Shown in pieces: positions 1 to 64,000 of a stretch of DNA of 64,000 nucleotides. The translations under genes and the position numbers were made by a program. Source of the stretch: Moorella thermoacetica (GTDB lineage: Bacteria > Bacillota > DSM-521 > Neomoorellales > Neomoorellaceae). The stretch is from contig NZ_CP012369.1 of the NCBI RefSeq assembly GCF_001267405.1, forward strand, positions 832,001 through 896,000. Direction: 5' to 3'. The first letter of the stretch is position 1, and every line of letters begins with the position of its first letter. Under the pieces are notes generated by a model, which had not been told where the DNA came from, did not search any database, and was given only the letters and a program-made list of their open reading frames with translations.

Positions 1-14
1 GGGGAAGGTAGAGT

Positions 15-509
15 ATGGATTTCATGCCGTGGACGGCTCTGGTTTTTCAATCCATACCGGAAGAGATTATTCAAGTGGCGCTGGGTTTAGGTCTCATTGG
101 ACGCTACCCACGCATGAGATTTATTACGGCGATAGGCATAGGCGGGGGTGTCTTTTCATTTTTCTTTCGGCGTTTGCCTTATGATTTTGGCGTTCATACC
201 CTGGCGCAATTGATTGTCTTGATCTTGCTTTTACACTTCATTGTTCGAGTGGATTATTTTGAGGCAACCATGGCGGCCTTTTTAGGGGTATTGGCTGTGG
301 GCATTGTTGAGGGTATATCTATCCCCACAGTTTCATACTTAACCGGTATTAGTTTCGAAACGGCCCTGCATGACCCGTGGCTCAGGGTACTCTTTCCCAT
401 TCCAGATGAAATCATCCTGGGGGCGGCAGCCTACCTCTGCCGGCGGTGGCGCCTTTCCCTCGTCTTCAGCAGGAGCCTTCTTGAGAACCGGGACCGAAAG
501 GAACAATGA
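15..509 (+). CDS. Polytopic membrane protein of the agr-like locus, function unknown
   Basis: I do not recognise the family. The 164-residue product has about five hydrophobic segments (around residues 18-35, 38-52, 60-78, 84-105 and 130-145) and ends in a basic cytoplasmic tail, so it is an integral membrane protein. It starts at ATG with a GGGGAAGG ribosome site a few bases upstream. Its stop overlaps the ATG of the sensor-kinase gene at 506, so the two are translationally coupled. In this position it may supply membrane segments to the sensor, because the kinase itself has only two. That role is inference. Confidence 0.65.
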   Translation: MDFMPWTALVFQSIPEEIIQVALGLGLIGRYPRMRFITAIGIGGGVFSFFFRRLPYDFGVHTLAQLIVLILLLHFIVRVDYFEATMAAFLGVLAVGIVEGISIPTVSYLTGISFETALHDPWLRVLFPIPDEIILGAAAYLCRRWRLSLVFSRSLLENRDRKEQ

Positions 510-712
510 AGATGAAGAATAGAAATTTTACTCTGGTGATCCTGATTTTGGTCCTGCTCCAGACCTTCTTAATTTGCCTGCTGAATCTTAGTTACTACGC
601 CCAGGCGGATTAACCCCCGCAGATTGGACATATGCACCCGACATTAAGCTCTCTTGCAATTTTTCTTCAAGCTTTTAAGGGGCAAAGGCTTCCGGATACG
701 CACCAATTTACG

Positions 713-1597
713 TCACACCCTCACGGGATATCTGGGCTGCAATCCTGTCTCGATATGACGACGGTAAAACTTGGCCGGCGACAGGTAGTGTAAACTAGAG
801 TGCAATCGGCGGTTGTTATAACGGCTAACGAATTCCACGACCGCCTGATATGCCTCCGCGTAGGTCCCAAACTCGCCCATCGACAAGCATTCATCCTCAA
901 GAAGCCGATGGTACGATTCGATATATGCGTTCATATTCGGTGTCTTGGGCGGTATTCTCTCGTGTAGGACATTCCATCGCTCACATTCCGATTCAAACAG
1001 ATGGCTTACAAACTGGGGTCCATTATCCGAACGGATGATGGGTAATGGTAAATTCCTTTGAAGAATCTGACGTTTCCACAATGCTGCTCGAAAAGTTTCA
1101 ACGGCATGTCTGGCTTCACAGGTTAGACCAATATGATAGCCCACAATCTGCCTGTCATAGACGTCAATGTACGACAGCACAAAGAAAAACCGGTCTTCTC
1201 CTGCAATGTATCCGTACTTGACATCGACCTCCCAGAGCTGGTTTGGCGCTGTGATAGTGCGGTTCTGGGCCAAATTCCGCGGGTGTTTCCGACGGAGGTT
1301 CCGTTGTGGCCGCAGAATATCCAGTTCCTTACACAAGCGGTATACCTTTTTCTCGTTCACCACCAGCTCATGATCTTGTCGAAGCATATGAGTGAGCTTA
1401 CGGTACCCGTAGGCGTAACCATCACCGGAAATAGACTCCATAATCCATTCCTTAATCTGTTCATCACTGACCTTGCGGCCGCCCACAGTCAGTGAATGAC
1501 CAGGAAACGGACGTCCACCCGTCGTGGTATGCGGCTTGGGTTCATGTGTTAATTGATAATAATAGGTGGATCGAGAAACCCCCACTATGCGCAGCAC
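713..1597 (-). CDS. IS3-family transposase OrfB (DDE integrase domain)
   Basis: OrfB holds the catalytic rve domain: WEVDVKYGY (first Asp), RSDNGPQF (second Asp) and NAYIESYHRLLEDE (Glu), with the usual YNNRRLHSSL motif near the C-terminus. It catalyses copy-out transposition of the element. The frame is open upstream of the GTG at 1597 and overlaps the end of orfA. The functional protein is therefore most likely an OrfAB fusion made by a -1 frameshift on the A7G run at 1668-1675 (minus strand). All catalytic motifs are intact, so the element could be active. Confidence 0.9.
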   Translation of the reverse strand: MLRIVGVSRSTYYYQLTHEPKPHTTTGGRPFPGHSLTVGGRKVSDEQIKEWIMESISGDGYAYGYRKLTHMLRQDHELVVNEKKVYRLCKELDILRPQRNLRRKHPRNLAQNRTITAPNQLWEVDVKYGYIAGEDRFFFVLSYIDVYDRQIVGYHIGLTCEARHAVETFRAALWKRQILQRNLPLPIIRSDNGPQFVSHLFESECERWNVLHERIPPKTPNMNAYIESYHRLLEDECLSMGEFGTYAEAYQAVVEFVSRYNNRRLHSSLHYLSPAKFYRRHIETGLQPRYPVRV

Positions 1598-1641
1598 GAG
1601 AGTAGCGTTGTACCCGGCTGTGATCCACTTGTGCGCAATGG

Positions 1642-1983
1642 CTACTTTATCTGCAAGTGAGGGTTGGCTTTTTTTAATAGGTCACGCAATATAGCAATTT
1701 CAAGGTCTTTTTCGCCCAGAAGTTGCTTTAGATGGGTATTCTGTTTGTCTAACTCACGGTTCTCTGCAACGAGTCGGGCGTGTTCCTGCTGAGTAACGTG
1801 GGTGGCGTTTCCCTTTGGGCTACTGCCTTGCATGGGTTGGCCGGCTTTGTACTGACGAACCCATCGGCTGACAATATTCGGCCGGATATCATACTTCCGA
1901 GCAACGACGGAATTATTTCCGGCAGCGATGGCCTGTTCGACGACCTGGCGCTTGAACTCTAGGGTAAATTTCCGACGTTCCAC
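1642..1983 (-). CDS. IS3-family transposase OrfA (helix-turn-helix)
   Basis: This is the 113-residue DNA-binding subunit. It has an N-terminal helix-turn-helix (RRKFTLEFKRQVVEQAIAAG, then a NSVVARKYDI-like recognition helix) and a C-terminal leucine-zipper-like coiled coil ending ILRDLLKKANPHL. It starts at GTG 1983 behind AGGAGG. The codons TTA AAA AAA GCC near its end form the slippery A AAA AAG heptamer that feeds ribosomes into the orfB frame. Confidence 0.9.
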   Translation of the reverse strand: MERRKFTLEFKRQVVEQAIAAGNNSVVARKYDIRPNIVSRWVRQYKAGQPMQGSSPKGNATHVTQQEHARLVAENRELDKQNTHLKQLLGEKDLEIAILRDLLKKANPHLQIK

Positions 1984-2909
1984 TTGAATAACCTCCTGAC
2001 CTTATAGTCTCATGAATTTGGAAGATTGTCCAATCTAATTTCGGGGCTTAAGAGCAGGAGGCCTTCCCAATTTTCCCCATAGAAGGCACGCCTAGGGCCA
2101 TCTTGATACTCTCATCGTTACTCCTATTGACTTCCCTGGGTATGATTTATATTTTATTCACGGCCACCAACAGGGACATCCAACTGATGCGTCAGGAAAT
2201 CTATATCGCCAACCTGAAGGAGAGCATGAAAAGCCTGCGCGCCCAGCGCCACGATTTCATCAGCCACCTGCAAACGGTCTACGGCCTGCTGCAATTGGGA
2301 ATGAACGAGGCCGGCCTGGAGTATATCGCCTCCGTTTGCAAGGAGGTACGCCAGCCCACCCGGATCATCGAGGTCAGCCAGCCGGCCCTGGCCGGGCTCT
2401 TCCAGGCCAAGGCGACGGCCATCGAGGAGAAGGGGGTTAGTTTCCAGTATGAAATTAACAGCGACCTGAAGGGCCTGCTCTTACCACCCACGGACGCTAC
2501 CAGCATCTTTGGCAACCTCCTCGATAACGCCCTGGAAGCCACCCTGGCGGGTACCCCGGGAGGGGAAAAACGCATCTGGCTGCGGATCTATAATGAAGGC
2601 AACTGTCACTGTTTCGAAGTGGGTAACACCGGACCGGTTATTCCCCTGGAACTGCAGAAAAAGATTTTTGCCCGGGGGTTTACCACGAAAAAGGTCGATC
2701 GGGAGAGCCACGGCCAGGGCCTCTACATTGTCCAGAAGCTGGTGAAGGCCAATAATGGCCGGGTGGAGGTCAACAGTAGCGACCAGGGTACGGTCTTTAC
2801 TGTAAAATTTCCCATTTTTTCAAGTTGATTTTGTGATGGCGGCAGGAATTTTCGCGATCATGTAGAATAATATGGTAGCATTAACAAAGTTTTATGGAGC
2901 AGGTAAGCC

Positions 2910-3554
2910 TTGCTAAGCATTCATCAGCTCGCCCGGGTGGGCGCCGATTACCTGGTTTCCAGGTTGCCGGAGGGCGGGGGCAGGAAGCCGGAAGCAGAGG
3001 TCGTGGCTTTCGGCCTGGAGGTGGCCCTGGGTGGGGTCCTCCAGTTAGCAGTTTTCGTGATAGCAGCCTGGTACCTGGGCCTGGTACCGGAAATGATGGC
3101 CGCCCTGGCGACCATGGCCAGCTACCGCCTCCTGTCGGGAGGCGTCCATGCCAGTGCCTACTACCGCTGTTTGCTCTTATCTCTGATGACTCTGATCCTT
3201 CTGGCTCTTCTGGGCCGGGGGCTGGCGCTTGTGGCAGGAGGATACCTGCCGGCCCTGGCAGTAGGGGCATTTGTCACTAATCTTGATATTGCCCGGCGGC
3301 TGGTACCGGTAACTACGCCGGCGGCACCCATTAGCAATCACCGGCGCCGGGCCCGGTTAAAGCAGGCTGCTTATTTATGGTTAACGGGGTGGTTGCTAGT
3401 GATTATAGCCGGCTTCTACCTGGAATGGCCCCGGGGCATTCTGGCCAGCAGCCTTCTGGCCCTGGCCGTCCAGGGGTTGGCCTTGACTCCGGCCGGTTTT
3501 GCCGCTGTGGGGTGGGCCGACTCCCTTTTGCAGCGGATCCTGCCCCTGGGATAG
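2910..3554 (+). CDS. agrB: AgrB-like accessory gene regulator, autoinducer-processing protease
   Basis: AgrB is a membrane cysteine endopeptidase that cuts the C-terminal part off the AgrD propeptide and helps cyclise and export the signal. The 214-residue protein has the catalytic His and Cys in SGGVHASAYYRC (His80 and Cys87, the required 7-residue spacing), several membrane helices and the basic loop NHRRRARLK. It starts at TTG 2910 with GGAGCAGG upstream. An ATG at 2894 is out of frame. The gene follows the kinase remnant and is 16 bases before agrD, so the signal can probably still be made although the receptor gene is broken. Confidence 0.88.
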   Translation: MLSIHQLARVGADYLVSRLPEGGGRKPEAEVVAFGLEVALGGVLQLAVFVIAAWYLGLVPEMMAALATMASYRLLSGGVHASAYYRCLLLSLMTLILLALLGRGLALVAGGYLPALAVGAFVTNLDIARRLVPVTTPAAPISNHRRRARLKQAAYLWLTGWLLVIIAGFYLEWPRGILASSLLALAVQGLALTPAGFAAVGWADSLLQRILPLG

Positions 3555-3570
3555 AAAAGAGGAGGTGAGA

Positions 3571-3708
3571 ATGATGGTTAAAAGGCTGACTGCCATCATT
3601 GCCACCCTGGGTGTGGCCCTGGCGGTCTTGGTGGCCAACGGCAGCGTCCTGCCGACCAGTACATGGCTCTGGCACCAGCCGGAGGTCCCGGAGACCCTGC
3701 GTAAATAA
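3571..3708 (+). CDS. agrD: AgrD-like cyclic peptide autoinducer precursor
   Basis: This 45-residue precursor begins at ATG 3571 behind GAGGAGGTGAG. It has a basic amphipathic N-terminal helix (residues 1-22), a short core and the acidic C-terminal tail HQPEVPETLRK that AgrB removes. Aligning the tail with staphylococcal AgrD (DEPEVPKEL) puts Ser30 where the ring-forming Cys normally sits, giving a predicted five-residue ring STWLW with a tail such as LPT. There is no Cys in the protein, so the product would be a lactone, not a thiolactone. Identification rests on size, architecture and position after agrB; the ring assignment is inference. Confidence 0.8.
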   Translation: MMVKRLTAIIATLGVALAVLVANGSVLPTSTWLWHQPEVPETLRK

Positions 3709-3733
3709 ATAACTGGGTGTAGGGTTACATAGG

Positions 3734-3761
3734 AAAGGGGAGAAAAAACTCCCCTTTTTTT
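3734..3761 (+). terminator. Rho-independent terminator after agrD
   Basis: A 9-bp stem (AAAGGGGAG with CTCCCCTTT, loop A6) is followed by a run of T. It closes the agr-like operon before rlmN. Confidence 0.9.
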
Positions 3762-3838
3762 CATTCCCTGCTGCCGCCGGGCCGGGATTGTGGTATATTA
3801 TGGTATAGCTTCATTCATAATAAAGCCAGGAGATGGCC

Positions 3839-4903
3839 ATGACTACCAGAATTGACTTGCGGGGGCTGTTGCCCCAAGAATTGGAGGAGCTGGCAGTTCG
3901 GCTGGGGGAGGCGCCCTACCGTGGCCGGCAGATCTTTCGCTGGTTGCACGCCCGTCGGGCGAAAGGAATAGAGGTTATGTCCGATTTGCCCCGGGCTTTC
4001 CGGGAGCGTCTGGCGTTAGTAGCCGAACTACCTCCGGTAAGGGTTCTGAACCGCCTGGTGGCGGCTGACGGCCTGACGCGCAAGTTGCTCCTGGGCCTGG
4101 GTGACGGTAATAGCATCGAATGTGTTCTCATGATTTACAAAGACGGCCGCCGCAGGAATACCGCCTGCCTGTCCAGCCAGGTGGGTTGCGCCATGGGATG
4201 CAGTTTTTGCGCCACCGGTCAGGGCGGCCTCCAGCGTAACCTGACCGCCAGTGAGATTATCCTCCAGGCCCTGGCCCTGGGGGCGGAACTGGCGGAGGGG
4301 GAAGGGGGGAACCGGATCAGCAATATCGTCTTTATGGGTATGGGGGAACCACTCAATAACTATGAGGCCGTCATGAAAGGGGTACGTATTTTCGAAGATC
4401 CTTCGGGATGGGGCATCAGCCACAGGCGGATTACCCTGTCCACCTGCGGCATTGTTCCCGGCATCGAGCGACTGGCCAGGGAAAAACCGCCCCTGGAGCT
4501 GGCTGTTTCCCTGCATGCGGTCACTAACGAACTGCGGGATAAGCTGATGCCCATCAACAGGCGTTACCCCCTGGAAGAGCTTATCCCGGCCTGCCGCCGT
4601 TATGCTGAAATAACCGGGCGGCGGGTTACCTTCGAGTATGCCCTGATAGCCGGGGTCAACGACCGTCGGGAGGATGCCCGGGGTTTAAGCAGGCTTCTCC
4701 GGGATATGCTGGCCTTCGTAAACATAATCCCCCTGAACCCGGTGGCCGGGAGCGGGTTCAAAGGGGTACCCCCGGCGGCAGCCAGGGCTTTTGTTGCGCT
4801 GTTGCAGGAGGCGGGGCTGGAGGCAGCCATCCGTGATAGCCGGGGACAGGATATCGCCGCTGCTTGTGGCCAGTTACGTTTCGCGTCCAGGGAGGTGTTA
4901 TAA
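3839..4903 (+). CDS. rlmN: 23S rRNA (adenine-2503-C2)-methyltransferase RlmN
   Basis: RlmN is a radical-SAM enzyme that methylates C2 of A2503 in 23S rRNA (and A37 in some tRNAs). The CxxxCxxC cluster motif is CAMGCSFC (near residues 117-124), followed by GMGEPLNNY, and the C-terminal substrate-methylated cysteine lies in AAACGQL. The start is put at ATG 3839, six bases after CCAGGAG. The in-frame ATG at 3833 is too close to that site. Its TAA overlaps the ATG of the next gene, so rlmN heads the FHA-phosphatase-kinase operon, as it heads stp-prkC in Bacillus. Confidence 0.95.
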   Translation: MTTRIDLRGLLPQELEELAVRLGEAPYRGRQIFRWLHARRAKGIEVMSDLPRAFRERLALVAELPPVRVLNRLVAADGLTRKLLLGLGDGNSIECVLMIYKDGRRRNTACLSSQVGCAMGCSFCATGQGGLQRNLTASEIILQALALGAELAEGEGGNRISNIVFMGMGEPLNNYEAVMKGVRIFEDPSGWGISHRRITLSTCGIVPGIERLAREKPPLELAVSLHAVTNELRDKLMPINRRYPLEELIPACRRYAEITGRRVTFEYALIAGVNDRREDARGLSRLLRDMLAFVNIIPLNPVAGSGFKGVPPAAARAFVALLQEAGLEAAIRDSRGQDIAAACGQLRFASREVL

Positions 4904-5661
4904 TGGACTTGCTGGAGAAAAACGAACACTTCTGGCAACGGCTCTTTGACGGGCTTTTCCGCCGCGGCGGGGAAGTGGCCCTGCAACCGGTAGAAATCGC
5001 CAAAAAGCTGGCCAAGGTCATGGTGGCACGGCGGACGATCAGCGTTCACAACGTTTATGTACCCAACGTCTACCTGGTGAACCTGAGTCCCTATGATTTT
5101 GAGCGGCTCTCGGTTTTTGAGCATTCCCTGGCCCGGGAACTGGAGGACTATATCAGCAAAAAGGCGGCAGAACAGAATTACACCCTCGTTGGTAAACCCA
5201 GGGTGGAGTTTGAGGTTGAAGACGAGCTCACCCCCGGGGAGATGCGGGTGGCAGCGCGAATGGAGGAAGAACCGGAGACGGCCAGCGGGAATGTTGCCGG
5301 GCCGGCGGCGGAGGAAGGCGATACCCTTATTTACCGGGCAATTGATGAAGCTCCCGGACCGCCGGAAGAACCGGCTTTAAAATTGGCGGTACTGGAAGGA
5401 CCGGATGCGGGTCGTACTTTTCTTCTCCAGAAGGGCAGACAGGTTCTGGGCCGCCAGCCGGCCTGTGATTTTGTCCTCACCGATGAGCAGGTCTCCCGGC
5501 GGCACTGCCAGGTGGAGGAGAGCCACGACCGCGTCCTGGTAACGGACCTGGGCAGCCGTAACGGGACCATGGTTAATGGTAGGAGGGTAGAGCGGGCCTT
5601 CCTGAAGCCCGGAGACCGCCTGCAGGTGGGGCGGAGCGTGCTGGAGTTACAGGTTAGCTGA
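4903..5661 (+). CDS. FHA-domain protein with DUF3662 N-terminus (FhaA-like)
   Basis: The 252-residue protein has an N-terminal DUF3662-type domain (residues 1-120, with VHNVYVPNVYLVNLSPYDFERL), an acidic linker and a C-terminal FHA domain (about 165-250) carrying GRQPACDFVL, VSRRHCQV and DLGSRNGT. FHA domains bind phosphothreonine, so it is probably a target or adaptor of the PASTA kinase encoded downstream. It has no membrane segment. The ATG at 4903 overlaps the rlmN stop and follows GGAGGTG. Actinobacterial FhaA has the same architecture and gene context. Confidence 0.88.
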   Translation: MDLLEKNEHFWQRLFDGLFRRGGEVALQPVEIAKKLAKVMVARRTISVHNVYVPNVYLVNLSPYDFERLSVFEHSLARELEDYISKKAAEQNYTLVGKPRVEFEVEDELTPGEMRVAARMEEEPETASGNVAGPAAEEGDTLIYRAIDEAPGPPEEPALKLAVLEGPDAGRTFLLQKGRQVLGRQPACDFVLTDEQVSRRHCQVEESHDRVLVTDLGSRNGTMVNGRRVERAFLKPGDRLQVGRSVLELQVS

Positions 5662-5663
5662 AG

Positions 5664-6152
5664 TTGGGTCGGGTGATTGTTTTGGGCGAAGTTTTGCTGG
5701 TCGGGTTAAGGTTTGTCTTTGTGCTTTTGATCTATATCTTTGTCTGGCATGTACTGCGGCTAATGTACCTGGAACTGGGCTTGGCCCCGGCACAAAGTTC
5801 GCGAAAACGCCCGGTTCTGGTGGTCCTGGATGCAAAAAATGGGGGAGCAAAAAGAGGAGAAAGCTACCCCCTCGGCGAAAATATTAGCATTGGCCGCGAT
5901 AACCACAACGATATTATTATTAATGACAGCCACGTTTCCGCCAGACATGCTGTAATCACCCGCCAGGGAAGAGAATGGAAAATCCTGGATCTGGATAGTA
6001 CCAATGGTACCTACGTTAACGGCCTGCGGCTAACCGGTCCGCATAGTTTACGGCCCGGCGATAAGATAAGTATCGGCGGCGTGACTTTCAAAGTGGGGTG
6101 GGAAGATGCAAGCCGAAGCCCTTTCCCATACCGGACTGGTGCGGCCCGGTAA
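5664..6152 (+). CDS. Membrane-anchored FHA-domain protein (FhaB-like)
   Basis: One N-terminal membrane helix (about residues 6-32) precedes a cytoplasmic FHA domain (about 65-150) with IGRDNHNDIII, VSARHAVI and DLDSTNGTYVNG. It should bind phosphothreonine at the membrane, near the FtsW/RodA protein and kinase of the same operon. TTG 5664 is used here; GTG 5673 in the same frame is an alternative and neither has a strong ribosome site. The last 47 bases overlap the phosphatase gene, which has its own ribosome site. Confidence 0.85.
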   Translation: MGRVIVLGEVLLVGLRFVFVLLIYIFVWHVLRLMYLELGLAPAQSSRKRPVLVVLDAKNGGAKRGESYPLGENISIGRDNHNDIIINDSHVSARHAVITRQGREWKILDLDSTNGTYVNGLRLTGPHSLRPGDKISIGGVTFKVGWEDASRSPFPYRTGAAR

Positions 6153-6816
6153 TGAAGATTACTTTATCCTCGATGTTGAGCGGGGGCTATTAGCAGTAGC
6201 TGATGGCATGGGCGGCCACCAGGCCGGGGAGGTTGCCAGCCAACTGGCCCTGCGCGCCCTGGCAGATAAACTCTTTAACGGGCCGGAGGGGGAGCCCCTG
6301 CCCCGGCTCCTGGCAGCCGCTGCCTTTGCTAATGAGGTAGTTTACCGGTCTTCCTTAAGCAGCCAGGAGAGGGAAGGAATGGGTACTACTATGACGGCTG
6401 TCTGGGTAACGGGGTCCAGGGCCTACCTGACCCATATCGGTGACAGCCGGGCCTATCTTTTCCGGGACGGACAATTACAGGTCCTTACCGACGATCATTC
6501 TTATGTAGGCGAGTTGGTTCGACGCGGCGGCCTGACTGCGGAGGAGGCCCGCCTGCATCCCCGGCGTAATATCCTTACCCGGGCCCTGGGGACCGAGGTC
6601 CGGGTGGAGATTGACAGCCGGGAGCTGGAATTAAAAACCGGGGACAGGCTCCTCCTATGTACTGATGGGCTGTATGAAGTCATCCCTGATGCTGAACTGG
6701 CCAGCATCCTGGGGGAAAATTTATCCCTGGCAGCGACTGCCAGGAAGCTCCTGGACCTGGCCCTCGAGCGGGGAGGGCCGGATAATATCACGGTGGTGTT
6801 GGGCCTCTATGATTAA
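6106..6816 (+). CDS. stp: PP2C-type Ser/Thr protein phosphatase (Stp/PrpC)
   Basis: This Mn/Mg-dependent phosphatase reverses PASTA-kinase phosphorylation. The 236-residue protein has the PP2C metal motifs: RPGNEDYF, ADGMGGHQAG, GDSRAY, CTDGLYE and GGPDNITV. It is a soluble catalytic domain with no additions. ATG 6106 follows GGGGTGGGAAG inside the end of the FhaB-like gene. The partner kinase lies three genes downstream. Confidence 0.94.
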   Translation: MQAEALSHTGLVRPGNEDYFILDVERGLLAVADGMGGHQAGEVASQLALRALADKLFNGPEGEPLPRLLAAAAFANEVVYRSSLSSQEREGMGTTMTAVWVTGSRAYLTHIGDSRAYLFRDGQLQVLTDDHSYVGELVRRGGLTAEEARLHPRRNILTRALGTEVRVEIDSRELELKTGDRLLLCTDGLYEVIPDAELASILGENLSLAATARKLLDLALERGGPDNITVVLGLYD

Positions 6817-6847
6817 TACCGGTGCTGGTACCGGACGGAGGCAGGAG

Positions 6848-8065
6848 ATGGCCCTGCTGGCCTGGCCGTCCCTGATAATCATGGCCGGATATGGCTACAT
6901 GGTGAATTCTGGCCTCCACCACCCAGGCTGGCAACCGGCTTATGCCCTGGCCCTTCTCCTGGGCGGGTTCTGGGGTGTACACTTGATTTTACGGGTTACC
7001 CGCCACGGTGGTGATGAATTTCTCCTGCCCCTGGCAGCCGTATTAACTACCCTGGGATTGACTTTTTTATTCCGCCTGGACCCCGGCCTGGCCTACCGCC
7101 AGATTATCTGGACTATCCTGGGTTTGCTGGTACTGGTGGCCGTGACCACCGGCTTCCGGGATTACCAGCGCCTGGAACAGTACCCCTACCTCTTCCTGTC
7201 CTTGGGGCTCTTTTTCCTGGCCTTTACTGTTGTGGCCGGGACGCGCATCGGTGGGGCTAAGAGCTGGGTGACCCTGGGATCCTTCCAGATGCAGCCGGTT
7301 GAAGCGGTCAAGGTTCTGATGGTCATGTATCTGGCCGGTTACCTGAGCGATAAGCGGGAATTATTGGTCCAGGGAATGGGGCGCCCTACCTGGGGCCCCC
7401 TTCTGGCGGCTACGGCCCTGGCGGTTTTACTCCTGGTTATCCAGCGGGATCTGGGGTCAGCACTGATCCTCCTGGCCACCTTCCTGGCCATGCTTTACCT
7501 GGCTACTGGTAAACGCCGTTATGTGGCAGCGGGTGCAGGCCTGTTTACTCTGGGGGCGTTGCTGGCTTACCGTCTTTTTCCCTACCTGCGGGTGCGGATC
7601 GCCATCTGGCTCAACCCGTGGACGGACGCTGCCGGAGCTGGTTACCAGATCGTGCAGGCGCTGATTGCCCTGGGAAGCGGAGGCGTCTTTGGCACCGGAC
7701 TGGGGCTGGGCCATTCCCAGTTGATTCCTGCCGTGGCCACCGATTTTATTTTTGTTACCATGGGGGAAGAAATGGGGCTTTTCGGGAGCATCGGCGTCGC
7801 CCTTCTTTATCTTTTATTTGCCCTGCGCGGTTTCCGGACCGCCCTTGGCGCCAGGGAAGAGCAGGGTATCCTGCTGGCAGGGGGGCTGACAGTTCTGGTT
7901 ACCTTTCAGGCTTTTATCATTATGGCTGGCGTCAGTAAACTCCTGCCCTTGACGGGTGTGACCTTGCCTTTTGTAAGTTACGGCGGGAGCTCCCTGGTTA
8001 TCAGCTACCTGATTCTGGGGTTGCTCCTGAATATCAGCGCCGCCGGCCGGGTGAGCAAACCTTGA
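6848..8065 (+). CDS. FtsW/RodA/SpoVE-family peptidoglycan glycosyltransferase
   Basis: A SEDS protein that polymerises lipid II glycan strands at the membrane, acting with a class B penicillin-binding protein. There are about ten to twelve membrane helices, with the conserved LGLGHSQLIPAVATDFIF loop, MGEEMGL and the C-terminal GVTLPFVSYGGSS. ATG 6848 is preferred because GGAGG lies six bases upstream; ATG 6809, overlapping the phosphatase stop, is in the same frame and would add 13 residues. The next gene encodes the transpeptidase and overlaps it by 4 bases. Position in the operon resembles actinobacterial rodA; I cannot separate RodA from FtsW by sequence alone. Confidence 0.9.
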   Translation: MALLAWPSLIIMAGYGYMVNSGLHHPGWQPAYALALLLGGFWGVHLILRVTRHGGDEFLLPLAAVLTTLGLTFLFRLDPGLAYRQIIWTILGLLVLVAVTTGFRDYQRLEQYPYLFLSLGLFFLAFTVVAGTRIGGAKSWVTLGSFQMQPVEAVKVLMVMYLAGYLSDKRELLVQGMGRPTWGPLLAATALAVLLLVIQRDLGSALILLATFLAMLYLATGKRRYVAAGAGLFTLGALLAYRLFPYLRVRIAIWLNPWTDAAGAGYQIVQALIALGSGGVFGTGLGLGHSQLIPAVATDFIFVTMGEEMGLFGSIGVALLYLLFALRGFRTALGAREEQGILLAGGLTVLVTFQAFIIMAGVSKLLPLTGVTLPFVSYGGSSLVISYLILGLLLNISAAGRVSKP

Positions 8066-9447
8066 GGGGCGAAGTACGCCGCCTGGCCATGGTTACCGGG
8101 GCCATCTTCCTGGCCCTGGTGTTGTACCTGACCTATATCCAGGCCGTGGCCGGGGAAAGGCTCTATTTAAATCCTTTAAATCCGCGCCTGGCCCTGGTAG
8201 AGCAGCAAACCGTGCGGGGCACTATCTACGACCGGGCCGGCAGGATCCTGGCCCGGACCGTTACAGTTGACGGCCAGTTCCGGCGGGAATATCCCTACGG
8301 TAGGGCCGCGGCCCCGGTGGTGGGCTATGTATCCGGGCGTTTCGGCAGCAGTGGCCTGGAGGCCAGCCGCGATGGCGAGCTTCTGGGACTCCTCGGTTGG
8401 CAGCGTTTTTTCAACGAGGGGTTGCGCCTGGCCGGCAAACAAGCCCGGGGGAATGATCTTACCCTGACCCTGGACGCCGACCTGCAACGCCGGGCTACCG
8501 ATTTACTGGCCGGCAGGCGCGGGGCAGTTGTAGCCCTGGACCCCCGTACGGGCGCCGTCCTCGTTCTGGCCAGCAGCCCTACCTTTGACCCCAACCACCT
8601 CGAAGAAGAATGGCCCCGGATCAATGACCCCTCCAGCGGCAGCCCCCTCTTAAACCGGGCCGTCCAGGGGCTTTATCCGCCGGGTTCAGTTATGAAGCTG
8701 GTTACGGCCACGGCGGCCCTGGAGGCTGATCCGGCCGTTTTACAGCGCCAGTTTTATTGCCCGGGTTACCTGGAGGTCCAGGGGTGGAAGCTAACCTGCC
8801 CACGGGCCCATGGTCACCTCAATTTTCAAGAAGCCATGATGTATTCCTGTAATGTTACCTTTGCCACCCTGGCCTTGGAGGCCGGGGCCGATAAATTCAA
8901 AGCTACGGCCGATCTTTACGGGTTTAATAAGCCCCTGGATTTTGACCTGCCGGTGAAAGAATCCCGGGTACCGGAACACCTGGATGCCAATGCCTTGGCC
9001 GAAAGCTCCATTGGCCAGGGTGCGGTCCTGGCGACGCCCCTACAGATGGCCCTGGTAACGGCTGCTGTAGCCAACAGGGGCATCATAATGCAGCCCTATC
9101 TTGTAGCCAGGATAACTTCACCCGGAGGCCAGACCCTCTGGCAGGCCCAGCCCCGGCCCCTGCAGGTGGTGGCTGGAGCCGGGGTGGTAGACGCGATTAA
9201 GGACGCTATGGTAGCTACAGTAAAGGGGGGAACAGCTACGGCGGCGGCAATACCGGGTATCCAGGTGGCCGCGAAAACGGGTTCAGCCCAGAACCCCGGT
9301 GGCCTGGCCCATGCCTGGCTGGTGGCCATGGCGCCAGCCCAGGACCCGGCCATTGTGGTGGCCGTAGTGGTGGAAAACGCCGGTGCCGGAGGGGTGGCAG
9401 CGGCACCCATAGCCAGGGAAATTATGGCGGCAGCCTTGAGGCGGTGA
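8062..9447 (+). CDS. Penicillin-binding protein, transpeptidase class B (PbpA-like)
   Basis: The product cross-links peptidoglycan outside the membrane. It has a single N-terminal membrane anchor (around residues 10-28), a short dimerisation region starting VRGTIYDRAGRILA, and a transpeptidase domain with the active-site SVMK (near residue 210), SCN (near 263) and KTGSAQ (near 404). At 461 residues it is short, like actinobacterial PbpA and not like long FtsI. TTG 8062 overlaps the stop of the FtsW/RodA gene, so the two are coupled. ATG 8089 is an alternative start but would cut the basic leader. Confidence 0.9.
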   Translation: MRGEVRRLAMVTGAIFLALVLYLTYIQAVAGERLYLNPLNPRLALVEQQTVRGTIYDRAGRILARTVTVDGQFRREYPYGRAAAPVVGYVSGRFGSSGLEASRDGELLGLLGWQRFFNEGLRLAGKQARGNDLTLTLDADLQRRATDLLAGRRGAVVALDPRTGAVLVLASSPTFDPNHLEEEWPRINDPSSGSPLLNRAVQGLYPPGSVMKLVTATAALEADPAVLQRQFYCPGYLEVQGWKLTCPRAHGHLNFQEAMMYSCNVTFATLALEAGADKFKATADLYGFNKPLDFDLPVKESRVPEHLDANALAESSIGQGAVLATPLQMALVTAAVANRGIIMQPYLVARITSPGGQTLWQAQPRPLQVVAGAGVVDAIKDAMVATVKGGTATAAAIPGIQVAAKTGSAQNPGGLAHAWLVAMAPAQDPAIVVAVVVENAGAGGVAAAPIAREIMAAALRR

Positions 9448-9451
9448 AGAG

Positions 9452-11290
9452 ATGATTGGCAAAGTCCTCGAAGGTCGTTATGAAATAGTCAGCGAACTCG
9501 GGGGAGGCGGCATGGCCAGGGTGTACCGGGGCCAGGATCGCCTGTTGAACCGGAACGTAACTATTAAGATTTTGCGGGAACAGTATGCCAGCGATAAAGA
9601 GTTTTTAGCCCGTTTTCAGCGGGAGGCCCAGGCCGTAGCCAGTCTCTCCCATCCCAACGTGGTCAGTATTTACGACATTGGCCAGGAAGATGATCTTCAT
9701 TACTTGATTATGGAATATGTCGAGGGCAGGTCGCTGAAGGACCTTATTTCCGAGCGAGCCCCACTGCCGCCCCTGGAAGCCATCGATATTTCCCTGCAGA
9801 TCTGTGACGCCCTTGAGCATGCCCATGAAAACGGTGTTATCCATCGTGATATCAAACCCCACAATATCCTTATTACCCGTAACGGCAGGGTTAAGGTGAC
9901 GGATTTCGGCATTGCCCAGGCTGTCAGCGAGGTTACCATGTCCCAGAGTGGAACCATGATTGGCTCCGTTCATTACCTGGCTCCCGAACAGGCCCGGGGC
10001 GGGGTTATTGGGGCCACGGCCGATATCTATTCCCTGGGCATCGTCCTCTACGAGATGTTGACCGGCGACCTCCCATTTCACGGCGAAACACCGGTAGCCG
10101 TAGCCCTCAAGCACCTTCAGGAAAACCCCCGGCCTGTGCGCGAATTAAATCCCAATGTACCGCCGGCCCTGGAACGCGTCGTTATGCGAACCCTGGAGAA
10201 AGACCCTGCCCGGCGCTACCCGTCGGCAGCGGCCTTGCGTTCCGACCTGCTGGCCGTAAGAAACGCTCTGGCGGATGCCACCTTCGCCACCCAGGTTTTG
10301 CCGGCCATTGAGACTCCCGATCCTCCTTCTACCCTGCCCAAACCCCGCCGGCGGCCACGGGTCTGGGCGTGGGTGCTAATGGCCCTCTTGTTCCTAGGCC
10401 TGGCAGCTGCCGGCCTGTGGGCCGGTTTCCGTTATTACCTGGCAGTAGGCGAGACCCTGGTACCGTCGGTAGTGGGCCTGCCCGAGGGCCAGGCCCTGGA
10501 GCAGCTGGCGGCGGCCGGATTGCGGGGTCAGGTTATAGCCCGGCAGTATGATGCCAGCGTTCCAGCCGGCCAGGTCATGGCCCAGGACCCCGGCCCCAAT
10601 CAAAGGGTGCGGCGCGGCCGGGTGGTAGCCCTGACCGTTAGCCAGGGAGCCAGGTTAGTGAGGGTTCCCAGTGTTATCGGTGAAACGGAACGCAATGCCC
10701 GCTTAATACTGGAGAATGCTAATCTCAAGGTAGCCGCCGATACTCTAAAAGTATATCACCCCTCTATTCCGGCAGGTTCCGTTGTTGACCAGAATCCCCC
10801 GGCCAATACCCAGCAACCGGAAGGGACAGAAGTCAGGCTGATTATCAGCAAGGGCCCGGAACCCCAGTTTACCACCGCCCCGTCCGTGGTAGGCCTTTCC
10901 CTGGCCGAGGCCCAGCAGAAACTCCTGGAGGCTAAACTGAAACAGGGCACCCTGACCTATCAGCGGAGCGATAATCAATTCCCGGGATATATTATTGCCC
11001 AGGACCCCCGGGAGGGGAGCAATGTTTTGCAGGGAAGCGCCATAAATTTGGTTGTCAGCCAGGGACCGGGCCCGGTCCAGAAACAGGTGGGGGTAACCAT
11101 TGACCCGGCCCCTGATGATAAAGACCATGAGGTGCGGATTGTAGTTACCGATGCCAAGGGTACTAATGAAGTGCTAAAGAAGAAGCAAAAGATGGGCCAG
11201 CAAATCCAGGCCACCATCAACTATTTCGGCAAAGGTAAGTTGCAGGTTTTCCGTGACGGCAACGTTATTTATGAACAGGACTTGCAGTAG
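9452..11290 (+). CDS. prkC: PASTA-domain Ser/Thr protein kinase (PrkC/PknB type)
   Basis: A membrane receptor kinase that senses muropeptides or lipid II. The kinase domain (residues 1-270) has GGGGMARVYRG, the VTIKIL lysine, HRDIKPHN and DFGIAQ. It is followed by a Pro/Arg-rich juxtamembrane stretch, one membrane helix (about 305-328) and three extracellular PASTA repeats (about 333-400, 401-467 and 470-540), then a C-terminal beta-rich tail. The 612 residues match PrkC. Likely substrates include the two FHA proteins, the FtsW/RodA protein and RsgA neighbours. The 5-base gap after the penicillin-binding gene implies cotranscription. Confidence 0.95.
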   Translation: MIGKVLEGRYEIVSELGGGGMARVYRGQDRLLNRNVTIKILREQYASDKEFLARFQREAQAVASLSHPNVVSIYDIGQEDDLHYLIMEYVEGRSLKDLISERAPLPPLEAIDISLQICDALEHAHENGVIHRDIKPHNILITRNGRVKVTDFGIAQAVSEVTMSQSGTMIGSVHYLAPEQARGGVIGATADIYSLGIVLYEMLTGDLPFHGETPVAVALKHLQENPRPVRELNPNVPPALERVVMRTLEKDPARRYPSAAALRSDLLAVRNALADATFATQVLPAIETPDPPSTLPKPRRRPRVWAWVLMALLFLGLAAAGLWAGFRYYLAVGETLVPSVVGLPEGQALEQLAAAGLRGQVIARQYDASVPAGQVMAQDPGPNQRVRRGRVVALTVSQGARLVRVPSVIGETERNARLILENANLKVAADTLKVYHPSIPAGSVVDQNPPANTQQPEGTEVRLIISKGPEPQFTTAPSVVGLSLAEAQQKLLEAKLKQGTLTYQRSDNQFPGYIIAQDPREGSNVLQGSAINLVVSQGPGPVQKQVGVTIDPAPDDKDHEVRIVVTDAKGTNEVLKKKQKMGQQIQATINYFGKGKLQVFRDGNVIYEQDLQ

Positions 11291-11300
11291 GGAGTAAGGG

Positions 11301-12173
11301 ATGGAAGGCACCCTTTTACGGCGCTACGGTGGTTTTTATTACGTGGAAAGCGAGGGGCGGGTATGGACCTGTCGCCTGCGGGGCCGCTTCCGGCTCCAGG
11401 AGACTGTCTTTTTGCCAGGCGACCGGGTGGAAATAAAACCCGTAGGTCCGGGGGAAGGGGTGATTGAGGATCTGAAACCCCGGCGGACCTGCTTAAAAAG
11501 ACCGGCAGTGGCCAATGTCGAGCAGGTCATTATCGTCTTCGCCCTGAGGGAACCCCCCCCGGATCTGGAACTCCTGGACCGGTTGTTATTTTTGAGCGGG
11601 GTCGAGGATATAGAGGCGGTTATTGTCTGGAACAAAGCGGATATCAGTAAGCAGGAATACGCTGGGTTACCGGAACTTTACCGGCAGATCGGTTACCGGA
11701 ATTTGATAACCAGCGCTCACACCGGCCAGGGTATCGACGAACTGAAAGCCCTCCTGGCCGGCAGGCTCAGTACCTTTGCCGGACCTTCAGGGGTTGGCAA
11801 GTCTTCCCTGCTCAACGCAATCCAACCCGGCCTCAACCTGCGGACCGGAGAAGTCAGTTCTAAAGGCGGCCGGGGACGCCACACCACCCGCCAGGCGGAA
11901 CTGATCCGGCTACCGGATGGGGGGTGGGTAGCCGATACCCCGGGTTTCAGCCGCCTGGACCTGCCAGCCATCACCAGGGAAGAGGTGGCTGCCTATTTCC
12001 CGGAAATGGAACCCCTGCGGGGGCGCTGCCGCTATGCCTCCTGCCTGCACCGGAAGGAGCCCGGTTGCGCGGTGGTAGCAGCCGTAGAGGCCGGTCTGAT
12101 TATAAAGCATCGTTATGAACACTACCTTACTTTCCTGGCGGAAGTCATCGCCAGGGAAAGGAGTTTTTCGTAA
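11301..12173 (+). CDS. rsgA: Ribosome small-subunit-dependent GTPase RsgA (CpgA)
   Basis: RsgA is a circularly permuted GTPase that matures the 30S subunit. It has an N-terminal OB fold, G motifs in permuted order (NKAD, then GPSGVGKSSLLN, then DTPGF) and a C-terminal zinc site CRYASCLHRKEPGC. The 290-residue length is typical. It starts 10 bases after prkC, and its stop overlaps the rpe start. The order prkC-rsgA-rpe is conserved in Firmicutes, where PrkC phosphorylates this GTPase. Confidence 0.96.
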   Translation: MEGTLLRRYGGFYYVESEGRVWTCRLRGRFRLQETVFLPGDRVEIKPVGPGEGVIEDLKPRRTCLKRPAVANVEQVIIVFALREPPPDLELLDRLLFLSGVEDIEAVIVWNKADISKQEYAGLPELYRQIGYRNLITSAHTGQGIDELKALLAGRLSTFAGPSGVGKSSLLNAIQPGLNLRTGEVSSKGGRGRHTTRQAELIRLPDGGWVADTPGFSRLDLPAITREEVAAYFPEMEPLRGRCRYASCLHRKEPGCAVVAAVEAGLIIKHRYEHYLTFLAEVIARERSFS

Positions 12174-12844
12174 TGCCTATAATTGCACCTTCACTGCTGG
12201 CTGCCGATTTTGCCAACCTCCAGGGTGAAGTAGAGGCCGTCGCCAGGGGAGGGGCCGACTGGCTGCACCTGGATATCATGGACGGCCATTTTGTCCCCAA
12301 CCTGACTATTGGCCCGGCTGTGGTAGCCGCCCTGAGGCCCCATAGCCAGCTGGTCTTTGATGTTCACTTGATGCTCTCCCGGCCGGAGGATTTTATCCTT
12401 CCCTTTGCCCGCGCGGGGGCCGACTATATCAGCGTCCATGCTGAAGCCTGCACCCACCTGCACCGGGTCCTGCAGCAGATCCGGGAAGCCGGTTGCCGGC
12501 CGGCAGTTGCTTTGAATCCCGCCACCCCCCTTAGCGTCCTCGATCATGTTCTGGGGGAAGTGGAGATGATCCTTTTAATGACGGTGAACCCGGGATTTGG
12601 TGGCCAGGAGTTTATCCCGGCCATGCTTCCCAAAATAGCCTCCCTGGCAGCCAAATTGCGCGAAAACAGGCTCGATATCCTTCTGGAGGTGGACGGCGGC
12701 ATCAACCCGGAGACGGCAGCTGCCGCCTGCCAGGCCGGGGCCGGGGTTCTGGTCGCCGGTTCGGCTGTATTTGGCTGCCCCGACCGGGGAGCTGCCATCA
12801 GGGAACTACGCCAGGCGGGGAAGCTAAATAGGGTGCAAATATGA
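12173..12844 (+). CDS. rpe: Ribulose-phosphate 3-epimerase
   Basis: Rpe interconverts ribulose 5-phosphate and xylulose 5-phosphate in the pentose phosphate pathway. The TIM-barrel motifs are all present: PSLLAADFANL, HLDIMDGHFVPNLTIG, FDVHLMLSRPE, MTVNPGFGGQ and EVDGGINPETA. At 223 residues it is full length. Ribulose 5-phosphate is also a riboflavin precursor, which fits the rib genes that follow, though a separate promoter and riboswitch intervene. Confidence 0.97.
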   Translation: MPIIAPSLLAADFANLQGEVEAVARGGADWLHLDIMDGHFVPNLTIGPAVVAALRPHSQLVFDVHLMLSRPEDFILPFARAGADYISVHAEACTHLHRVLQQIREAGCRPAVALNPATPLSVLDHVLGEVEMILLMTVNPGFGGQEFIPAMLPKIASLAAKLRENRLDILLEVDGGINPETAAAACQAGAGVLVAGSAVFGCPDRGAAIRELRQAGKLNRVQI

Positions 12845-12871
12845 AGTGGGCCCCGTGCCCCCCTGCGCGTC

Positions 12872-12900
12872 TTGACGCCGCCTGAATGGAGCTATATAAT
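12872..12900 (+). promoter_or_regulatory. SigA promoter of the riboflavin operon
   Basis: TTGACG (12872-12877) and TATAAT (12895-12900) are separated by 17 bases. The transcript would begin just before the FMN riboswitch. Confidence 0.88.
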
Positions 12901-12909
12901 TACTGTAAC

Positions 12910-13020
12910 GTCCTTCGGGGTTAGGTGTAATTCCTTACCGGCGGTAAAGCCCGCGAGCCGTTATGGCAGACCCGGTGAAATTCCGGGGCCGACAGTAAAA
13001 GTCTGGAAGGGAGAAGGAGG
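12910..13020 (+). ncRNA. FMN riboswitch (RFN element)
   Basis: The conserved RFN segments appear in order: CTTCGGGG, GGTGTAATTCCTTACCGGCG, AGCCCGCGAGCC, GGTGAAATTCCGGGGCCGAC and AGTCTGGAAGGGAGAAGGAG. FMN binding should favour the terminator that follows and switch off ribD-ribE-ribBA-ribH. Confidence 0.97.
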
Positions 13021-13041
13021 TTATAATCCTTTGCCTGCCTA

Positions 13042-13067
13042 GCCCCGGAGTCCGCGGGGTTTTTTTA
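13042..13067 (+). terminator. Expression-platform terminator of the FMN riboswitch
   Basis: GCCCCGG and CCGCGGGG form a hairpin followed by T7. It lies between the aptamer and ribD, as expected for transcriptional attenuation. The remaining bases up to ribD (13068-13180) show nothing beyond the ribD ribosome site. Confidence 0.85.
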
Positions 13068-13180
13068 TACTGCTTTTGGAATGGCGTCTGTTATGGAAAC
13101 GGCTGCCAGTAACTACCGGGACATATTCCAGCTTATGCGGGAAGTATCAGTTCGGGTAGAGAGTTTTTTGGAGGAGCTAA

Positions 13181-14311
13181 ATGCAACCACAGGATGCCAT
13201 CTTCATGGCCCGGGCCCTGGAACTGGCCCGCCAGGGACTGGGCCGTACCAGCCCCAACCCGACAGTAGGAGCAGTTATCGTTCGCGACGGCCAGGTGGTA
13301 GGTGAGGGTTATCACCAGAAGGCTGGCACCCCCCACGCTGAGATCCATGCCCTGCGTGCCGCCGGGGAGAAGGCCCGGGGAGCCACCCTGTATGTAACCC
13401 TGGAACCCTGCTGCCACTACGGCCGGACGCCCCCGTGCACCGAGGCCATCATCGCCGCCGGGATCAAGAGGGTGGTAGCAGCCATGGCCGATCCCAATCC
13501 CCGGGTAGCGGGAGGCGGCTTCCGGGCCCTGAGCCAGGCCGGGATAGAGGTAGAGACGGGACTGCTGGCAGATGAAGCCCGGAGATTAAATGAGGCCTTT
13601 ATTAAGTATATTACTACCGGCAGGCCCTGGGTGACCCTGAAGATGGCCCTGACCCTGGACGGGAAGATCGCCACCCGTACCGGGGCCGCCCGCTGGATTA
13701 CCGGCCCGGCTGCCAGGCAGAGGGCCCATGAGTTGCGGGATATCCATGATGCCATTCTAGTGGGCATTGGCACCGTCCTGGCCGACGATCCCGAATTAAC
13801 CACCCGCCTGCCGGACGGCCGGGGGCGGGACGCTATCAGGGTAATCCTGGACAGCCACCTGCGGCTGCCCCTGAGTGCCAGGGTGGTAAACCTCCAATCG
13901 GAAGCCCCTACTCTGGTGGTCACCACACCTTCGGCCCCGGCAGCAGCCAGGGAAAACCTTGCGGCCCGGGGAGTGGAGGTTCTGGTCCTGCCGGAGGAAG
14001 ACGGCCGGGTGGCCTGGCAACCGCTCCTGGCTGAGCTAGCCAGGCGCCAGGTCACCAGTATCCTGGTCGAGGGAGGAGCCGAGGTAAACGCCACCGCCCT
14101 GGCGGCCGGGATTGTCGACAAGGTGGTGGCCTTTATCGCCCCTAAAATCTTCGGGGGCAGAGAGGCACCGGCACCGGTGGGCGGCCTGGGGGTCGCCGAC
14201 CCGGCGACCGCCTGGAAATTAGAAAAACTGGCCGTGGAGCGCTGCGGCGAAGATATCATGTTGAGCGGGTACCTGCTCAAAAGAGGGGAAGAGCCTTGTT
14301 TACCGGGTTAA
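13181..14311 (+). CDS. ribD: Bifunctional riboflavin deaminase/reductase RibD
   Basis: RibD deaminates the pyrimidine intermediate and then reduces its ribosyl side chain. The N-terminal deaminase (1-145) has the zinc site HAEIHAL and PCCHYGRTPPC. The C-terminal reductase (about 150-365) has KMALTLDGKIAT, DAILVGIGTVLADDP and VEGGAEVNA. ATG 13181 follows GGAGGAG. Its end overlaps ribE by 16 bases. Confidence 0.97.
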   Translation: MQPQDAIFMARALELARQGLGRTSPNPTVGAVIVRDGQVVGEGYHQKAGTPHAEIHALRAAGEKARGATLYVTLEPCCHYGRTPPCTEAIIAAGIKRVVAAMADPNPRVAGGGFRALSQAGIEVETGLLADEARRLNEAFIKYITTGRPWVTLKMALTLDGKIATRTGAARWITGPAARQRAHELRDIHDAILVGIGTVLADDPELTTRLPDGRGRDAIRVILDSHLRLPLSARVVNLQSEAPTLVVTTPSAPAAARENLAARGVEVLVLPEEDGRVAWQPLLAELARRQVTSILVEGGAEVNATALAAGIVDKVVAFIAPKIFGGREAPAPVGGLGVADPATAWKLEKLAVERCGEDIMLSGYLLKRGEEPCLPG

Positions 14312-14949
14312 TAGAAGAAATCGGGAGCATTCGCAGGATTGTGACTGTCCCACAAGGGGCCCGATTAACCATTTCCGCCCGGGAAGTTCTGGCCGGTACC
14401 CGCCGGGGCGATAGCATCGCCGTCAACGGGGCCTGCCTGACGGTGGTGGATGTGGAGCCGGAGGCCCTGGTGGCGGAGGTCATGGCTGAAACCTTGAGGG
14501 TAACCACCCTGGGCTCACTGAAAGTAGGGGACAGGGTCAACCTGGAAAGGGCGCTGCGCCTGGGGGAGAGGCTGGGGGGCCATCTGGTCAGCGGTCATAT
14601 CGACGGCGTCGGGGAGATTAAGAGCCGGCGGCAGGTAGGTATCGCCTGGGAATTAACCCTGGCGGTACCGGTTGGCCTGGAACGCTACATTGCCCCCAAG
14701 GGTTCCCTGGCCCTGGACGGCACCAGCCTGACGGTGATTACCGTGACCGGGAACCAGGTGACGGTCGGCCTTATTCCCCATACAGCCAGGAATACCATCC
14801 TGGGGGACAAAGGGCCCGGGGACCGGGTCAATATCGAGGTAGACCTCCTGGCCCGTTACCTGGAAAGACTTTTAAATCCTCCCGTCGAAGAACCGGCCCG
14901 GCAGGGGTTGACCCTGGAATTCCTGGCGTCCCAGGGCTTTCTCAAATGA
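14296..14949 (+). CDS. ribE: Riboflavin synthase, alpha chain
   Basis: This enzyme dismutates two molecules of 6,7-dimethyl-8-ribityllumazine to riboflavin. The two lumazine-binding repeats are visible, the first starting MFTGLIEEIG with AVNGACLTVVD, the second with GHLVSGHIDGVG and ALDGTSLTV. It starts at TTG 14296 inside the end of ribD, after AGAGGGGAAG. At 217 residues it is normal length. Confidence 0.96.
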   Translation: MFTGLIEEIGSIRRIVTVPQGARLTISAREVLAGTRRGDSIAVNGACLTVVDVEPEALVAEVMAETLRVTTLGSLKVGDRVNLERALRLGERLGGHLVSGHIDGVGEIKSRRQVGIAWELTLAVPVGLERYIAPKGSLALDGTSLTVITVTGNQVTVGLIPHTARNTILGDKGPGDRVNIEVDLLARYLERLLNPPVEEPARQGLTLEFLASQGFLK

Positions 14950-14972
14950 AAATTGAAGAAGGCGATGATTAA

Positions 14973-16184
14973 ATGAATGAAGGGATAAGCTTTAATACCA
15001 TTGAGGAGGCTATCGCCGAGATCAAGGCTGGGCGGATGGTGGTCGTCGTCGATGACGAGGACCGGGAAAACGAAGGTGACCTGGTCATGGCGGCCGCCAG
15101 GGTTACGCCGGAGGCCATAAACTTTATGGCCACCCATGGTCGCGGCCTGATCTGTGTGCCTATGGAAGGTCAACGCCTGGACGAGCTGGAACTGGAACCT
15201 ATGGTAAACCAAAATACAGAGTCCATGGGAACGGCCTTTACCGTCTCGGTAGATGCAGCCGAGGTGACCACTGGTATCTCGGCCTTTGAGCGGGCCGCAA
15301 CCATTAAGCGGCTTATCGATCCCTCGACCCGGCCGGAGGATCTGCGCCGGCCCGGGCACATCTTTCCCCTAAGGGCGAAACCGGACGGGGTCCTGCGCCG
15401 GGCCGGGCACACCGAGGCGGCCGTGGACCTGGCCCGCCTGGCCGGGCTCTACCCGGCAGGGGTCATCTGCGAAATTATGAACCCCGACGGTACCATGGCC
15501 CGGGTACCCCAGCTCTATAAATTCTGCCAGGAACATGGCCTGAAGTTAATCACGGTTGCCGACCTGATCGAGTTTCGTCGCCGGCGGGAAAAACTGGTAC
15601 GCCGGGTGGCCGAGGCCGATCTGCCCACCAGGTACGGCCACTTTAAAGCCGTTGCCTATGAAGAGATCATGAACGGGAAGGGCCACCTGGCCCTGGTGAA
15701 GGGCGATATAGCCAAGGGAAGGCCGGTCCTGGTCCGGGTTCATTCGGAATGCCTGACGGGGGATGTCTTCGGCTCTGAACGCTGCGATTGTGGCGACCAG
15801 TTGCAACGGGCTATGAAGATGATTGAGGATGAGGGTGCCGGGGTAATCCTCTATATGCGCCAGGAAGGCCGGGGCATCGGCCTCCTCAACAAGATCAAGG
15901 CCTACAAGCTGCAGGAGGAAGGTAAAGACACAGTGGAGGCTAATGAGGCCCTGGGCTTCCCGCCCGATTTGCGGGACTACGGCATTGGCGCTCAGATCCT
16001 GGCCGACCTGGGGGTCCGCCAGATCCGCCTCCTGACTAATAACCCCAAAAAGATCGCCGGCCTGGAAGGATATGGCCTCCAGGTTGTCGAAAGGGTACCC
16101 ATTGAAATCTGCCCAAACAAGGTTAACCGGCGTTACCTGAAGACTAAAAAGGAAAAAATGGGCCACCTGCTGCATATCAGCTAG
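14973..16184 (+). CDS. ribBA: Bifunctional DHBP synthase / GTP cyclohydrolase II RibBA
   Basis: The N-terminal half (1-205) is 3,4-dihydroxy-2-butanone-4-phosphate synthase, with [25 protein letters not shown] and [12 protein letters not shown]. The C-terminal half (206-403) is GTP cyclohydrolase II, with the zinc ligands in [17 protein letters not shown] and the motif [13 protein letters not shown]. Both active sites look intact, so it supplies both precursors of lumazine. ATG 14973 lies 23 bases after ribE. Confidence 0.97.
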
Positions 16185-16246
16185 AGCCGCCCATGGGGGC
16201 TGGTGCTCCCGCCACAAACTATAAAAATGTAGGCTTAGGCAAGTAA

Positions 16247-16399
16247 CTGGAGGTTTCAGGCGAAAGGGCGATGGGTCGAGGCGTAAGTGAGGTTAGTATT
16301 CTAAAGAGAATAAAGCCAAACCACCCCCCGCCGCTTAAGCAACTTAAGCGCCAAGTTTGCTAGCCGAAAACCACTCGAGCCCGGAGCCGGTACCTCCAG
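16247..16399 (+). ncRNA. Candidate structured RNA between ribBA and ribH
   Basis: The 242-base gap between ribBA and ribH folds into a nested structure. An 8-bp closing helix CTGGAGGT/ACCTCCAG (16247-16254 with 16392-16399) encloses GGGTCGAG/CTCGAGCCC (16273-16280 with 16374-16382, one bulge). Two inner hairpins follow: TATTCT-AAAG-AGAATA (16297-16312) and CGCTTAAG-CAA-CTTAAGCG (16332-16350). There is no ORF and no T-run, so it is not a simple terminator. I cannot assign it to a known family; an internal regulatory element or a stand-alone HEARO/omega-RNA-like mobile RNA are possibilities. Confidence 0.55.
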
Positions 16400-16426
16400 C
16401 CCTAAGGAAGCCAAGGAGGATTTGTT

Positions 16427-16894
16427 ATGCCCAACATTATGGAAGGCCAGTTGGAAGGCCGGGGACTAAAGTTTGGCATAGTTGTCAGCCGTTTCAACGA
16501 GTTTATCACTTCCCGGCTCCTGGATGGAGCCCTGGATGCCCTGAACCGCCACGGCGCCGACCCGGGCGCCATTGATATTGCCTGGGTGCCGGGAGCCTTT
16601 GAGATACCCCTGACAGCGCAAAAGATGGCCGCCCGGGGCTACGATGCCGTTATTTGCCTGGGGGCGGTCATTCGCGGTGCTACCCCCCATTTTGAGTATG
16701 TGGCTGCCGAGGTAACTAAGGGTATAGCCCAGGTGAGCTTGAACAGCGGCGTGCCGGTAATCTATGGACTGATCACCGCTGACAATATTGAACAGGCTAT
16801 TGAAAGGGCCGGTACCAAGGCGGGCAACAAAGGATTCGATGCCGCCATGACGGCTATGGAAATGGCCAACCTTTTCAAGGTAATGGCGAGGTAG
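16427..16894 (+). CDS. ribH: 6,7-dimethyl-8-ribityllumazine synthase
   Basis: RibH condenses the RibD product with dihydroxybutanone phosphate and forms an icosahedral or pentameric shell. Family motifs are [49 protein letters not shown] and [10 protein letters not shown]. At 155 residues it is full length. ATG 16427 follows AAGGAGG. It is the last gene of riboflavin synthesis here. Confidence 0.97.
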
Positions 16895-16901
16895 ATGAGG
16901 G

Positions 16902-17468
16902 ATGCGAGTAGGGATTATTAGCGACACCCACGGCGACGGCAGCGCTTGGGAACAGGCGCTTAAGAATTGCTTCCAGGGGTGCGAGATGATTATTCATGCC
17001 GGCGACGTCCTCTACCACGGCCCCCGGAACCCCATTATTGCCGCCTATGCGCCTAAAGACCTGGCTGAACTTCTGCGCCAGTCACCGGTACCGTTGCTTA
17101 TCGCCCGGGGCAACTGCGACGCCGAGGTCGATGCCATGGTTCTGAAGCTGCCTCTGCCGGAACAGGTTGTCTTTCAGATGGGCGAGCGGCGGATTATTGC
17201 CCAGCACGGCCATCGCCTGGCGCCAGGGGAGGCGGAAACTCTGGCCGCCTATTACCGGGCCGACCTCTGGGTCACCGGCCATACCCATGTACCGGTCCTG
17301 GCCTGCCAGGGGGGCCGCCTGTACCTGAATCCTGGCAGCCCCAGCTTGCCCCACAGCGGTCCTCTGGGTAAACTGAAGACGGTGGCTGTGGCCGATGAAC
17401 AGGGTGTCCGGCTCCTGGCCCTGGCTACGGGAGAGGTGCTGCAGGAGTTACCCTGGCCGGCCAGGTAG
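16902..17468 (+). CDS. YfcE/MJ0936-family metallophosphoesterase
   Basis: A calcineurin-like phosphodiesterase of about 188 residues with the dimetal motifs GIISDTHGDG, HAGDVLYHGP, ARGNCD, AQHGH and TGHTHVP. The physiological substrate is not predictable. It follows ribH by 7 bases and so is probably cotranscribed, without an obvious link to flavin synthesis. Confidence 0.88.
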   Translation: MRVGIISDTHGDGSAWEQALKNCFQGCEMIIHAGDVLYHGPRNPIIAAYAPKDLAELLRQSPVPLLIARGNCDAEVDAMVLKLPLPEQVVFQMGERRIIAQHGHRLAPGEAETLAAYYRADLWVTGHTHVPVLACQGGRLYLNPGSPSLPHSGPLGKLKTVAVADEQGVRLLALATGEVLQELPWPAR

Positions 17469-17481
17469 GGTTAAAAGTCAA

Positions 17482-17505
17482 AACCCGGGGTGAAAACCCC
17501 GGGTT
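17482..17505. terminator. Shared terminator between the phosphodiesterase gene and rpmB
   Basis: A 10-bp stem AACCCGGGGT/ACCCCGGGTT with loop GAAA lies between convergent genes. On the minus strand it is followed by TTTTGACTTTT, so it mainly serves rpmB. Confidence 0.75.
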
Positions 17506-17522
17506 ACTAAATATCAATCTCC

Positions 17523-17711
17523 TTAAATAGCCCGCTGAACCTTGCCGGAACGGAGACAACGGGTGCAAACATATGCCCTGCGCGGGGTGCCGTTTACCAG
17601 GAGCTTGACCCGCTGCAGGTTTGGCGCCCAGGTGCGCTTGGTCTTAATGTTGGAGTGACTAACTTGATTGCCGGTAACTGCCCTTTTGCCGCAAATGCTG
17701 CAGGTAGCCAT
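17523..17711 (-). CDS. rpmB: 50S ribosomal protein L28
   Basis: This is a 62-residue L28 beginning MATCSICGKRAVTG. It is the zinc-ribbon (C+) form, with CSIC and CTRC pairs, and has the WAPNLQRVKLLVNGTPRRAYV core. ATG 17711 is preferred over an upstream GTG at 17720 because GAGGTGAG sits at the right distance. An insertion sequence begins only 79 bases upstream of the start, so the promoter is either within that stretch or was displaced. Confidence 0.95.
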   Translation of the reverse strand: MATCSICGKRAVTGNQVSHSNIKTKRTWAPNLQRVKLLVNGTPRRAYVCTRCLRSGKVQRAI

Positions 17712-17781
17712 TATTCTCACCTCGCTTTAAAACCCTACGGGCGCTATTTTACCAGAGAAAGGGTTAAAAAGCAAGCAAATA

Positions 17782-17790
17782 AATTTTTTG
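17782..17790. repeat. Left copy of the 9-bp target duplication of the ISLre2-type element
   Basis: AATTTTTTG here matches AATTTTTTG at 19512-19520 exactly. Nine bases is the duplication size I associate with the ISLre2 family. Confidence 0.85.
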
Positions 17791-17840
17791 GTTAGTGTAA
17801 AATTACAGTAGGTAGGAGGAAAAAGGGGTAAAAAAGAGAA

Positions 17841-17888
17841 AAGAGACCTCACAGGAAGAAAACCACCGTAAAAGGAGTGAGGTCTCTT
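17841..17888 (+). promoter_or_regulatory. Hairpin over the transposase ribosome binding site
   Basis: AAGAGACCTCAC (17841-17852) is a perfect 12-base complement of GTGAGGTCTCTT (17877-17888). The ribosome site AAAAGGAG abuts and enters the 3' arm, and ATG 17890 follows directly. The hairpin should hinder translation of transcripts that enter the element from outside. Confidence 0.7.
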
Positions 17889-17889
17889 A

Positions 17890-19320
17890 ATGGTAAACGG
17901 TAGTACCAGTACCGCTACCATCATTAGTTTATTAGATGGTATCGAGAATTTCAACACTCTTGAAGAAGTTATCCTGCAAATAGCCAGGAGGTTATTGGTA
18001 GCCGTACTGGAAGCCCTGGATGATACCCTTATGCCAGCAAAACCTAAGGGATATAAGATAGCTGGGTTCCGCTACCGCACAATCACCTGCCTGTACGGGG
18101 ATATAACCTTTAAGCGCCGGCTATATGTTAAAGCAACGCGCAAAAAGAAAAGAGGGGAAGGAAGGTTTCTATTAGACGAAGCCCTAAACTTACGCCAAGG
18201 AAAGCGTCTGACAGGAAGACTGCTCAAATTAGCCGTATCGCTGGCAACCCGGTTACCCTTCAGGCAGGCAGCGGAAATAATGGCCGAAGCAGGGATGGGC
18301 CAATTAAGTCATATGACCATCCATAGCGAAGTAAAACGAAATGGACTGGAACAAAAAGAACTGCAAGAAGCCCTGCGCAATAATCTATTCATGAGCGGGG
18401 AAGAGCCCCAAGGCAAAAAGAAAAAAGTACCGGTACTATTTATCGAAGCCGATGGTATAATGATCCCGCTGCAAAGGAGCAAGCAAGACCGGATAGAAGT
18501 CAAAGTAGGAATAGTTTACGAAGGGTGGATAGAAAAAGGGAATGCCCGGCATCTCAAGAACCCGCGGGTAGTGATGGGCATCTATGAAGATGGAGAACAA
18601 TTTTGGGAAGCCCTCACCACGGAAATAGCCAGGTACTACGAGATAGACGAAAAAACAATATATGTCGTCAATGGCGACGGAGCCAGCTGGGTCCAGAAGA
18701 CAGCCAAAGAACAGTTACCAGGAGCCATCGTACAATTAGACCGCTACCACCTCCACCGGGATATAAGGCAGGCATATGGGAACGAAACAGCGCAGGGATT
18801 AATGAAGACTTTAGCCAAAGGTCAAGAGCAGGTCTTTTTAGACACCCTGGAAGCACTCATAGAAGAAGCACCGAACCGCAAAAACAAGCAACAATGCCAA
18901 AAAGTATATGACTACTGTCAAAGATATCGCGATAACTTGTTAGATTACCGCTTGCGGTTACCACGACAGCTGGAAGGGCAAAAGTTATACGGGATGGGCG
19001 TAGCCGAAACAACAGTAGACAAAAAAATAGCCATCCGCATGAAAAAGAGGGGGATGAGCTGGAGCGAAGCAGGAGCAACGGCCATGGTAGCATTACTAAT
19101 GCTCAAAGCCAATGGAGAATTAGCCGCATGGTTAGAAAAAAAGATGCCCCAAGTAGAAAAGAATCCCGTTAAAGTAATAAAAGAAAAGAAGATAAGTAAA
19201 GAAGACGTAGAAGAATGGTTAAGGAAGAGAGTACCAGCCCTTGTTGGCCCTGAGGCGGGAACAGATTGGGTTAAATATACCATGAGGCAACTAACAAGAA
19301 TTAGTGGAGCTATATTCTAA
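17890..19320 (+). CDS. ISLre2-family transposase
   Basis: The 476-residue protein matches the ISLre2 (UPF0236) transposase type: an N-terminal region with ITCLYGDITFKRRLY, the central LFIEADGIMIPLQR with a catalytic Asp, VNGDGASWVQK with a second Asp, and LDRYHLHRDI. The C-terminus is basic. The frame is intact, so it may be active. Codon use is more A/T-rich than the flanking host genes, consistent with transfer. Confidence 0.92.
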   Translation: MVNGSTSTATIISLLDGIENFNTLEEVILQIARRLLVAVLEALDDTLMPAKPKGYKIAGFRYRTITCLYGDITFKRRLYVKATRKKKRGEGRFLLDEALNLRQGKRLTGRLLKLAVSLATRLPFRQAAEIMAEAGMGQLSHMTIHSEVKRNGLEQKELQEALRNNLFMSGEEPQGKKKKVPVLFIEADGIMIPLQRSKQDRIEVKVGIVYEGWIEKGNARHLKNPRVVMGIYEDGEQFWEALTTEIARYYEIDEKTIYVVNGDGASWVQKTAKEQLPGAIVQLDRYHLHRDIRQAYGNETAQGLMKTLAKGQEQVFLDTLEALIEEAPNRKNKQQCQKVYDYCQRYRDNLLDYRLRLPRQLEGQKLYGMGVAETTVDKKIAIRMKKRGMSWSEAGATAMVALLMLKANGELAAWLEKKMPQVEKNPVKVIKEKKISKEDVEEWLRKRVPALVGPEAGTDWVKYTMRQLTRISGAIF

Positions 19321-19346
19321 CCCCTTTTCTGGCTTAATTAGAGCAG

Positions 19347-19424
19347 GCAGTAATTCGCGAAGCCTGTCAAGGTCGCCGTAGGCGGCCGCAGGCTTTAACG
19401 TTGACAGGCGCAGCGAATTACTGC
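19347..19424. repeat. Long two-tier palindrome in the tail of the ISLre2-type element
   Basis: GCAGTAATTCGC (19347-19358) pairs with GCGAATTACTGC (19413-19424), and inside it GCCTGTCAA (19362-19370) pairs with TTGACAGGC (19401-19409). The loop is itself GC-rich (GCCGTAGGCGGC). There is no T-run, so it is not a standard terminator. Confidence 0.8.
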
Positions 19425-19511
19425 ACAATACTCCGGAGCCGGAAAAGGTGCTGGATATATATGGGATTTTTATGTGGGGTCTCTTTTTGCCTACTACATC
19501 TTGACACGTAC

Positions 19512-19520
19512 AATTTTTTG
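19512..19520. repeat. Right copy of the 9-bp target duplication
   Basis: AATTTTTTG, identical to 17782-17790. It marks the right boundary of the ISLre2-type element. Confidence 0.85.
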
Positions 19521-19578
19521 TCTACCAGGGAGGTAGTTGCCGGCAGATGTTGAAATAATAATGGGAGGGGCGAGGTTG

Positions 19579-19821
19579 ATGACCGGTAATCTGCGTGAAA
19601 GGGTTGTTCCCCTGCAAATAACTAAAGACCTCTCGATTATGGACGTCCTGCGGGCTTATCCCCAGGTGCGGCCGGTTTTCATTCGCCACGGTATGGGCTG
19701 CCTGGAGTGCATGGGCGCTATGGACGAAACCATCGCCAGTGGAGCCAGGATGCACGGCCTGGACCTGGATCAACTCCTTAAGGACTTGAACGAGGCTATC
19801 AAAAACCGGGATCAGGAATGA
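19579..19821 (+). CDS. DUF1858-domain protein with CxxC redox motif
   Basis: An 80-residue protein of the DUF1858 / hybrid-cluster-protein-associated redox disulfide type. It contains ITKDLSIMDVLRAYPQVRPVF and the motif GMGCLECMGAMDETI. The paired cysteines suggest a thiol redox role; the partner is unknown. ATG 19579 is preferred over ATG 19561 because GGGAGGGGCGAGG lies just upstream. It overlaps recG by 4 bases. Confidence 0.8.
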   Translation: MTGNLRERVVPLQITKDLSIMDVLRAYPQVRPVFIRHGMGCLECMGAMDETIASGARMHGLDLDQLLKDLNEAIKNRDQE

Positions 19822-21860
19822 TACTCGACCATCCGGTAGCAACTTTAAAATATGTGGGCCACCAGAGGGCGGCCCGCCTTTCCCGGCTGGGCATCCAGAC
19901 GGTTGGTGACTTATTATGGCACTTCCCCCGGCGTTATGAAGACCGCCGCCAGCTTAAAGATCTGGCGGCAGTGGCTCCCGGCGAGGTGGTCACGGTACAG
20001 GTAACCATCAGGGCCTGGGAAGAAAGGGAAGTCCGCCCTCGCCTGCGGTTGATCCGGGCCCTGATTCAGGGCCGGCAGGGAACAGGCTTTGCCGTTTGGT
20101 TTAACCAGCCATACCTCAAGCGCCAGATGCCGCCGGGAACCGGGGTAATCCTCACCGGGAAGGTTAGATACAGGGACTACCGGCCGGAAATCCAGGTCAG
20201 TGATTACGAAGCCCTGGGTGAAGGGGATCCGGGTCTCCATACAGGGCGGATTGTACCCTTTTATGCTTTGACGGCCGGCCTTAGCCAGCGCTGGCTGCGC
20301 CTGGTAATCCATCTGGCCCTGGAAGCCGTTGCCGGGGATTTACCGGAGGTTTTACCCCTATCCTTATGCCGGCGTTACCGCCTTATACCCCGCCTCCAGG
20401 CTTTAAAATATATCCATTTCCCCCCCGATGCCGCCGGCCTTCACCAGGCCCGGCGCCGGCTGAAATACGAAGAACTGCTTATCTGGGAACTGGGTTTAAA
20501 CCTGCACCGGGTGCAGCAGGAGCAAGGCAGGCAGGGTATAGCCCATACCCCGGCTAACAATCTGGTTAACCGGCTGGTTGACAGCCTGCCCTTTAAATTA
20601 ACCTCAGCCCAGGCCAGGGCGCTGGCGGAAATCCTGGCCGATATGGAAGCCCCCCGGCCTATGGCCCGGCTGCTCCAGGGGGATGTCGGCTCCGGGAAAA
20701 CGGTTGTTGCTGCGGCCGCTATGGTAAAGGCGGTGGCCGGCGGCTGGCAGGCTGCCCTCATGGCTCCTACGGAAGTCCTGGCTGAGCAACACGGCAGGAC
20801 CCTGGGGCAACTACTGGCGCCCCTGCGGCTCCCGGTAGTTACCCTTACCGGCAGTACCCCCAGGACTGAACGGGAAAACATCCTGGCCGGCCTGGCCAGC
20901 GGCCAGTTGCCCCTGGTGGTGGGCACCCACGCCCTTATTCAGGACGATGTAAGCTTTAAGTCTCTGGGCCTGGTGGTAATCGACGAACAGCACCGTTTTG
21001 GCGTTGACCAACGGGCTGCCCTCCAGACCAAGGGCGAGTGCCCCGATTTACTGGTCATGACGGCGACGCCCATTCCCCGGACCCTGGCCCTGGCCATCTA
21101 TGGTGACCTGGATATCTCCGTCCTGGATGAGCTGCCTCCGGGCCGGCAACCGGTGGCTACATATGTAATCACAGAAAAACAGCGTCCCCGGGCTTACCGG
21201 TTAATCGAACGGGAAATCCGGGCCGGTCACCAGGCCTATGTCATCTGCCCCGTAATCGACGCCAACGACGGCGTGGCCGTGGAAGCCGCCACCGCCATGG
21301 CCCGGAAACTGCAGGAGGAGGTTTTCCCGGGATACCCGGTAGGGCTGGTGCACGGCCGCCTGCGACCGGCGGAAAAAGAAGAGGTTATGAACGCCTTCCG
21401 GGAAGGGAAGATTGCCATCCTGGTAGCTACTACGGTGGTTGAGGTGGGGGTTGATGTCCCCAATGCTACGGTGATGTTAATCGAAGGAGCGGAAAGGTTG
21501 GGTCTGGCCCAACTGCACCAGTTGCGGGGGCGGGTGGGCCGGGGCACGGCAGCAGCTTACTGCTTCCTGGTTACCAGAGGCAGCCAGGCAGCCCGGGAGC
21601 GACTGGCGATCCTGACTACCAACCGGGACGGCTTTGCCATTGCCGAGGCCGACCTGCGCCTGCGGGGACCAGGCGAGTTCTTCGGTACCCGCCAGCACGG
21701 GTTACCTGAATTTCACCTGGCCCAGCTCCCCGGGGACAGCCACATCCTGGAACAGGCCCGCCAGGATGCCAGGGAGATTTGCCGCCAGGAGGGTCCTTCA
21801 CTTGAATATGAGGCCCTTTACCAGGCTGCCAGGGAAAAGCTGGCCGGTTTACATTTTTAA
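19818..21860 (+). CDS. recG: ATP-dependent DNA helicase RecG
   Basis: RecG remodels stalled replication forks and Holliday junctions. It has the N-terminal wedge OB fold, then helicase motifs: LLQGDVGSGKT (Walker A), APTEVLAEQH, DEQHRFG (motif II), TATPIPRT, VHGRLRP and QLRGRVGRG. At 680 residues it is full length. The ATG overlaps the stop of the DUF1858 gene. Confidence 0.97.
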   Translation: MILDHPVATLKYVGHQRAARLSRLGIQTVGDLLWHFPRRYEDRRQLKDLAAVAPGEVVTVQVTIRAWEEREVRPRLRLIRALIQGRQGTGFAVWFNQPYLKRQMPPGTGVILTGKVRYRDYRPEIQVSDYEALGEGDPGLHTGRIVPFYALTAGLSQRWLRLVIHLALEAVAGDLPEVLPLSLCRRYRLIPRLQALKYIHFPPDAAGLHQARRRLKYEELLIWELGLNLHRVQQEQGRQGIAHTPANNLVNRLVDSLPFKLTSAQARALAEILADMEAPRPMARLLQGDVGSGKTVVAAAAMVKAVAGGWQAALMAPTEVLAEQHGRTLGQLLAPLRLPVVTLTGSTPRTERENILAGLASGQLPLVVGTHALIQDDVSFKSLGLVVIDEQHRFGVDQRAALQTKGECPDLLVMTATPIPRTLALAIYGDLDISVLDELPPGRQPVATYVITEKQRPRAYRLIEREIRAGHQAYVICPVIDANDGVAVEAATAMARKLQEEVFPGYPVGLVHGRLRPAEKEEVMNAFREGKIAILVATTVVEVGVDVPNATVMLIEGAERLGLAQLHQLRGRVGRGTAAAYCFLVTRGSQAARERLAILTTNRDGFAIAEADLRLRGPGEFFGTRQHGLPEFHLAQLPGDSHILEQARQDAREICRQEGPSLEYEALYQAAREKLAGLHF

Positions 21861-21944
21861 TATAATTTTCCAGGGCCAGGGGGCATGATAAAAATTTTTT
21901 AAGCCACACTAACACCAAGATTATTTGGTGAAGGTGGTTTTCTT

Positions 21945-22340
21945 ATGCGCTTGGAAAGGGATGAACGATCTCTTTTGGCTTACTTTCCCAGCAGCACCCG
22001 AGCCCAGGAGGCCATCAATGCCCTTCAAGAAGCCGGTATAAGGGAAGTCCAGTTTGACCGGGTGGGGCGTTTTGGTACCCGTTATAATGACCAGTACAAC
22101 AACCCCCTGGCGAACCAGGCCAGTACTATCACCGGCCTTAGCCTTTACTCGGCCGATATTAACCCCCTGGTCAAAACTGACACCCGTGCTTTGCTGGCAG
22201 CCGATCCCTCCGTGAGCGGGGTGGGTTTAAAGAATTATGGCGTGGCCGGCAACGAGGGCTTTCTGGTAACCGTTGTCACCAGCCCGGAACGGGTAGATGA
22301 GGTGCGGGAGATTATTGAGGCCCACGGCGGCCGGCTATAA
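21945..22340 (+). CDS. Conserved hypothetical protein, 131 residues
   Basis: Unrecognised. The soluble protein begins MRLERDERSLLAYFPSS. Its N-terminal part (8-45) and C-terminal part (105-128, FLVTVVTSPERVDEVREI) both look like halves of a ferredoxin-like or ACT-like fold. GGTGAAGG precedes the ATG. It sits alone between recG and a SASP gene and has its own terminator, so a sporulation role is possible but not shown. Confidence 0.7.
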   Translation: MRLERDERSLLAYFPSSTRAQEAINALQEAGIREVQFDRVGRFGTRYNDQYNNPLANQASTITGLSLYSADINPLVKTDTRALLAADPSVSGVGLKNYGVAGNEGFLVTVVTSPERVDEVREIIEAHGGRL

Positions 22341-22348
22341 AAAATTAA

Positions 22349-22377
22349 AAAGGCCTGCCCGGGGCCTTTATTTTTTT
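22349..22377 (+). terminator. Rho-independent terminator
   Basis: AAAGGCC and GGCCTTT form the stem, followed by ATTTTTTTT. It ends the transcript of the 131-residue hypothetical gene. Confidence 0.88.
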
Positions 22378-22446
22378 GGTATCCACAGTCGTGTTTTTCC
22401 TTTTTTGTAGTATAGATGTAAAATTACGCTAGCCAAATAATGCTAA

Positions 22447-22475
22447 GCATAAAAGGGTGCCGCCGGAACATACTA
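22447..22475 (+). promoter_or_regulatory. SigG-type forespore promoter of the SASP gene
   Basis: GCATA (22447-22451) and CATACTA (22469-22475) are 17 bases apart, matching the SigG consensus (GHATR and CATNHTA). Forespore expression fits the product. Confidence 0.75.
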
Positions 22476-22507
22476 CAACTAGACGCTAATAAAGGAGGTG
22501 AAACTAA

Positions 22508-22882
22508 ATGCCGCAAGGTGGCAGGACCAACCGTCTCCTGATCCCCCAGGCCCGCGGCCAGATGGAAAGGTTCAAGCAGGAAGTGGCCAGCGAACTGGGG
22601 ATCTCCAATTACGACGGTTACCTGGGTGACCTGCCCTCCAAGGTTAACGGTTCCGTAGGGGGGCTGATGGTCAAAAAGATGATTGCTGCTTATGAATCGA
22701 CCCTCAGCGGCCAGGCAGCTGGCGGCCTTGGTGGTGCTGATGTTGAACTGGGTGCCGCCCAGAATGTTACCGGTCGTATTAGCGGTCCCAACCCCGCCTT
22801 TACTACCGGGGGGCAGAAGTTAAACCTCAACGCTCAGCAGTTCAACGCTCAGTCGAGTGGTTTAGGAATGACCCAACAGTAA
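22508..22882 (+). CDS. Alpha/beta-type small acid-soluble spore protein
   Basis: SASPs coat and protect spore DNA and are amino-acid reserves for germination. The SASP core is clear: FKQEVASELGI (the GPR cleavage region), then GSVGGLMVKKMIAAYESTL. At 124 residues it is longer than typical ones because of an extra C-terminal Gly/Gln/Asn-rich tail (about 75-124). ATG follows AAAGGAGGTG. It converges with gpr, the protease that degrades SASPs. Confidence 0.92.
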   Translation: MPQGGRTNRLLIPQARGQMERFKQEVASELGISNYDGYLGDLPSKVNGSVGGLMVKKMIAAYESTLSGQAAGGLGGADVELGAAQNVTGRISGPNPAFTTGGQKLNLNAQQFNAQSSGLGMTQQ

Positions 22883-22893
22883 CGTAATGCTTG

Positions 22894-22921
22894 ATGGCGG
22901 GTGCTGCACCCGCCATTTTCT
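22894..22921 (+). terminator. Rho-independent terminator after the SASP gene
   Basis: ATGGCGGGTG and CACCCGCCAT form a 10-bp stem with loop CTG, followed by TTTTCTT. Confidence 0.85.
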
Positions 22922-23898
22922 TAATGTAACGGGATAGCCGCATGGGTACGGAGAAGGTTGGTATGCAGGGATCTGTTCAGGGCGTTGCCAATGACCCAGG
23001 CCAGGTTGTGGACCAGGTCATCAACCTCTTTGGGTGTAACCGTCAGATTGCCGCCAAAGGGCGAAAGGACATTCCGGGAGAGATTTTGAGCCAGAGCCTG
23101 ATTAATTTGCAAGTTGACATTGGGAAAGGCCTGCTGTAACTGATTAAGGGCCTCAAAGATTATGACCCCGGCATGGACGACGGTAGGAATACCGATGGCG
23201 ATTACCGGTACACCCATAGTTTGCAAATTTATACCCAGACGCTGGTTCCCGACTCCCGAACCGGGGCTGATGCCGGTGTCGCTAATCTGGATGCTGCTGC
23301 CAACGCGATTCAAATCCCCGGCAGCCAGGGCATCGATGGCAATGATTACCCGTGGTCCGGTCTTCTCGACTACACCCCGGATAATTTCAGCTGTCTCAAT
23401 GCCCGTGGTTCCCAGGACGCCGGGGGCCAATGCGCTGACCGGCCTGGTTCCCGGAGGCATGCTCTGGGGAGCATATTTTAACAGGTGCCTGGTGACGGTA
23501 AACTGGTTGATAACCTTGGGGCCCAGGGAATCCGGGGTTGCCTCCCAGTTGCCCAGGCCGACCACCAGGACAGGGTCGGTAGGGCCAACCTGCAAGTTTT
23601 GCAGTAAGAGGTTGAGTTTCTGGGATAGTAATCCAGCTATTTCCTCATGTACCGGCGGGTTTTCGGCCAGGAGGGCGGGGGCGTCGATGGTTATGTAAGT
23701 ACCGCGGGATTTCCCCATGGCCTGTTCTCCGGCTTCATCCAGAATGGTAATGGTTGTGACAATGGCATTGGGAAATTTTTCCTTGTCTTCCCGTACCCCG
23801 GGGACTTCCTGCCTGGTAGCCCCACGTAAGAGGTCATGGGCCTCTATTGCCAGGTCCAGAACTACCCCGGCCAGCCGGTAGAATTCGGCACGCTGCAA
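22921..23898 (-). CDS. gpr: Germination protease GPR
   Basis: GPR is an aspartate-type (A25 family) endopeptidase that starts SASP breakdown during germination; it is made as a zymogen in the forespore. The 325-residue protein has VVGLGNWEATPDSLGPKV, GTTGIETAEI, AIDALAAGDLNRVGSSIQI and TGISPGSGVGN. TTG 23898 follows GGAGGG with suitable spacing. Confidence 0.95.
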   Translation of the reverse strand: MQRAEFYRLAGVVLDLAIEAHDLLRGATRQEVPGVREDKEKFPNAIVTTITILDEAGEQAMGKSRGTYITIDAPALLAENPPVHEEIAGLLSQKLNLLLQNLQVGPTDPVLVVGLGNWEATPDSLGPKVINQFTVTRHLLKYAPQSMPPGTRPVSALAPGVLGTTGIETAEIIRGVVEKTGPRVIIAIDALAAGDLNRVGSSIQISDTGISPGSGVGNQRLGINLQTMGVPVIAIGIPTVVHAGVIIFEALNQLQQAFPNVNLQINQALAQNLSRNVLSPFGGNLTVTPKEVDDLVHNLAWVIGNALNRSLHTNLLRTHAAIPLH

Positions 23899-24019
23899 AT
23901 TTAACCCTCCCTTTCTTTTGAGAACCTGCCTTCAGGTTTTCCCGGATGGGAAAAAATATACGCCGGGAGGAAAAGTTTTTTTTAATGTGGAATATTAAAG
24001 GCCGGGGAGTGAAAACTAC

Positions 24020-24187
24020 ATGGAAGTAAAATGTGCACTGTGTGGCCGTAAAGAAGAAATAACCAAGGTACATAAGGATTACCAGAAGCTGGCGCGTGAT
24101 AAGGATGCCGTCTATACCTGTGAAATCTGCCGGGCCAGGCTCCGCTACCAGGCTGTGCAACAACAAAAACCACAACGCCCTTTATAG
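24020..24187 (+). CDS. Small YlaI-like (DUF2197) zinc-ribbon protein
   Basis: A 55-residue ORF starts at ATG 24020 behind GGGGAGTG. It begins MEVKCALCGRKEEITKVHKD and carries a second pair, YTCEICRARLRYQ. The two CxxC pairs predict a zinc ribbon, as in the YlaI/DUF2197 family of unknown function. The next promoter begins 8 bases after its stop. Confidence 0.8.
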   Translation: MEVKCALCGRKEEITKVHKDYQKLARDKDAVYTCEICRARLRYQAVQQQKPQRPL

Positions 24188-24194
24188 AAAACTA

Positions 24195-24223
24195 TTGACA
24201 GCGAAAAAATAGTTTAGTATAAT
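24195..24223 (+). promoter_or_regulatory. Consensus SigA promoter of the selenoprotein-thioredoxin operon
   Basis: Perfect TTGACA (24195-24200) and TATAAT (24218-24223) with a 17-base spacer. Strong constitutive expression is expected. Confidence 0.92.
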
Positions 24224-24248
24224 TCAAATCAAGAGAGGGGGGTTGGAA

Positions 24249-24530
24249 TTGGAAATTCGCATTTCGCCTAAAGCAATGGAATACATCAAAGAAAAAGCCG
24301 AAGCTATTACTATTAAATTGGAGATTTGCGGTAGTTGAGCCGGCCTCTCAGTTAGACCTGCCGTGTATGCAGGTGCACCAGCCGATATAAAGAATTTCAT
24401 CCTCAACCAGATAGATGGGTTAAAAGTCTACCTGCAGAAGGGGATTAAGGCTTCCCGGGGCGTGGATGTCGATCTGGTCGGTTTTGGTCCCTTCAAGCAA
24501 CTGGTAGTCGATGGCGTGCAAAATTACTAA
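24249..24530 (+). CDS. Putative selenoprotein with in-frame UGA (CGSU motif)
   Basis: The frame reads from TTG 24249 (behind GAGGGGGG) through a TGA at 24336-24338 to TAA at 24528, giving 93 residues with selenocysteine at position 30. The N-terminus MEIRISPKAMEYIKEK recalls the HesB/IscA-like start; then comes LEICGSU followed by AGLSVRPAVY. The sequence stays protein-like after the TGA, to a C-terminal VDLVGFGPFKQLVVDG. A hairpin placed like a bacterial SECIS follows the TGA. It resembles the small CC/Se-motif (seleno)protein group; function is unknown, but CxxU beside trxA suggests thiol/selenol redox. TTG 24243 is an alternative start. Confidence 0.82.
24356..24374 (+). promoter_or_regulatory. 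SECIS-like hairpin downstream of the UGA codon
   Basis: ACCTGC (24356-24361) pairs with GCAGGT (24369-24374), loop CGTGTAT. The loop starts 23 bases after the UGA and has G in its second position, which fits the bacterial SECIS rules for SelB binding. Confidence 0.72.
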
Positions 24531-24543
24531 GGAGGGAAATAAA

Positions 24544-24870
24544 GTGGCTAAGCCCATCAATGTTAACCAAAATGATTTCGAAGCTGAGGTCCTGTCAGCT
24601 CCACTGCCGGTAGTGGTTGACTTCTGGGCTGTATGGTGCGGCCCCTGCCGGATGATGGCCCCGGTTCTGGAGCAACTGGCCGCAGACTACGATGGCAATG
24701 TAAAATTCGCCAAGGTCAATGTTGATGAGAACCAGGAACTGGCGGCCCGTTACGGGATAATGAGTATTCCCACCCTGGTCATCTTTAAAGACGGCGCCGA
24801 GGCAGGCCGGATTGTCGGCTACATGCCCAAGGAAAAATTACAGGAACAGCTGGAAGCAGCCATCCACTGA
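24544..24870 (+). CDS. trxA: Thioredoxin
   Basis: A 108-residue thioredoxin that reduces protein disulfides. It has the active site FWAVWCGPCRMM and the cis-Pro motif SIPTLVIF. GTG 24544 is used, after AAGGAGGG; upstream codons in the frame lie inside the selenoprotein gene. It follows that gene by 13 bases, so the two are cotranscribed and may be redox partners. Confidence 0.96.
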   Translation: MAKPINVNQNDFEAEVLSAPLPVVVDFWAVWCGPCRMMAPVLEQLAADYDGNVKFAKVNVDENQELAARYGIMSIPTLVIFKDGAEAGRIVGYMPKEKLQEQLEAAIH

Positions 24871-24880
24871 CGATGGACAA

Positions 24881-24922
24881 ACAGGGAGGGAACCGGTCAC
24901 GGCCGGTTCCCTCCCTGTTTTA
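24881..24922 (+). terminator. Rho-independent terminator after trxA
   Basis: A 16-bp stem ACAGGGAGGGAACCGG/CCGGTTCCCTCCCTGT is followed by TTTTA. Confidence 0.9.
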
Positions 24923-24979
24923 TCCCAACCAAAACAATGCCAGCAGCCTGTAATAAGTTTTCTTCCAGGAGGTTATCCT

Positions 24980-25168
24980 ATGAGCAGGCATGCTTTTATC
25001 GATCCCGGCCTTTGCGATAGCCTGGCAGTGTGTCAGGCTCGCCTGGCCTGTCCCACCAACTCCTTTACCAGGGAAGAGGCAGGCGAACCCTGGTATATCA
25101 GCCCTACCTGCCTGGGATGCGGTCGCTGCCTGCTGGCCTGTGATCGCCAGGCCATCAAGTTAATCTAA
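24980..25168 (+). CDS. Small ferredoxin-like iron-sulfur protein
   Basis: A 62-residue protein begins MSRHAFIDP and has C-terminal CLGCGRCLLAC, one [4Fe-4S] half-motif. The N-terminal cysteines (CDSLAVCQARLAC) are spaced differently from a standard ferredoxin. It may carry one cubane plus an unusual site. ATG 24980 follows CAGGAGG. Its stop overlaps that of znuB on the other strand. The redox partner is unknown. Confidence 0.8.
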   Translation: MSRHAFIDPGLCDSLAVCQARLACPTNSFTREEAGEPWYISPTCLGCGRCLLACDRQAIKLI

Positions 25169-25968
25169 CCCAGACCCTTGTGACGACCCGGGATCAGGGA
25201 GAAAAGGAAGAAAAGGGTAGCCACCAGGACAATGGCTGCCCCGGAAGGCAGGTTTAAATAAAAAGAAAGAAAGAGGCCGACCATGACAGCCAGCAGGCTA
25301 CTGCCCAGGGTGAAGAGGAGCATGGAGCGGTAATTATCTGCCAGCTGGTAACCCGTTGCTGCCGGGATAACCAGGAGGGCTGAGGCCAGGATAATTCCCA
25401 CCGACTTAACGGCCACAACAACAGCCAGGGCAATACCGGTTAAAAGGCCAAGATATAAAGGGGTCACCGGGAGACCGGTGGCCCTTGCTGTTTCTTCGTC
25501 AAAGGCCAGGGCCAGAAGGTCCCGGAAAAAAAAGGCGATAAAGGCGGTCACCAGCAAGGCGCTGACAGCCAGGATCATCAGGTCGCTCCCGGTTACGGCC
25601 AGGATATTACCAAACAGGTAGCTGAAGACATCGCCATAACCGCGGTAGAAACCCAAAATTACCACGCCCAGGGCCATGGCGGCTGAAAAGACGATGCCTA
25701 TGGCTGTATCTTCATGGAGATGTCCTTTCTGACTCAAGAGACCGATGCTCCAGGCAGTTACCAGGGCCACGGCACCTGCGGGCACCAGGGGGTTGACCCC
25801 CAGGGCCAGGCCCAGGGCCAGGCCACCAAAGGTAGAGTGGGCGATGCCTGTTCCGATAAAAGCCAGCCGTTTTAAAACGACAAAAAAGGATACCAGGGCA
25901 CAAACCAATCCCACCAGCAGGCCGGCGGCCAGGGCCCGCTGGAAAAAGGCATAACCCCAGACGGCCAT
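25165..25968 (-). CDS. znuB: Zinc/manganese ABC transporter permease
   Basis: The membrane subunit of an ABC-3 family metal importer, 267 residues with about eight helices. It shows GTGIAHSTFGGLALGLALG near the N-terminus, SAAMALGVVILGF and VKSVGIILASALLVIPAATGYQLA. It directly abuts znuC and follows znuA and a Fur-family regulator, so zinc is the most likely substrate, though manganese cannot be excluded. Confidence 0.93.
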   Translation of the reverse strand: MAVWGYAFFQRALAAGLLVGLVCALVSFFVVLKRLAFIGTGIAHSTFGGLALGLALGVNPLVPAGAVALVTAWSIGLLSQKGHLHEDTAIGIVFSAAMALGVVILGFYRGYGDVFSYLFGNILAVTGSDLMILAVSALLVTAFIAFFFRDLLALAFDEETARATGLPVTPLYLGLLTGIALAVVVAVKSVGIILASALLVIPAATGYQLADNYRSMLLFTLGSSLLAVMVGLFLSFYLNLPSGAAIVLVATLFFLFSLIPGRHKGLG

Positions 25969-26702
25969 CAGCGGGCCACCTCCCGCATGGGGAAAAGCTC
26001 CTCCCGGTTTAACCCTTTGAAGGATAGCACCCGCCGGGGGTTACCGCTGGCCAGGACGGTTTTATCGAGTAGAATAAAGCGGTCGGCAACGGCCGCCAGG
26101 GCCAGGAGGTCATGGGATACTACCAGGATGGTCAGGCCGAGCTGGCGCCGCAGGTCGGCCAGGAGCCGGTAGAAATGGCGCTGGGCAGCGAAATCCAGGG
26201 CGCTGGTAGGTTCATCCAGGATCAGGACTTCCGGCCGGTTTACCAGGGCCCGGGCGAGGTATACTCGCTGCAACTGGCCGCCGGACAGGGCCCGGAGGGG
26301 TGATTCCCCGTAACCGGCCAGGTTTACCAGCTCCAGGGCGCCGGCAATCAGTTCCTTTTCCCGCCTAGCGGGGCGCCAGCTAAAGGGCCGGCGGGGCAGG
26401 GCCAGCCAGATGGCGTCGGCGGCAGTCAAGGGAAAACGGTCCTCAAAGGCTGGCCGCTGGGGCAGGTAGCCTGCCCGGGTACGAACGGCCGGTTGCCGCC
26501 AGGGATCGGCTCCCAGGAGCTGGACCCGGCCGCCAGTAGGGGGCAGCAGGCCCAGGATAAGGCGGAGCATGGTGGTCTTGCCGGCACCATTGGGCCCGAT
26601 AAGCCCGACAAACTCGCCTTTGGCGATCCTCAAACTAACCTTGTCAATGATGGCCTGCCCGCGGTGGTGCAGGCTTACATGTTCCAGGACGATAGGTTCC
26701 AT
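25968..26702 (-). CDS. znuC: Zinc/manganese ABC transporter ATP-binding protein
   Basis: The ATPase of the metal importer, 244 residues. Walker A is GPNGAGKTT, the Q-loop region is AGYLPQRPAFEDRFPLT, the signature is LSGGQLQRVYLARAL and Walker B is VLILDEPTSAL, followed by the switch VVSHD. It lies between znuA and znuB with short spacing. Confidence 0.94.
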   Translation of the reverse strand: MEPIVLEHVSLHHRGQAIIDKVSLRIAKGEFVGLIGPNGAGKTTMLRLILGLLPPTGGRVQLLGADPWRQPAVRTRAGYLPQRPAFEDRFPLTAADAIWLALPRRPFSWRPARREKELIAGALELVNLAGYGESPLRALSGGQLQRVYLARALVNRPEVLILDEPTSALDFAAQRHFYRLLADLRRQLGLTILVVSHDLLALAAVADRFILLDKTVLASGNPRRVLSFKGLNREELFPMREVAR

Positions 26703-26721
26703 GGGTTGCCTCCGTAAACCC

Positions 26722-27600
26722 TTATCTGAAAGCCTCGATCATGGTTTCCAGGTTGCGACGCATAAGATCGATATAGGTAGTCGGGGCGCCGGGGCCGCCG
26801 CCCAGAGGGTCCAGGGTGAGAACCCGGCCCCCGTATTCGGCGGCCAGGGTCCTGGCAGCCTGGGGATTGAACTGGGGTTCAATGAAAACCGGCGGTTTAC
26901 CCTTGCTACGGGCTGTCTGAACTATATTTGCCAGCTCGGCTGCTGAGGGTTCCTGACCCGGTTTTTCCTCGACGCTGGCCAGTTCCTGGAGGTGATAGCG
27001 CCGGGCGAAGTAAAACCAGGCGGGATGGAATTCGATAAAGGCGTACCCTGCGAAGGGTGCCAGGCCGGCCTGGATTTCCCTGTCCAGGGCGGTCAACTGC
27101 TGCTGCCATTTTTTAAGGTTGGTTTCGAAGTAATCCTTATGTTCCGGGTCCAGGGCCACCAGGGCCCCGGCAACCTTGGGAGCCAACTGATCCCGTACCA
27201 GGACCGGGTCCAGCCAGATATGGGGGTTGGCTCCGGGTGCGACCAGGCCCTGGCCCAGATTAATAATCTGGAGTCCGGGCCCGGCGGCTGCGGCAAACTT
27301 TCCCGCCCACTCATCAAGACCCCCCCCGACCTGGACCAGCAGGGTTGCCCCGGCCAGATCCTTCATCTGGGGCGCGGTAATCTCAAAAGTGTGGGGGCTG
27401 CTGCCGGGAGGGAGGAGGGTAAGAACCTGCACCCGGTTGCCCCCTATCTGGCTCACCATATCGGCCAGGGGCATGATGGTAGCGGCCACCTTAATTTTGG
27501 CCCCCGTGCCGGCTGCCGGGGACGACGGCTTGGTGTTACAACCGGCCACCAGCAAGGCCAGGGCTAAAAGAGCAACCAGGAAATACCTTCTAACTGGCAT
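26722..27600 (-). CDS. znuA: Zinc-binding lipoprotein of an ABC importer
   Basis: The extracytoplasmic solute-binding protein (cluster A-I, TroA/ZnuA fold). The signal peptide ends in lipobox LVAGC (Cys21), so it is lipid-anchored. Metal ligands are suggested by SPHTFE, NPHIWLDP and EFHPAWFYF, with an acidic residue near the C-terminus. There is no long His-rich loop, which leaves zinc versus manganese open; the adjacent Zur-like regulator favours zinc. It overlaps the regulator gene by 11 bases. Confidence 0.92.
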   Translation of the reverse strand: MPVRRYFLVALLALALLVAGCNTKPSSPAAGTGAKIKVAATIMPLADMVSQIGGNRVQVLTLLPPGSSPHTFEITAPQMKDLAGATLLVQVGGGLDEWAGKFAAAAGPGLQIINLGQGLVAPGANPHIWLDPVLVRDQLAPKVAGALVALDPEHKDYFETNLKKWQQQLTALDREIQAGLAPFAGYAFIEFHPAWFYFARRYHLQELASVEEKPGQEPSAAELANIVQTARSKGKPPVFIEPQFNPQAARTLAAEYGGRVLTLDPLGGGPGAPTTYIDLMRRNLETMIEAFR

Positions 27601-28051
27601 CGTGATATCCTCCTTTGTTTAAGCCCCGCTGCCGGCAGCGGCCGCAGAAACCGTGAATTTCAAAGGAATGACCTGTAACCTGGAAGTTGCCCAATTTTTC
27701 GGCCGGCGGTTGCCAATCGCTTACAGGACAGTCCGGCAGGCAGGTAATAGCACCACACCCCAGGCAAACAAGGTGGTAGTGATGTTCCGTCAGGATCTCA
27801 AAACAATCGTTATAGGCGGTACCGGCGCGGATCTGGGCCGCCAGTCCCAGGTCCACCAGGAGCCTCAGGTTGCGGTAGACGGTGTCACTGCTGATATCCG
27901 GGAACTCTCGCTGGAGGACCTGGCAGATCTCGGCCACTGTTAAGGGTTTGCCCGCTGCCAGAAGAAGGTTGACCAGGGCCCGGCGCTGGGGAGTCGCCTT
28001 ATAGCCGGCCCTCTTTATGGTTTTAAGGATAGATTCACCCTCCAAATCCAT
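27590..28051 (-). CDS. zur: Fur-family metal-responsive repressor (Zur-like)
   Basis: A 153-residue Fur-type regulator. The winged helix (about 10-85) includes ATPQRRALVNLLL and SSDTVYRNLRLLVDLGL; the metal site includes HHYHLVCLGCG and the structural zinc pair is CGRC. It is the first gene of the znu operon, so Zur is the likely specificity, with PerR or Fur less likely. It probably represses its own operon through the palindrome at 28063-28076. Confidence 0.85.
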   Translation of the reverse strand: MDLEGESILKTIKRAGYKATPQRRALVNLLLAAGKPLTVAEICQVLQREFPDISSDTVYRNLRLLVDLGLAAQIRAGTAYNDCFEILTEHHYHLVCLGCGAITCLPDCPVSDWQPPAEKLGNFQVTGHSFEIHGFCGRCRQRGLNKGGYHDAS

Positions 28052-28062
28052 CTACCCCTAAC

Positions 28063-28076
28063 TAGGATTATTCCTA
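28063..28076. promoter_or_regulatory. Putative Fur/Zur-family operator upstream of zur-znuACB
   Basis: TAGGATTATTCCTA is an inverted repeat of TAGGA with a 4-base centre in an A/T-rich stretch, 12 bases before the zur start. Position and form fit autoregulation. Confidence 0.6.
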
Positions 28077-28238
28077 TTTACTATTTTTATTCGTTCTTTT
28101 TTCCCGATTTCCTGCTGCCCTGTTGATAAATTTGTTTAACCTGCTTTAAAAGCAGGAGGTATTTCAACAGTCATGACGAATTATATAGGGAGGGCGCGCC
28201 AGTATTGAACCTAGCAATTTTTCGAGGAGGCGTGGGTT

Positions 28239-29273
28239 ATGCTCAGGAAGGTGAGGGTGGAAGAGAGCGTCGGCTGTGTCCTGGCCCATGATCACACCAA
28301 AATCGTCCCCGGGCAGTTTAAGGGGCGGCGCTTTAAGAAAGGACATATTATTCAACCTGAAGACGTGGCCGAATTACTGCAGATGGGTAAAGAACATATT
28401 TACGTCCTGAACCTGGGGCCGGACGAAGTACACGAGGATGAAGCAGCCCTGCGGCTGGCCCGGGCGGCCGCAGGTGACGGGGACCATGGTCTGGACTTCA
28501 GTGAACCCCAAGAGGGCAAGGTCAACCTGGAGAGTACCAGGAACGGCCTGCTGAAAATAAACCTGGAAGCCTTAAAGCAGGTTAACAGCGTGGCCGATAT
28601 CATGCTGGCGACCCTTCATAACAACTACCCCGTTACTGCCGGCCAGGTGGTGGCCGGTACCAGGTTAATCCCCCTGGTAGCACCCCGGTCGGTAATCGAG
28701 AGGGTGGAGGCCATCTGCCGGGAAGCAGGGGGTATTCTCCGGGTGGCGCCCTACCGGCGTTTGCAGGTTGGTCTTATTACCACCGGGAGTGAGGTCTATA
28801 AGGGCCGGATTAAGGATGCTTTCGGCCCCGTTGTCCGGGCCAAAATAGCCAGTTACGGCTCCGAGGTCGCCCTGGAAAAGGTTGTTCCTGATGACGCCGC
28901 GGCTATCCACGACGCTATTGAGGAAATGCTGGCGGCGGGAATGCAGATGGTGGTTCTTACTGGCGGGATGTCAGTAGACCCGGATGATGTAACCCCTGAT
29001 GGGATCCGCCGGAGCGGGGCCGAGGTGGTCACCTACGGGGCACCGGTGCTGCCCGGGGCCATGTTCATGCTGGCTTACCGGGGCGATGTACCCATCATGG
29101 GCCTTCCTGGGTGTGTCATGTACTACCGGGCTACGGTTTTTGATCTGGTACTGCCCCGGATTCTGGTGGGCGAGAGGTTGGAACGGCATGATATAGCCGG
29201 GCTGGCGGCCGGGGGCCTCTGCCAGAACTGCCCCGAGTGCCGCTACCCGGCCTGTTCCTTTGGTAAAGCGTGA
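28239..29273 (+). CDS. MoeA-like molybdopterin-binding protein with Cys-rich tail
   Basis: The C-terminal half (about 165-310) is a MoCF-binding (MoeA/MogA) domain, with ITTGSEVYKGRIKDAF, LTGGMSVDPDDVTPDG and GLPGCVMYY. The N-terminal part (1-75, VGCVLAHDHTKIVPGQFKG) resembles the start of MoeA-like proteins, but domain III of MoeA is missing. A short Cys-rich end, CQNCPECRYPACSFGK, could bind a metal. A role in molybdenum or tungsten cofactor handling is likely, since acetogens use it for formate dehydrogenase; the exact step is unclear. ATG follows CGAGGAGG. Confidence 0.8.
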   Translation: MLRKVRVEESVGCVLAHDHTKIVPGQFKGRRFKKGHIIQPEDVAELLQMGKEHIYVLNLGPDEVHEDEAALRLARAAAGDGDHGLDFSEPQEGKVNLESTRNGLLKINLEALKQVNSVADIMLATLHNNYPVTAGQVVAGTRLIPLVAPRSVIERVEAICREAGGILRVAPYRRLQVGLITTGSEVYKGRIKDAFGPVVRAKIASYGSEVALEKVVPDDAAAIHDAIEEMLAAGMQMVVLTGGMSVDPDDVTPDGIRRSGAEVVTYGAPVLPGAMFMLAYRGDVPIMGLPGCVMYYRATVFDLVLPRILVGERLERHDIAGLAAGGLCQNCPECRYPACSFGKA

Positions 29274-29275
29274 AC

Positions 29276-30562
29276 CTAAGTCTCCCGGTAGTCGTAGACG
29301 CGCCGGGTTTTCTTTTCGCTGCGGGGCAGGGTTCCCAGGGGCACGGCTTCCACGTCGGCAAGGATACCGATCCGGGTCTTGATCTGGCGGCGACACTCGG
29401 CTGCCGTGGACTCACCATCATAACCGGGCAGGTACTCTATTTTTACCAGCAGCCGGTCTTTACCTTCCTGCCGGGTGAGGATAAGCTGGTACTCGCTCCC
29501 GGCGCCGGGGGTGAGGTGGAGGACATGATCTACCTGGCCCGGGAAGATGTTGACACCCTTGATCTTGACCATGTCGTCGGTCCGGCCCAGGACGCGCTCA
29601 ATCATGGGGTAGGGCGAACCGCAGGAGCAGGCTTCCCTCTTTAGGCAGGTCAGGTCGTGGGTGCGGTAACGGAGGAGGGGCATACCCTCTTTGGTGAGGG
29701 TAGTTATCACCAGCTCACCAGTCTCCCCCGGAGGTAATTGCTTGCCTGTCGCCGGGTCGATAACCTCCAGGAGCAGGTGATCCGTCCACATATGAATACC
29801 CTCATGGGCCGGGCAGTCGATGCCGATGCCCGGGCCGTAGATCTCCGTTAAGCCGTAAATATCAAAGGTTTCGATGCCCAGAAGGTCTTCAATTCGCTGC
29901 CGCATCTTCTCGCCCCAGCGCTCGGAGCCCAGGACCCCTACCCGTAGGGCCAGTTGATCCTTAAGGCCCCGGCGGTCGATCTCTTCGGCCAGGAAGAGAG
30001 CGTAGGAAGCCGTGGCCGCAAGGACGGTAGCCTGGAGATCGACCATCATCTCCAGTTGTTTTTCAGTATTCCCCGGTCCCATGGGGATCACCATGGCCCC
30101 CAGGTACTCAATACCGGCCTGGAAGCCGATGCCCGCCGTCCAGAGGCCGTACCCAGGGGTAACCTGGACCCGGTCACGGTTGGTGACCCCGGCCATGGCG
30201 AAGCAGCGGGCCATCATCTGCGCCCAGACGGCCACGTCGTAGGCCGTGTAGGGAATGATAATGGGTTTACCCGTAGTTCCCGAAGAGGAGTGAATGCGGA
30301 CGACTTTTTCTTCGGGAACGGCCATCAGGGCCAGGGGTTTACCATTGCGTAGCTCCCATTTGTCCGTCAGGGGGACATGCTCCAGGTCGGCTACCGTCCG
30401 GATGTCTCCGGGTGTAAGGCCGGCCGCCGCCAGCTTTTCCCGGTAGTAAGGGGAATGGGCAAAGAGGCGCTGCACCAGGGCCTGCAAGTGCGGTTCCTGC
30501 TGCCGGTACAGGCAATCGTAGTCGAACTTGCGTTGGCAGTTTTTTGCTTCGGACAGGCTCAT
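29276..30562 (-). CDS. paaK: Phenylacetate-CoA ligase family enzyme
   Basis: An adenylate-forming ligase of 428 residues that activates aryl acids such as phenylacetate with CoA. It has SSSGTTGKP (ATP-binding loop), VLGSERWGEKMR, YGLTEIYGP and the C-terminal GRTDDMVKIKGVNIFP. In the iorA-iorB operon it can interconvert aryl acetates and the aryl-acetyl-CoA made by indolepyruvate oxidoreductase. It converges on the MoeA-like gene, with 2 bases between stops. Confidence 0.92.
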   Translation of the reverse strand: MSLSEAKNCQRKFDYDCLYRQQEPHLQALVQRLFAHSPYYREKLAAAGLTPGDIRTVADLEHVPLTDKWELRNGKPLALMAVPEEKVVRIHSSSGTTGKPIIIPYTAYDVAVWAQMMARCFAMAGVTNRDRVQVTPGYGLWTAGIGFQAGIEYLGAMVIPMGPGNTEKQLEMMVDLQATVLAATASYALFLAEEIDRRGLKDQLALRVGVLGSERWGEKMRQRIEDLLGIETFDIYGLTEIYGPGIGIDCPAHEGIHMWTDHLLLEVIDPATGKQLPPGETGELVITTLTKEGMPLLRYRTHDLTCLKREACSCGSPYPMIERVLGRTDDMVKIKGVNIFPGQVDHVLHLTPGAGSEYQLILTRQEGKDRLLVKIEYLPGYDGESTAAECRRQIKTRIGILADVEAVPLGTLPRSEKKTRRVYDYRET

Positions 30563-30564
30563 AT

Positions 30565-31143
30565 TTACACCTCCAGGGCTTGTTTTCCCAGTTGAAAGGC
30601 CCGTCGGTTCACGTCGTGGACCCGGTCCAGCAGAAGCTTTAAGGCCGCGGCCAGTAGAGTTTCTGCCTGGAAGGGTAAGTCCAGGTTGGTCAGGGCCCCC
30701 AGCATAACCATATTGAGGGCTCGGTGGCTCCCTGCCTGGCCGGCCAGGGCCGGGGCAGCGAGGAAATAGCAGCGGGCAATGTTATTTCGAAGGTAGTCAA
30801 GGATTTCTTCCAGGGGATAGGGGGTAGCTCCCAGGGATGCCATGACGGGTACCACTGGTGTTGTCGAGATCAGGGCCCGGCCGTCCGGCTTTAAGTAATC
30901 CAAATAACGGCAGGCCTCGGCTGGCTCCAGGGCTAGGAGGATGTCGGCCCGGCCCCTGGGGATGAGGGGGCCTGCCGTTGTTGCCCCCAGACGCACATGA
31001 CTGACGACGCTGCCTTCCCGCTGGGCCATGCCGATGGTTTCCGCCGTGCGTACCCGGAGGCCTGTTTTCAGGGCGGCGGCACCGATGGCCCGGGAAGCGA
31101 GGATAATCCCCTGGCCGCCTACCCCGGCAATAAGAATATCCAT
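30565..31143 (-). CDS. iorB: Indolepyruvate:ferredoxin oxidoreductase, beta subunit
   Basis: The gamma-type domain subunit, 192 residues, with GVGGQGIILASRAIG at the N-terminus and GMAQREGSVVSHVRLG. With IorA it oxidatively decarboxylates aryl pyruvates to aryl-acetyl-CoA using ferredoxin, or runs in reverse for aromatic amino-acid synthesis. It lies 2 bases after iorA. Confidence 0.94.
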   Translation of the reverse strand: MDILIAGVGGQGIILASRAIGAAALKTGLRVRTAETIGMAQREGSVVSHVRLGATTAGPLIPRGRADILLALEPAEACRYLDYLKPDGRALISTTPVVPVMASLGATPYPLEEILDYLRNNIARCYFLAAPALAGQAGSHRALNMVMLGALTNLDLPFQAETLLAAALKLLLDRVHDVNRRAFQLGKQALEV

Positions 31144-31145
31144 GA

Positions 31146-32924
31146 TTAAAGTACCTCCTCGATGGCTGCCACCGGGCAGACCTGGCTACAGAGGCCGCAG
31201 CCGGTACAGGTGGCTGCGATTTGAACACCGTTGCCGTCCGGCCTCAGGGCCGGGCAGCCAAGCTCTTTAATACAGGTATGACAGCTGATACAGGCGATTT
31301 GGTCAACCTGGTAGCGTCCCGCAGGTTTGGCTACTTGCGGGCAGGGGTGACTTAGGATGACCAGGACGGGTCCCGGGGCCGCCAGGGCCTGATTGGCTAC
31401 AGTCAGGGTTTCCTCCAGGTTCAGGGGGTCGGCGGTCAAGATAGTTTCTACCCCGCAGGCCCGGCCTACCTGGCTGATATCAATCTTCTTATGGTGGGTA
31501 TCGGTGGCCAGGCCTGGGTGGGGCTGGTGCCCGGTCATGGCTGTGGTTTCATTATCAAGGACGACGACAACTATGGGCGTCTGCTGGTGGACGGCGTTGA
31601 CAAGGGATGGCAAGCCGGCATGGAAAAAGGTAGAGTCCCCGACGAAGGCTACCAGCCGGGTATCTGGCTGGACCCGCGCCAGGCCCTGGGCCAGACCCAG
31701 GCCCGCTCCCATGCACAGGCAGGTATCCATGGCTTCCAGGGGCGGGGCCGCTCCCAGGGTATAGCAGCCGATATCGCCGGTGAAGATGACTTTACGGTCC
31801 CGGGCGGCCTGTTTAAAGGCGTAGAAGGAGCCGCGATGGGGACAACCGGCGCAGAGTAGGGGCGGACGCACCGGCAGGGGTGGTATCCCGGGGCGGCCGT
31901 GGGTACCCGCCGGTTGTATTGCCAGGAACTTGGCCAGGGCCCCGGTGACAATATCGGGATTAAACTCACCTTCCCGGGGGAGAAAACCGTTGTGTTTACC
32001 GTCTATCTCTACCGGCAGGCGGTGGCGCCAGGCCAGGCGAATGACTTGATCTTCGACAACAGGCTCCTGCTCCTCTACGATGAGTACCCGCTCAACCTGC
32101 TTTAAAAAATCGATCACCAGTTTTTCGGGCAAGGGGTAGGGGGTACCGATCTTTAACAGGGATAGTTTTACTCCCAGGCGCTCCCCGGCCTCGGTGACGT
32201 AGTAGTAAGACAGGCCGCTGGTGATAACTCCGGCGGGGCCATTATAGTAGACCTCGTTAAAGGGACTGTTGGCGAACTCCTCCCCGGCACGTAGCTGCTG
32301 CTGGTTCAACCAGACGTGCTGCCTGGCCGAGAGGGAAGGCATAATGACCCAGCGCGGGTCTTTCTCGAAGCCGGGTACTGGAGGCCGGGGGGGAATGGTT
32401 CCTAAGGCAACATCCTGGCAGGCATGGCAGGTACGGGTGGTAGGACGGACAATGACGGGCAGCCCTAGGGTTTCCGAGAGATCAAAAGCGTATTTGGTCA
32501 TTTCGTAGGCTTCCCGGGGACAGGAGGGGTCCAGGACCGGCAGCTTGGCAAAGCGGGCGAAAAGGCGCGTATCCTGTTCTGTCTGGGAACTATGGGGGCC
32601 TGGATCATCGGCCACCACCAGGACCAGGCCGCCCTTGACGCCGATGTAAGCCAGGCTCATGATGGCATCGGCGGCAACATTGAGGCCCATCTGCTTCATA
32701 CTGGCCATGGCTCTGGCACCGGCATAGGCAGCGCCGGCAGCAATTTCTACGGCTACTTTCTCGTTAACGGACCATTCAGTATAGACTCCTGCCTCCGGAC
32801 CAAAACGCATCAGCGTAACCATGATTTCCGAAGCCGGCGTCCCGGGATAAGCGGTGGCCACCCGGATACCGGCCTCCAGCGCTCCCCTGGCTATGGCTTC
32901 GTTGCCCATGAGCAATTCCGGCAC
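31146..32924 (-). CDS. iorA: Indolepyruvate:ferredoxin oxidoreductase, alpha subunit
   Basis: A 592-residue thiamine-diphosphate enzyme. N-terminal pyrophosphate-binding region: AYPGTPASEIM; central LCAGCPHRGSFYA and GDIGCYTLG; ThDP motif GDSTFFHAGL with LDNETTAMTGHQPHPG. The C-terminus is a two-cluster ferredoxin (CISCHTC and CTGCGLCSQVCP). GTG 32924 follows GGGGAG. An intrinsic terminator ends just before this ribosome site, so expression is probably controlled by attenuation. Confidence 0.95.
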   Translation of the reverse strand: MPELLMGNEAIARGALEAGIRVATAYPGTPASEIMVTLMRFGPEAGVYTEWSVNEKVAVEIAAGAAYAGARAMASMKQMGLNVAADAIMSLAYIGVKGGLVLVVADDPGPHSSQTEQDTRLFARFAKLPVLDPSCPREAYEMTKYAFDLSETLGLPVIVRPTTRTCHACQDVALGTIPPRPPVPGFEKDPRWVIMPSLSARQHVWLNQQQLRAGEEFANSPFNEVYYNGPAGVITSGLSYYYVTEAGERLGVKLSLLKIGTPYPLPEKLVIDFLKQVERVLIVEEQEPVVEDQVIRLAWRHRLPVEIDGKHNGFLPREGEFNPDIVTGALAKFLAIQPAGTHGRPGIPPLPVRPPLLCAGCPHRGSFYAFKQAARDRKVIFTGDIGCYTLGAAPPLEAMDTCLCMGAGLGLAQGLARVQPDTRLVAFVGDSTFFHAGLPSLVNAVHQQTPIVVVVLDNETTAMTGHQPHPGLATDTHHKKIDISQVGRACGVETILTADPLNLEETLTVANQALAAPGPVLVILSHPCPQVAKPAGRYQVDQIACISCHTCIKELGCPALRPDGNGVQIAATCTGCGLCSQVCPVAAIEEVL

Positions 32925-32945
32925 GGTTTCACTCTCCCCTAAGTA

Positions 32946-32971
32946 ATAAAAAAACCGGGTTGCAGCCCGGT
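32946..32971 (-). terminator. Terminator in the iorA leader (probable attenuator)
   Basis: On the minus strand ACCGGG-CTGCAA-CCCGGT is followed by T7-8, ending about 20 bases before the iorA start. It lies between the iorA promoter and its ribosome site, so it should attenuate the operon. Confidence 0.8.
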
Positions 32972-33066
32972 AATAGCCCTTCTCGCTACCCTCGGCTCTG
33001 CTAACTAAACGCTAGGCTTGAAACTTCTCTCTGCTCAAGGTTCGCTAATATTATCTTATTAAAGCG

Positions 33067-33095
33067 AGTATAGCACAATCACCGGCGGTGGTCCA
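33067..33095 (-). promoter_or_regulatory. Probable promoter of the iorA-iorB-paaK operon
   Basis: On the minus strand TGGACC and TATACT are 17 bases apart. This gives a leader of about 110 bases ending in the terminator at 32946-32971. Confidence 0.6.
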
Positions 33096-33126
33096 GCGAG
33101 AATTCTCCCTTCCAGGGTGAACAAAA

Positions 33127-33154
33127 TAAAAAAAGCCGTTCCCTGGGGAACGGC
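33127..33154 (-). terminator. Minus-strand terminator upstream of the ior promoter
   Basis: Stem GCCGTTCC/GGAACGGC (33135-33154) is followed on the minus strand by T7ATTTT. No annotated gene lies upstream of it on that strand. Confidence 0.75.
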
Positions 33155-33163
33155 AAGAGTTTT

Positions 33164-33278
33164 AGCCGCCGGCGGGGACCGGCGGCTTGGGAGAGGAGAA
33201 ACCGGAGGAAGAGCTCATGGGGGAGGGTTAAAAAATAACCCTAAGCTCTTCTTGGTAAATCTAACTAGTAGATTTACC
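33164..33278. ncRNA. Array of perfect hairpins, candidate small RNA
   Basis: Three consecutive perfect stems occupy this gene-free stretch: AGCCGCCGG/CCGGCGGCT (33164-33187); GAAGAGCT/AGCTCTTC (33208-33251) enclosing AGGGTTA/TAACCCT; and GGTAAATCTA/TAGATTTACC (33254-33278). With the terminator at 33127-33154 they could form a minus-strand RNA of about 170 bases. No promoter is convincing, and no known family is recognised. Confidence 0.4.
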
Positions 33279-33411
33279 GGTATTATTATGACCGCCGGCC
33301 GGGAAGCTTATACCTGGCCGGTGAAAAATTTTTGCCGTTTTAACCGGCAAGATTCGCGGTTTTTGTTCTTTTTTCCGGGGGTTTCATGCTATAATAGCTG
33401 GAGGGAATGGC

Positions 33412-33990
33412 ATGTTACGGATTATAGCCGGCGAGGCCCGTGGCCGCCGTTTAGGGACGCCCAGGGGCCGGACCACCAGGCCTACGAGTGACCGGGTACG
33501 GGAAGCCCTGTTTAATATCCTCGGCAATCGGGTTATTGACAGCCTGTTCCTGGATCTTTTTGCCGGTTCGGGGGCCGTGGGGCTGGAGGCCTTGAGCCGG
33601 GGCGCCCGTAGGGTCGTTTTTGTCGAAAATAATCGCCAGGCCTTAAAATGCCTCACGGCAAATATAAAGGCTACCGGCCTGGAGGGCAGGGGGCAGGTGA
33701 TGGCTCTTGACGCCAGGCGGGCTCTCGTTACCCTGGCCAGGCGCAGGGAGACCTTTGACCTGATTTTTAGCGACCCCCCCTATCGCCAGGGATGGGGGGA
33801 GTTGATTCTGCCGGCAGTCATCCCCGTCCTGGCTCCCGGCGGCCTGGTTATTCTGGAAACGGCAGTTACCGAAGCCGGACCGGCCATAACCGGTCTGGAA
33901 ATAATTGCAGTTAGGATTTACGGTGATACAGCTTTAAATTTTTACAAAAGGGCAGGAGGGCTGGCTGTTGGAGTTTATGACTCTGATTGA
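33412..33990 (+). CDS. rsmD: 16S rRNA (guanine-966-N2)-methyltransferase RsmD
   Basis: RsmD methylates G966 of 16S rRNA in the assembling small subunit. The 192-residue protein has the SAM-binding FLDLFAGSGAVGLEALSRGA and the catalytic SDPPY motif, with the N-terminal IIAGEARGRRL. TATAAT at 33390 lies just upstream. In many Firmicutes coaD follows rsmD; here it is absent and the next gene overlaps by 23 bases. Confidence 0.95.
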   Translation: MLRIIAGEARGRRLGTPRGRTTRPTSDRVREALFNILGNRVIDSLFLDLFAGSGAVGLEALSRGARRVVFVENNRQALKCLTANIKATGLEGRGQVMALDARRALVTLARRRETFDLIFSDPPYRQGWGELILPAVIPVLAPGGLVILETAVTEAGPAITGLEIIAVRIYGDTALNFYKRAGGLAVGVYDSD

Positions 33991-34480
33991 AGAAATGGAA
34001 AAGATGGTGGAAAAGGCGCCCCATATCCCCCTTTCTGGCAAGGTCTTCCTTGATGGTGACCTGCTCCTGGATTACCTGGATCGTCTGCGGACGGCCCTGC
34101 CCGAGGAAGTGCGCCAGGCCCAGTGGATACGCCAAGAGAAGGAACGCCTCCTAGAAGAAGCCCGTCTCAAAGCCAGGAGCCTCCTGGAAGAAGCCGAAAA
34201 GCGTTCAGAAATAATGGCCCAGGAAAACGAGCTGGTTCGCAAGGCCCGGTCCCAGGCCAGTGAAATTATAAATAGAGCCCGGAACGTGGCTGAAGAAGTA
34301 AAAGCCGGGGCTTTGAGCTATGCCGATGGTCTGCTGGCCAAGCTCGAGGCCAGCCTGAACCAGGCCCTGGCCCAGGTACAACAGGGCCGCCAGGAACTGC
34401 AGTCCTATCCGGCGACAGGTGCCGGGGAGGCGGCAGCGGCAGGAGAACCGGAAAAGGACAGCAGTCAAAACCGCCGGTAA
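33968..34480 (+). CDS. Coiled-coil protein of unknown function next to rsmD
   Basis: A 170-residue protein with a short N-terminal globular part (residues 1-50) and a long charged heptad region (about 50-140, with KERLLEEARLKARSLLEEAE), resembling ATP synthase subunit b or DivIVA-like proteins at low level. The C-terminus is low-complexity. TTG 33968 follows AGGAGGG; ATG 33977 is an alternative. Overlap with rsmD implies cotranscription. Function cannot be assigned. Confidence 0.75.
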   Translation: MEFMTLIEEMEKMVEKAPHIPLSGKVFLDGDLLLDYLDRLRTALPEEVRQAQWIRQEKERLLEEARLKARSLLEEAEKRSEIMAQENELVRKARSQASEIINRARNVAEEVKAGALSYADGLLAKLEASLNQALAQVQQGRQELQSYPATGAGEAAAAGEPEKDSSQNRR

Positions 34481-35697
34481 AGGGTCAGGCGGGCGAACAA
34501 TCCCAGCACGGTCAGGAACAATAACAAGGCCGCCAGGGTGAGGGTAAACCCTGTATAGTGGACCCCCAGGGAAAGCCATGATACCGGGGGCGACAGGAAA
34601 TGGCTACCTGTCAGCCAACCAAGGACTGGCCGGGCTGGTCCCCGGAAGAGTTGGACCATGAAGGCCGCCAGGAAACCATGGAGAAGGCGGGCCAGGATAA
34701 AGGGACCCAGGCGGAGATCCGTTTTGCTGGTCATGGCAGCCACCTGGCCCAGGACGGAGAGCCCGGCCCAGCCCATGATGATACTAATAGCAGTGAGCTG
34801 CTCCCCAAGGGGTACGGGAGCTTCACTGGCAAACTTGGTCCCCATGGTCATTTCAAAGATACCGCTGGCCAGGGCCCCGGCTGTTGCCGGGGTTAAACCC
34901 AGGGGATGGCCGGCATAAAGCAGCAACCTGGCCAGGAGGTCCAGGATACCCAGCATACCGGCTACCTGGATAATGACGCTGAAGAGGGTTATAAAGCCGC
35001 CGATGGTAATCAGGGTCTGGAAGGAGTGGCTCACGGCATCCCCAAGGAGCTGGCCGAGGGAACGGCCATCCCTTTGTTGGGCCTGAATCATGGCCCGCCA
35101 AGCTCTCCGTGGCAGGGATAGGAGGGGGTGGTTCCCCGGCGGTGAAGCCGGTGCCCGTCGACCGTAGAAGCGAAATAGGACTCCCAGGAAGAGGTTGGCT
35201 CCATAATGGGCTCCCGCCAGGGCCGGGCCCAGGGCCGGGTTATGGAGCATACCCACGGCTACTGCCCCCAGCATAAAAAGGGGGCTGGCGTTGTTGGTGA
35301 AACAGATTAAGCGTTCCCCTTCAACCCTGGTTACCAGCTGCTGCTGGCGTAACTGGGAGGTAAGGATGGCGCTGATGGGGGCGCCAGAAGTGTACCCCAT
35401 GGCCATGACAAAGGCGCCGCTGCCCGGGACATTGAAGAGAGGCCGCATAACCGGCTCCAGGAGCACGCCCAGAAAGTGGACGATACCCAGGCCCATAAAT
35501 AATTGAGAAATAATAAAAAAAGGTAAAAGGGCCGGGACGACGATTTCCCACCAGGCCCGGAGACCGCGCAGGGCAGCCTGAAAAACGGGCTGGGGGAAAA
35601 GGACGATAGCCAGGGCCAGGATAACGACGGCCACTGCTGTTAGGAAGGGGGTTATACCCCGGCTAATTATGAATACAGGTTGACGCATGGCGGTCAC
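34465..35697 (-). CDS. ylbJ: Sporulation integral membrane protein YlbJ
   Basis: A 410-residue nucleoside-recognition (Gate) domain protein needed for heat-resistant spores in Bacillus. It has about nine to ten helices, with VPALLPFFIISQLFMGLG, MGYTSGAPISA and a second Gate repeat near SGIFEMTMGTKF. Its 3' end overlaps the convergent coiled-coil gene by 16 bases. The transported molecule is unknown. Confidence 0.9.
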   Translation of the reverse strand: MTAMRQPVFIISRGITPFLTAVAVVILALAIVLFPQPVFQAALRGLRAWWEIVVPALLPFFIISQLFMGLGIVHFLGVLLEPVMRPLFNVPGSGAFVMAMGYTSGAPISAILTSQLRQQQLVTRVEGERLICFTNNASPLFMLGAVAVGMLHNPALGPALAGAHYGANLFLGVLFRFYGRRAPASPPGNHPLLSLPRRAWRAMIQAQQRDGRSLGQLLGDAVSHSFQTLITIGGFITLFSVIIQVAGMLGILDLLARLLLYAGHPLGLTPATAGALASGIFEMTMGTKFASEAPVPLGEQLTAISIIMGWAGLSVLGQVAAMTSKTDLRLGPFILARLLHGFLAAFMVQLFRGPARPVLGWLTGSHFLSPPVSWLSLGVHYTGFTLTLAALLLFLTVLGLFARLTLYRRF

Positions 35698-35791
35698 CTC
35701 AAAGGGGACATCCTATTCTGGAATATACGCACGCCCAGTTATTATTAGACTATAGAAGTTAAAAGTGCCCGGGGGCATATCTACCACGGGA

Positions 35792-36144
35792 ATGGTGACG
35801 GGGGAGAAAATCGGCCTGGCCAGCTTCTGGAGCTGGCGGTTCCCCGCTGGGGACTTATGAGAGGCGATCGAATTGAGGCTCTTGTGCGAACTTTAACAAG
35901 GGGCTTGACTTTTGCCGAGCTAAAAGTACCATTGTATGTAGTGGCCGTGGATGTTGAGAGTGGAGAACTGGTAGTTCTCGACAGGGGCGGGGTAGCCGAT
36001 GCCGTCCGGGCCAGTATTGCCATGCCCGGTCTTTTTGTGCCGAAAAGGCTTGGGGGACGCTTACTGGTGGATGGGGCTGTCCTGGCATCCCTTCCCCGTT
36101 TGCTAGCGCTCTTTGCCGGCAAGGCGTATCGACTATTTTTGTAA
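35792..36144 (+). pseudogene. Decayed patatin-like phospholipase (ylbK remnant)
   Basis: The start ATG 35792 encodes MVTGEKIGLA, the usual beginning of YlbK-type patatins, but the oxyanion loop (GGGxRG) and the GxSxG nucleophile are gone. After that point another frame carries on with LELAVPRWGLMRGDRIEAL, FAELKVPLYVVAVDVESGE, AVRASIAMPGLF and GRLLVDGAVLASLP, then breaks off. So an internal deletion with a frameshift and a C-terminal truncation removed the active site. In Bacillus ylbK follows ylbJ, which supports the assignment. Confidence 0.8.
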
Positions 36145-36156
36145 GGAGGATAAGCC

Positions 36157-37350
36157 GTGAAAATCCTGGTCTTAAACTGCGGCAGCTCATCGGTCAAATA
36201 TCAGCTTTTTGATATGGAAGACGAGAGTGTTCTGGCTAAAGGACTGGTGGAAAGGATTGGTATCGACGGTTCCGTCCTGACCCATCGCCCGGCGGGCAAA
36301 GAAAAACTGGTGCGTGAAACAGAAATCCCCGATCATAAAGTGGCTATCCGCCTGTGCCTGGAAGCCCTGACCGACCCCCATTACGGGGTTATCAAAGACT
36401 ACAGCGAAATCGGAGCCATCGGTCATCGTATCGTCCACGGTGGTACTTTTCCCCATTCGGTCCTGGTAGATGCCTCCACTAAAAAGGCCATTAGTGAACT
36501 GGAGGTTCTGGCACCCCTCCATAATGGCCCGGCCCTACGGGGTATCGAGGCCTGTGAAGCCATCCTGCCCGGCACCCCCCAGGTAACGGCTTTTGATACG
36601 GCCTTTCACCAGGGTATGCCGGATTACGCCTATACTTACAGCCTGCCTTATGAACTCTGCCAGAAGCACCTCATTCGCCGCTACGGCGCTCACGGTACCT
36701 CCCACCAGTATGTTGCCCTGCGGGCGGCGGCCATAGTTGGTAAGCCCCTGGAGGAATTGAAGGTTATTACCTGCCACCTGGGTAACGGCTCCAGTATTAC
36801 TGCTATTAAAAACGCTAAATCATACGACACCAGCATGGGCTTCACCCCCCTGGCAGGTTTAACCATGGGTACCCGTTGCGGTGATATTGATCCGGCCATC
36901 GTACCCTTCCTGATGGAAAAAGAGGGCTATACCCCGGCGGAGATGGACCAGGTGATGAACCGCCGGTCAGGGGTCTTGGGAGTCTCCGGCCTCAGCAGCG
37001 ACTTCCGGGATATTGAAGCTGCCATGGCTGAGGGTAATGATCGCGCTCGCCTGGCCTGGGAGGTTTTCGTCCATAGCGCCAAAAAATATATTGGCGCTTA
37101 CGCTGCCCTTTTGAACGGCCTGGATATCTTGGTCTTTACAGCCGGCCTGGGGGAAAACTCCATCGCCGCCCGGGAAGCCATATGCCGGGACATGGACTAC
37201 CTGGGTATAAAGATTGACCCCGAGAAAAACCAGGTCCGGGGCCAGGAAAGGGAGATCACGGCCGCCGGAGCTAGGGTGCGCACCTTTGTTATCCCCACCA
37301 ATGAAGAATTAATGATTGCTCGCGATACCCTGGCCCTCGTCCAGGCTTGA
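36157..37350 (+). CDS. ackA: Acetate kinase
   Basis: AckA makes ATP and acetate from acetyl phosphate, the energy-conserving end step of acetogenesis. The 397-residue protein has LVLNCGSSSVKYQLF, RIVHGGTFPHS, FDTAFHQGMP, RRYGAHGTSHQYV, CHLGNGSSI and FTAGLGENS. GTG 36157 follows AAGGAGG. No pta gene is nearby. It replaces the ylbL-ylbM interval seen in Bacillus. Confidence 0.97.
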   Translation: MKILVLNCGSSSVKYQLFDMEDESVLAKGLVERIGIDGSVLTHRPAGKEKLVRETEIPDHKVAIRLCLEALTDPHYGVIKDYSEIGAIGHRIVHGGTFPHSVLVDASTKKAISELEVLAPLHNGPALRGIEACEAILPGTPQVTAFDTAFHQGMPDYAYTYSLPYELCQKHLIRRYGAHGTSHQYVALRAAAIVGKPLEELKVITCHLGNGSSITAIKNAKSYDTSMGFTPLAGLTMGTRCGDIDPAIVPFLMEKEGYTPAEMDQVMNRRSGVLGVSGLSSDFRDIEAAMAEGNDRARLAWEVFVHSAKKYIGAYAALLNGLDILVFTAGLGENSIAAREAICRDMDYLGIKIDPEKNQVRGQEREITAAGARVRTFVIPTNEELMIARDTLALVQA

Positions 37351-37477
37351 CGCATCCCCGGTTTATATTTTTCGAAGGGCTGGGGGGTTATACCGAAAGG
37401 TCACTTTGTTTGAGGCGGCAGATACTTGGGTGAAGCCATAGGGAGGCAGCGGTGAACGGCATGCGCCCCCGTTCCGG

Positions 37478-37506
37478 TTGACACCAGGCCGACCGTTCGC
37501 TATAAT
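37478..37506 (+). promoter_or_regulatory. Consensus SigA promoter of yceD-rpmF
   Basis: Perfect TTGACA (37478-37483) and TATAAT (37501-37506), spacer 17. The first GTG of the gene lies only 8 bases after the -10 box. Confidence 0.92.
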
Positions 37507-37522
37507 CTACGGGGTGAATGTG

Positions 37523-38101
37523 GTGAAAATTGGTGTCGGCGATTTAAAAGCCAGGCCCGGCAGCGAGCTGGAGTTCAGCTTTAAAGCCGATTGGGGTCAT
37601 CTGACGACGGCCACTTCCATAATCCCCGTCCTGGCACCCGTTCTGGTCCGGGGGAAGGTTATAAACACCGGGAGAGTGCTGCTGGTCCAGGGGCAGGTGG
37701 CCACAACCCTGGAATTAACCTGCGATCGCTGCCTGGCCAAATTTAATTTCCCGGTTATAGCCCCCCTGGAAGAGGCATACGTTACCAAAAACAGCCAGCC
37801 TCCGGGTGAGGATGAAGAGGAGGACCGGGAAATCCGGCCCCTGGAGGGCGATATCCTCGATTTACAACCGGCGGTTACTGAGGCTTTGCTTCTGGCTTTA
37901 CCCATGAAATGGCTGTGCCAGGTGAACTGTCGTGGCCTGTGCCCTCATTGCGGCCAGAATCTCAACGAAGGCCAGTGCCACTGTCAGGGGGAAACATTGG
38001 ATCCCCGGCTGGCGACGCTAGGGCAATTTTTAAGGAACCTGGAAGGAGAGGATACCCATGGGAGTACCCAAAAGGAGAACTTCAAAGGCCCGGAAGAATA
38101 A
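37523..38101 (+). CDS. yceD: YceD/DUF177-family protein
   Basis: A 192-residue member of the YceD (YlbN) family encoded before rpmF, with a role in 23S rRNA or ribosome maturation suggested by other bacteria. It has LELTCDRCLAKF and the C-terminal zinc-like cluster CQVNCRGLCPHCGQNLNEGQC. The start is GTG 37523; GTGs at 37514 and 37520 are in frame. Any start further upstream would lie inside the promoter. It overlaps rpmF by 44 bases. Confidence 0.88.
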   Translation: MKIGVGDLKARPGSELEFSFKADWGHLTTATSIIPVLAPVLVRGKVINTGRVLLVQGQVATTLELTCDRCLAKFNFPVIAPLEEAYVTKNSQPPGEDEEEDREIRPLEGDILDLQPAVTEALLLALPMKWLCQVNCRGLCPHCGQNLNEGQCHCQGETLDPRLATLGQFLRNLEGEDTHGSTQKENFKGPEE

Positions 38102-38240
38102 GCGGCGTTCCATCTGGGGCCAGATGGCGGCCCCTACCCTGGTGGAGTGCCCCCAGTGCCACCAGCTTAAGTTAAACCACCGGGTTTGTCCTAAGTGCGG
38201 TTATTATAAAGGAAGGGAAGCCATCCAAGTAGCCGAGTAA
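38058..38240 (+). CDS. rpmF: 50S ribosomal protein L32
   Basis: A 60-residue L32 that starts MGVPKRRTSKARKNKRRS and has the zinc ribbon CPQCHQLKLNHRVCPKCG. It begins inside yceD after GGAGAGG. The zinc-binding L28 and L32 in this window are both C+ forms. Confidence 0.96.
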   Translation: MGVPKRRTSKARKNKRRSIWGQMAAPTLVECPQCHQLKLNHRVCPKCGYYKGREAIQVAE

Positions 38241-38246
38241 GTGTTA

Positions 38247-38276
38247 TAACCGGCAATTGTGCCGGTTATTTTTTTG
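38247..38276 (+). terminator. Rho-independent terminator after rpmF
   Basis: TAACCGGC and GCCGGTTA form the stem, followed by T7. It separates rpmF from the fatty-acid operon. Confidence 0.9.
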
Positions 38277-38277
38277 C

Positions 38278-38306
38278 TTGCATAAAACTGACAGGCTCGT
38301 TATACT
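38278..38306 (+). promoter_or_regulatory. Promoter of fapR and the fatty-acid operon
   Basis: TTGCAT (38278-38283) and TATACT (38301-38306) are 17 bases apart. The -10 box overlaps the palindrome at 38303-38329. Confidence 0.8.
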
Positions 38307-38329
38307 ATTACTATGGCCTGGTAATAGTA
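38303..38329. promoter_or_regulatory. Putative FapR operator
   Basis: TACTATTAC and GTAATAGTA form a 9-bp inverted repeat with a 9-base centre, covering the -10 box and start of transcription of fapR. It does not match the Bacillus FapR consensus closely; assignment rests on position. Confidence 0.55.
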
Positions 38330-38357
38330 TTTGGTACCAGGATTCGGGGTGACATAG

Positions 38358-38942
38358 TTGGTACGCCACAGGGGTAATAAGGAAGAGCGCCAGCAGGCCC
38401 TGCGCCGCTACCTGCGCAGCAACCCCTTCGCCACCGACGAGGAGCTGGCGGAGAAATTTGAAGTCAGCGTGCCCACCATTCGCCTGGACCGCCTAGCCCT
38501 GGGGATCCCCGAGGTCCGAGAGCGAATCATGGCCATGGCCCAGGAAGCCAGGAGCCGGATGCGCGGGGTGACGGCCGAAGAGCTGGTGGGAGAACTGGTC
38601 GAACTGCAACCGGGGGTTATGGGTATCTCCATCCTGGAAATAACTCCGCCGATGCTAGTTCAGCCCGCCGGGGTGGCGCGTGGTTATTACCTTTTCGCTC
38701 AGGCCCATTCCTTGGCCTTGGCTACTGTGGGGGCCGAGGTTGTCCTTACCAGCAGCGCTCGGGTACGCTACCGGCGGCCTGTTTACGCCGGCGAGCGGGT
38801 AGTTGCCAGGGCCATGGTTAAAGTGGTAAAAGATTCCACCTGCCTGGTATCAGTTCATTCACGGGTCAACGGAGAGATTGTTTTTAAAGGCCAGTATATC
38901 ATTATCACGCCGGATGCTGCAACTGGAGGCGGGAGTGCTTGA
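38358..38942 (+). CDS. fapR: FapR, malonyl-CoA-responsive repressor of lipid synthesis
   Basis: FapR represses fatty-acid and phospholipid genes and is released by malonyl-CoA. The 194-residue protein has a DeoR-like helix-turn-helix (TDEELAEKFEVSVPTIRLDR) and a hot-dog thioesterase-like domain (about 95-185, with GYYLFAQAHSLA). TTG 38358 is the start. It is the first gene of the plsX-fab operon it should control, and its stop overlaps plsX. Confidence 0.93.
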   Translation: MVRHRGNKEERQQALRRYLRSNPFATDEELAEKFEVSVPTIRLDRLALGIPEVRERIMAMAQEARSRMRGVTAEELVGELVELQPGVMGISILEITPPMLVQPAGVARGYYLFAQAHSLALATVGAEVVLTSSARVRYRRPVYAGERVVARAMVKVVKDSTCLVSVHSRVNGEIVFKGQYIIITPDAATGGGSA

Positions 38943-39958
38943 AAATCGCTGTCGATGCCATGGGAGGCGACCTGGCCCCCAGGGAGATTGTCCGTGGTGC
39001 CGTAGCTGCCGCCGGGGAGGGTAGTGCCGAGATTATCCTGGTGGGTGATCAAAGGCGGCTGGAGGAAGAACTGGCCCTCCTGCATCCCTCCGGTAGGATC
39101 GAGATATATCATACCGATCAGGTAATTACCATGGACGAACAGCCAGCCCTGGGGTTACGGCGGAAGCGGGAAGCTTCTATCGTAGTGGCTACCCGCCTGG
39201 TCAAGGAGGGTCGGGCGGAGGCGGTGGTTTCCGCCGGCAGTACCGGGGCCCAGATGGCCGCGGCCCTCCTGATTCTAGGCCGGAGCGGCAAGATCCAGCG
39301 ACCGGCTATTGCCACCCTCATCCCTACTTTGAAGGGCCCTAAACTCCTCCTCGACGTCGGGGCCAATGTCGATTGTCGGCCCGAACACCTCTATGAATTC
39401 GCCCTCATGGGTAACCTCTATGCCGCCCGGGTGATGGGCATCCCCAACCCCAGGGTGGGACTGCTGAATATCGGCACCGAGGCCTGCAAAGGCAATGAGC
39501 AAACCCTGGGAGCTTATAATCTCCTGAGGGGAGCCCCTTTAAACTTTATCGGCAATGTCGAAGCCCGGGAGATTTTATTTGGTGAAACCGATGTCATCGT
39601 TTGCGACGGTTTTGTCGGCAATGCGATCCTGAAATTTGGCGAGGGTCTGGGCCAGGCCCTCTTCACCATGATCAGCCGCGAGGTTAACAAGAGCCTCAGG
39701 TCCCGGATGGGTGCTGCCCTGCTTTTACCAGCCCTGCGGGGACTTAAAAAACAGGTGGACTATACCGAGTACGGCGGCGCCCCCCTCCTGGGAGTTCAGG
39801 GGATCAGTATCATCTGCCATGGCAGTTCCAATGCCAGGGCCATTAAGAATGCCATTAAAGTAGCTGTCCGCTGCGTCAACCAGGGCCTGGTAACCGCCCT
39901 GGGCGATCTACCTGGTGCCAGCGAAGAAAGGATGGTGAAGGGGTGCCAGTCCAATTAA
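38939..39958 (+). CDS. plsX: Phosphate acyltransferase PlsX
   Basis: PlsX converts acyl-ACP to acyl phosphate for phospholipid synthesis. The 339-residue protein has KIAVDAMGGDLAPREIV, SAGSTGAQMAAAL, LLDVGANVDCRPEHL, VCDGFVGNAILK and EYGGAPLLGV. TTG 38939 follows GGAGGCGGGAG. Confidence 0.96.
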   Translation: MKIAVDAMGGDLAPREIVRGAVAAAGEGSAEIILVGDQRRLEEELALLHPSGRIEIYHTDQVITMDEQPALGLRRKREASIVVATRLVKEGRAEAVVSAGSTGAQMAAALLILGRSGKIQRPAIATLIPTLKGPKLLLDVGANVDCRPEHLYEFALMGNLYAARVMGIPNPRVGLLNIGTEACKGNEQTLGAYNLLRGAPLNFIGNVEAREILFGETDVIVCDGFVGNAILKFGEGLGQALFTMISREVNKSLRSRMGAALLLPALRGLKKQVDYTEYGGAPLLGVQGISIICHGSSNARAIKNAIKVAVRCVNQGLVTALGDLPGASEERMVKGCQSN

Positions 39959-40959
39959 GATCAGCCGCCATTACCGGTACCGGGTCCTGCCTGCCGGAGA
40001 GGGTTCTCACCAACCATGAACTGGAGCAAATGGTGGATACCAGTGATGAATGGATTCGTACCCGAACCGGCATCCGGGAACGCCGCCTGGCCGCCGCCGG
40101 CACGGCTGCTTCCGACCTGGCTGTACCGGCAGCATCCAGGGCCCTGGCCACTGCCGGGATAACAGCTGCAGACGTGGATTTGATCATCGTAGCTACGGTG
40201 ACGCCGGATACCCTCTTTCCGGCTACCGCCTGCCTGGTGCAGGAACGCCTGGGCGCCAGGGGGGCGGCAGCCTTTGACCTTTCAGCTGGCTGCAGCGGTT
40301 TCGTCTATGCCTTGGGGGTCGCCAGCCAGTTTATTGCTGCCGGGATTTACCATACCGCCCTGGTGATCGGGGTGGAAGTCCTCAGTAAAATCATTAACTG
40401 GCAGGACCGGAATACCTGCGTCCTTTTCGGTGACGGCGCCGGGGCCGTCGTCCTGCGGGCTGTCCCGGCAGGCAGGGGCATCCTGGGCTTAGATCTGGGA
40501 GCCGATGGCAGCGGCGGTTCCCTGTTAACAATGCCGGCCGGGGGTTCCCGCCTGCCGGCCAGCCCGGCTACCGTCCGGGAGCAACTGCATACCATTCATA
40601 TGAACGGATCCGAGGTCTTTAAATTCGCCGTCCGGATCATGGGCGAAGCTTCCCTCAAGGCCCTGCAAAAAGCGGGTCTGGCGAAGGAAGACGTTGACTT
40701 TTTAATTCCCCACCAGGCCAATATCCGGATTATCGAGGCGGCCACCAAACGCCTGGGGCTGGCCCCGGAAAAGGTTTACGTCAACCTGGACCGCTATGGC
40801 AACATGTCAAGCGCCTCGATTCCGGTAGCCCTTGATGAGGCCTACCGGGCCGGATTGTTGCAGCGGGACCATAAAGTGGTCATGGTGGCCTTTGGAGCCG
40901 GCCTGACCTGGGGAGCAGTCGTAGTTAACTGGGAGCTGGATCCGCCGAAAGGAGATTGA
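39943..40959 (+). CDS. fabH: 3-oxoacyl-ACP synthase III (FabH)
   Basis: FabH starts fatty-acid chains by condensing acyl-CoA with malonyl-ACP. The 338-residue protein has active-site Cys in DLSAGCSGFVYAL, the His in PHQANIRIIEA and the Asn in YGNMSSAS. GTG 39943 overlaps the end of plsX. Confidence 0.96.
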   Translation: MPVQLRSAAITGTGSCLPERVLTNHELEQMVDTSDEWIRTRTGIRERRLAAAGTAASDLAVPAASRALATAGITAADVDLIIVATVTPDTLFPATACLVQERLGARGAAAFDLSAGCSGFVYALGVASQFIAAGIYHTALVIGVEVLSKIINWQDRNTCVLFGDGAGAVVLRAVPAGRGILGLDLGADGSGGSLLTMPAGGSRLPASPATVREQLHTIHMNGSEVFKFAVRIMGEASLKALQKAGLAKEDVDFLIPHQANIRIIEAATKRLGLAPEKVYVNLDRYGNMSSASIPVALDEAYRAGLLQRDHKVVMVAFGAGLTWGAVVVNWELDPPKGD

Positions 40960-40964
40960 TAGTC

Positions 40965-41906
40965 ATGCTGCGGACACCCCTCTGCGATCTCCTGGGGATT
41001 ACTTATCCCATTATTCAGGGCGGTATGGCCTGGGTAGCAACGGGAGAGCTGGCGGCCGCTGTTTCGGCTGCCGGGGGACTGGGAATTATCGGCGCCGGCA
41101 GTGCGCCGCCGGATGTAGTTCGCCGGGAGATTCGCAAGGTACGGGAACAAACGGACCGGCCCTTCGGGGTTAATATTTACTATCTATCACCTTATGTCGA
41201 AGAATTGGTTGATCTGGTATGCGAGGAAAGGGTGCCGGTGGTCACCACCGGGGCCGGTAATCCGGGCAAGCACCTGCCCCGTTTCAAGGAGGCAGGGGTG
41301 AAGGTAATTCCGGTGGTAGCCTCGGTGGCCCTGGCGAAGAGGTTGGAGCGCCTGGGAGTGGACGCCCTGGTGGCCGAAGGCATGGAATGCGGCGGCCATA
41401 TTGGAGAGATTGCCACCATGCCCCTGGTGCCCCAGATTGTCGATGCCGTACATATCCCGGTGATTGCTGCCGGCGGTATTGCCGACGGACGCGGCCTGGC
41501 CGCCGCCCTGGCCCTGGGGGCCGCAGGCATCCAGATGGGGACCAGGTTTATCTGCGCCACCGAGTGTACCGTCCACGCCAACTATAAAGAAGCGGTCCTC
41601 AAAGCCGGGGACCGGGACGCCGTCGTTACCGGTATGGCCGGGCACTATGTCCGGGTACTAAAGAACAAGCTGACCAGGCAGTTTGAGGAACTTTCCGCCC
41701 GGGGAGCGAGCTGGGAGGAGATGGACCGCCTGGGAACCGGGAAGCTGCGGGCGGCGGCAGTCGATGGCGATGTGGAGTACGGTTCAGTAATGGCCGGCCA
41801 GAGCGCGGCCATGGTGCGGGAAATCAAGCCGGCAGCAGCCATCATTGCGGAAATCATGGCCGAGGCTGCTGAGGTTATAGCCCGGCTGGGCGCCTTGACA
41901 GGGTAG
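40965..41906 (+). CDS. fabK: Enoyl-ACP reductase II (FabK), FMN-dependent
   Basis: A nitronate-monooxygenase-like TIM barrel of 313 residues that reduces enoyl-ACP. It begins TPLCDLLGITYPIIQGGMAW and has VSAAGGLGIIGAG, ECGGHIGE, VIAAGGIADGRG and GTRFICATECT. Its place between fabH and fabD supports FabK over nitronate monooxygenase. ATG 40965 follows AAAGGAGA; TTG 40956 is an alternative. Confidence 0.92.
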   Translation: MLRTPLCDLLGITYPIIQGGMAWVATGELAAAVSAAGGLGIIGAGSAPPDVVRREIRKVREQTDRPFGVNIYYLSPYVEELVDLVCEERVPVVTTGAGNPGKHLPRFKEAGVKVIPVVASVALAKRLERLGVDALVAEGMECGGHIGEIATMPLVPQIVDAVHIPVIAAGGIADGRGLAAALALGAAGIQMGTRFICATECTVHANYKEAVLKAGDRDAVVTGMAGHYVRVLKNKLTRQFEELSARGASWEEMDRLGTGKLRAAAVDGDVEYGSVMAGQSAAMVREIKPAAAIIAEIMAEAAEVIARLGALTG

Positions 41907-41916
41907 GTGACAAACC

Positions 41917-42855
41917 ATGTCAGGTATTGTTTTTCTCTTTCCCGGCCAGGGATCCCAGTATGTGGGGATGGGACAGGAACTGGCCCAGCACTACCCAGAG
42001 GCGGCCGCCGTTTTTACCGAAGCCAGTGAAGAATTAGGATGGCCGGTCGATAAGCTTGTGTTTAACGGTCCGGCCGAAGAGCTGGTACGGACCGAAAACA
42101 CCCAGCCTGCTGTTCTTACCACCAGTATAGCTTGTTACCGGGTTCTGGAGGCCCGGGGGATAAAGCCCCGGGCCGTAGCCGGTCACAGCCTGGGGGAATA
42201 CAGCGCCCTGGTGGCCGCCGGCAGCCTCTCCTTCAAGGACGCCCTGCGGGTGGTTGTCCAGCGGGCCCGGCTCATGGCAAATGCCGTACCCTGCGGCCAG
42301 GGAGGGATGGTTGCCGTCCTCGGCCTGCCGGCGGAGAGGGTGGTCGCCCTCTGCCAGGAGGTTAAAGAAGGCGTTGCCGAGGCGGCCAACTTCAACTCCC
42401 CGGGACAGGTGGTGGTCGCCGGTGACCGGGCCGGCCTGGAGGCCATTACCGCCCTGGCCAGGGAGGCAGGTGCCAAAAAGGTCATCCCCCTCCAGGTAAG
42501 CGGGCCCTTCCATTCCAGCCTCATGGAACCGGTAGCCAGGGAACTGGCAACTGTTTTAAACCGGGTACCTCTTTCAGACCCGGTAGTACCGGTAGTGGCC
42601 AATGTAACGGCTGATTATACCGTGACGGCAGCCGCGGTGCGGGAAAACCTCCTGAGGCAGGTGGCCAGTCCGGTACGCTGGGAGGAGAGCATGCGCCGCC
42701 TGCTTGCCGACGGTTACCGGACCTTCGTCGAGGTTGGCCCAGGCAACGTATTGAGCGGTCTGATCAAACGCCTGGATCGCCAGGTGAGGATCGGCCAGGT
42801 GGAGAATATCCAGACTTTGGGAAAAACCCTTGCGTTATTGCAGGAGGCTCAGTAA
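41917..42855 (+). CDS. fabD: Malonyl-CoA:ACP transacylase
   Basis: FabD loads malonyl groups onto ACP. The 312-residue protein has [14 protein letters not shown], the nucleophile elbow [11 protein letters not shown], the QGGMVAVLG motif and the His in SGPFHSSLM. It follows fabK by 10 bases. Confidence 0.96.
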
Positions 42856-42856
42856 A

Positions 42857-43606
42857 ATGATCCTTGATGGCCAGGTGGCCGTTGTAACCGGGGCTTCCCG
42901 GGGGATTGGCCGGGCGACGGCCATAGAAATGGCCCGGGCCGGGGCCAGGGTGGTCGTCAATTATGCTCGCCAGAAAGGGGCTGCTGCCGAGGTGGTCGCC
43001 GCCATTCGCGATGGTGGAGGTCAGGCTATAGCTGTGCAAGCCGATATAAGTGACCACACGGCAGCCAGGGAGTTAATCCAGGCAACTATCCAGGAGTTTG
43101 GGAGGCTGGATATCCTGGTCAATAATGCCGGGATCGCCCGGGACAACCTGGCAGCCAGGTTAAAACCGGAGGACTGGACGGCAGTCCTCCAGACCAACCT
43201 GACGGGTATTTTCAATTGCTGCCAGGCGGCTCTAAAACCCATGCTTCGCCAGCGCCAGGGGCGTATAATCAACCTGACTTCAGTAGTCGCTCTGCGAGGC
43301 AATGTCGGCCAGGTAAACTATGCCGCAGCCAAGGCCGGGGTAATCGGGTTTACCAGATCTCTGGCTAAAGAGGTTGCCTCCCGGGGCATCCTGGTTAATG
43401 CCGTGGCTCCTGGTTTCATTACCACCGAGATGACCGCAGTCCTGGACGAGGAAACCCGGAAAGAATTTTACCGGCACATACCCCTGGGTCGGCCGGGTGA
43501 ACCGGAGGAGGTCGCCGGAGTAGTCCTTTTCCTGGCTTCACCGGCAGCCAGGTATATGACAGGACAGGTACTGGTTGTCGACGGGGGTTTGACCCTGGCC
43601 CTGTAA
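42857..43606 (+). CDS. fabG: 3-oxoacyl-ACP reductase (FabG)
   Basis: An SDR-family NADPH-dependent ketoacyl reductase of 249 residues. It has [13 protein letters not shown] (cofactor loop), NNAGIARDN, the catalytic Ser-Tyr-Lys in NLTSVV and NYAAAKAG, and [13 protein letters not shown] 42857 is chosen because CAGGAGG is at the right distance. Confidence 0.96.
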
Positions 43607-43638
43607 GCCAGCTACATTCCGGGAAGGAGGTGAGGTCA

Positions 43639-43869
43639 GTGGACGTTTTTGAAAAAATCAAGGGGATCGTCGCTGAGCAGCTGGGGGTCGAGGAAGACAC
43701 GATAACCATGGAGACCTCCTTTGAGGACTTGAATGCCGATTCCCTGGATATCGTAGAACTCATCATGGCCCTGGAAGAGGAATTCGACCTGGAGATTCCC
43801 GACGAGGATGCTGAAAAGCTCACGACTGTCGGGGCAGCAGTGGCCTATATTAAAGAACATACCAAGTAA
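43639..43869 (+). CDS. acpP: Acyl carrier protein
   Basis: A 76-residue ACP with the phosphopantetheine Ser in [16 protein letters not shown] 43639 is preferred over GTG 43630, since GGAGGTGA lies in the right place for the former. A perfect hairpin separates it from fabF. Confidence 0.97.
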
Positions 43870-43875
43870 TCTAGT

Positions 43876-43909
43876 GGGGAAGTCCCGTAAAGTTTTACGG
43901 GACTTCCCC
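43876..43909. repeat. Perfect 16-bp hairpin between acpP and fabF
   Basis: GGGGAAGTCCCGTAAA pairs completely with TTTACGGGACTTCCCC, loop GT, but no T-run follows. It may stabilise the acpP message or act as a processing site, so ACP can be made in excess over FabF. Confidence 0.75.
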
Positions 43910-43929
43910 TGCAGAATGAGGGGGTAGCC

Positions 43930-45165
43930 TTGCAAAAGCGTGTCGTAATAACCGGCCTGGCGGCCATCTCCCCGGTGGGAACCGGTAAAGACAAATTTTG
44001 GCGGGCTTTAGTTGCCGGGCAATCGGGCATCGGCCCCATCACCCGCTTTGATGCCGCCGCCATGCCCGTCCGTTTCGCCGGGGAAGTAAAGGACTTTGAT
44101 GCGGGCCTGTTTTTTGACCGTAAAGAAGCCCGGCGTATGGACCGTTTCGCCCAGTACGCCGTGGCAGGCGCGCGCATGGCTGTCGAAGATGCCGCCCTGG
44201 ACCTGGATAAAGAGAATCGCGACCGGGTCGGGGTTATTTTTGCCACTGGAATCGGTGGCATGGAGACCTTTGAGGAACAGACCAGGGTCCTGTTAGAAAG
44301 GGGCCCCAACCGGGTGAGTCCCTTCTTTGTGCCCATGATGATTGCCAATATGGCCGCCGGTCAGATCTCTATAAACCTGGGTACCAGGGGGGTAAACTTT
44401 ACAGTGGTCAATGCGTGTGCCTCGGGTACCAACGCCGTCGGTGAGGCCTTCCGCGCCCTGCAACGGGGCGATGCCGACGTGGTGATAACCGGTGGCAGTG
44501 AGGCAAGTGTCACTCCTCTGGCAGTTGCCGGTTTTGCTGCTTTAAAGGCCCTATCAGTGCGTAATGACGACCCGACCCGGGCCAGCCGGCCCTTTGACCG
44601 GGGCAGGGATGGTTTTGTCTTGGGGGAAGGGGCTGGAGTACTGGTCCTGGAGACCCTGGAGCACGCCCGGGCCCGGGGTGCCCGCATCTATGCCGAGGTA
44701 GCCGGGTACGGCTGTATGGCTGACGCCTACCACATTACAGCCCCGGCGCCCGACGGCAGCGCCGCCAGCCGGGCCATGGCCCTGGCCCTGGAGGATGCAG
44801 GTTTAAAACCCGGGGATGTTGATTATATTAACGCCCATGGGACCTCCACGGAACTCAATGACCGCCAGGAGACCCTGGCCATCAAGAACCTTTTTGGCGC
44901 CGACGCCTACAGGGTGGCTATTAGCTCCACCAAATCCATGATTGGCCATCTCCTGGGAGCTGCCGGGGCCATTGAGCTTGTAGCCACGGCCCTGACAATC
45001 GCTACTGGGGTCATCCCTCCAACTATAAATTATGAAGAGCCTGACCCGGAATGTGACCTGGATTATGTTCCCAACGTCGCCCGGGAACGGCAGGTGGCGG
45101 TGGCCATGTCCAATTCCTTCGGCTTTGGCGGCCATAATGCCGCGATAGTTTTACGTAAACTTTAG
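43930..45165 (+). CDS. fabF: 3-oxoacyl-ACP synthase II (FabF)
   Basis: FabF elongates acyl chains with malonyl-ACP. The 411-residue protein has [13 protein letters not shown], the active-site Cys in [12 protein letters not shown], and the two His in [11 protein letters not shown] and [14 protein letters not shown] 43930 is the start. Confidence 0.96.
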
Positions 45166-45183
45166 CAGGCGGGAAGGTAAACC

Positions 45184-45885
45184 TTGGATAATAAGCGCCA
45201 GGAACAGCTCCAGCACTTTTGGGAACAATTCCATCTCCCGGCAATCGACCTGGAGGGTTTAGATTTAGCCCTGACCCATCCCACCTATGCCTTTGAGCAC
45301 CATTTACCAGGTGATAACCAGCGCCTGGAGTTTCTGGGAGACGCCGTCCTGGGCCTGGTTGTCGCCACTTACCTGTACCAGCATTTTCCACAGCTGCCAG
45401 AGGGGGACCTTACCCGGATGCGGGCGGCCGTCGTTTGCGAGGCCAGCCTGGTCAAGGTTGCCCGCCGTCTGAGGGTGGGCGACCTGCTGCGCCTGGGGCA
45501 GGGGGAAGAACATAGCGGCGGCCGGGAACGCCCCTCCAACCTGGCTGATGCTATGGAAGCCATTATCGGCAGCGTCTACCTCTCCGGTGGTTATGAACTG
45601 GCCCGGGACTTTGTCCTCCAGATCTTTACCCCGGCCCTGGAGATTTTAAGTGATACCAGCTTTATAGACAGCAAATCGGCCCTGCAGGAATTTGTCCAAA
45701 GCCAGGGGACGGAAAACGTAGTATATAAAATCCTGGAGGAATGGGGGCCAGACCACGCTAAAGGCTACAAGGCCGGTGTCTTTTTAAAAAACCGGCTGCT
45801 GGCTACAGGTTTAGGGCATAGCAAGAAGGAGGCCGAAAGGGAGGCGGCCAGGGCAGCTCTGGCCTTGCTCAAGGTTCAGGGTTAA
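45184..45885 (+). CDS. rnc: Ribonuclease III
   Basis: RNase III cleaves double-stranded RNA in rRNA and mRNA processing. The 233-residue protein has the catalytic signature NQRLEFLGDAVLGL, the second acidic site DAMEAIIGSVYL and a C-terminal dsRNA-binding domain (about 160-230). TTG 45184 is the start. The order fab-rnc-smc-ftsY is conserved in Firmicutes; here spoVS lies between rnc and smc. Confidence 0.96.
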   Translation: MDNKRQEQLQHFWEQFHLPAIDLEGLDLALTHPTYAFEHHLPGDNQRLEFLGDAVLGLVVATYLYQHFPQLPEGDLTRMRAAVVCEASLVKVARRLRVGDLLRLGQGEEHSGGRERPSNLADAMEAIIGSVYLSGGYELARDFVLQIFTPALEILSDTSFIDSKSALQEFVQSQGTENVVYKILEEWGPDHAKGYKAGVFLKNRLLATGLGHSKKEAEREAARAALALLKVQG

Positions 45886-45928
45886 CAATTATCTTTCTCC
45901 TCAATTTAATTTTTTCAGTCCATTCGGA

Positions 45929-45954
45929 AGGAATACCGCCCTCCGACGTCGAAT
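45929..45954 (+). promoter_or_regulatory. SigH-type promoter of spoVS
   Basis: AGGAATA (45929-45935) and GTCGAAT (45948-45954) with a 12-base gap match the SigH consensus (AGGAWWW and RNNGAAT). In Bacillus spoVS is SigH-controlled. Confidence 0.7.
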
Positions 45955-45998
45955 TAATTATGGTTGCAAAGATTGGTAAAGACAGGGAGGAGGAAGTA

Positions 45999-46259
45999 AT
46001 GGAAGTCCTAAAGGTTTCGGCGCAATCGAACCCTAAAGCCGTAGCTGGAGCCCTGACAGCCGTTTTCCGCCAGCATGGTAAAGCCGAGGTCCAGGCAGTG
46101 GGAGCAGGAGCAGTCAACCAAGCTGTCAAGGCTATAGCCATCGCCCGCGGTTTTATCGCCCCCAACGGTATTGACCTGGTGATGATCCCTGCTTTTGCTG
46201 AGATTAATATCGATGGCGAAGAAAGAACGGCTATCAAGTTTATCGTGGAACCTCGCTGA
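45999..46259 (+). CDS. spoVS: Stage V sporulation protein S
   Basis: An 86-residue SpoVS of the Alba-like nucleic-acid-binding fold, starting MEVLKVSAQSNPKAVAGALT. It affects septation and coat assembly during sporulation. ATG 45999 follows AGGGAGGAGG. It has its own promoter and terminator, set between rnc and smc. Confidence 0.95.
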   Translation: MEVLKVSAQSNPKAVAGALTAVFRQHGKAEVQAVGAGAVNQAVKAIAIARGFIAPNGIDLVMIPAFAEINIDGEERTAIKFIVEPR

Positions 46260-46272
46260 AATTACCAGCAAG

Positions 46273-46297
46273 ACTGCTCACCGAGCAGTTTTCTTTA
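46273..46297 (+). terminator. Rho-independent terminator after spoVS
   Basis: ACTGCTC and GAGCAGT, loop ACC, followed by TTTCTTTAT. Confidence 0.8.
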
Positions 46298-46324
46298 TGT
46301 AGAGGAGAATTTGCGGAGGATAAC

Positions 46325-49300
46325 ATGTTCCTTAAGGGTATTGAGATTCAGGGCTTTAAGACCTTCGTCGACCGGGTCAGGCTGGAGCTTGGCCCCGGGG
46401 TTACCGGTATCGTCGGTCCCAACGGTAGTGGCAAGAGCAATATCGTTGACGCCATCCTCTGGGTCCTGGGGGAGCAGAGTGCCAAAAGTTTGCGCGGAAC
46501 CAGGATGGACGATGTCATCTTTGCTGGCAGCGCCCGGCGCCGGCCGGTGGGAATGGCGGAAGTAACCCTGTACCTGGATAACAGCGACGCAAGCCTCCCC
46601 CTGGACTTTCAGGAGGTAGCCATCACCCGGCGTTTTTTTCGTTCCGGCGAAGGCGAGTACTATATAAATAAAGTTCCCTGCCGCCTGAAGGATATCCAGG
46701 AACTCCTCCTGGACACCGGCTCCGGCCGGGGCGGCCTGGCTATTGTAAGCCAGGGTCGCCTGGAAGAAATCCTCGCCGCACGTCCGGAGGAACGGCGTTC
46801 TGTCCTCGAAGAAACGGCCGGTATTGCCCGCTACCGCCTGCGAAAAAAAGAGGCCCGGCAACGCCTGGAGGCAGTAGAGCAGGATTTAACCCGCTTGCAG
46901 GATTTAATTGGCGAACTAAAGGATCAACTTGGTCCTGCCGCCGTTGAGGCGGCCAGGGCGCGGCGACACCAGAAACTGATGGCCCTTTTGAACCTGGTGG
47001 AATTAATCCTCAAGTCCCGGGAAATGGCGGAAAGCCAGAACCGCCTCCGGCGCATCCGGGAGCGCTGGCAGGCCCTGAAGAGCCAGGAGGAGGAATTGGA
47101 GGCCAGGGAAGAGGAACTCGCAGGGCGCTCTCGGGACATCCGGGAACGCCTGGCCCGGAACCAGGAAGCCAGGGAGCGTAGCCGTGTCGAACTGCAAGGT
47201 CTCCGGGAGCAACTGGTTCAGGTCCGGGGCCGGTTGAGCCTGGTGGATGAAAAACTGGCGGCCCTGGCCCGGCAAAGAGTAGAGGACCGGGAGCGGGAAG
47301 GGCTTCTGGCCAGGGAGGAGGAAAAGTTGCGGGTGGCGGCCGCCGAGCTGGCCCGACAGGTGGAGACAGGTAGGGAAGAGATGGCCGCCCTGGAACAGGA
47401 CCTGGCTGCCGGTCGGGAGACCCGGGAAAAACTCCGGGCCGAAAGGGATGAACTGGCGGCAAGATTGGCACGATTAAAAGAAGATCTCTTCCAGGTAGCC
47501 CACGAGCGCGCCGGGTGTCACAATGAACTGGTACGCCTGGAGGAAAAACAGGCTGGCATGGAGCGGGTGCTGGAGCAGAAGCAACGCCAGCTTCAGGAGC
47601 TAAATAATGAACGGGAGCGCCTGGAGGGCCTCCTCCGGGCCGGGGAGGAGCAACTGGGGGAGATTGAGGCGAACTTAAAAGCCCTGGAGGGGAAGAAAGC
47701 AAGCCTGGAAACCGAACTACCCCTGCAGGAGGCCGACCTGGCTGCCCGTGAGAAGCACCTGGCCGGTTTAAAGGAGCAGCAAAGGCTGCTTGTGGCCAGG
47801 CTGAAGGTTTTACGCCAGGCCCAGGCCGACTATGAGGGCTTCGGCGAGGGCGTGCGGGCTATTCTCCAGGCCAGGAGCCGGGGAGAAGCCGCCTGTGTCG
47901 GCGTCCTGGGGGTAGTTGTCGAAAAGATAGAGGTGCCCGGGGAACTTACCAGGGCCATAGAGGTCGCCCTGGGCGGTGCCGCCCAGCAGGTGCTGGTGAG
48001 GACGGCCTCCGAAGCCGAGAGGGTTATCCAGTTTTTAAAGTCCCGGCGCCACGGCCGGGCGACCATTTTACCCCTGGCCTGGCTGGAGCCGCGTCGCTGG
48101 CCGAACTGGGCCGGCTGGGTGCTGAATGAGCCCGGGGTTGTGGGGGTGGCAGCCGCACTGGTCCGGAGCGAAGCCGAAATCCGCCCTGCGGTTGATTACC
48201 TCCTCGGCCAAATCCTGGTCGTGGCCGATCTCCGGCGGGCCTTGGATCTGGGGGAACGCCTGCGGCCGCCGGTACGCCTGGTGACCCTGGAAGGGGAGGT
48301 CATCCAGCCCCGGGGACCGGTCACCGGTGGTAATACCAGGCAGAGAGCCGGCTTTCTCCAGCGCCGCCTGGAGATCCAGCAGGGTGAGACCGAACTGGCC
48401 AATCTGGTCGCCAGGCTTAATGACGCTCGGCAGCAGGCCAGAAAACTGGCCAGCACCCTGGAAACCGGCCGGCAGGAACTGCGCCGGGTAACAGAGGCTT
48501 TGATTGCCCGCCGGGGGGAACTTCACAATTTATTACAGCGCCTGAGCGAGTATAAAGATCAGCTGGCGCGCCTGGCGGAAAAGACGGCGGTACTGGGAGA
48601 AGAACTGGCCCGGAGTACCACCGATTCTCGAGAACTGGTAACTAGCCGGAGGGAGAGGGAGGAACTCCTGACCCGCCTGGAAGCCAGGGAAGGAGAGCTC
48701 CAGGGAGAATTAACGGGCTGCCAGGAGCAGCTAAACGCCTGCCAGCAGGCCCTGGCTGCCGTGGAGCAGGAACTGGCAGTAAACGAAACCCGGCAGCAGG
48801 CCCTGGCGAAGGCCGGGGAGCAGCTGGCCGCGCGCGTAGAGGAATTGGCCCGGCAGAAGGAAAACTGGCGGCGACAACAGGCTGAACTGGCTGCCAGGAT
48901 GACAGCGGCCGCAACCGCGACCAATGAACTCCAGGAAAATAGGGAAAAGCTGGCCAGGGAAGAGGAGTGGCTGGCAGGGGCTATTCAACAGGCTGAAGAA
49001 GGGCTACAACGCCTGGATAATGACGGTTCGGCCTGCAGCCAGCAACAGGAAGAGCTGGCCCGGGAACTGGAGGAACTTCGGGCCCGGAAAGGAAAAATCG
49101 CTGCCCACAGGCAGCAGGAAGAACTCAATCTGGCCCGGCTGGAAACGACCCTGGAAGGTAGCCGGGCCGAACTGGAAGAGCGGTTTGGCCCCGGCTGGCA
49201 GGAAGTGCTCCAAAAACCCCGGCGCCACCTGGAAAAAGAGGCTCCCCGCCTGCGCAGGGTTTTGCAGGAGAAACTGGCAGCCCTGGGGGAGGTCAATCCA

Positions 49301-49888
49301 GGGGCTCCCCGGGTTTACGAGGGCCTAAGGAGGCGTTTTGAGGAACTGGAGCAGCAGCGACAGGACCTGGAAGAAGGGCGGGCGGCCCTGGAACAGGTAA
49401 TCGCTGAAATGGAAAAGCTAATGGCCCGCCAGCTCCGGGCCACCCTGACCGCCGTCCAGGAACACTTTGCCGCCCTCTTCAGGGAACTCTTCGAGGGCGG
49501 CGAGGCCAGCCTGGAGCTCACCGGGAGCGATAACATTTTAGAAGCAGGCCTGGAGATCATCGCCCGGCCCCCGGGCAAGAAACCCCAGCACCTGGCCCTC
49601 CTCTCCGGCGGCGAGAAGGCCCTGACGGCGGTGGCCTTTATCTTTGCCCTCCTTAAGGTCAAGCCCAGCGCCTTCTGTATCTTTGACGAGGTGGATACGG
49701 CCCTGGATGAGGCCAATGTGGAACGCTTCGCCCGGCTGTTGCGCCAGTTTGCCAGCCGGACCCAGTTCATCGTCATCTCCCACCGCCAGGGTACCATGGC
49801 CGCCGCCGACGTCCTTTACGGGGTGACCATGATGGAACAGGGTGTCTCCCGCCTGGTCTCGGTGCGGCTGGAACAACTGCCGGCTTAA
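46325..49888 (+). CDS. smc: Chromosome segregation protein SMC
   Basis: The condensin ATPase that organises and segregates the chromosome. It has Walker A GPNGSGKSNIVDAILWVLGE at the N-terminus, two long coiled coils (about 170-500 and 665-1000) around a hinge (about 510-660, with GVLGVVVEKIEV), and C-terminal signature LLSGGEKALTAVAF with Walker B AFCIFDEVDTALDEANV. At 1,187 residues it is full length. The ATG follows GGAGG. Confidence 0.97.
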   Translation: MFLKGIEIQGFKTFVDRVRLELGPGVTGIVGPNGSGKSNIVDAILWVLGEQSAKSLRGTRMDDVIFAGSARRRPVGMAEVTLYLDNSDASLPLDFQEVAITRRFFRSGEGEYYINKVPCRLKDIQELLLDTGSGRGGLAIVSQGRLEEILAARPEERRSVLEETAGIARYRLRKKEARQRLEAVEQDLTRLQDLIGELKDQLGPAAVEAARARRHQKLMALLNLVELILKSREMAESQNRLRRIRERWQALKSQEEELEAREEELAGRSRDIRERLARNQEARERSRVELQGLREQLVQVRGRLSLVDEKLAALARQRVEDREREGLLAREEEKLRVAAAELARQVETGREEMAALEQDLAAGRETREKLRAERDELAARLARLKEDLFQVAHERAGCHNELVRLEEKQAGMERVLEQKQRQLQELNNERERLEGLLRAGEEQLGEIEANLKALEGKKASLETELPLQEADLAAREKHLAGLKEQQRLLVARLKVLRQAQADYEGFGEGVRAILQARSRGEAACVGVLGVVVEKIEVPGELTRAIEVALGGAAQQVLVRTASEAERVIQFLKSRRHGRATILPLAWLEPRRWPNWAGWVLNEPGVVGVAAALVRSEAEIRPAVDYLLGQILVVADLRRALDLGERLRPPVRLVTLEGEVIQPRGPVTGGNTRQRAGFLQRRLEIQQGETELANLVARLNDARQQARKLASTLETGRQELRRVTEALIARRGELHNLLQRLSEYKDQLARLAEKTAVLGEELARSTTDSRELVTSRREREELLTRLEAREGELQGELTGCQEQLNACQQALAAVEQELAVNETRQQALAKAGEQLAARVEELARQKENWRRQQAELAARMTAAATATNELQENREKLAREEEWLAGAIQQAEEGLQRLDNDGSACSQQQEELARELEELRARKGKIAAHRQQEELNLARLETTLEGSRAELEERFGPGWQEVLQKPRRHLEKEAPRLRRVLQEKLAALGEVNPGAPRVYEGLRRRFEELEQQRQDLEEGRAALEQVIAEMEKLMARQLRATLTAVQEHFAALFRELFEGGEASLELTGSDNILEAGLEIIARPPGKKPQHLALLSGGEKALTAVAFIFALLKVKPSAFCIFDEVDTALDEANVERFARLLRQFASRTQFIVISHRQGTMAAADVLYGVTMMEQGVSRLVSVRLEQLPA

Positions 49889-49895
49889 ACACAGA

Positions 49896-49924
49896 GAAGC
49901 CCCAGCCGTTGTGGCCGGGGCTTC
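49896..49924. terminator. Hairpin after smc
   Basis: GAAGCCCC and GGGGCTTC form an 8-bp stem (with AGCC/GGCC inner pairing) just after the smc stop. The T-run is weak (TTGTG). Confidence 0.6.
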
Positions 49925-49936
49925 TTGTGTCCACGG

Positions 49937-50104
49937 CTATTCTTTAGCCCTTTTCGTAGTCAAATTATTGGGCGGCGTCTTGTACGGGTTTTCGCGTAAA
50001 ACCTCTCCCTTTGCCTCCAAGTTCCACAACTCTTCCGGGGATTCCTCGCGTATGAGTTCGTGCCGGAAAGTTTTCTGACGGTCGCTGATTTCTTTATCCG
50101 TCAT
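49937..50104 (-). CDS. Small hypothetical protein, 55 residues
   Basis: A charged soluble ORF beginning MTDKEISDRQKTFRHELI. ATG 50104 follows GGAGGTG with good spacing, which argues that it is real. No homologue is recognised. It converges on smc and marks the start of the accessory block. Confidence 0.6.
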   Translation of the reverse strand: MTDKEISDRQKTFRHELIREESPEELWNLEAKGEVLRENPYKTPPNNLTTKRAKE

Positions 50105-50164
50105 AACGGCACCTCCAGGAAAAGTTTCCAAGCAAGGATTAGTTTTCCCTTTGTTGGCCGAGAA

Positions 50165-50202
50165 ATACCCTATAAACTAATGGCAGGGTATTTTTATTTT
50201 TT
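50165..50202 (+). terminator. Terminator-like hairpin upstream of the first ECF sigma gene
   Basis: ATACCCT and AGGGTAT (50165-50191) are followed by TTTTATTTTTTT. It precedes the sigma gene by about 60 bases and could attenuate or insulate it. Confidence 0.65.
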
Positions 50203-50254
50203 TACGTCTTAATTAATATAGAGAAGCCAGTAAACAGGAGGGGAGGGTATATAC

Positions 50255-50794
50255 CTGGAAAAAGATTTAATCAGACGGGCTGCAGCTGGAGATGAACTGG
50301 CCTTCACGCGGGTAGTAGAACTTTTTAGTCCCTTCCTTCTAGCGGTAATCTTACCAATCGTAGGTGGCAAGGAAACAGCGGAGGATATCTTACAGGAGAC
50401 TTTTATTCAGGTTTACCGTTCCCTTCACACCTTTCGCGGCGGTAGTTTCAAACGCTGGCTGGCCCGTATTGCTATCAATAAAGCGATTGATTGGAAACGC
50501 AAAGGAAAAAGCAATTTAGAGATGATAGTAGAATACCCCGGGCAGTTGGAGGTATTCAAGGTTGCCCCGCTGACTTCTGTGGAAAATGAAGTAATTTACA
50601 GGGAAACAGTAGCCAACTTACAGTCTTTATGCCGGGAATTACCCGAAAGTTATCGCCATGCTTTTACGGGCTATTATTTTGACGGCAAAAGTTATCGAGA
50701 ATTGGCAGATGAAGCCGGCGTTACAGTAAAAACGGTGGAATCGCGTTTATATCGCGCTCGCAAAATACTAAGAGAGAAGTTAAAGGGGGGTTAA
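50255..50794 (+). CDS. ECF-type RNA polymerase sigma factor (first module), CTG start proposed
   Basis: The open frame from 50234 encodes a complete ECF sigma factor: region 2 with AEDILQETFIQVYRSLHTFR and FKRWLARIAINKAIDW, region 4 with LPESYRHAF and SYRELADEAGVTVKTVESRL. The only standard start (ATG 50522) would remove all of region 2. GGGAGG (50242-50247) is 7 bases before CTG 50255, which is the best-placed start codon. It directly precedes a membrane anti-sigma gene. Sequence is more A/T-rich than neighbours. Confidence 0.8.
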   Translation: MEKDLIRRAAAGDELAFTRVVELFSPFLLAVILPIVGGKETAEDILQETFIQVYRSLHTFRGGSFKRWLARIAINKAIDWKRKGKSNLEMIVEYPGQLEVFKVAPLTSVENEVIYRETVANLQSLCRELPESYRHAFTGYYFDGKSYRELADEAGVTVKTVESRLYRARKILREKLKGG

Positions 50795-51277
50795 GTGGTG
50801 CCGCATTACAGTCGCCGGGAATGGCGGTTATACAAGGACGAACTGTTACCGGAGGGGGTACGGAGGGCCATGGAGGATCACCTGCGGCACTGTGAAGCTT
50901 GCCTTGAAAATTACCTGGCTGTCTTCGGCTCCCAGGAAGAAACGGCGGCTGCTGGAATCCTTTCCCCTGATTTTTCCGCCAGAGTTACCCGCAGGGTTGC
51001 CAGAATGGGCGCCCGACAAAAGTATAGGACGGGCCCGGGCGGTAACTGGCTTGCCAGGGCCATCCAGTATTATACCATAGCGGCTGCCGTTACCCTTCTG
51101 CTTTTGGCCGGAGGATGGTTCGACTTTATGGTTTCAGAAGCCATGCATAGCCAGGTGCGGGTAGCAAGAATCGCGCAGACCCTCGAGGAGAAAATTTCCT
51201 TCGGATGGTCCGAGCGCCTGTTTGAAAACGCTACTGATAAACTTACGGAGATTATCGATAAGGAGGTTGCCAATTAG
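50795..51277 (+). CDS. Membrane-anchored anti-sigma factor with zinc-finger-like motif
   Basis: A 160-residue protein with an N-terminal zf-HC2-like region (HLRHCEACLENYL), a linker, one membrane helix (about 92-112) and an extracytoplasmic tail. It should hold the upstream ECF sigma factor at the membrane. GTG 50795 begins immediately at the sigma stop, which points to coupled translation. Confidence 0.82.
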   Translation: MVPHYSRREWRLYKDELLPEGVRRAMEDHLRHCEACLENYLAVFGSQEETAAAGILSPDFSARVTRRVARMGARQKYRTGPGGNWLARAIQYYTIAAAVTLLLLAGGWFDFMVSEAMHSQVRVARIAQTLEEKISFGWSERLFENATDKLTEIIDKEVAN

Positions 51278-52099
51278 ATGGGTAAAAGCAAATTAATAAG
51301 TTTTATATTATCCTTTTTTCCCGGCCTTGGCCATTTCTACCTGGGTCTGATGAACCGGGGTATAGCCTTCATGGCAACGTTCTTCGGCTGGATGGCGCTG
51401 GTAATATTGGCCAGCGTCATCACCGGGTTCAACGGTTTTATTGCGCTGTTAATTTTACTCCCCCTTATCTGGCTCTACAGTTTATTTGACGCCGTCCAAC
51501 TGTGCGGTCGCCTCCAATCCGGGGAAACGGTTTCCGATAGTTCCCCCCTGGCGGAGCTGAGTGAGAGTCTAGTCAACGGTTATAAGAGCAGGTTATGGGC
51601 GTTATTGTTTAGCATTATCCCGGGCGCCGGGCATATGTACCTTGGCTGGCAGCAGCGGGGGCTGGGGTTTATGTCTACATTTTTCCTGGCCATGTTTCTT
51701 ATGGAATGGTTGCGCTTAAGCCTTTTCTTTTTCATGCTGCCGGTAATCTGGCTGTATAGTTTCTTTGATGTTATGCAACTGGTTTCGAACGACATATCGG
51801 TTCCGGCCAGCGAAGGAAGTTTTTCTACCTGGCTGTTAGAAAGACAACGTTGGGTGGGTCTTGTTTTAATTGGTCTGGGCATTCTTATTATATTTGACCG
51901 CATGGTTGTTCCTTACCTTAGCTATGAATTAATAAACTTCATCAAAACGGGATTTATAGCGGCAATATTTATCGGCGGGGGCTTAAGGCTGGCTCTGGGA
52001 AGTAAGATTGACCTGCCGGCGACAGAAGAAAAGACGGGAGTATCCTCAGATAATGAATTGATGGAGGGTGAAAGATGCAATCACAGGGAAAATCCATAA
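51278..52099 (+). CDS. Membrane protein with two TM2-like repeats
   Basis: A 273-residue membrane protein containing an internal duplication. ILSFFPGLGHFYLGLMNRG (about 10-28) and FSIIPGAGHMYLGWQQRG (about 108-126) are each followed by further helices ending WLYSLFD and WLYSFFD. This is a TM2-type motif pair. Two more helices lie at about 185-245. It begins 1 base after the anti-sigma gene, so it is part of that regulon; function is unknown. Confidence 0.75.
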   Translation: MGKSKLISFILSFFPGLGHFYLGLMNRGIAFMATFFGWMALVILASVITGFNGFIALLILLPLIWLYSLFDAVQLCGRLQSGETVSDSSPLAELSESLVNGYKSRLWALLFSIIPGAGHMYLGWQQRGLGFMSTFFLAMFLMEWLRLSLFFFMLPVIWLYSFFDVMQLVSNDISVPASEGSFSTWLLERQRWVGLVLIGLGILIIFDRMVVPYLSYELINFIKTGFIAAIFIGGGLRLALGSKIDLPATEEKTGVSSDNELMEGERCNHRENP

Positions 52100-53073
52100 G
52101 GCAATGGCGGGTAGGTTCCTTTTCCACGGCAGTGGCGCTGATTTTGTTTGGCGTGGCTACCCTGGTGTACCGGCACGATCCGGGCTATGTTCCCCAATTA
52201 ATAAATAACTGGTGGCCGGTGGTGCTCATATTGCTGGGTTTGGAAATTTTTCTGGCGGGTTATTTATGCCGCGATGATGTACCCCGGCTAAAATATGATT
52301 TTTTGGCCTTAATTCTTGTCCTCGTGATAGTAATTATCAGTCTGGTAATTTATGTTTTCAACAGCAGCGGTTTGGCTGCCAGGTTGACCCAGGCCCTTGG
52401 CGCGGCAAGCTATACGGTTGATCTGCCGGAAAAAAGGCTGGCTGTGGCGGAAGGAGTGAAGAAAATTGCAGTCCAGGGGCCGGGATGCGAGTGGCATAAC
52501 CTGCAGCTACGTTCGGGTAGTTCTGACGATCAAATAGTATTTTTTGGCCAGGCGATGGTTACAGCTACATCTGAAGCGGAAGCCAGGGAGATGGCTCGCA
52601 ATGCTGGCTTATTTTCCCACCAGGTTGGCGATACCCTCTTTTTGGAATTGAGGGAGGTACCTTTATACCAGGGATTTGGGCTTTCTGCCAGGATATCAGG
52701 CAGCACCTTGATTCTCCCTGCTGGTTTGGCAGTAGAGGTAGCTGGCGATAAGAATGGAGCAGGACTGGAGATGGTTTTGGATTACCTGGAAGCAGACTGG
52801 TCTATTACTAACTCGGGGCCTATCCGGGTGACGTTAAATCGGGGTATAAACGTTCAAATTGAAGCTTGTTCCCTGGCTGCCGAAATGTTTCAAGGAAATA
52901 TTAACTGGAAGATTCAAAACAGGTTAACTTCTACAGCCTCCTCGGATCAGAAATTACCTGTGCCTACGTACAATCAATCGGAACCAGAAGTGATGGCCCG
53001 GGCTACTGTTGGCGAAGGCGGGCCGCTTTTGAAACTGTTTTCCCGGGATGCGATTATGATAAATACCCGGTAA
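52075..53073 (+). CDS. Membrane protein with LiaF/DUF4097-like C-terminal domain
   Basis: The 332-residue protein has about three N-terminal helices (about 15-35, 43-62, 75-95) and a large beta-rich part (about 110-300) that resembles toast-rack domains of LiaF/PspC envelope-stress proteins. It overlaps the preceding gene by 25 bases. With the sigma and anti-sigma factors it may form an envelope-stress module. No precise function is visible. Confidence 0.65.
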   Translation: MQSQGKSIRQWRVGSFSTAVALILFGVATLVYRHDPGYVPQLINNWWPVVLILLGLEIFLAGYLCRDDVPRLKYDFLALILVLVIVIISLVIYVFNSSGLAARLTQALGAASYTVDLPEKRLAVAEGVKKIAVQGPGCEWHNLQLRSGSSDDQIVFFGQAMVTATSEAEAREMARNAGLFSHQVGDTLFLELREVPLYQGFGLSARISGSTLILPAGLAVEVAGDKNGAGLEMVLDYLEADWSITNSGPIRVTLNRGINVQIEACSLAAEMFQGNINWKIQNRLTSTASSDQKLPVPTYNQSEPEVMARATVGEGGPLLKLFSRDAIMINTR

Positions 53074-53153
53074 AAAGGGTTCGAGCGCTGTCACAAAATC
53101 CCCTTTGCCGGTGTTATAGTTACAGCAGGGGTTTTAAAGGGAGGGAGGTTCCC

Positions 53154-53690
53154 ATCAAATCCGCGGAATTCGAGGCCCTGTTTCAGAGCTACTACCCCCT
53201 GGTGTACCGGCGGCTCTACTACCTCCTGGGGGAGCGGGCGGCCGCCGAGGATCTGACCCAGGAAGCCTTTTTGCGGCTCTACCGCCAGCCGCCCCGGGAT
53301 AAGAGTAACCTGAGCGGGTGGCTCCTGCGGGTGGCGGCCAACCTGGCCTACAACTACCTGCGCGGCGAAGAGCGGCGCCGCCGCCGCGAGGAGGGCCAGT
53401 ACCGGGAGGGGACTGGCGTTATACCCCTGGAGGAAGCGGTCATCCGCAGCCAGGAGGCCCAGCAGGTCCATCAATGCCTAGCAAAACTCGCGCCCAGGGA
53501 CCGCATCTGCCTGCTCTTAAAGAACGCTGGCCACAGCTACGCCGAGATTGCCGCGGTCATCCAGGTGGATAAGAATTCAGTGGGTACCATCCTGGCCCGG
53601 GCCCGGCGACACTTTGCCGAGCTGTACAGCCAAATGGAAGGGAGGTACGACCATGTGTCCGGAAGAGGGTCTTCTTCAGGCATATCTTGA
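53154..53690 (+). CDS. ECF-type sigma factor (second module), ATC start proposed
   Basis: A full ECF sigma factor: FEALFQSYYPLVYRRLYYLL, AEDLTQEAFLRLYRQ and GWLLRVAANLAYNYLR in region 2, LAPRDRICLLL and SYAEIAAVIQVDKNSVGTIL in region 4. The first standard start (GTG 53202) would cut into region 2. GGGAGG (53143-53148) lies 5 bases before ATC 53154, which codes for the expected N-terminus IKSAEFEALF. It is followed by an anti-sigma gene whose ATG overlaps its end. Unlike the first module, this region is GC-rich. Confidence 0.78.
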   Translation: MKSAEFEALFQSYYPLVYRRLYYLLGERAAAEDLTQEAFLRLYRQPPRDKSNLSGWLLRVAANLAYNYLRGEERRRRREEGQYREGTGVIPLEEAVIRSQEAQQVHQCLAKLAPRDRICLLLKNAGHSYAEIAAVIQVDKNSVGTILARARRHFAELYSQMEGRYDHVSGRGSSSGIS

Positions 53691-54801
53691 CGGCGAACTG
53701 GATGCGGAGATGACCGCCCGGGTGGCCGATCACCTGGCGGGGTGCCCTGCCTGCCTGCAACGCCTTCAGGACCTGGAGGAACTGGCGGATAGCACCACTA
53801 CCGCCCTGGCGGCCTACCGGCGGGAGACCGAAGCCGCCGGTCGTCCCTTAAGGGCACCTGGGCCCGGCTCTATGCCCTTCCGCCATCGACCCCTGACTAA
53901 AGCAAGGAGGATGGTTGATATGATCCGGCAACATAAGTGGTTTTCCGGTGCAGCCGCGGCCGTCCTGGCCCTGGCCGTCTTCTTAAGCTGGGCCCCGGGC
54001 CGCAGCCTGGCCGCCCAGTTCCTCAACATCTTCCGCATGGAAAAGATCCAGGTGGTGAAGATCACCCCCGAGGATATGGCCCAACTGGATAAACTCTTTA
54101 ACGGCCAGGGGGGCGAGGTGGACATCAGGAACTTCGGCCGGGTGGAGGTTAAGCGGCCGGCCCAGCCGCGGGTTGAGGCTGAACCGGCCCAGGTGGAGGC
54201 CTTGAGCGGGTTAAAACTGGACCTGCCCGCCACCCTGGCCGGGCGGGAGAGGATGGCCATCAACGTCGAGCAGTCGCCGACCGTCACCTTTACCCCCGAC
54301 GTCGAGAAGCTGAACAGCTACCTGCAGAAACACGGCGGCGTCCTGCTGCCGGCCGACCTGGCGGGCAAGTCCTTCACTTTAAGCATCCCGCCCCTGGTGC
54401 AGGCCGACTATGGCCGGCGGCCGTTCCAGCCGGGGCAGAGCTTTACCATCTACGCCGCCCGCGACCTGACCATTGACGCGCCCCAAGGGGTTGATCTGCT
54501 GGCCCTGCGCCAGGCGTTGTTGAACCTGCCCTTCCTGCCGGCCGGCTTACGCCAGCAGCTGGCGGCCATTAAAGACTGGCAGCATACCTTGCCCATCCCG
54601 GAGACCCAGGGTATGGCGGCGCGGGAGATCACGGTCAACGGCAACCAGGGGGTCTACTTTACCAGCGCAACTCCAACCCACTACCCCAACGGGAAAGTAC
54701 AAGATAGTGTCATCCTGGCCTGGCGCCAGGGTAATAGCTGGCGGGCCATCACCGGCCTATCCCTGGATGAAGCCCTGCGGGTAGCAGCGGAGGTCAAGTA
54801 A
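53653..54801 (+). CDS. Anti-sigma factor with zf-HC2 domain and extracytoplasmic domain
   Basis: A 382-residue protein beginning MCPEEGLLQAYLDGELDAEM with HLAGCPACLQRL, the zf-HC2 anti-sigma motif. One membrane helix (about 100-120) follows, then a large extracytoplasmic region that should sense the signal. ATG 53653 follows GGAGGTACGACC. It overlaps the sigma gene and abuts the ABC genes, so the transporter is the probable target. Confidence 0.85.
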   Translation: MCPEEGLLQAYLDGELDAEMTARVADHLAGCPACLQRLQDLEELADSTTTALAAYRRETEAAGRPLRAPGPGSMPFRHRPLTKARRMVDMIRQHKWFSGAAAAVLALAVFLSWAPGRSLAAQFLNIFRMEKIQVVKITPEDMAQLDKLFNGQGGEVDIRNFGRVEVKRPAQPRVEAEPAQVEALSGLKLDLPATLAGRERMAINVEQSPTVTFTPDVEKLNSYLQKHGGVLLPADLAGKSFTLSIPPLVQADYGRRPFQPGQSFTIYAARDLTIDAPQGVDLLALRQALLNLPFLPAGLRQQLAAIKDWQHTLPIPETQGMAAREITVNGNQGVYFTSATPTHYPNGKVQDSVILAWRQGNSWRAITGLSLDEALRVAAEVK

Positions 54802-55718
54802 TGGCTGTAATTGAAGCCCGGAATTTGACCAAAATCTACGGTCGGCAAGTAGCCTGCCGGGAGATCTGCCTCTCCGTCGAGGAGGGGCAGATCTTCGGCC
54901 TCTTAGGACCCAACGGCGCCGGCAAGAGCACCCTGGTAAAGATGCTGGTGGGCCTGGTCTACCCCACGGCCGGGGAGGCCCTGGTGGCCGGCTACTCGCC
55001 CCAGGACATCAGGGGCCGGCGCCAGGTGGGCTTTTTACCGGAGAACTTCCGCCTCCACGGCTGGCTCAAGGGGCAAGAACTCTTGACCTTTCACGCTCAG
55101 CTGGCGGGCCTGGACGGCAGGGCCGCCAGCCGGCGGGCTCATGAAGTCCTGGGACTGGTAGGCTTGAGCGGGGAAGGCCAGAAGCTGGTGGCCAATTACA
55201 GCAAGGGAATGCAGCAGCGCCTGGCCCTGGCCGCCGCCCTGGTGGGCGATCCCCGGGTGGTCTTCCTGGACGAGCCCACCTCGGCCCTGGACCCCCTGGG
55301 CCGGCGCCAGGTACGGGAGATCCTCCTGGCCCTGAAGGAGGCCGGTAAAACCGTCTTCTTAAACAGTCACCTGCTGAGCGAAGTTGAGCAGGTCTGCGAC
55401 CAGGTGGCCATCATCAACCGGGGCACGGTGGTGGCCAGCGGCCGGCTGGCGGAACTACAGTCCGGCCCGGCGACGGTCGCCATCAGGTTGGCTGGCCTGA
55501 CCGGAGAACTGGAAGCGGAACTACGCCGGCGTTACCCTTCCCTGCGGCTGGAAGGCGACCGGCTCACCCTGGACCTGGGTGGCCGGGAGGAAGTCGCCGA
55601 CCTGGTGGCCCGGCTGGTGGCCGGGGGCTGCCGCATCTACGAAGTTACGCCCGGCCATAGTTCCCTGGAAGACGTCTTTGTCTACCTGGTGCGGGAGGGG
55701 GAGCAGGCATGTGGCTGA
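54801..55718 (+). CDS. ABC transporter ATP-binding protein
   Basis: A BcrA/CcmA-type exporter ATPase of 305 residues. Walker A is GPNGAGKST, the signature region is YSKGMQQRLALAAAL and Walker B is VVFLDEPTSALDPLG, with NSHLLSEVEQ. The C-terminal extension (about 220-300) is typical of this class. It overlaps the anti-sigma gene by 1 base and the permease by 10, so all are coexpressed. Confidence 0.93.
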   Translation: MAVIEARNLTKIYGRQVACREICLSVEEGQIFGLLGPNGAGKSTLVKMLVGLVYPTAGEALVAGYSPQDIRGRRQVGFLPENFRLHGWLKGQELLTFHAQLAGLDGRAASRRAHEVLGLVGLSGEGQKLVANYSKGMQQRLALAAALVGDPRVVFLDEPTSALDPLGRRQVREILLALKEAGKTVFLNSHLLSEVEQVCDQVAIINRGTVVASGRLAELQSGPATVAIRLAGLTGELEAELRRRYPSLRLEGDRLTLDLGGREEVADLVARLVAGGCRIYEVTPGHSSLEDVFVYLVREGEQACG

Positions 55719-56587
55719 TGGCCCTTTTTACTTTCCGGGAGGCATGGCGGAAAAAGGTGGCCTTCATCGCCGGCGCTCTTACCCTGGCCTTCCTCATCCT
55801 TTACGGCATCGGCCTGCACTTTATCTCTGGAGGTAGTATGGTGCATACGGCCAATCCCACCGCCAGCGCCGCCAGTTACTATGCCATGATGCAGGCCATT
55901 ACCCTCTTTGTCCTGGGGATCTACCTGGCCAGTTTCCTGGTGGCGGGCCTGGCCATCCTGGCCGCTGTGGGCAGCATCGCTGGCGAGATCGAGAATGGCA
56001 GCCTTTACACCCTGGCCGTCCGGCCCCTCAGCCGCCGCGACCTGCTCCTGGGTAAATTCCTGGGCCTGGCGGCCATGCTGGTGCTCTATGCCGCCATCTT
56101 TTTCCTGGCCCTGGCCGGCCTGGTCTACTGGCAAACAGGCCTGGTCATCCCCGGGCTGGGACCGGCCCTGGGCCTCTTTATCCTGGAGCCCCTGGTCCTC
56201 CTGGCCGTCACCATGCTGGGCACCACCAGGCTCAGCACCCTGGGTAACGGCGTCCTGGCCTTCGCCCTTTACGCCCTGGCCGTAGTCGGGGGCATGATGG
56301 AGCAGATCGGCGCCCTGGTGGAGAGCACCGCTGCCATTTATACAGGTGTGGTTACCAGCCTCATCCTGCCGGCGGACGCCGTCTACCGGCGGCTGGTGGC
56401 GACGGTGGTCGACCGGCTACCCGCCGGCAACGGCCAGGATATTCCCCGCCTTATCAATCCCCAATCGATGCTGGGCCCCTTTGGCAGCCAGTCCACCCCC
56501 AGTGATTGGATGCTGGTTTATACCCTGGTATATATAGTCATCCTGCTGGCGGCGGCAGTTTACGTCTTTAACCGGCGGGATGTTTGA
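55709..56587 (+). CDS. ABC transporter permease (ABC-2 type)
   Basis: A 292-residue ABC-2 family membrane subunit with about six helices and the cytoplasmic motif GEIENGSLYTLAVRPLSRRDLLLGKFLG. It pairs with the preceding ATPase. The substrate is unknown; peptide antibiotic or lipid export are possible in a sigma-controlled envelope-stress setting. Confidence 0.88.
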   Translation: MWLMALFTFREAWRKKVAFIAGALTLAFLILYGIGLHFISGGSMVHTANPTASAASYYAMMQAITLFVLGIYLASFLVAGLAILAAVGSIAGEIENGSLYTLAVRPLSRRDLLLGKFLGLAAMLVLYAAIFFLALAGLVYWQTGLVIPGLGPALGLFILEPLVLLAVTMLGTTRLSTLGNGVLAFALYALAVVGGMMEQIGALVESTAAIYTGVVTSLILPADAVYRRLVATVVDRLPAGNGQDIPRLINPQSMLGPFGSQSTPSDWMLVYTLVYIVILLAAAVYVFNRRDV

Positions 56588-56617
56588 GCTTACGGCAGCA
56601 TTAAATAAACCTTGGAC

Positions 56618-56658
56618 AAAAGGCCTCGCCTCTGGTAAATTAGAGGGGAGGCCTTTGG
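56618..56658 (+). terminator. Hairpin between the ABC permease and ftsY
   Basis: AAAGGCCTC and GAGGCCTTT with CCTCT/AGAGG inside form a long stem (one mismatch), followed by GGTTTAGTT. The T-run is imperfect. Confidence 0.65.
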
Positions 56659-56678
56659 TTTAGTTGGAGGGAACAGCG

Positions 56679-57614
56679 TTGAATTTTTTCAGCAGGCTCA
56701 AAGAGGGTTTAAATAAGACACGGGAGAACCTCACCCGGCGGGTGGGGGAATTGCTGGCCGGCAGCAGTCGCCTGGATGACGATTTCTTTGATGAGCTGGA
56801 GGAAATATTACTGACGGCCGATGTGGGCGCCAGGACCAGCATGGAACTGGTGGAAAGGCTCCGCCGGGAGGTCAGGGACCGCAAAATAACCGACCCGGCG
56901 GCAGTGGGAAGCCTGTTGCAGGAAGAAGTCGCCCGGATGCTTGGGGAAGAGGTGCCGCGTCTGGTTTGGGCGCCCGAGCCGCCGACGGTGATCCTGGTGG
57001 TGGGCGTCAACGGCGCCGGCAAGACGACAACTATCGGGAAACTAGCCTGCCGGTTCGCCCGGGAAGGTAAAAGGGTGATCCTGGCTGCGGCCGATACCTT
57101 CCGGGCCGCCGCCGGCGAGCAACTGGCCGTATGGGCCGAGCGGGCCGGGGCCGGGCTGATCCGCCACCAGGCCGGCGCCGACCCGGCGGCGGTGGTCTAC
57201 GCTGCCATCCAGTCGGCCCGTAACCGCCGCGCCGACGTGGTACTGGTAGATACCGCCGGCCGCCTGCAGACTAAAACCAACCTGATGGAAGAGCTGAAGA
57301 AGATCCGCCGGCTCATGGAGCGGGAACTGCCGGGGTCACCCCACGAGGTGCTCCTGGTCCTGGACGCCACCACCGGCCAGAACGCCCTTTCCCAGGCCAG
57401 GCTCTTCAGCGAGGCGGTGGGTGTCACCGGCATCGCCCTCACCAAGCTGGACGGCACGGCCAAGGGCGGGGTGATCCTGGGGATAGCCGCTGAGATGGGC
57501 ATCCCCGTCAAGCTGGTGGGCCTGGGGGAAGGCCCGGACGATCTGAAAGAATTTCAACCCCGGGACTTTGCCGCCGCCCTGTTCAGCGGCCTGGCTGGGG
57601 AGAAGGAGGAATAA
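56679..57614 (+). CDS. ftsY: Signal recognition particle receptor FtsY
   Basis: FtsY docks ribosome-SRP complexes at the membrane. The 311-residue protein has a short A region, an N domain (about 15-95) and a G domain with [34 protein letters not shown] and [13 protein letters not shown] 56679 follows GGAGGGA; TTG 56664 lies before that ribosome site. The acidic A domain is minimal. Confidence 0.95.
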
Positions 57615-57617
57615 TTC

Positions 57618-58904
57618 GTGGGCAAGATTTTAATCAAGGATTGTACCATCGTTCCGATAAGCGGTCCGGTAATTGGGAAGGGGGTTATCGCCATTAATGA
57701 CGACCGCCTCCATTATGTCGGCCCGGCAGGCGGTTTGCCGGCCGGCTGGCAGGCGGATACCGTAATTGATGCCGGCGATATGGTGGCCCTGCCGGGCCTG
57801 GTCAATGCCCATACCCACGCCGCCATGACCCTGCTGCGGAGCTACGCCGACGACCTGCCACTTAAACAATGGTTGGAAGAAAAAATCTGGCCCCGCGAGG
57901 ACCGGCTGGAGCGGGAAGATATCTACTGGGGTAGCAAAATCGCCCTGCTGGAGATGATCCGCTCCGGCACCACCACCTTTGCCGATATGTATTTCCATAT
58001 GGATGCCGTGGCCGGGGCAGTGGTGGAAGCCGGGCTGCGGGCCAGCCTTTGCCAGGGATTGATAGGCCTTCAGGATACCAGCAACAAACGGCTGGAAGCA
58101 GGCATCAGTATGGTAAAAGAGTGGCATGGCGCTGGTGAGGGACGGATTACCACCATGCTGGGTCCCCACGCCCCCAATACCTGCACGCCGGAGTATTTAA
58201 CCAGGGTTGCCGAGACAGCGGCCGGGCTGGGGGTGGGGTTACATATCCACCTGGCGGAAACGCGGGGAGAGGTCGAAGACGTAAAAGCCCGTTACGGGGC
58301 TACCCCGGTAGCCCTGGTCAACAAGCTGGGTCTCCTGGACCTGCCAGTCCTGGCGGCCCACTGCGTCCACCTGACCACCGAGGAAATCGCTATCCTGGCC
58401 GAGAAAAAGGTCGGCGTGGCCCACTGCCCGGAGAGTAATCTTAAACTGGCCAGCGGCGTGGCCCCGGTAAAGGAGATGCTGGCTGCCGGCGTCAACGTGG
58501 CCATCGGCACTGACGGCGCCTCCAGCAACAATAACCTGGACATGGTGGCTGAGACCCGGACGGCGGCCCTGCTGGCTAAAGGCATTACCGGCGACCCCAC
58601 GGTAGTACCCGCCCACCAGGCCCTGGTTATGGCCACCCTGAACGGTGCCCGGGCCCTGGGCCTGGAAAAGGAGATCGGCACCCTGGAAGCGGGTAAAAAG
58701 GCCGACCTGATCCTGGTGGACATGCGCCAGCCCCACTTGATGCCGCCCAACGATGTCGAGGCCAACCTGGTTTACGCCGCCCGGGGAAGCGACGTGGATA
58801 CGGTTATCGTTAACGGGAAGATTCTCATGGCCAGGGGTGAGGTTAAGACCCTGGATGCCGAAGAGATTTACGCCCAGGTGACGAAGAGGATGCACAAAGG
58901 GTAA
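57618..58904 (+). CDS. mtaD: 5-methylthioadenosine/S-adenosylhomocysteine deaminase
   Basis: A metal-dependent amidohydrolase of 428 residues that deaminates SAH and MTA, part of methyl-cycle recovery. It has GLVNAHTHAAMTLLR, GTTTFADMYF, LHIHLAETRGE, AAHCVHLT and GTDGASSNNNLDM. GTG 57618 lies 4 bases after ftsY. Its stop codon overlaps the T-tract of a minus-strand c-di-AMP riboswitch, so an antisense RNA could run into it. Confidence 0.92.
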   Translation: MGKILIKDCTIVPISGPVIGKGVIAINDDRLHYVGPAGGLPAGWQADTVIDAGDMVALPGLVNAHTHAAMTLLRSYADDLPLKQWLEEKIWPREDRLEREDIYWGSKIALLEMIRSGTTTFADMYFHMDAVAGAVVEAGLRASLCQGLIGLQDTSNKRLEAGISMVKEWHGAGEGRITTMLGPHAPNTCTPEYLTRVAETAAGLGVGLHIHLAETRGEVEDVKARYGATPVALVNKLGLLDLPVLAAHCVHLTTEEIAILAEKKVGVAHCPESNLKLASGVAPVKEMLAAGVNVAIGTDGASSNNNLDMVAETRTAALLAKGITGDPTVVPAHQALVMATLNGARALGLEKEIGTLEAGKKADLILVDMRQPHLMPPNDVEANLVYAARGSDVDTVIVNGKILMARGEVKTLDAEEIYAQVTKRMHKG

Positions 58905-59080
58905 AAAAAATCCACCTCCTTCCACGCCTGCGAGGTTAGCTGCCGGGTGCGGACCAAGGATGGCCCTACCCCGCGCCCCTTTTTCCCCGTATAGGAAAAA
59001 CTGGCGCGGAGATTAACCCCACTTACCTGGTTCCCCCGCTTTCCACCGAGGAAATTCGGCGATCAGGTGGAAGAAGTGGA
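58903..59080 (-). ncRNA. c-di-AMP riboswitch (ydaO type), antisense to mtaD, no downstream gene
   Basis: On the minus strand the ydaO/yuaA segments occur in order: GATCGCCGAATTT, AGCGGGGGAACCA, GTGGGGTTAATC, GGGTAGGG, CCGCACCCGGCAGCTAACCT and CGCAGGCG. The closing helix CCACTTCTTCCAC/GTGGAAGGAGGTGG (one bulge) runs straight into ATTTTTTTT, so the aptamer stem doubles as an intrinsic terminator. The next sequence on this strand is antisense to mtaD; no minus-strand gene follows. The conserved GGGGTGAATC reads GGGGTTAATC here. Confidence 0.88.
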
Positions 59081-59095
59081 ATTGATGGCATCCTC

Positions 59096-59124
59096 ATTGT
59101 AACACGGAGGGGCAATTTTGTTAA
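59096..59124 (-). promoter_or_regulatory. Promoter of the minus-strand c-di-AMP riboswitch
   Basis: On the minus strand TTAACA (59124-59119) and TACAAT (59101-59096) have a 17-base spacer. Transcription would start about 10 bases before the closing helix. The rest of the 58905-59251 gap (59125-59251) shows only the aldo-keto reductase ribosome site. Confidence 0.82.
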
Positions 59125-59251
59125 CATAAAACTTAATGGCAGAGGTGGCGGGTTTATTCCAGCCGGGTAGCCGGGGATGAACGGCCGGCATCTGCCGGGC
59201 CAGCCCCCGGTTTTCGCCCGCCTGCCAAAAATTCATCCGGAGGGAATGCTA

Positions 59252-60190
59252 ATGGAGTATCGCCGGCTTGGACGGACGGGCTTCAAGGTTTCCGAGCTAT
59301 GTTTCGGCGCCCTGCCCATGGGGCCGCGCCAGAAAAACCTCGATGTTGACACCTGCACCAGGATTATCAAAAGAGCCCTGGAGGGCGGTGTTAATTTCAT
59401 CGATACGGCGCAAATTTATGAGACCTATGAGCCTATCCGGCGGGCTATTCACGCCTACGGCGGTGAAGTGATTATCGCCACCAAGTCCGCAGCTGTCACC
59501 TATGAGGATATGGAGCGGGCGATCCAGGAGGCCCGGGAGAAGCTCCAGCTGGAATATATTCATATTTTCCACCTGCATGCTGCCCGGGCAACAGAGCGAA
59601 TTTTTGAGGAAAGGGCAGGCGCCCTGCGCTGCCTCCTCGACGCCAGGGAAAAAGGAATAATCGGGGCTGTTGGTATTTCCACCCACGGCGTGGCGGCCGT
59701 GCGGAAAGCGGCCGCCGAAAAAGAAATAGACGTTGTCTTCCCCCTGGTGAATATCAAGGGGGCGGGCATCATCGACGGCAGCCGCGAAGAAATGCTGGCC
59801 GCCATTGCGGAAGCAGTGGCTGCCGGCAAGGGGGTTTACCTGATGAAGGCCCTGGCCGGGGGCAACCTGCTGGACAACTATCAGGAGGCCATGGCCTTTG
59901 CCCGCCGGGTACCGGGTATTGCCGCCATAGCCGTAGGCATGGTCAGCGAGGCGGAAGTGGATTACAACCTGCGCTACTTTAACGGCGAAGACCCGGGGAT
60001 AATACAAACTGCCGCCAAGGAGTTTGCCGTGGTGGAGACTGTCTGCGCCGGCGACGGCGCCTGTCTTGAGGCCTGCACCAACGACGCCATAACTATGGTT
60101 AACGGCAAGGCCAGGATCAACCGCGCCAAGTGCCTCCTCTGCGGCTACTGCACCGAGGTGTGCCCGCAGTTTGCCATCAGGATGATCTAG
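59252..60190 (+). CDS. Aldo-keto reductase with C-terminal ferredoxin domain
   Basis: Residues 1-255 form an AKR barrel, starting MEYRRLGRTGFKVSELCFG with GVNFIDTAQIYETYE and IIATKSA. The C-terminus (about 260-312) carries CAGDGACLEACTNDAI and CLLCGYCTEVCPQFAI, a ferredoxin-like pair. Such fusions occur in anaerobes and suggest electron exchange with ferredoxin; the substrate is unknown. ATG 59252 follows GGAGGG at 7 bases; ATG 59246 is an alternative. Confidence 0.87.
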   Translation: MEYRRLGRTGFKVSELCFGALPMGPRQKNLDVDTCTRIIKRALEGGVNFIDTAQIYETYEPIRRAIHAYGGEVIIATKSAAVTYEDMERAIQEAREKLQLEYIHIFHLHAARATERIFEERAGALRCLLDAREKGIIGAVGISTHGVAAVRKAAAEKEIDVVFPLVNIKGAGIIDGSREEMLAAIAEAVAAGKGVYLMKALAGGNLLDNYQEAMAFARRVPGIAAIAVGMVSEAEVDYNLRYFNGEDPGIIQTAAKEFAVVETVCAGDGACLEACTNDAITMVNGKARINRAKCLLCGYCTEVCPQFAIRMI

Positions 60191-60246
60191 TCCTGGGCAT
60201 CTCCTCGGGACCTAAGATGAACAGGATGCCTTTTTGTAAGGGCAGT

Positions 60247-60277
60247 ATACCTGCTGCAAGCGAGCAGGTATTTTTTA
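60247..60277 (+). terminator. Rho-independent terminator after the aldo-keto reductase gene
   Basis: ATACCTGCT and AGCAGGTAT form a 9-bp stem, loop GCAAGCG, followed by T6. Confidence 0.9.
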
Positions 60278-60304
60278 TCTTTCCAGCCTGTCAAAGGGCG
60301 GCCC

Positions 60305-60333
60305 TTGACACCATTACGAAAGTGCCATATAAT
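60305..60333 (+). promoter_or_regulatory. Consensus SigA promoter of ylxM-ffh and downstream genes
   Basis: Perfect TTGACA (60305-60310) and TATAAT (60328-60333) with a 17-base spacer. The first GTG of ylxM is 8 bases beyond the -10 box. Confidence 0.92.
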
Positions 60334-60341
60334 CATCTGCG

Positions 60342-60719
60342 GTGGTGCTCATGCTCGACGACCTGGCCCGGGTGGCGCGCCTCTATGATTTCTACGGTCC
60401 CCTCCTCACCCCCAAGCAGAGGCACTGGCTGGAACTCCATTACCACCACGATCTCTCCCTGGGAGAGATAGCCGGCGAAGAGGGGATCAGCCGCCAGGCG
60501 GTTTATGACGGCCTGCAGCGGGCCGTCAAAGCCCTGGAGGAGTACGAATCCCGCCTGGGTTACCTGCGGCGGGATATGGCCCTGCGGGAGCAATTGGCAG
60601 CAGCCATCAGGCATCTGGAGAACTACCGCCGGGGCGGTGGCGAGGGGGAGCTGGTTGAGACCAGCCGGATCCTGCAGCGGCTCCTGGAACTGCCTGAGGG
60701 TAGTATGGGGAAAAAATAA
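60342..60719 (+). CDS. ylxM: YlxM-family DNA-binding protein
   Basis: A 125-residue helix-turn-helix protein of the YlxM/p13 family, encoded beside ffh and thought to work with the SRP pathway. It has LYDFYGPLLTPKQRHWLELH and SLGEIAGEEGISRQAVYDGL. The start may be GTG 60342, GTG 60345 or ATG 60351 (N-terminus MLDDLARVARLYDF); the promoter position leaves almost no leader. Confidence 0.9.
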   Translation: MVLMLDDLARVARLYDFYGPLLTPKQRHWLELHYHHDLSLGEIAGEEGISRQAVYDGLQRAVKALEEYESRLGYLRRDMALREQLAAAIRHLENYRRGGGEGELVETSRILQRLLELPEGSMGKK

Positions 60720-60885
60720 ACAAGCCGCAGGTTACCGGGTCGTGAGGTTGTTTCACGATCGTCCACAAAACGGAGATGGAACGGCGATGGTAGGGAGTGG
60801 GGCCGGGGTGACCGGTTGAGTAATATCAAACTCGAATAACGGATACCGCGCGATCCAGAAAATCAGCAAACCGGGGGTGTAACAG

Positions 60886-62229
60886 GTGGCCGTCTTTGCT
60901 TCCCTGGCCGACAAACTCCAGGAAACCTTTAAAAAACTGCGCGGCAAAGGCAAGCTCACCGAAGCTGACGTTACAGCCGCAATGCGGGAGATCCGCCTGG
61001 CCCTGCTGGAAGCCGACGTCAACTTCAAGGTCGTCAAGGACTTTGTTAACCGGGTTAAGGAGCGGGCCGTCGGCCAGGAAGTCATGCAGAGCCTGACCCC
61101 TGGCCAGCAGGTGGTCAAAATCGTCCATGAGGAATTGACGGCCCTCATGAGTGGCGGGGAGAGTAAAATCAACTGGGCCAGCCAGCCCCCGACGGTCATC
61201 ATGCTGGCCGGGCTCCAGGGTGCCGGGAAGACGACTACAGCGGCCAAGCTCGCCCGCCTGGCCCAGAACCAGGGCCGCCGGCCCCTGTTGGTAGCCGCTG
61301 ATGTTTACCGGCCGGCAGCCATCAAACAGCTCCAGGTCCTGGGTGAACAACTGAAAGTCCCGGTCTTCAGCATGGGTGAGGGCAGCAGCCCGGTGGATAT
61401 CGCCCGGGCGGCAGTAGAACATGCCCGTACCCATGGTAGCAACCCGGTAATCCTGGATACCGCCGGTCGCCTCCATATCAATGAAACGATGATGGCCGAG
61501 CTGGCTGCCATCAAAGAAGCCGTCCGGCCCCAGGAGATCCTCCTGGTGGTGGATGCCATGACCGGCCAGGACGCCGTTCAGGTGGCCTCTACCTTTCACC
61601 AGCAACTGGGCCTGACGGGGGTCATCCTGACCAAGCTCGACGGTGACACCCGGGGCGGGGCCGCCCTCTCCATCAGGGCTGTTACCGGTTGCCCGATTAA
61701 ATTTATCGGTATGGGCGAAAAAACCGAGGCCCTGGAGACCTTCCACCCGGACCGGTTAGCCTCCCGCATCCTGGGTATGGGTGATGTCCTGAGCCTCATT
61801 GAGAAAGCCCAGGCCAACCTGGATGTTGAGCGAGCGAAAGAGCTGCAGAAGAAAATCCGCCAGCAGGAGTTTACCCTGGAGGATTTTCTGGAACAGATGA
61901 AACAGATGAAAAAAATGGGTCCCCTGGAAGAGATTCTAAACATGCTCCCCGGGGCCGGTAAAATGAAGCAGCTCAAGGATCTCCAGATTGACCCCAAAGA
62001 AATGATCCGTACGGAAGCCATTATCCAGTCTATGACGCCGGCGGAGAGGCGCAATCCGGCCATCATCAATGGCAGCCGCAAACGGCGTATTGCTGCCGGC
62101 AGCGGCACCCGGGTCCAGGACGTCAATCGTTTGCTGCGCCAGTTCGAGGACGCGCGGAAGCTGATGCACATGTTCAGTGAAGGTGGCGGCAAGAAAAAGC
62201 CCAAAGGCCGCATCCCCTTCCCCTTTTAG
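60886..62229 (+). CDS. ffh: Signal recognition particle protein Ffh
   Basis: Ffh binds SRP RNA and signal sequences. The 447-residue protein has the N domain, a G domain ([47 protein letters not shown]) and a methionine-rich M domain (about 300-440, with [20 protein letters not shown] and [12 protein letters not shown]). GTG 60886 is the start. Confidence 0.97.
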
Positions 62230-62254
62230 GGAACTTTTTGAGGAGGTGAAATGG

Positions 62255-62527
62255 ATGGCTACTAAAATCCGCCTGAAGCGCATGGGAGCTAAAAAAGCAC
62301 CCTTCTACCGTCTGGTGGTGGCCGATTCCCGCTCGCCCCGCGACGGCCGGGTAGTTGAGGAGATCGGTTACTATAACCCCGTCAAGCAGCCTGTAGAAAT
62401 AAAGGTCGATGAAGAAAAGGCCCTGCACTGGTTAACCACGGGGGCCCAGCCTTCGGAAACCGTCCGGGCTCTGTTGAAAAAAGCCGGGGTATGGCAGAAA
62501 TATATCGCTGCCCGGGAAGCTAAATAG
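62255..62527 (+). CDS. rpsP: 30S ribosomal protein S16
   Basis: A 90-residue S16 starting [23 protein letters not shown] 62255 follows AGGAGGTGAA; ATG 62251 is out of frame. It follows ffh in the conserved ffh-rpsP-khpA-rimM-trmD order. Confidence 0.97.
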
Positions 62528-62542
62528 GGGGGCGCATAACTA

Positions 62543-62773
62543 ATGAAGGAATTGTTAATAACCCTGGCTAAAGCCCTGGTAGATCACCCCGACCAGGTCA
62601 GCGTCAACCAGATTGAAGGTGAAAAATCAGTTATCCTGGAGCTCCGGGTAGCCCAGGAGGATATGGGCAAGGTAATCGGTAAACAGGGACGTATAGCACG
62701 AGCCATCCGGACCCTGGTCAAGGCAGCCGCGGCCCATGAAGGTAAGCGCGTAGTGGTGGAGATTATCCATTAA
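62543..62773 (+). CDS. khpA: KH-domain RNA-binding protein KhpA
   Basis: A 76-residue single KH domain with GKVIGKQGRIARAIRTLVKA. It likely forms a dimer or pairs with KhpB (Jag) and affects RNA and cell-shape control. It lies 15 bases after rpsP. Confidence 0.93.
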   Translation: MKELLITLAKALVDHPDQVSVNQIEGEKSVILELRVAQEDMGKVIGKQGRIARAIRTLVKAAAAHEGKRVVVEIIH

Positions 62774-62775
62774 CC

Positions 62776-63306
62776 ATGGATACAGAAAGGATTGGCGTCG
62801 GCAAAATTATCGGCACCCATGGCATCCGGGGGGAGGTAAAGGTTTTCCCCCTGACGGATTTCCCCGAGCGCTTCCGGCCGGGGACCAGGTTAATCCTGGA
62901 GCAGGAAGGGGCGGATGGCCGGGAAGGGAGAACTTTCCCGGTGACCGTCATCAGTGTCCGTCCCGGCAAAGGAAATCTCATCCTAAAACTGGCCGAAATT
63001 AACGACGCCGACCAGGCCGGAGCTGTCCGGGGAGCAACCCTTAAAGTAGAACCCTGGGAGGTTGAACCCCTGCCGGAGGGTCACTACTATATTTACCAGT
63101 TGCTCGGCAGCCGGGTCTATACAACAGGAGGCGAATTCTTGGGCATCCTGCGGGATATCCTGGCAACGGGAGCCAACGATGTTTATGTAGTCCGGAATGA
63201 AGACGCCGGGGAAATTTTGATCCCGGCCTTAAAAACAGTCGTCCGCCAGGTTGACTTGGCCAGGAAAGAGATACGGGTCGAACTACCGCCGGGGTTACGG
63301 GACTAG
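62776..63306 (+). CDS. rimM: 16S rRNA-processing protein RimM
   Basis: RimM assists maturation of the 30S head. The 176-residue protein has the N-terminal barrel ([20 protein letters not shown]) and the C-terminal PRC-barrel (about 95-170, with [19 protein letters not shown]). It begins 2 bases after khpA. Confidence 0.96.
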
Positions 63307-63317
63307 GAGGCCAGAGT

Positions 63318-64000
63318 TTGCGGGTAGATGTCCTGACGATCTTTCCCGAGATGTTTACCGGGTTTTTAAACACCAGCATTATTAAGCGTGCCCGGGAACA
63401 GGGCCGCCTGGAGGTCAACCTGGTCAACATCCGCGCCTACGCCAGGAATAAACACCGAAACGTTGACGATTATCCTTTCGGCGGCGGGCCGGGGATGGTT
63501 ATGCAGGCCGAACCCCTCTTCCTGGCGGTGGAAGACCTGTTGCCTGGCGGAGAGGCTGCCAGGCCGCCGGTTATCCTCATGTCACCACAGGGAGAAGCAT
63601 TCAACCAGGGAATGGCAGAGGAACTGGCCCGGGAGGAGCACCTGATCTTGATCTGCGGCCACTACGAGGGTGTCGACGAGAGGGTCAGGCTGGCCCTGGT
63701 GACCAGAGAGATTTCCATTGGCGATTATGTCCTCACCGGCGGCGAACTGCCGGCTATGGTCATTATCGACGCCGTCACCCGCCTGCTACCGGGTGTTCTG
63801 GGGGCGCCGGAGGGAGCGCGGGAGGATTCCTTTGCCATGGGACTGCTGGAATATCCCCAGTATACACGTCCCCGTTCCTTTCGCGGCCTGGAAGTGCCGG
63901 AGGTACTGTTATCGGGCAACCATGAGCAGATCCGGCGCTGGCGGCGACAACAGGCCCTGGAGCGGACCTGGCGGCGCCGGCCGGATTTACTGGCTAGGGT
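63318..64000 (+). CDS. trmD: tRNA (guanine-37-N1)-methyltransferase TrmD, partial
   Basis: TrmD methylates G37 of tRNAs, preventing frameshifts. The visible 227 residues begin [18 protein letters not shown] and include [21 protein letters not shown] and the knot motif [15 protein letters not shown]. The reading frame is open to the end of the window, so the C-terminus is missing only because the sequence stops. TTG 63318 follows AGGAGG. Confidence 0.96.

Follow-up and report, generated by a model that had tools for sequence, protein, structure and literature searches.

The window analysed here is the whole 64,000-nucleotide stretch C1:832001-896000 of the host Moorella genome (G000, 2.53 Mb). 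On its forward strand it holds a small selenoprotein gene (sel) followed by a thioredoxin gene, with the following features:

24020..24187, + strand: upstream DUF2197 small zinc-ribbon-like gene, 55 aa (PF09963, 25.5 bits, cut-off 22.2)
24195..24223, + strand: SigA-type promoter TTGACA-17-TATAAT with the extra conserved box TTGACAGCGWAA, ending 25 bases before the start codon
24233..24242, + strand: Shine-Dalgarno-like sequence AGAGGGGGG, by sequence reading; relatives have AGAGGAGG at the equivalent site
24249..24530, + strand: selenoprotein gene, 93 aa, TTG start; NCBIfam NF041239 family, HesB/IscA-like fold predicted
24327..24329, + strand: codon for Cys27 of the CxxU motif, not conserved in all relatives
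24336..24338, + strand: in-frame UGA, selenocysteine 30 (Sec30) of the motif CGSU, aligned with the first HesB/IscA Cys ligand position
24356..24374, + strand: bacterial SECIS-like hairpin, stem ACCUGC/GCAGGU, loop CGUGUAU
24544..24870, + strand: trxA, thioredoxin (WCGPC), 108 aa, GTG start, stop TGA; syntenic in Moorellaceae
24880..24922, + strand: probable intrinsic terminator by sequence reading, 17-bp stem AACAGGGAGGGAACCGG/CCGGTTCCCTCCCTGTT followed by TTTTA

The frame of sel runs from TTG at 24249 to TAA at 24528-24530, and its translation from the window sequence has 93 residues: LEIRISPKAMEYIKEKAEAITIKLEICGSUAGLSVRPAVYAGAPADIKNFILNQIDGLKVYLQKGIKASRGVDVDLVGFGPFKQLVVDGVQNY. Cys27 and Sec30 are the sole thiol or selenol residues of the product. 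As the original prediction had it, the frame passes through TGA at 24336 in the motif CGSU and stops 13 bases before the GTG of trxA at 24544. The same prediction held that gene callers would truncate the gene, and this part needs correction: the table 11 ORF list contains no plus-strand ORF of at least 60 aa at the locus, and as table 11 has a stop at codon 30, the gene would escape a plain ORF caller altogether; NCBI's NF041239 model does cover it. The terminator is absent from the terminator scan, since the scan rule wants a longer T run, and several long antisense ORFs in the neighbourhood listing are uncertain gene calls.

Neither the selenoprotein nor its family, which is named after Moorella, is new. 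The product matches NF041239, 'CC/Se motif family (seleno)protein' (Moor_selen_rel), at 97.8 bits against a cut-off of 40, with residues 2-90 covering positions 2-91 of the 91-position profile, and a genome-wide profile search likewise places it above the cut-off. A 2026 review lists a 'CC/Se motif family selenoprotein (hypothetical protein predicted in Moorella thermoacetica)' with the motif CxxU (PMC13188914), and a 'hypothetical protein predicted in Moorella thermoacetica' is also given in PMC9312934. The Moorella protein shares the CxxU motif and the genus with the family and does not differ from it in kind; the present analysis adds the fold, SECIS covariation, and the promoter and neighbour context. 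The NF041239 library entry and the review rows state no function or fold. Literature searches on family function and on DUF302 with selenoproteins gave no relevant paper, and nothing on the fold, the thioredoxin link, the promoter set or the tandem-Sec sister group turned up in the searched papers, which cover the literature in part.

The protein is matched past the TGA in 27 of 61 related genomes, and 89 of 398 phylum genomes contain an NF041239-type family match, mostly with one TGA at the identical position. The frame continues through the TGA in all ten further Moorella genomes searched and in five from other genera of the family, and the TGA is kept in all 15 of these family-level relatives (16/16 Moorellaceae copies, including that of the window). 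Distant homologues have Cys at the TGA position, often as a CC pair, and many relatives have UC or CC pairs at the Sec site; the UGA lines up with Cys or Sec across homologues, as in a bacterial selenoprotein gene. Variable sites past the TGA are distributed over codon positions 1, 2 and 3 as 19/8/56, a codon comparison puts dN well below dS there, and the region is evidently under purifying selection. The genome has selA, selB, selD and tRNA-Sec, the selD gene itself carrying a TGA. The original prediction was to be abandoned if no homologue extended past the TGA or if the genome had no selenocysteine machinery; since both were found, neither ground holds. Cys27 is absent from two family members (RGGU, SGGU), and a Cys27–Sec30 pair therefore cannot be essential for every member; other homologue groups have a possible partner Cys at +1 or +3 of the Sec site.

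If the UGA were a real stop, as a standard gene caller would take it, the locus would encode a 29-residue leader peptide or be a pseudogene, with the downstream frame a relic. This is very improbable in view of the purifying selection past the UGA, the retention of the UGA across family-level distances, the Sec machinery and the covarying hairpin described below. Reading of the UGA as Trp, or through unspecific readthrough, is even less credible: no support for it was found, the next gene, trxA, terminates at TGA 24868-24870, so that UGA also acts as a normal stop in this operon, distant homologues have Cys, not Trp, at the site, and tRNA-Sec and SelB are encoded in the genome. Judged from sequence, 24249-24530 is a genuine selenoprotein gene read through its UGA, and the central claim of the original prediction is borne out by the NF041239 match, the kept TGA, the Sec machinery and the covarying hairpin.

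A 6-bp hairpin with G at the second loop position had been proposed at SECIS distance from the UGA; it is present, covaries and accompanies the TGA. The loop begins 23 nt past the UGA, and the hairpin lies inside the coding region, in SelB range downstream of the UGA and with a G in the loop, as in bacterial SECIS elements. At one exact register, its five core pairs form in 63 of the 89 Sec genes, compared with 24.2 ± 3.9 genes after synonymous recoding of the same proteins. Among protein-aligned genes, the five pairs and the loop G occur together in 52 of 63 single-Sec genes and in none of 20 non-Sec homologues, with a p of 1e-11 that is nominal, the sequences being related. Covariation was seen at 5 pairs, with 16 cells showing double changes (0/500 shuffles), in an alignment whose 100% pairing is biased because its rows were picked by register; synonymous recoding and the comparison of single-Sec with non-Sec genes are the less biased tests. 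In the compensatory changes, C-G replaces U-A at a pair of third codon positions, and at the fourth pair A-U takes the place of G-C, a change that links Ala-Ala (PAVxAG) with Thr-Val (PTVxVG). Single-sequence folding found the hairpin thermodynamically unremarkable (z 0.24), so the support for it comes from covariation and its absence in non-Sec homologues, not from folding energy. Rfam has no known RNA at the site and hence gives no SECIS confirmation.

The hairpin shares with SelB-binding bacterial SECIS hairpins the position of the loop, 23 nt after the UGA, the G within the first two loop bases and the intra-coding location. It differs from them in being unusually uniform, with a CGUG loop start at one exact register in 53/63 single-Sec genes, and in coupling Ala/Thr and Ala/Val codon choices. 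The hairpin is an example of an RNA signal that ties together amino-acid choices in a protein. At three loci (L129, L180, L191), RSEVQT replaces PAV and a different hairpin, GGUCUGA-GGU-UCAGACU, is present; at L180 the gene begins where a YczE-like membrane protein gene ends.

In a sister subfamily, two consecutive in-frame UGA codons (mostly RGUU/HGUU...APSG) stand in place of the CC of other members. These tandem-UGA loci (L092-L102) are in genomes G286, G098, G166, G240, G263, G133, G350, G370, G388 and G065; in the comparison of Sec with non-Sec genes, the 'UU' group of 11 was chosen by TGATGA in any frame, and some of its rows are not Sec-Sec proteins. The subfamily has one strong hairpin about 24 nt after the first UGA, for example CCCCAUCA-GGUC-UGGUGGGG, with A-U/G-C changes across members. 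In several genomes the tandem-UGA gene is flanked on one side by a ThiS/MoaD-like gene, which has an aldehyde ferredoxin oxidoreductase gene upstream, and on the other by a [FeFe]-hydrogenase-like gene. No report of adjacent Sec-Sec residues was found in the searched papers.

The predicted structure of the selenoprotein resembles that of A-type carriers. The AlphaFold model has a pLDDT of 91.9 and a pTM of 0.81; its best Foldseek matches in the PDB are SufA and IscA (E 1.3e-4). VIA-align gave Z 9.0 with an rmsd of 2.8-3.0 over 84-87 residues, the first unrelated chain being at 2.6, and the ten rows above Z 5 are, judged by their titles, IscA, SufA and other Fe-S-biosynthesis or HesB-like chains, including AQ_1857, hi1723 and the YneR model, which we take to be HesB-like. 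An hhalign comparison of the family profile with a HesB/IscA alignment (probability 97.3%, E 1.6e-11) sets Sec on the first Cys. A Pfam scan of the selenoprotein found no family at E up to 10, the PF01521 model matches neither this protein nor any other in the genome, and the family profile, searched against PDB sequences, returned chance matches only. The HesB/IscA fold itself is read from the predicted model. With good support from these predictions, the product appears to be a one-domain HesB/IscA-fold protein with Sec30 at the first cluster-ligand Cys and no C-terminal Cys-x-Cys. Classification as a TIGR01911 HesB-like selenoprotein was considered and rejected, there being no match to that model (cut-off 66.35 bits). 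TIGR01911 proteins (UxGP motif) have the predicted fold and Sec at the equivalent first-Cys position in common with the Moorella protein, whereas the latter lacks the GP after Sec and the C-terminal Cys.

A-type carriers (IscA/SufA, PF01521) have an internal Cys and a C-terminal Cys-x-Cys. In the Moorella protein only the first ligand position is occupied, by Sec30, with no Cys C-terminal of it; as the Cys-x-Cys is missing, the protein is not filed as an A-type carrier. Its operon also differs, containing thioredoxin and not isc/suf genes. It might nevertheless be a degenerate A-type carrier, in which iron, an Fe-S cluster or another soft metal is still bound by Sec30 and shared across a dimer, and the thioredoxin linkage reflects reductive cluster delivery only. 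The fold, the Sec at the first Cys ligand and the UC or CC pairs of many relatives are in keeping with such a role, which could be vacant in a genome having no PF01521 protein. We regard it as unlikely, given that the product offers just Cys27 and Sec30 and that no Fe-S assembly genes are adjacent in the neighbourhoods read.

Gene order and a shared promoter type link sel with thioredoxin. TTGACA (24195-24200) and TATAAT (24218-24223), separated by a 17-nt spacer, match the consensus at 12/12 positions in the promoter scan, so that the operon has the perfect SigA promoter ascribed to it. The DUF2197 gene, a syntenic neighbour, sits upstream of this promoter. In Moorellaceae, trxA directly follows sel at the loci where contigs reach far enough, and, judged from sequence, the two form a two-gene operon. 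Elsewhere the arrangement varies: families f39 and f93 have sel, an Xre-type regulator on the opposite strand and then trxA; f44 has sel, a secreted thioredoxin and a CcdA/DsbD-like protein in that order; and f50 has a thioredoxin-TrxB fusion and then sel. Many homologues have no thioredoxin nearby, and the link, to judge from these arrangements, is recurrent across lineages without being universal. The redox pair suggested from cotranscription gains weight from the linkage in several lineages and from the shared promoter type, and is not proven.

The box TTGACAGCGWAA overlaps the SigA -35 element and occurs in the host genome at C1:856195-856223 (window 24195-24223), 754813-754841 and 1202957-1202985; the box-bearing promoters (L209-L275) are TTGACAGCG promoters in short form. 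It is present with 0 mismatches in nearly all Moorellaceae genomes having sel, and a pattern search allowing up to 2 mismatches found it in 17 of 18 family genomes, as against one match for the reversed control. Of the seven near-perfect promoters with this spacing in the host genome, three have GCG, against an expectation of about 0.1. The genes downstream of the box are sel-trxA and those for a DUF302 protein, an FmdB-type zinc ribbon, a CcdA-like membrane protein and a Tat-exported 4Fe-4S protein, the DUF302 identity being from Pfam and the other names from reading of the translations. In genome G011, which has no sel match, trxA alone carries the box; in G019, a DUF302 gene lies directly downstream of sel.

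Probably, then, this known NF041239 selenoprotein is a HesB/IscA-fold, thioredoxin-recycled selenol carrier or relay in a small thiol- and Fe-S-related regulon. The role proposed for this small product differs from that of a classical Fe-S carrier. Sec30 would accept an oxidising, sulfur or metal substrate, forming a selenenylsulfide or a comparable adduct, Cys27 may help this step where it is present, and the co-transcribed thioredoxin would return Sec30 to the selenol. The selenoprotein would act within a small regulon of thiol- and Fe-S-related genes. The fold, a candidate thioredoxin partner and a promoter box naming co-regulated candidates make the function testable. A more inclusive proposal, in which a HesB/IscA fold has become a thioredoxin-coupled selenol carrier, accompanied by an undescribed Moorellaceae TTGACAGCGWAA regulon and by a sister subfamily with two adjacent Sec residues served by one SECIS, is put forward tentatively.

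More specifically, Sec30 could carry sulfur, persulfide or selenium in sulfane-sulfur trafficking, being recycled by thioredoxin and tied to the DUF302, CcdA-like and Fe-S proteins. The promoter box common to DUF302, CcdA-like and FmdB-type genes, the DUF302 gene immediately 3′ of sel in G019 and a CoA-disulfide reductase-like gene upstream in a related group are consistent with this, but in Moorella no rhodanese, TusA or sulfurtransferase gene is adjacent, and DUF302 has no known function. Such sulfur carriage is possible, if rather doubtful; it is a special case of the selenol carrier or relay preferred here and does not contradict it.

The host genome encodes a second NF041239 member, L103 (C1:1412467-1412709, minus strand), which has GTAGG at the motif and thus neither Sec nor Cys; its neighbours are genes for an FmdE-domain protein and an ABC substrate-binding protein, and a similar copy is present in G009. 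Within the window, a small Cys-rich ferredoxin-like ORF (CLGCGRCLLACDRQAI; 24980-25168, + strand) lies right past the sel-trxA terminator, with a similar one in a related genome (L164). The window also contains an FMN riboswitch at 12907-13022 (+ strand) and a c-di-AMP riboswitch of the ydaO/yuaA type at 58910-59071 (− strand).
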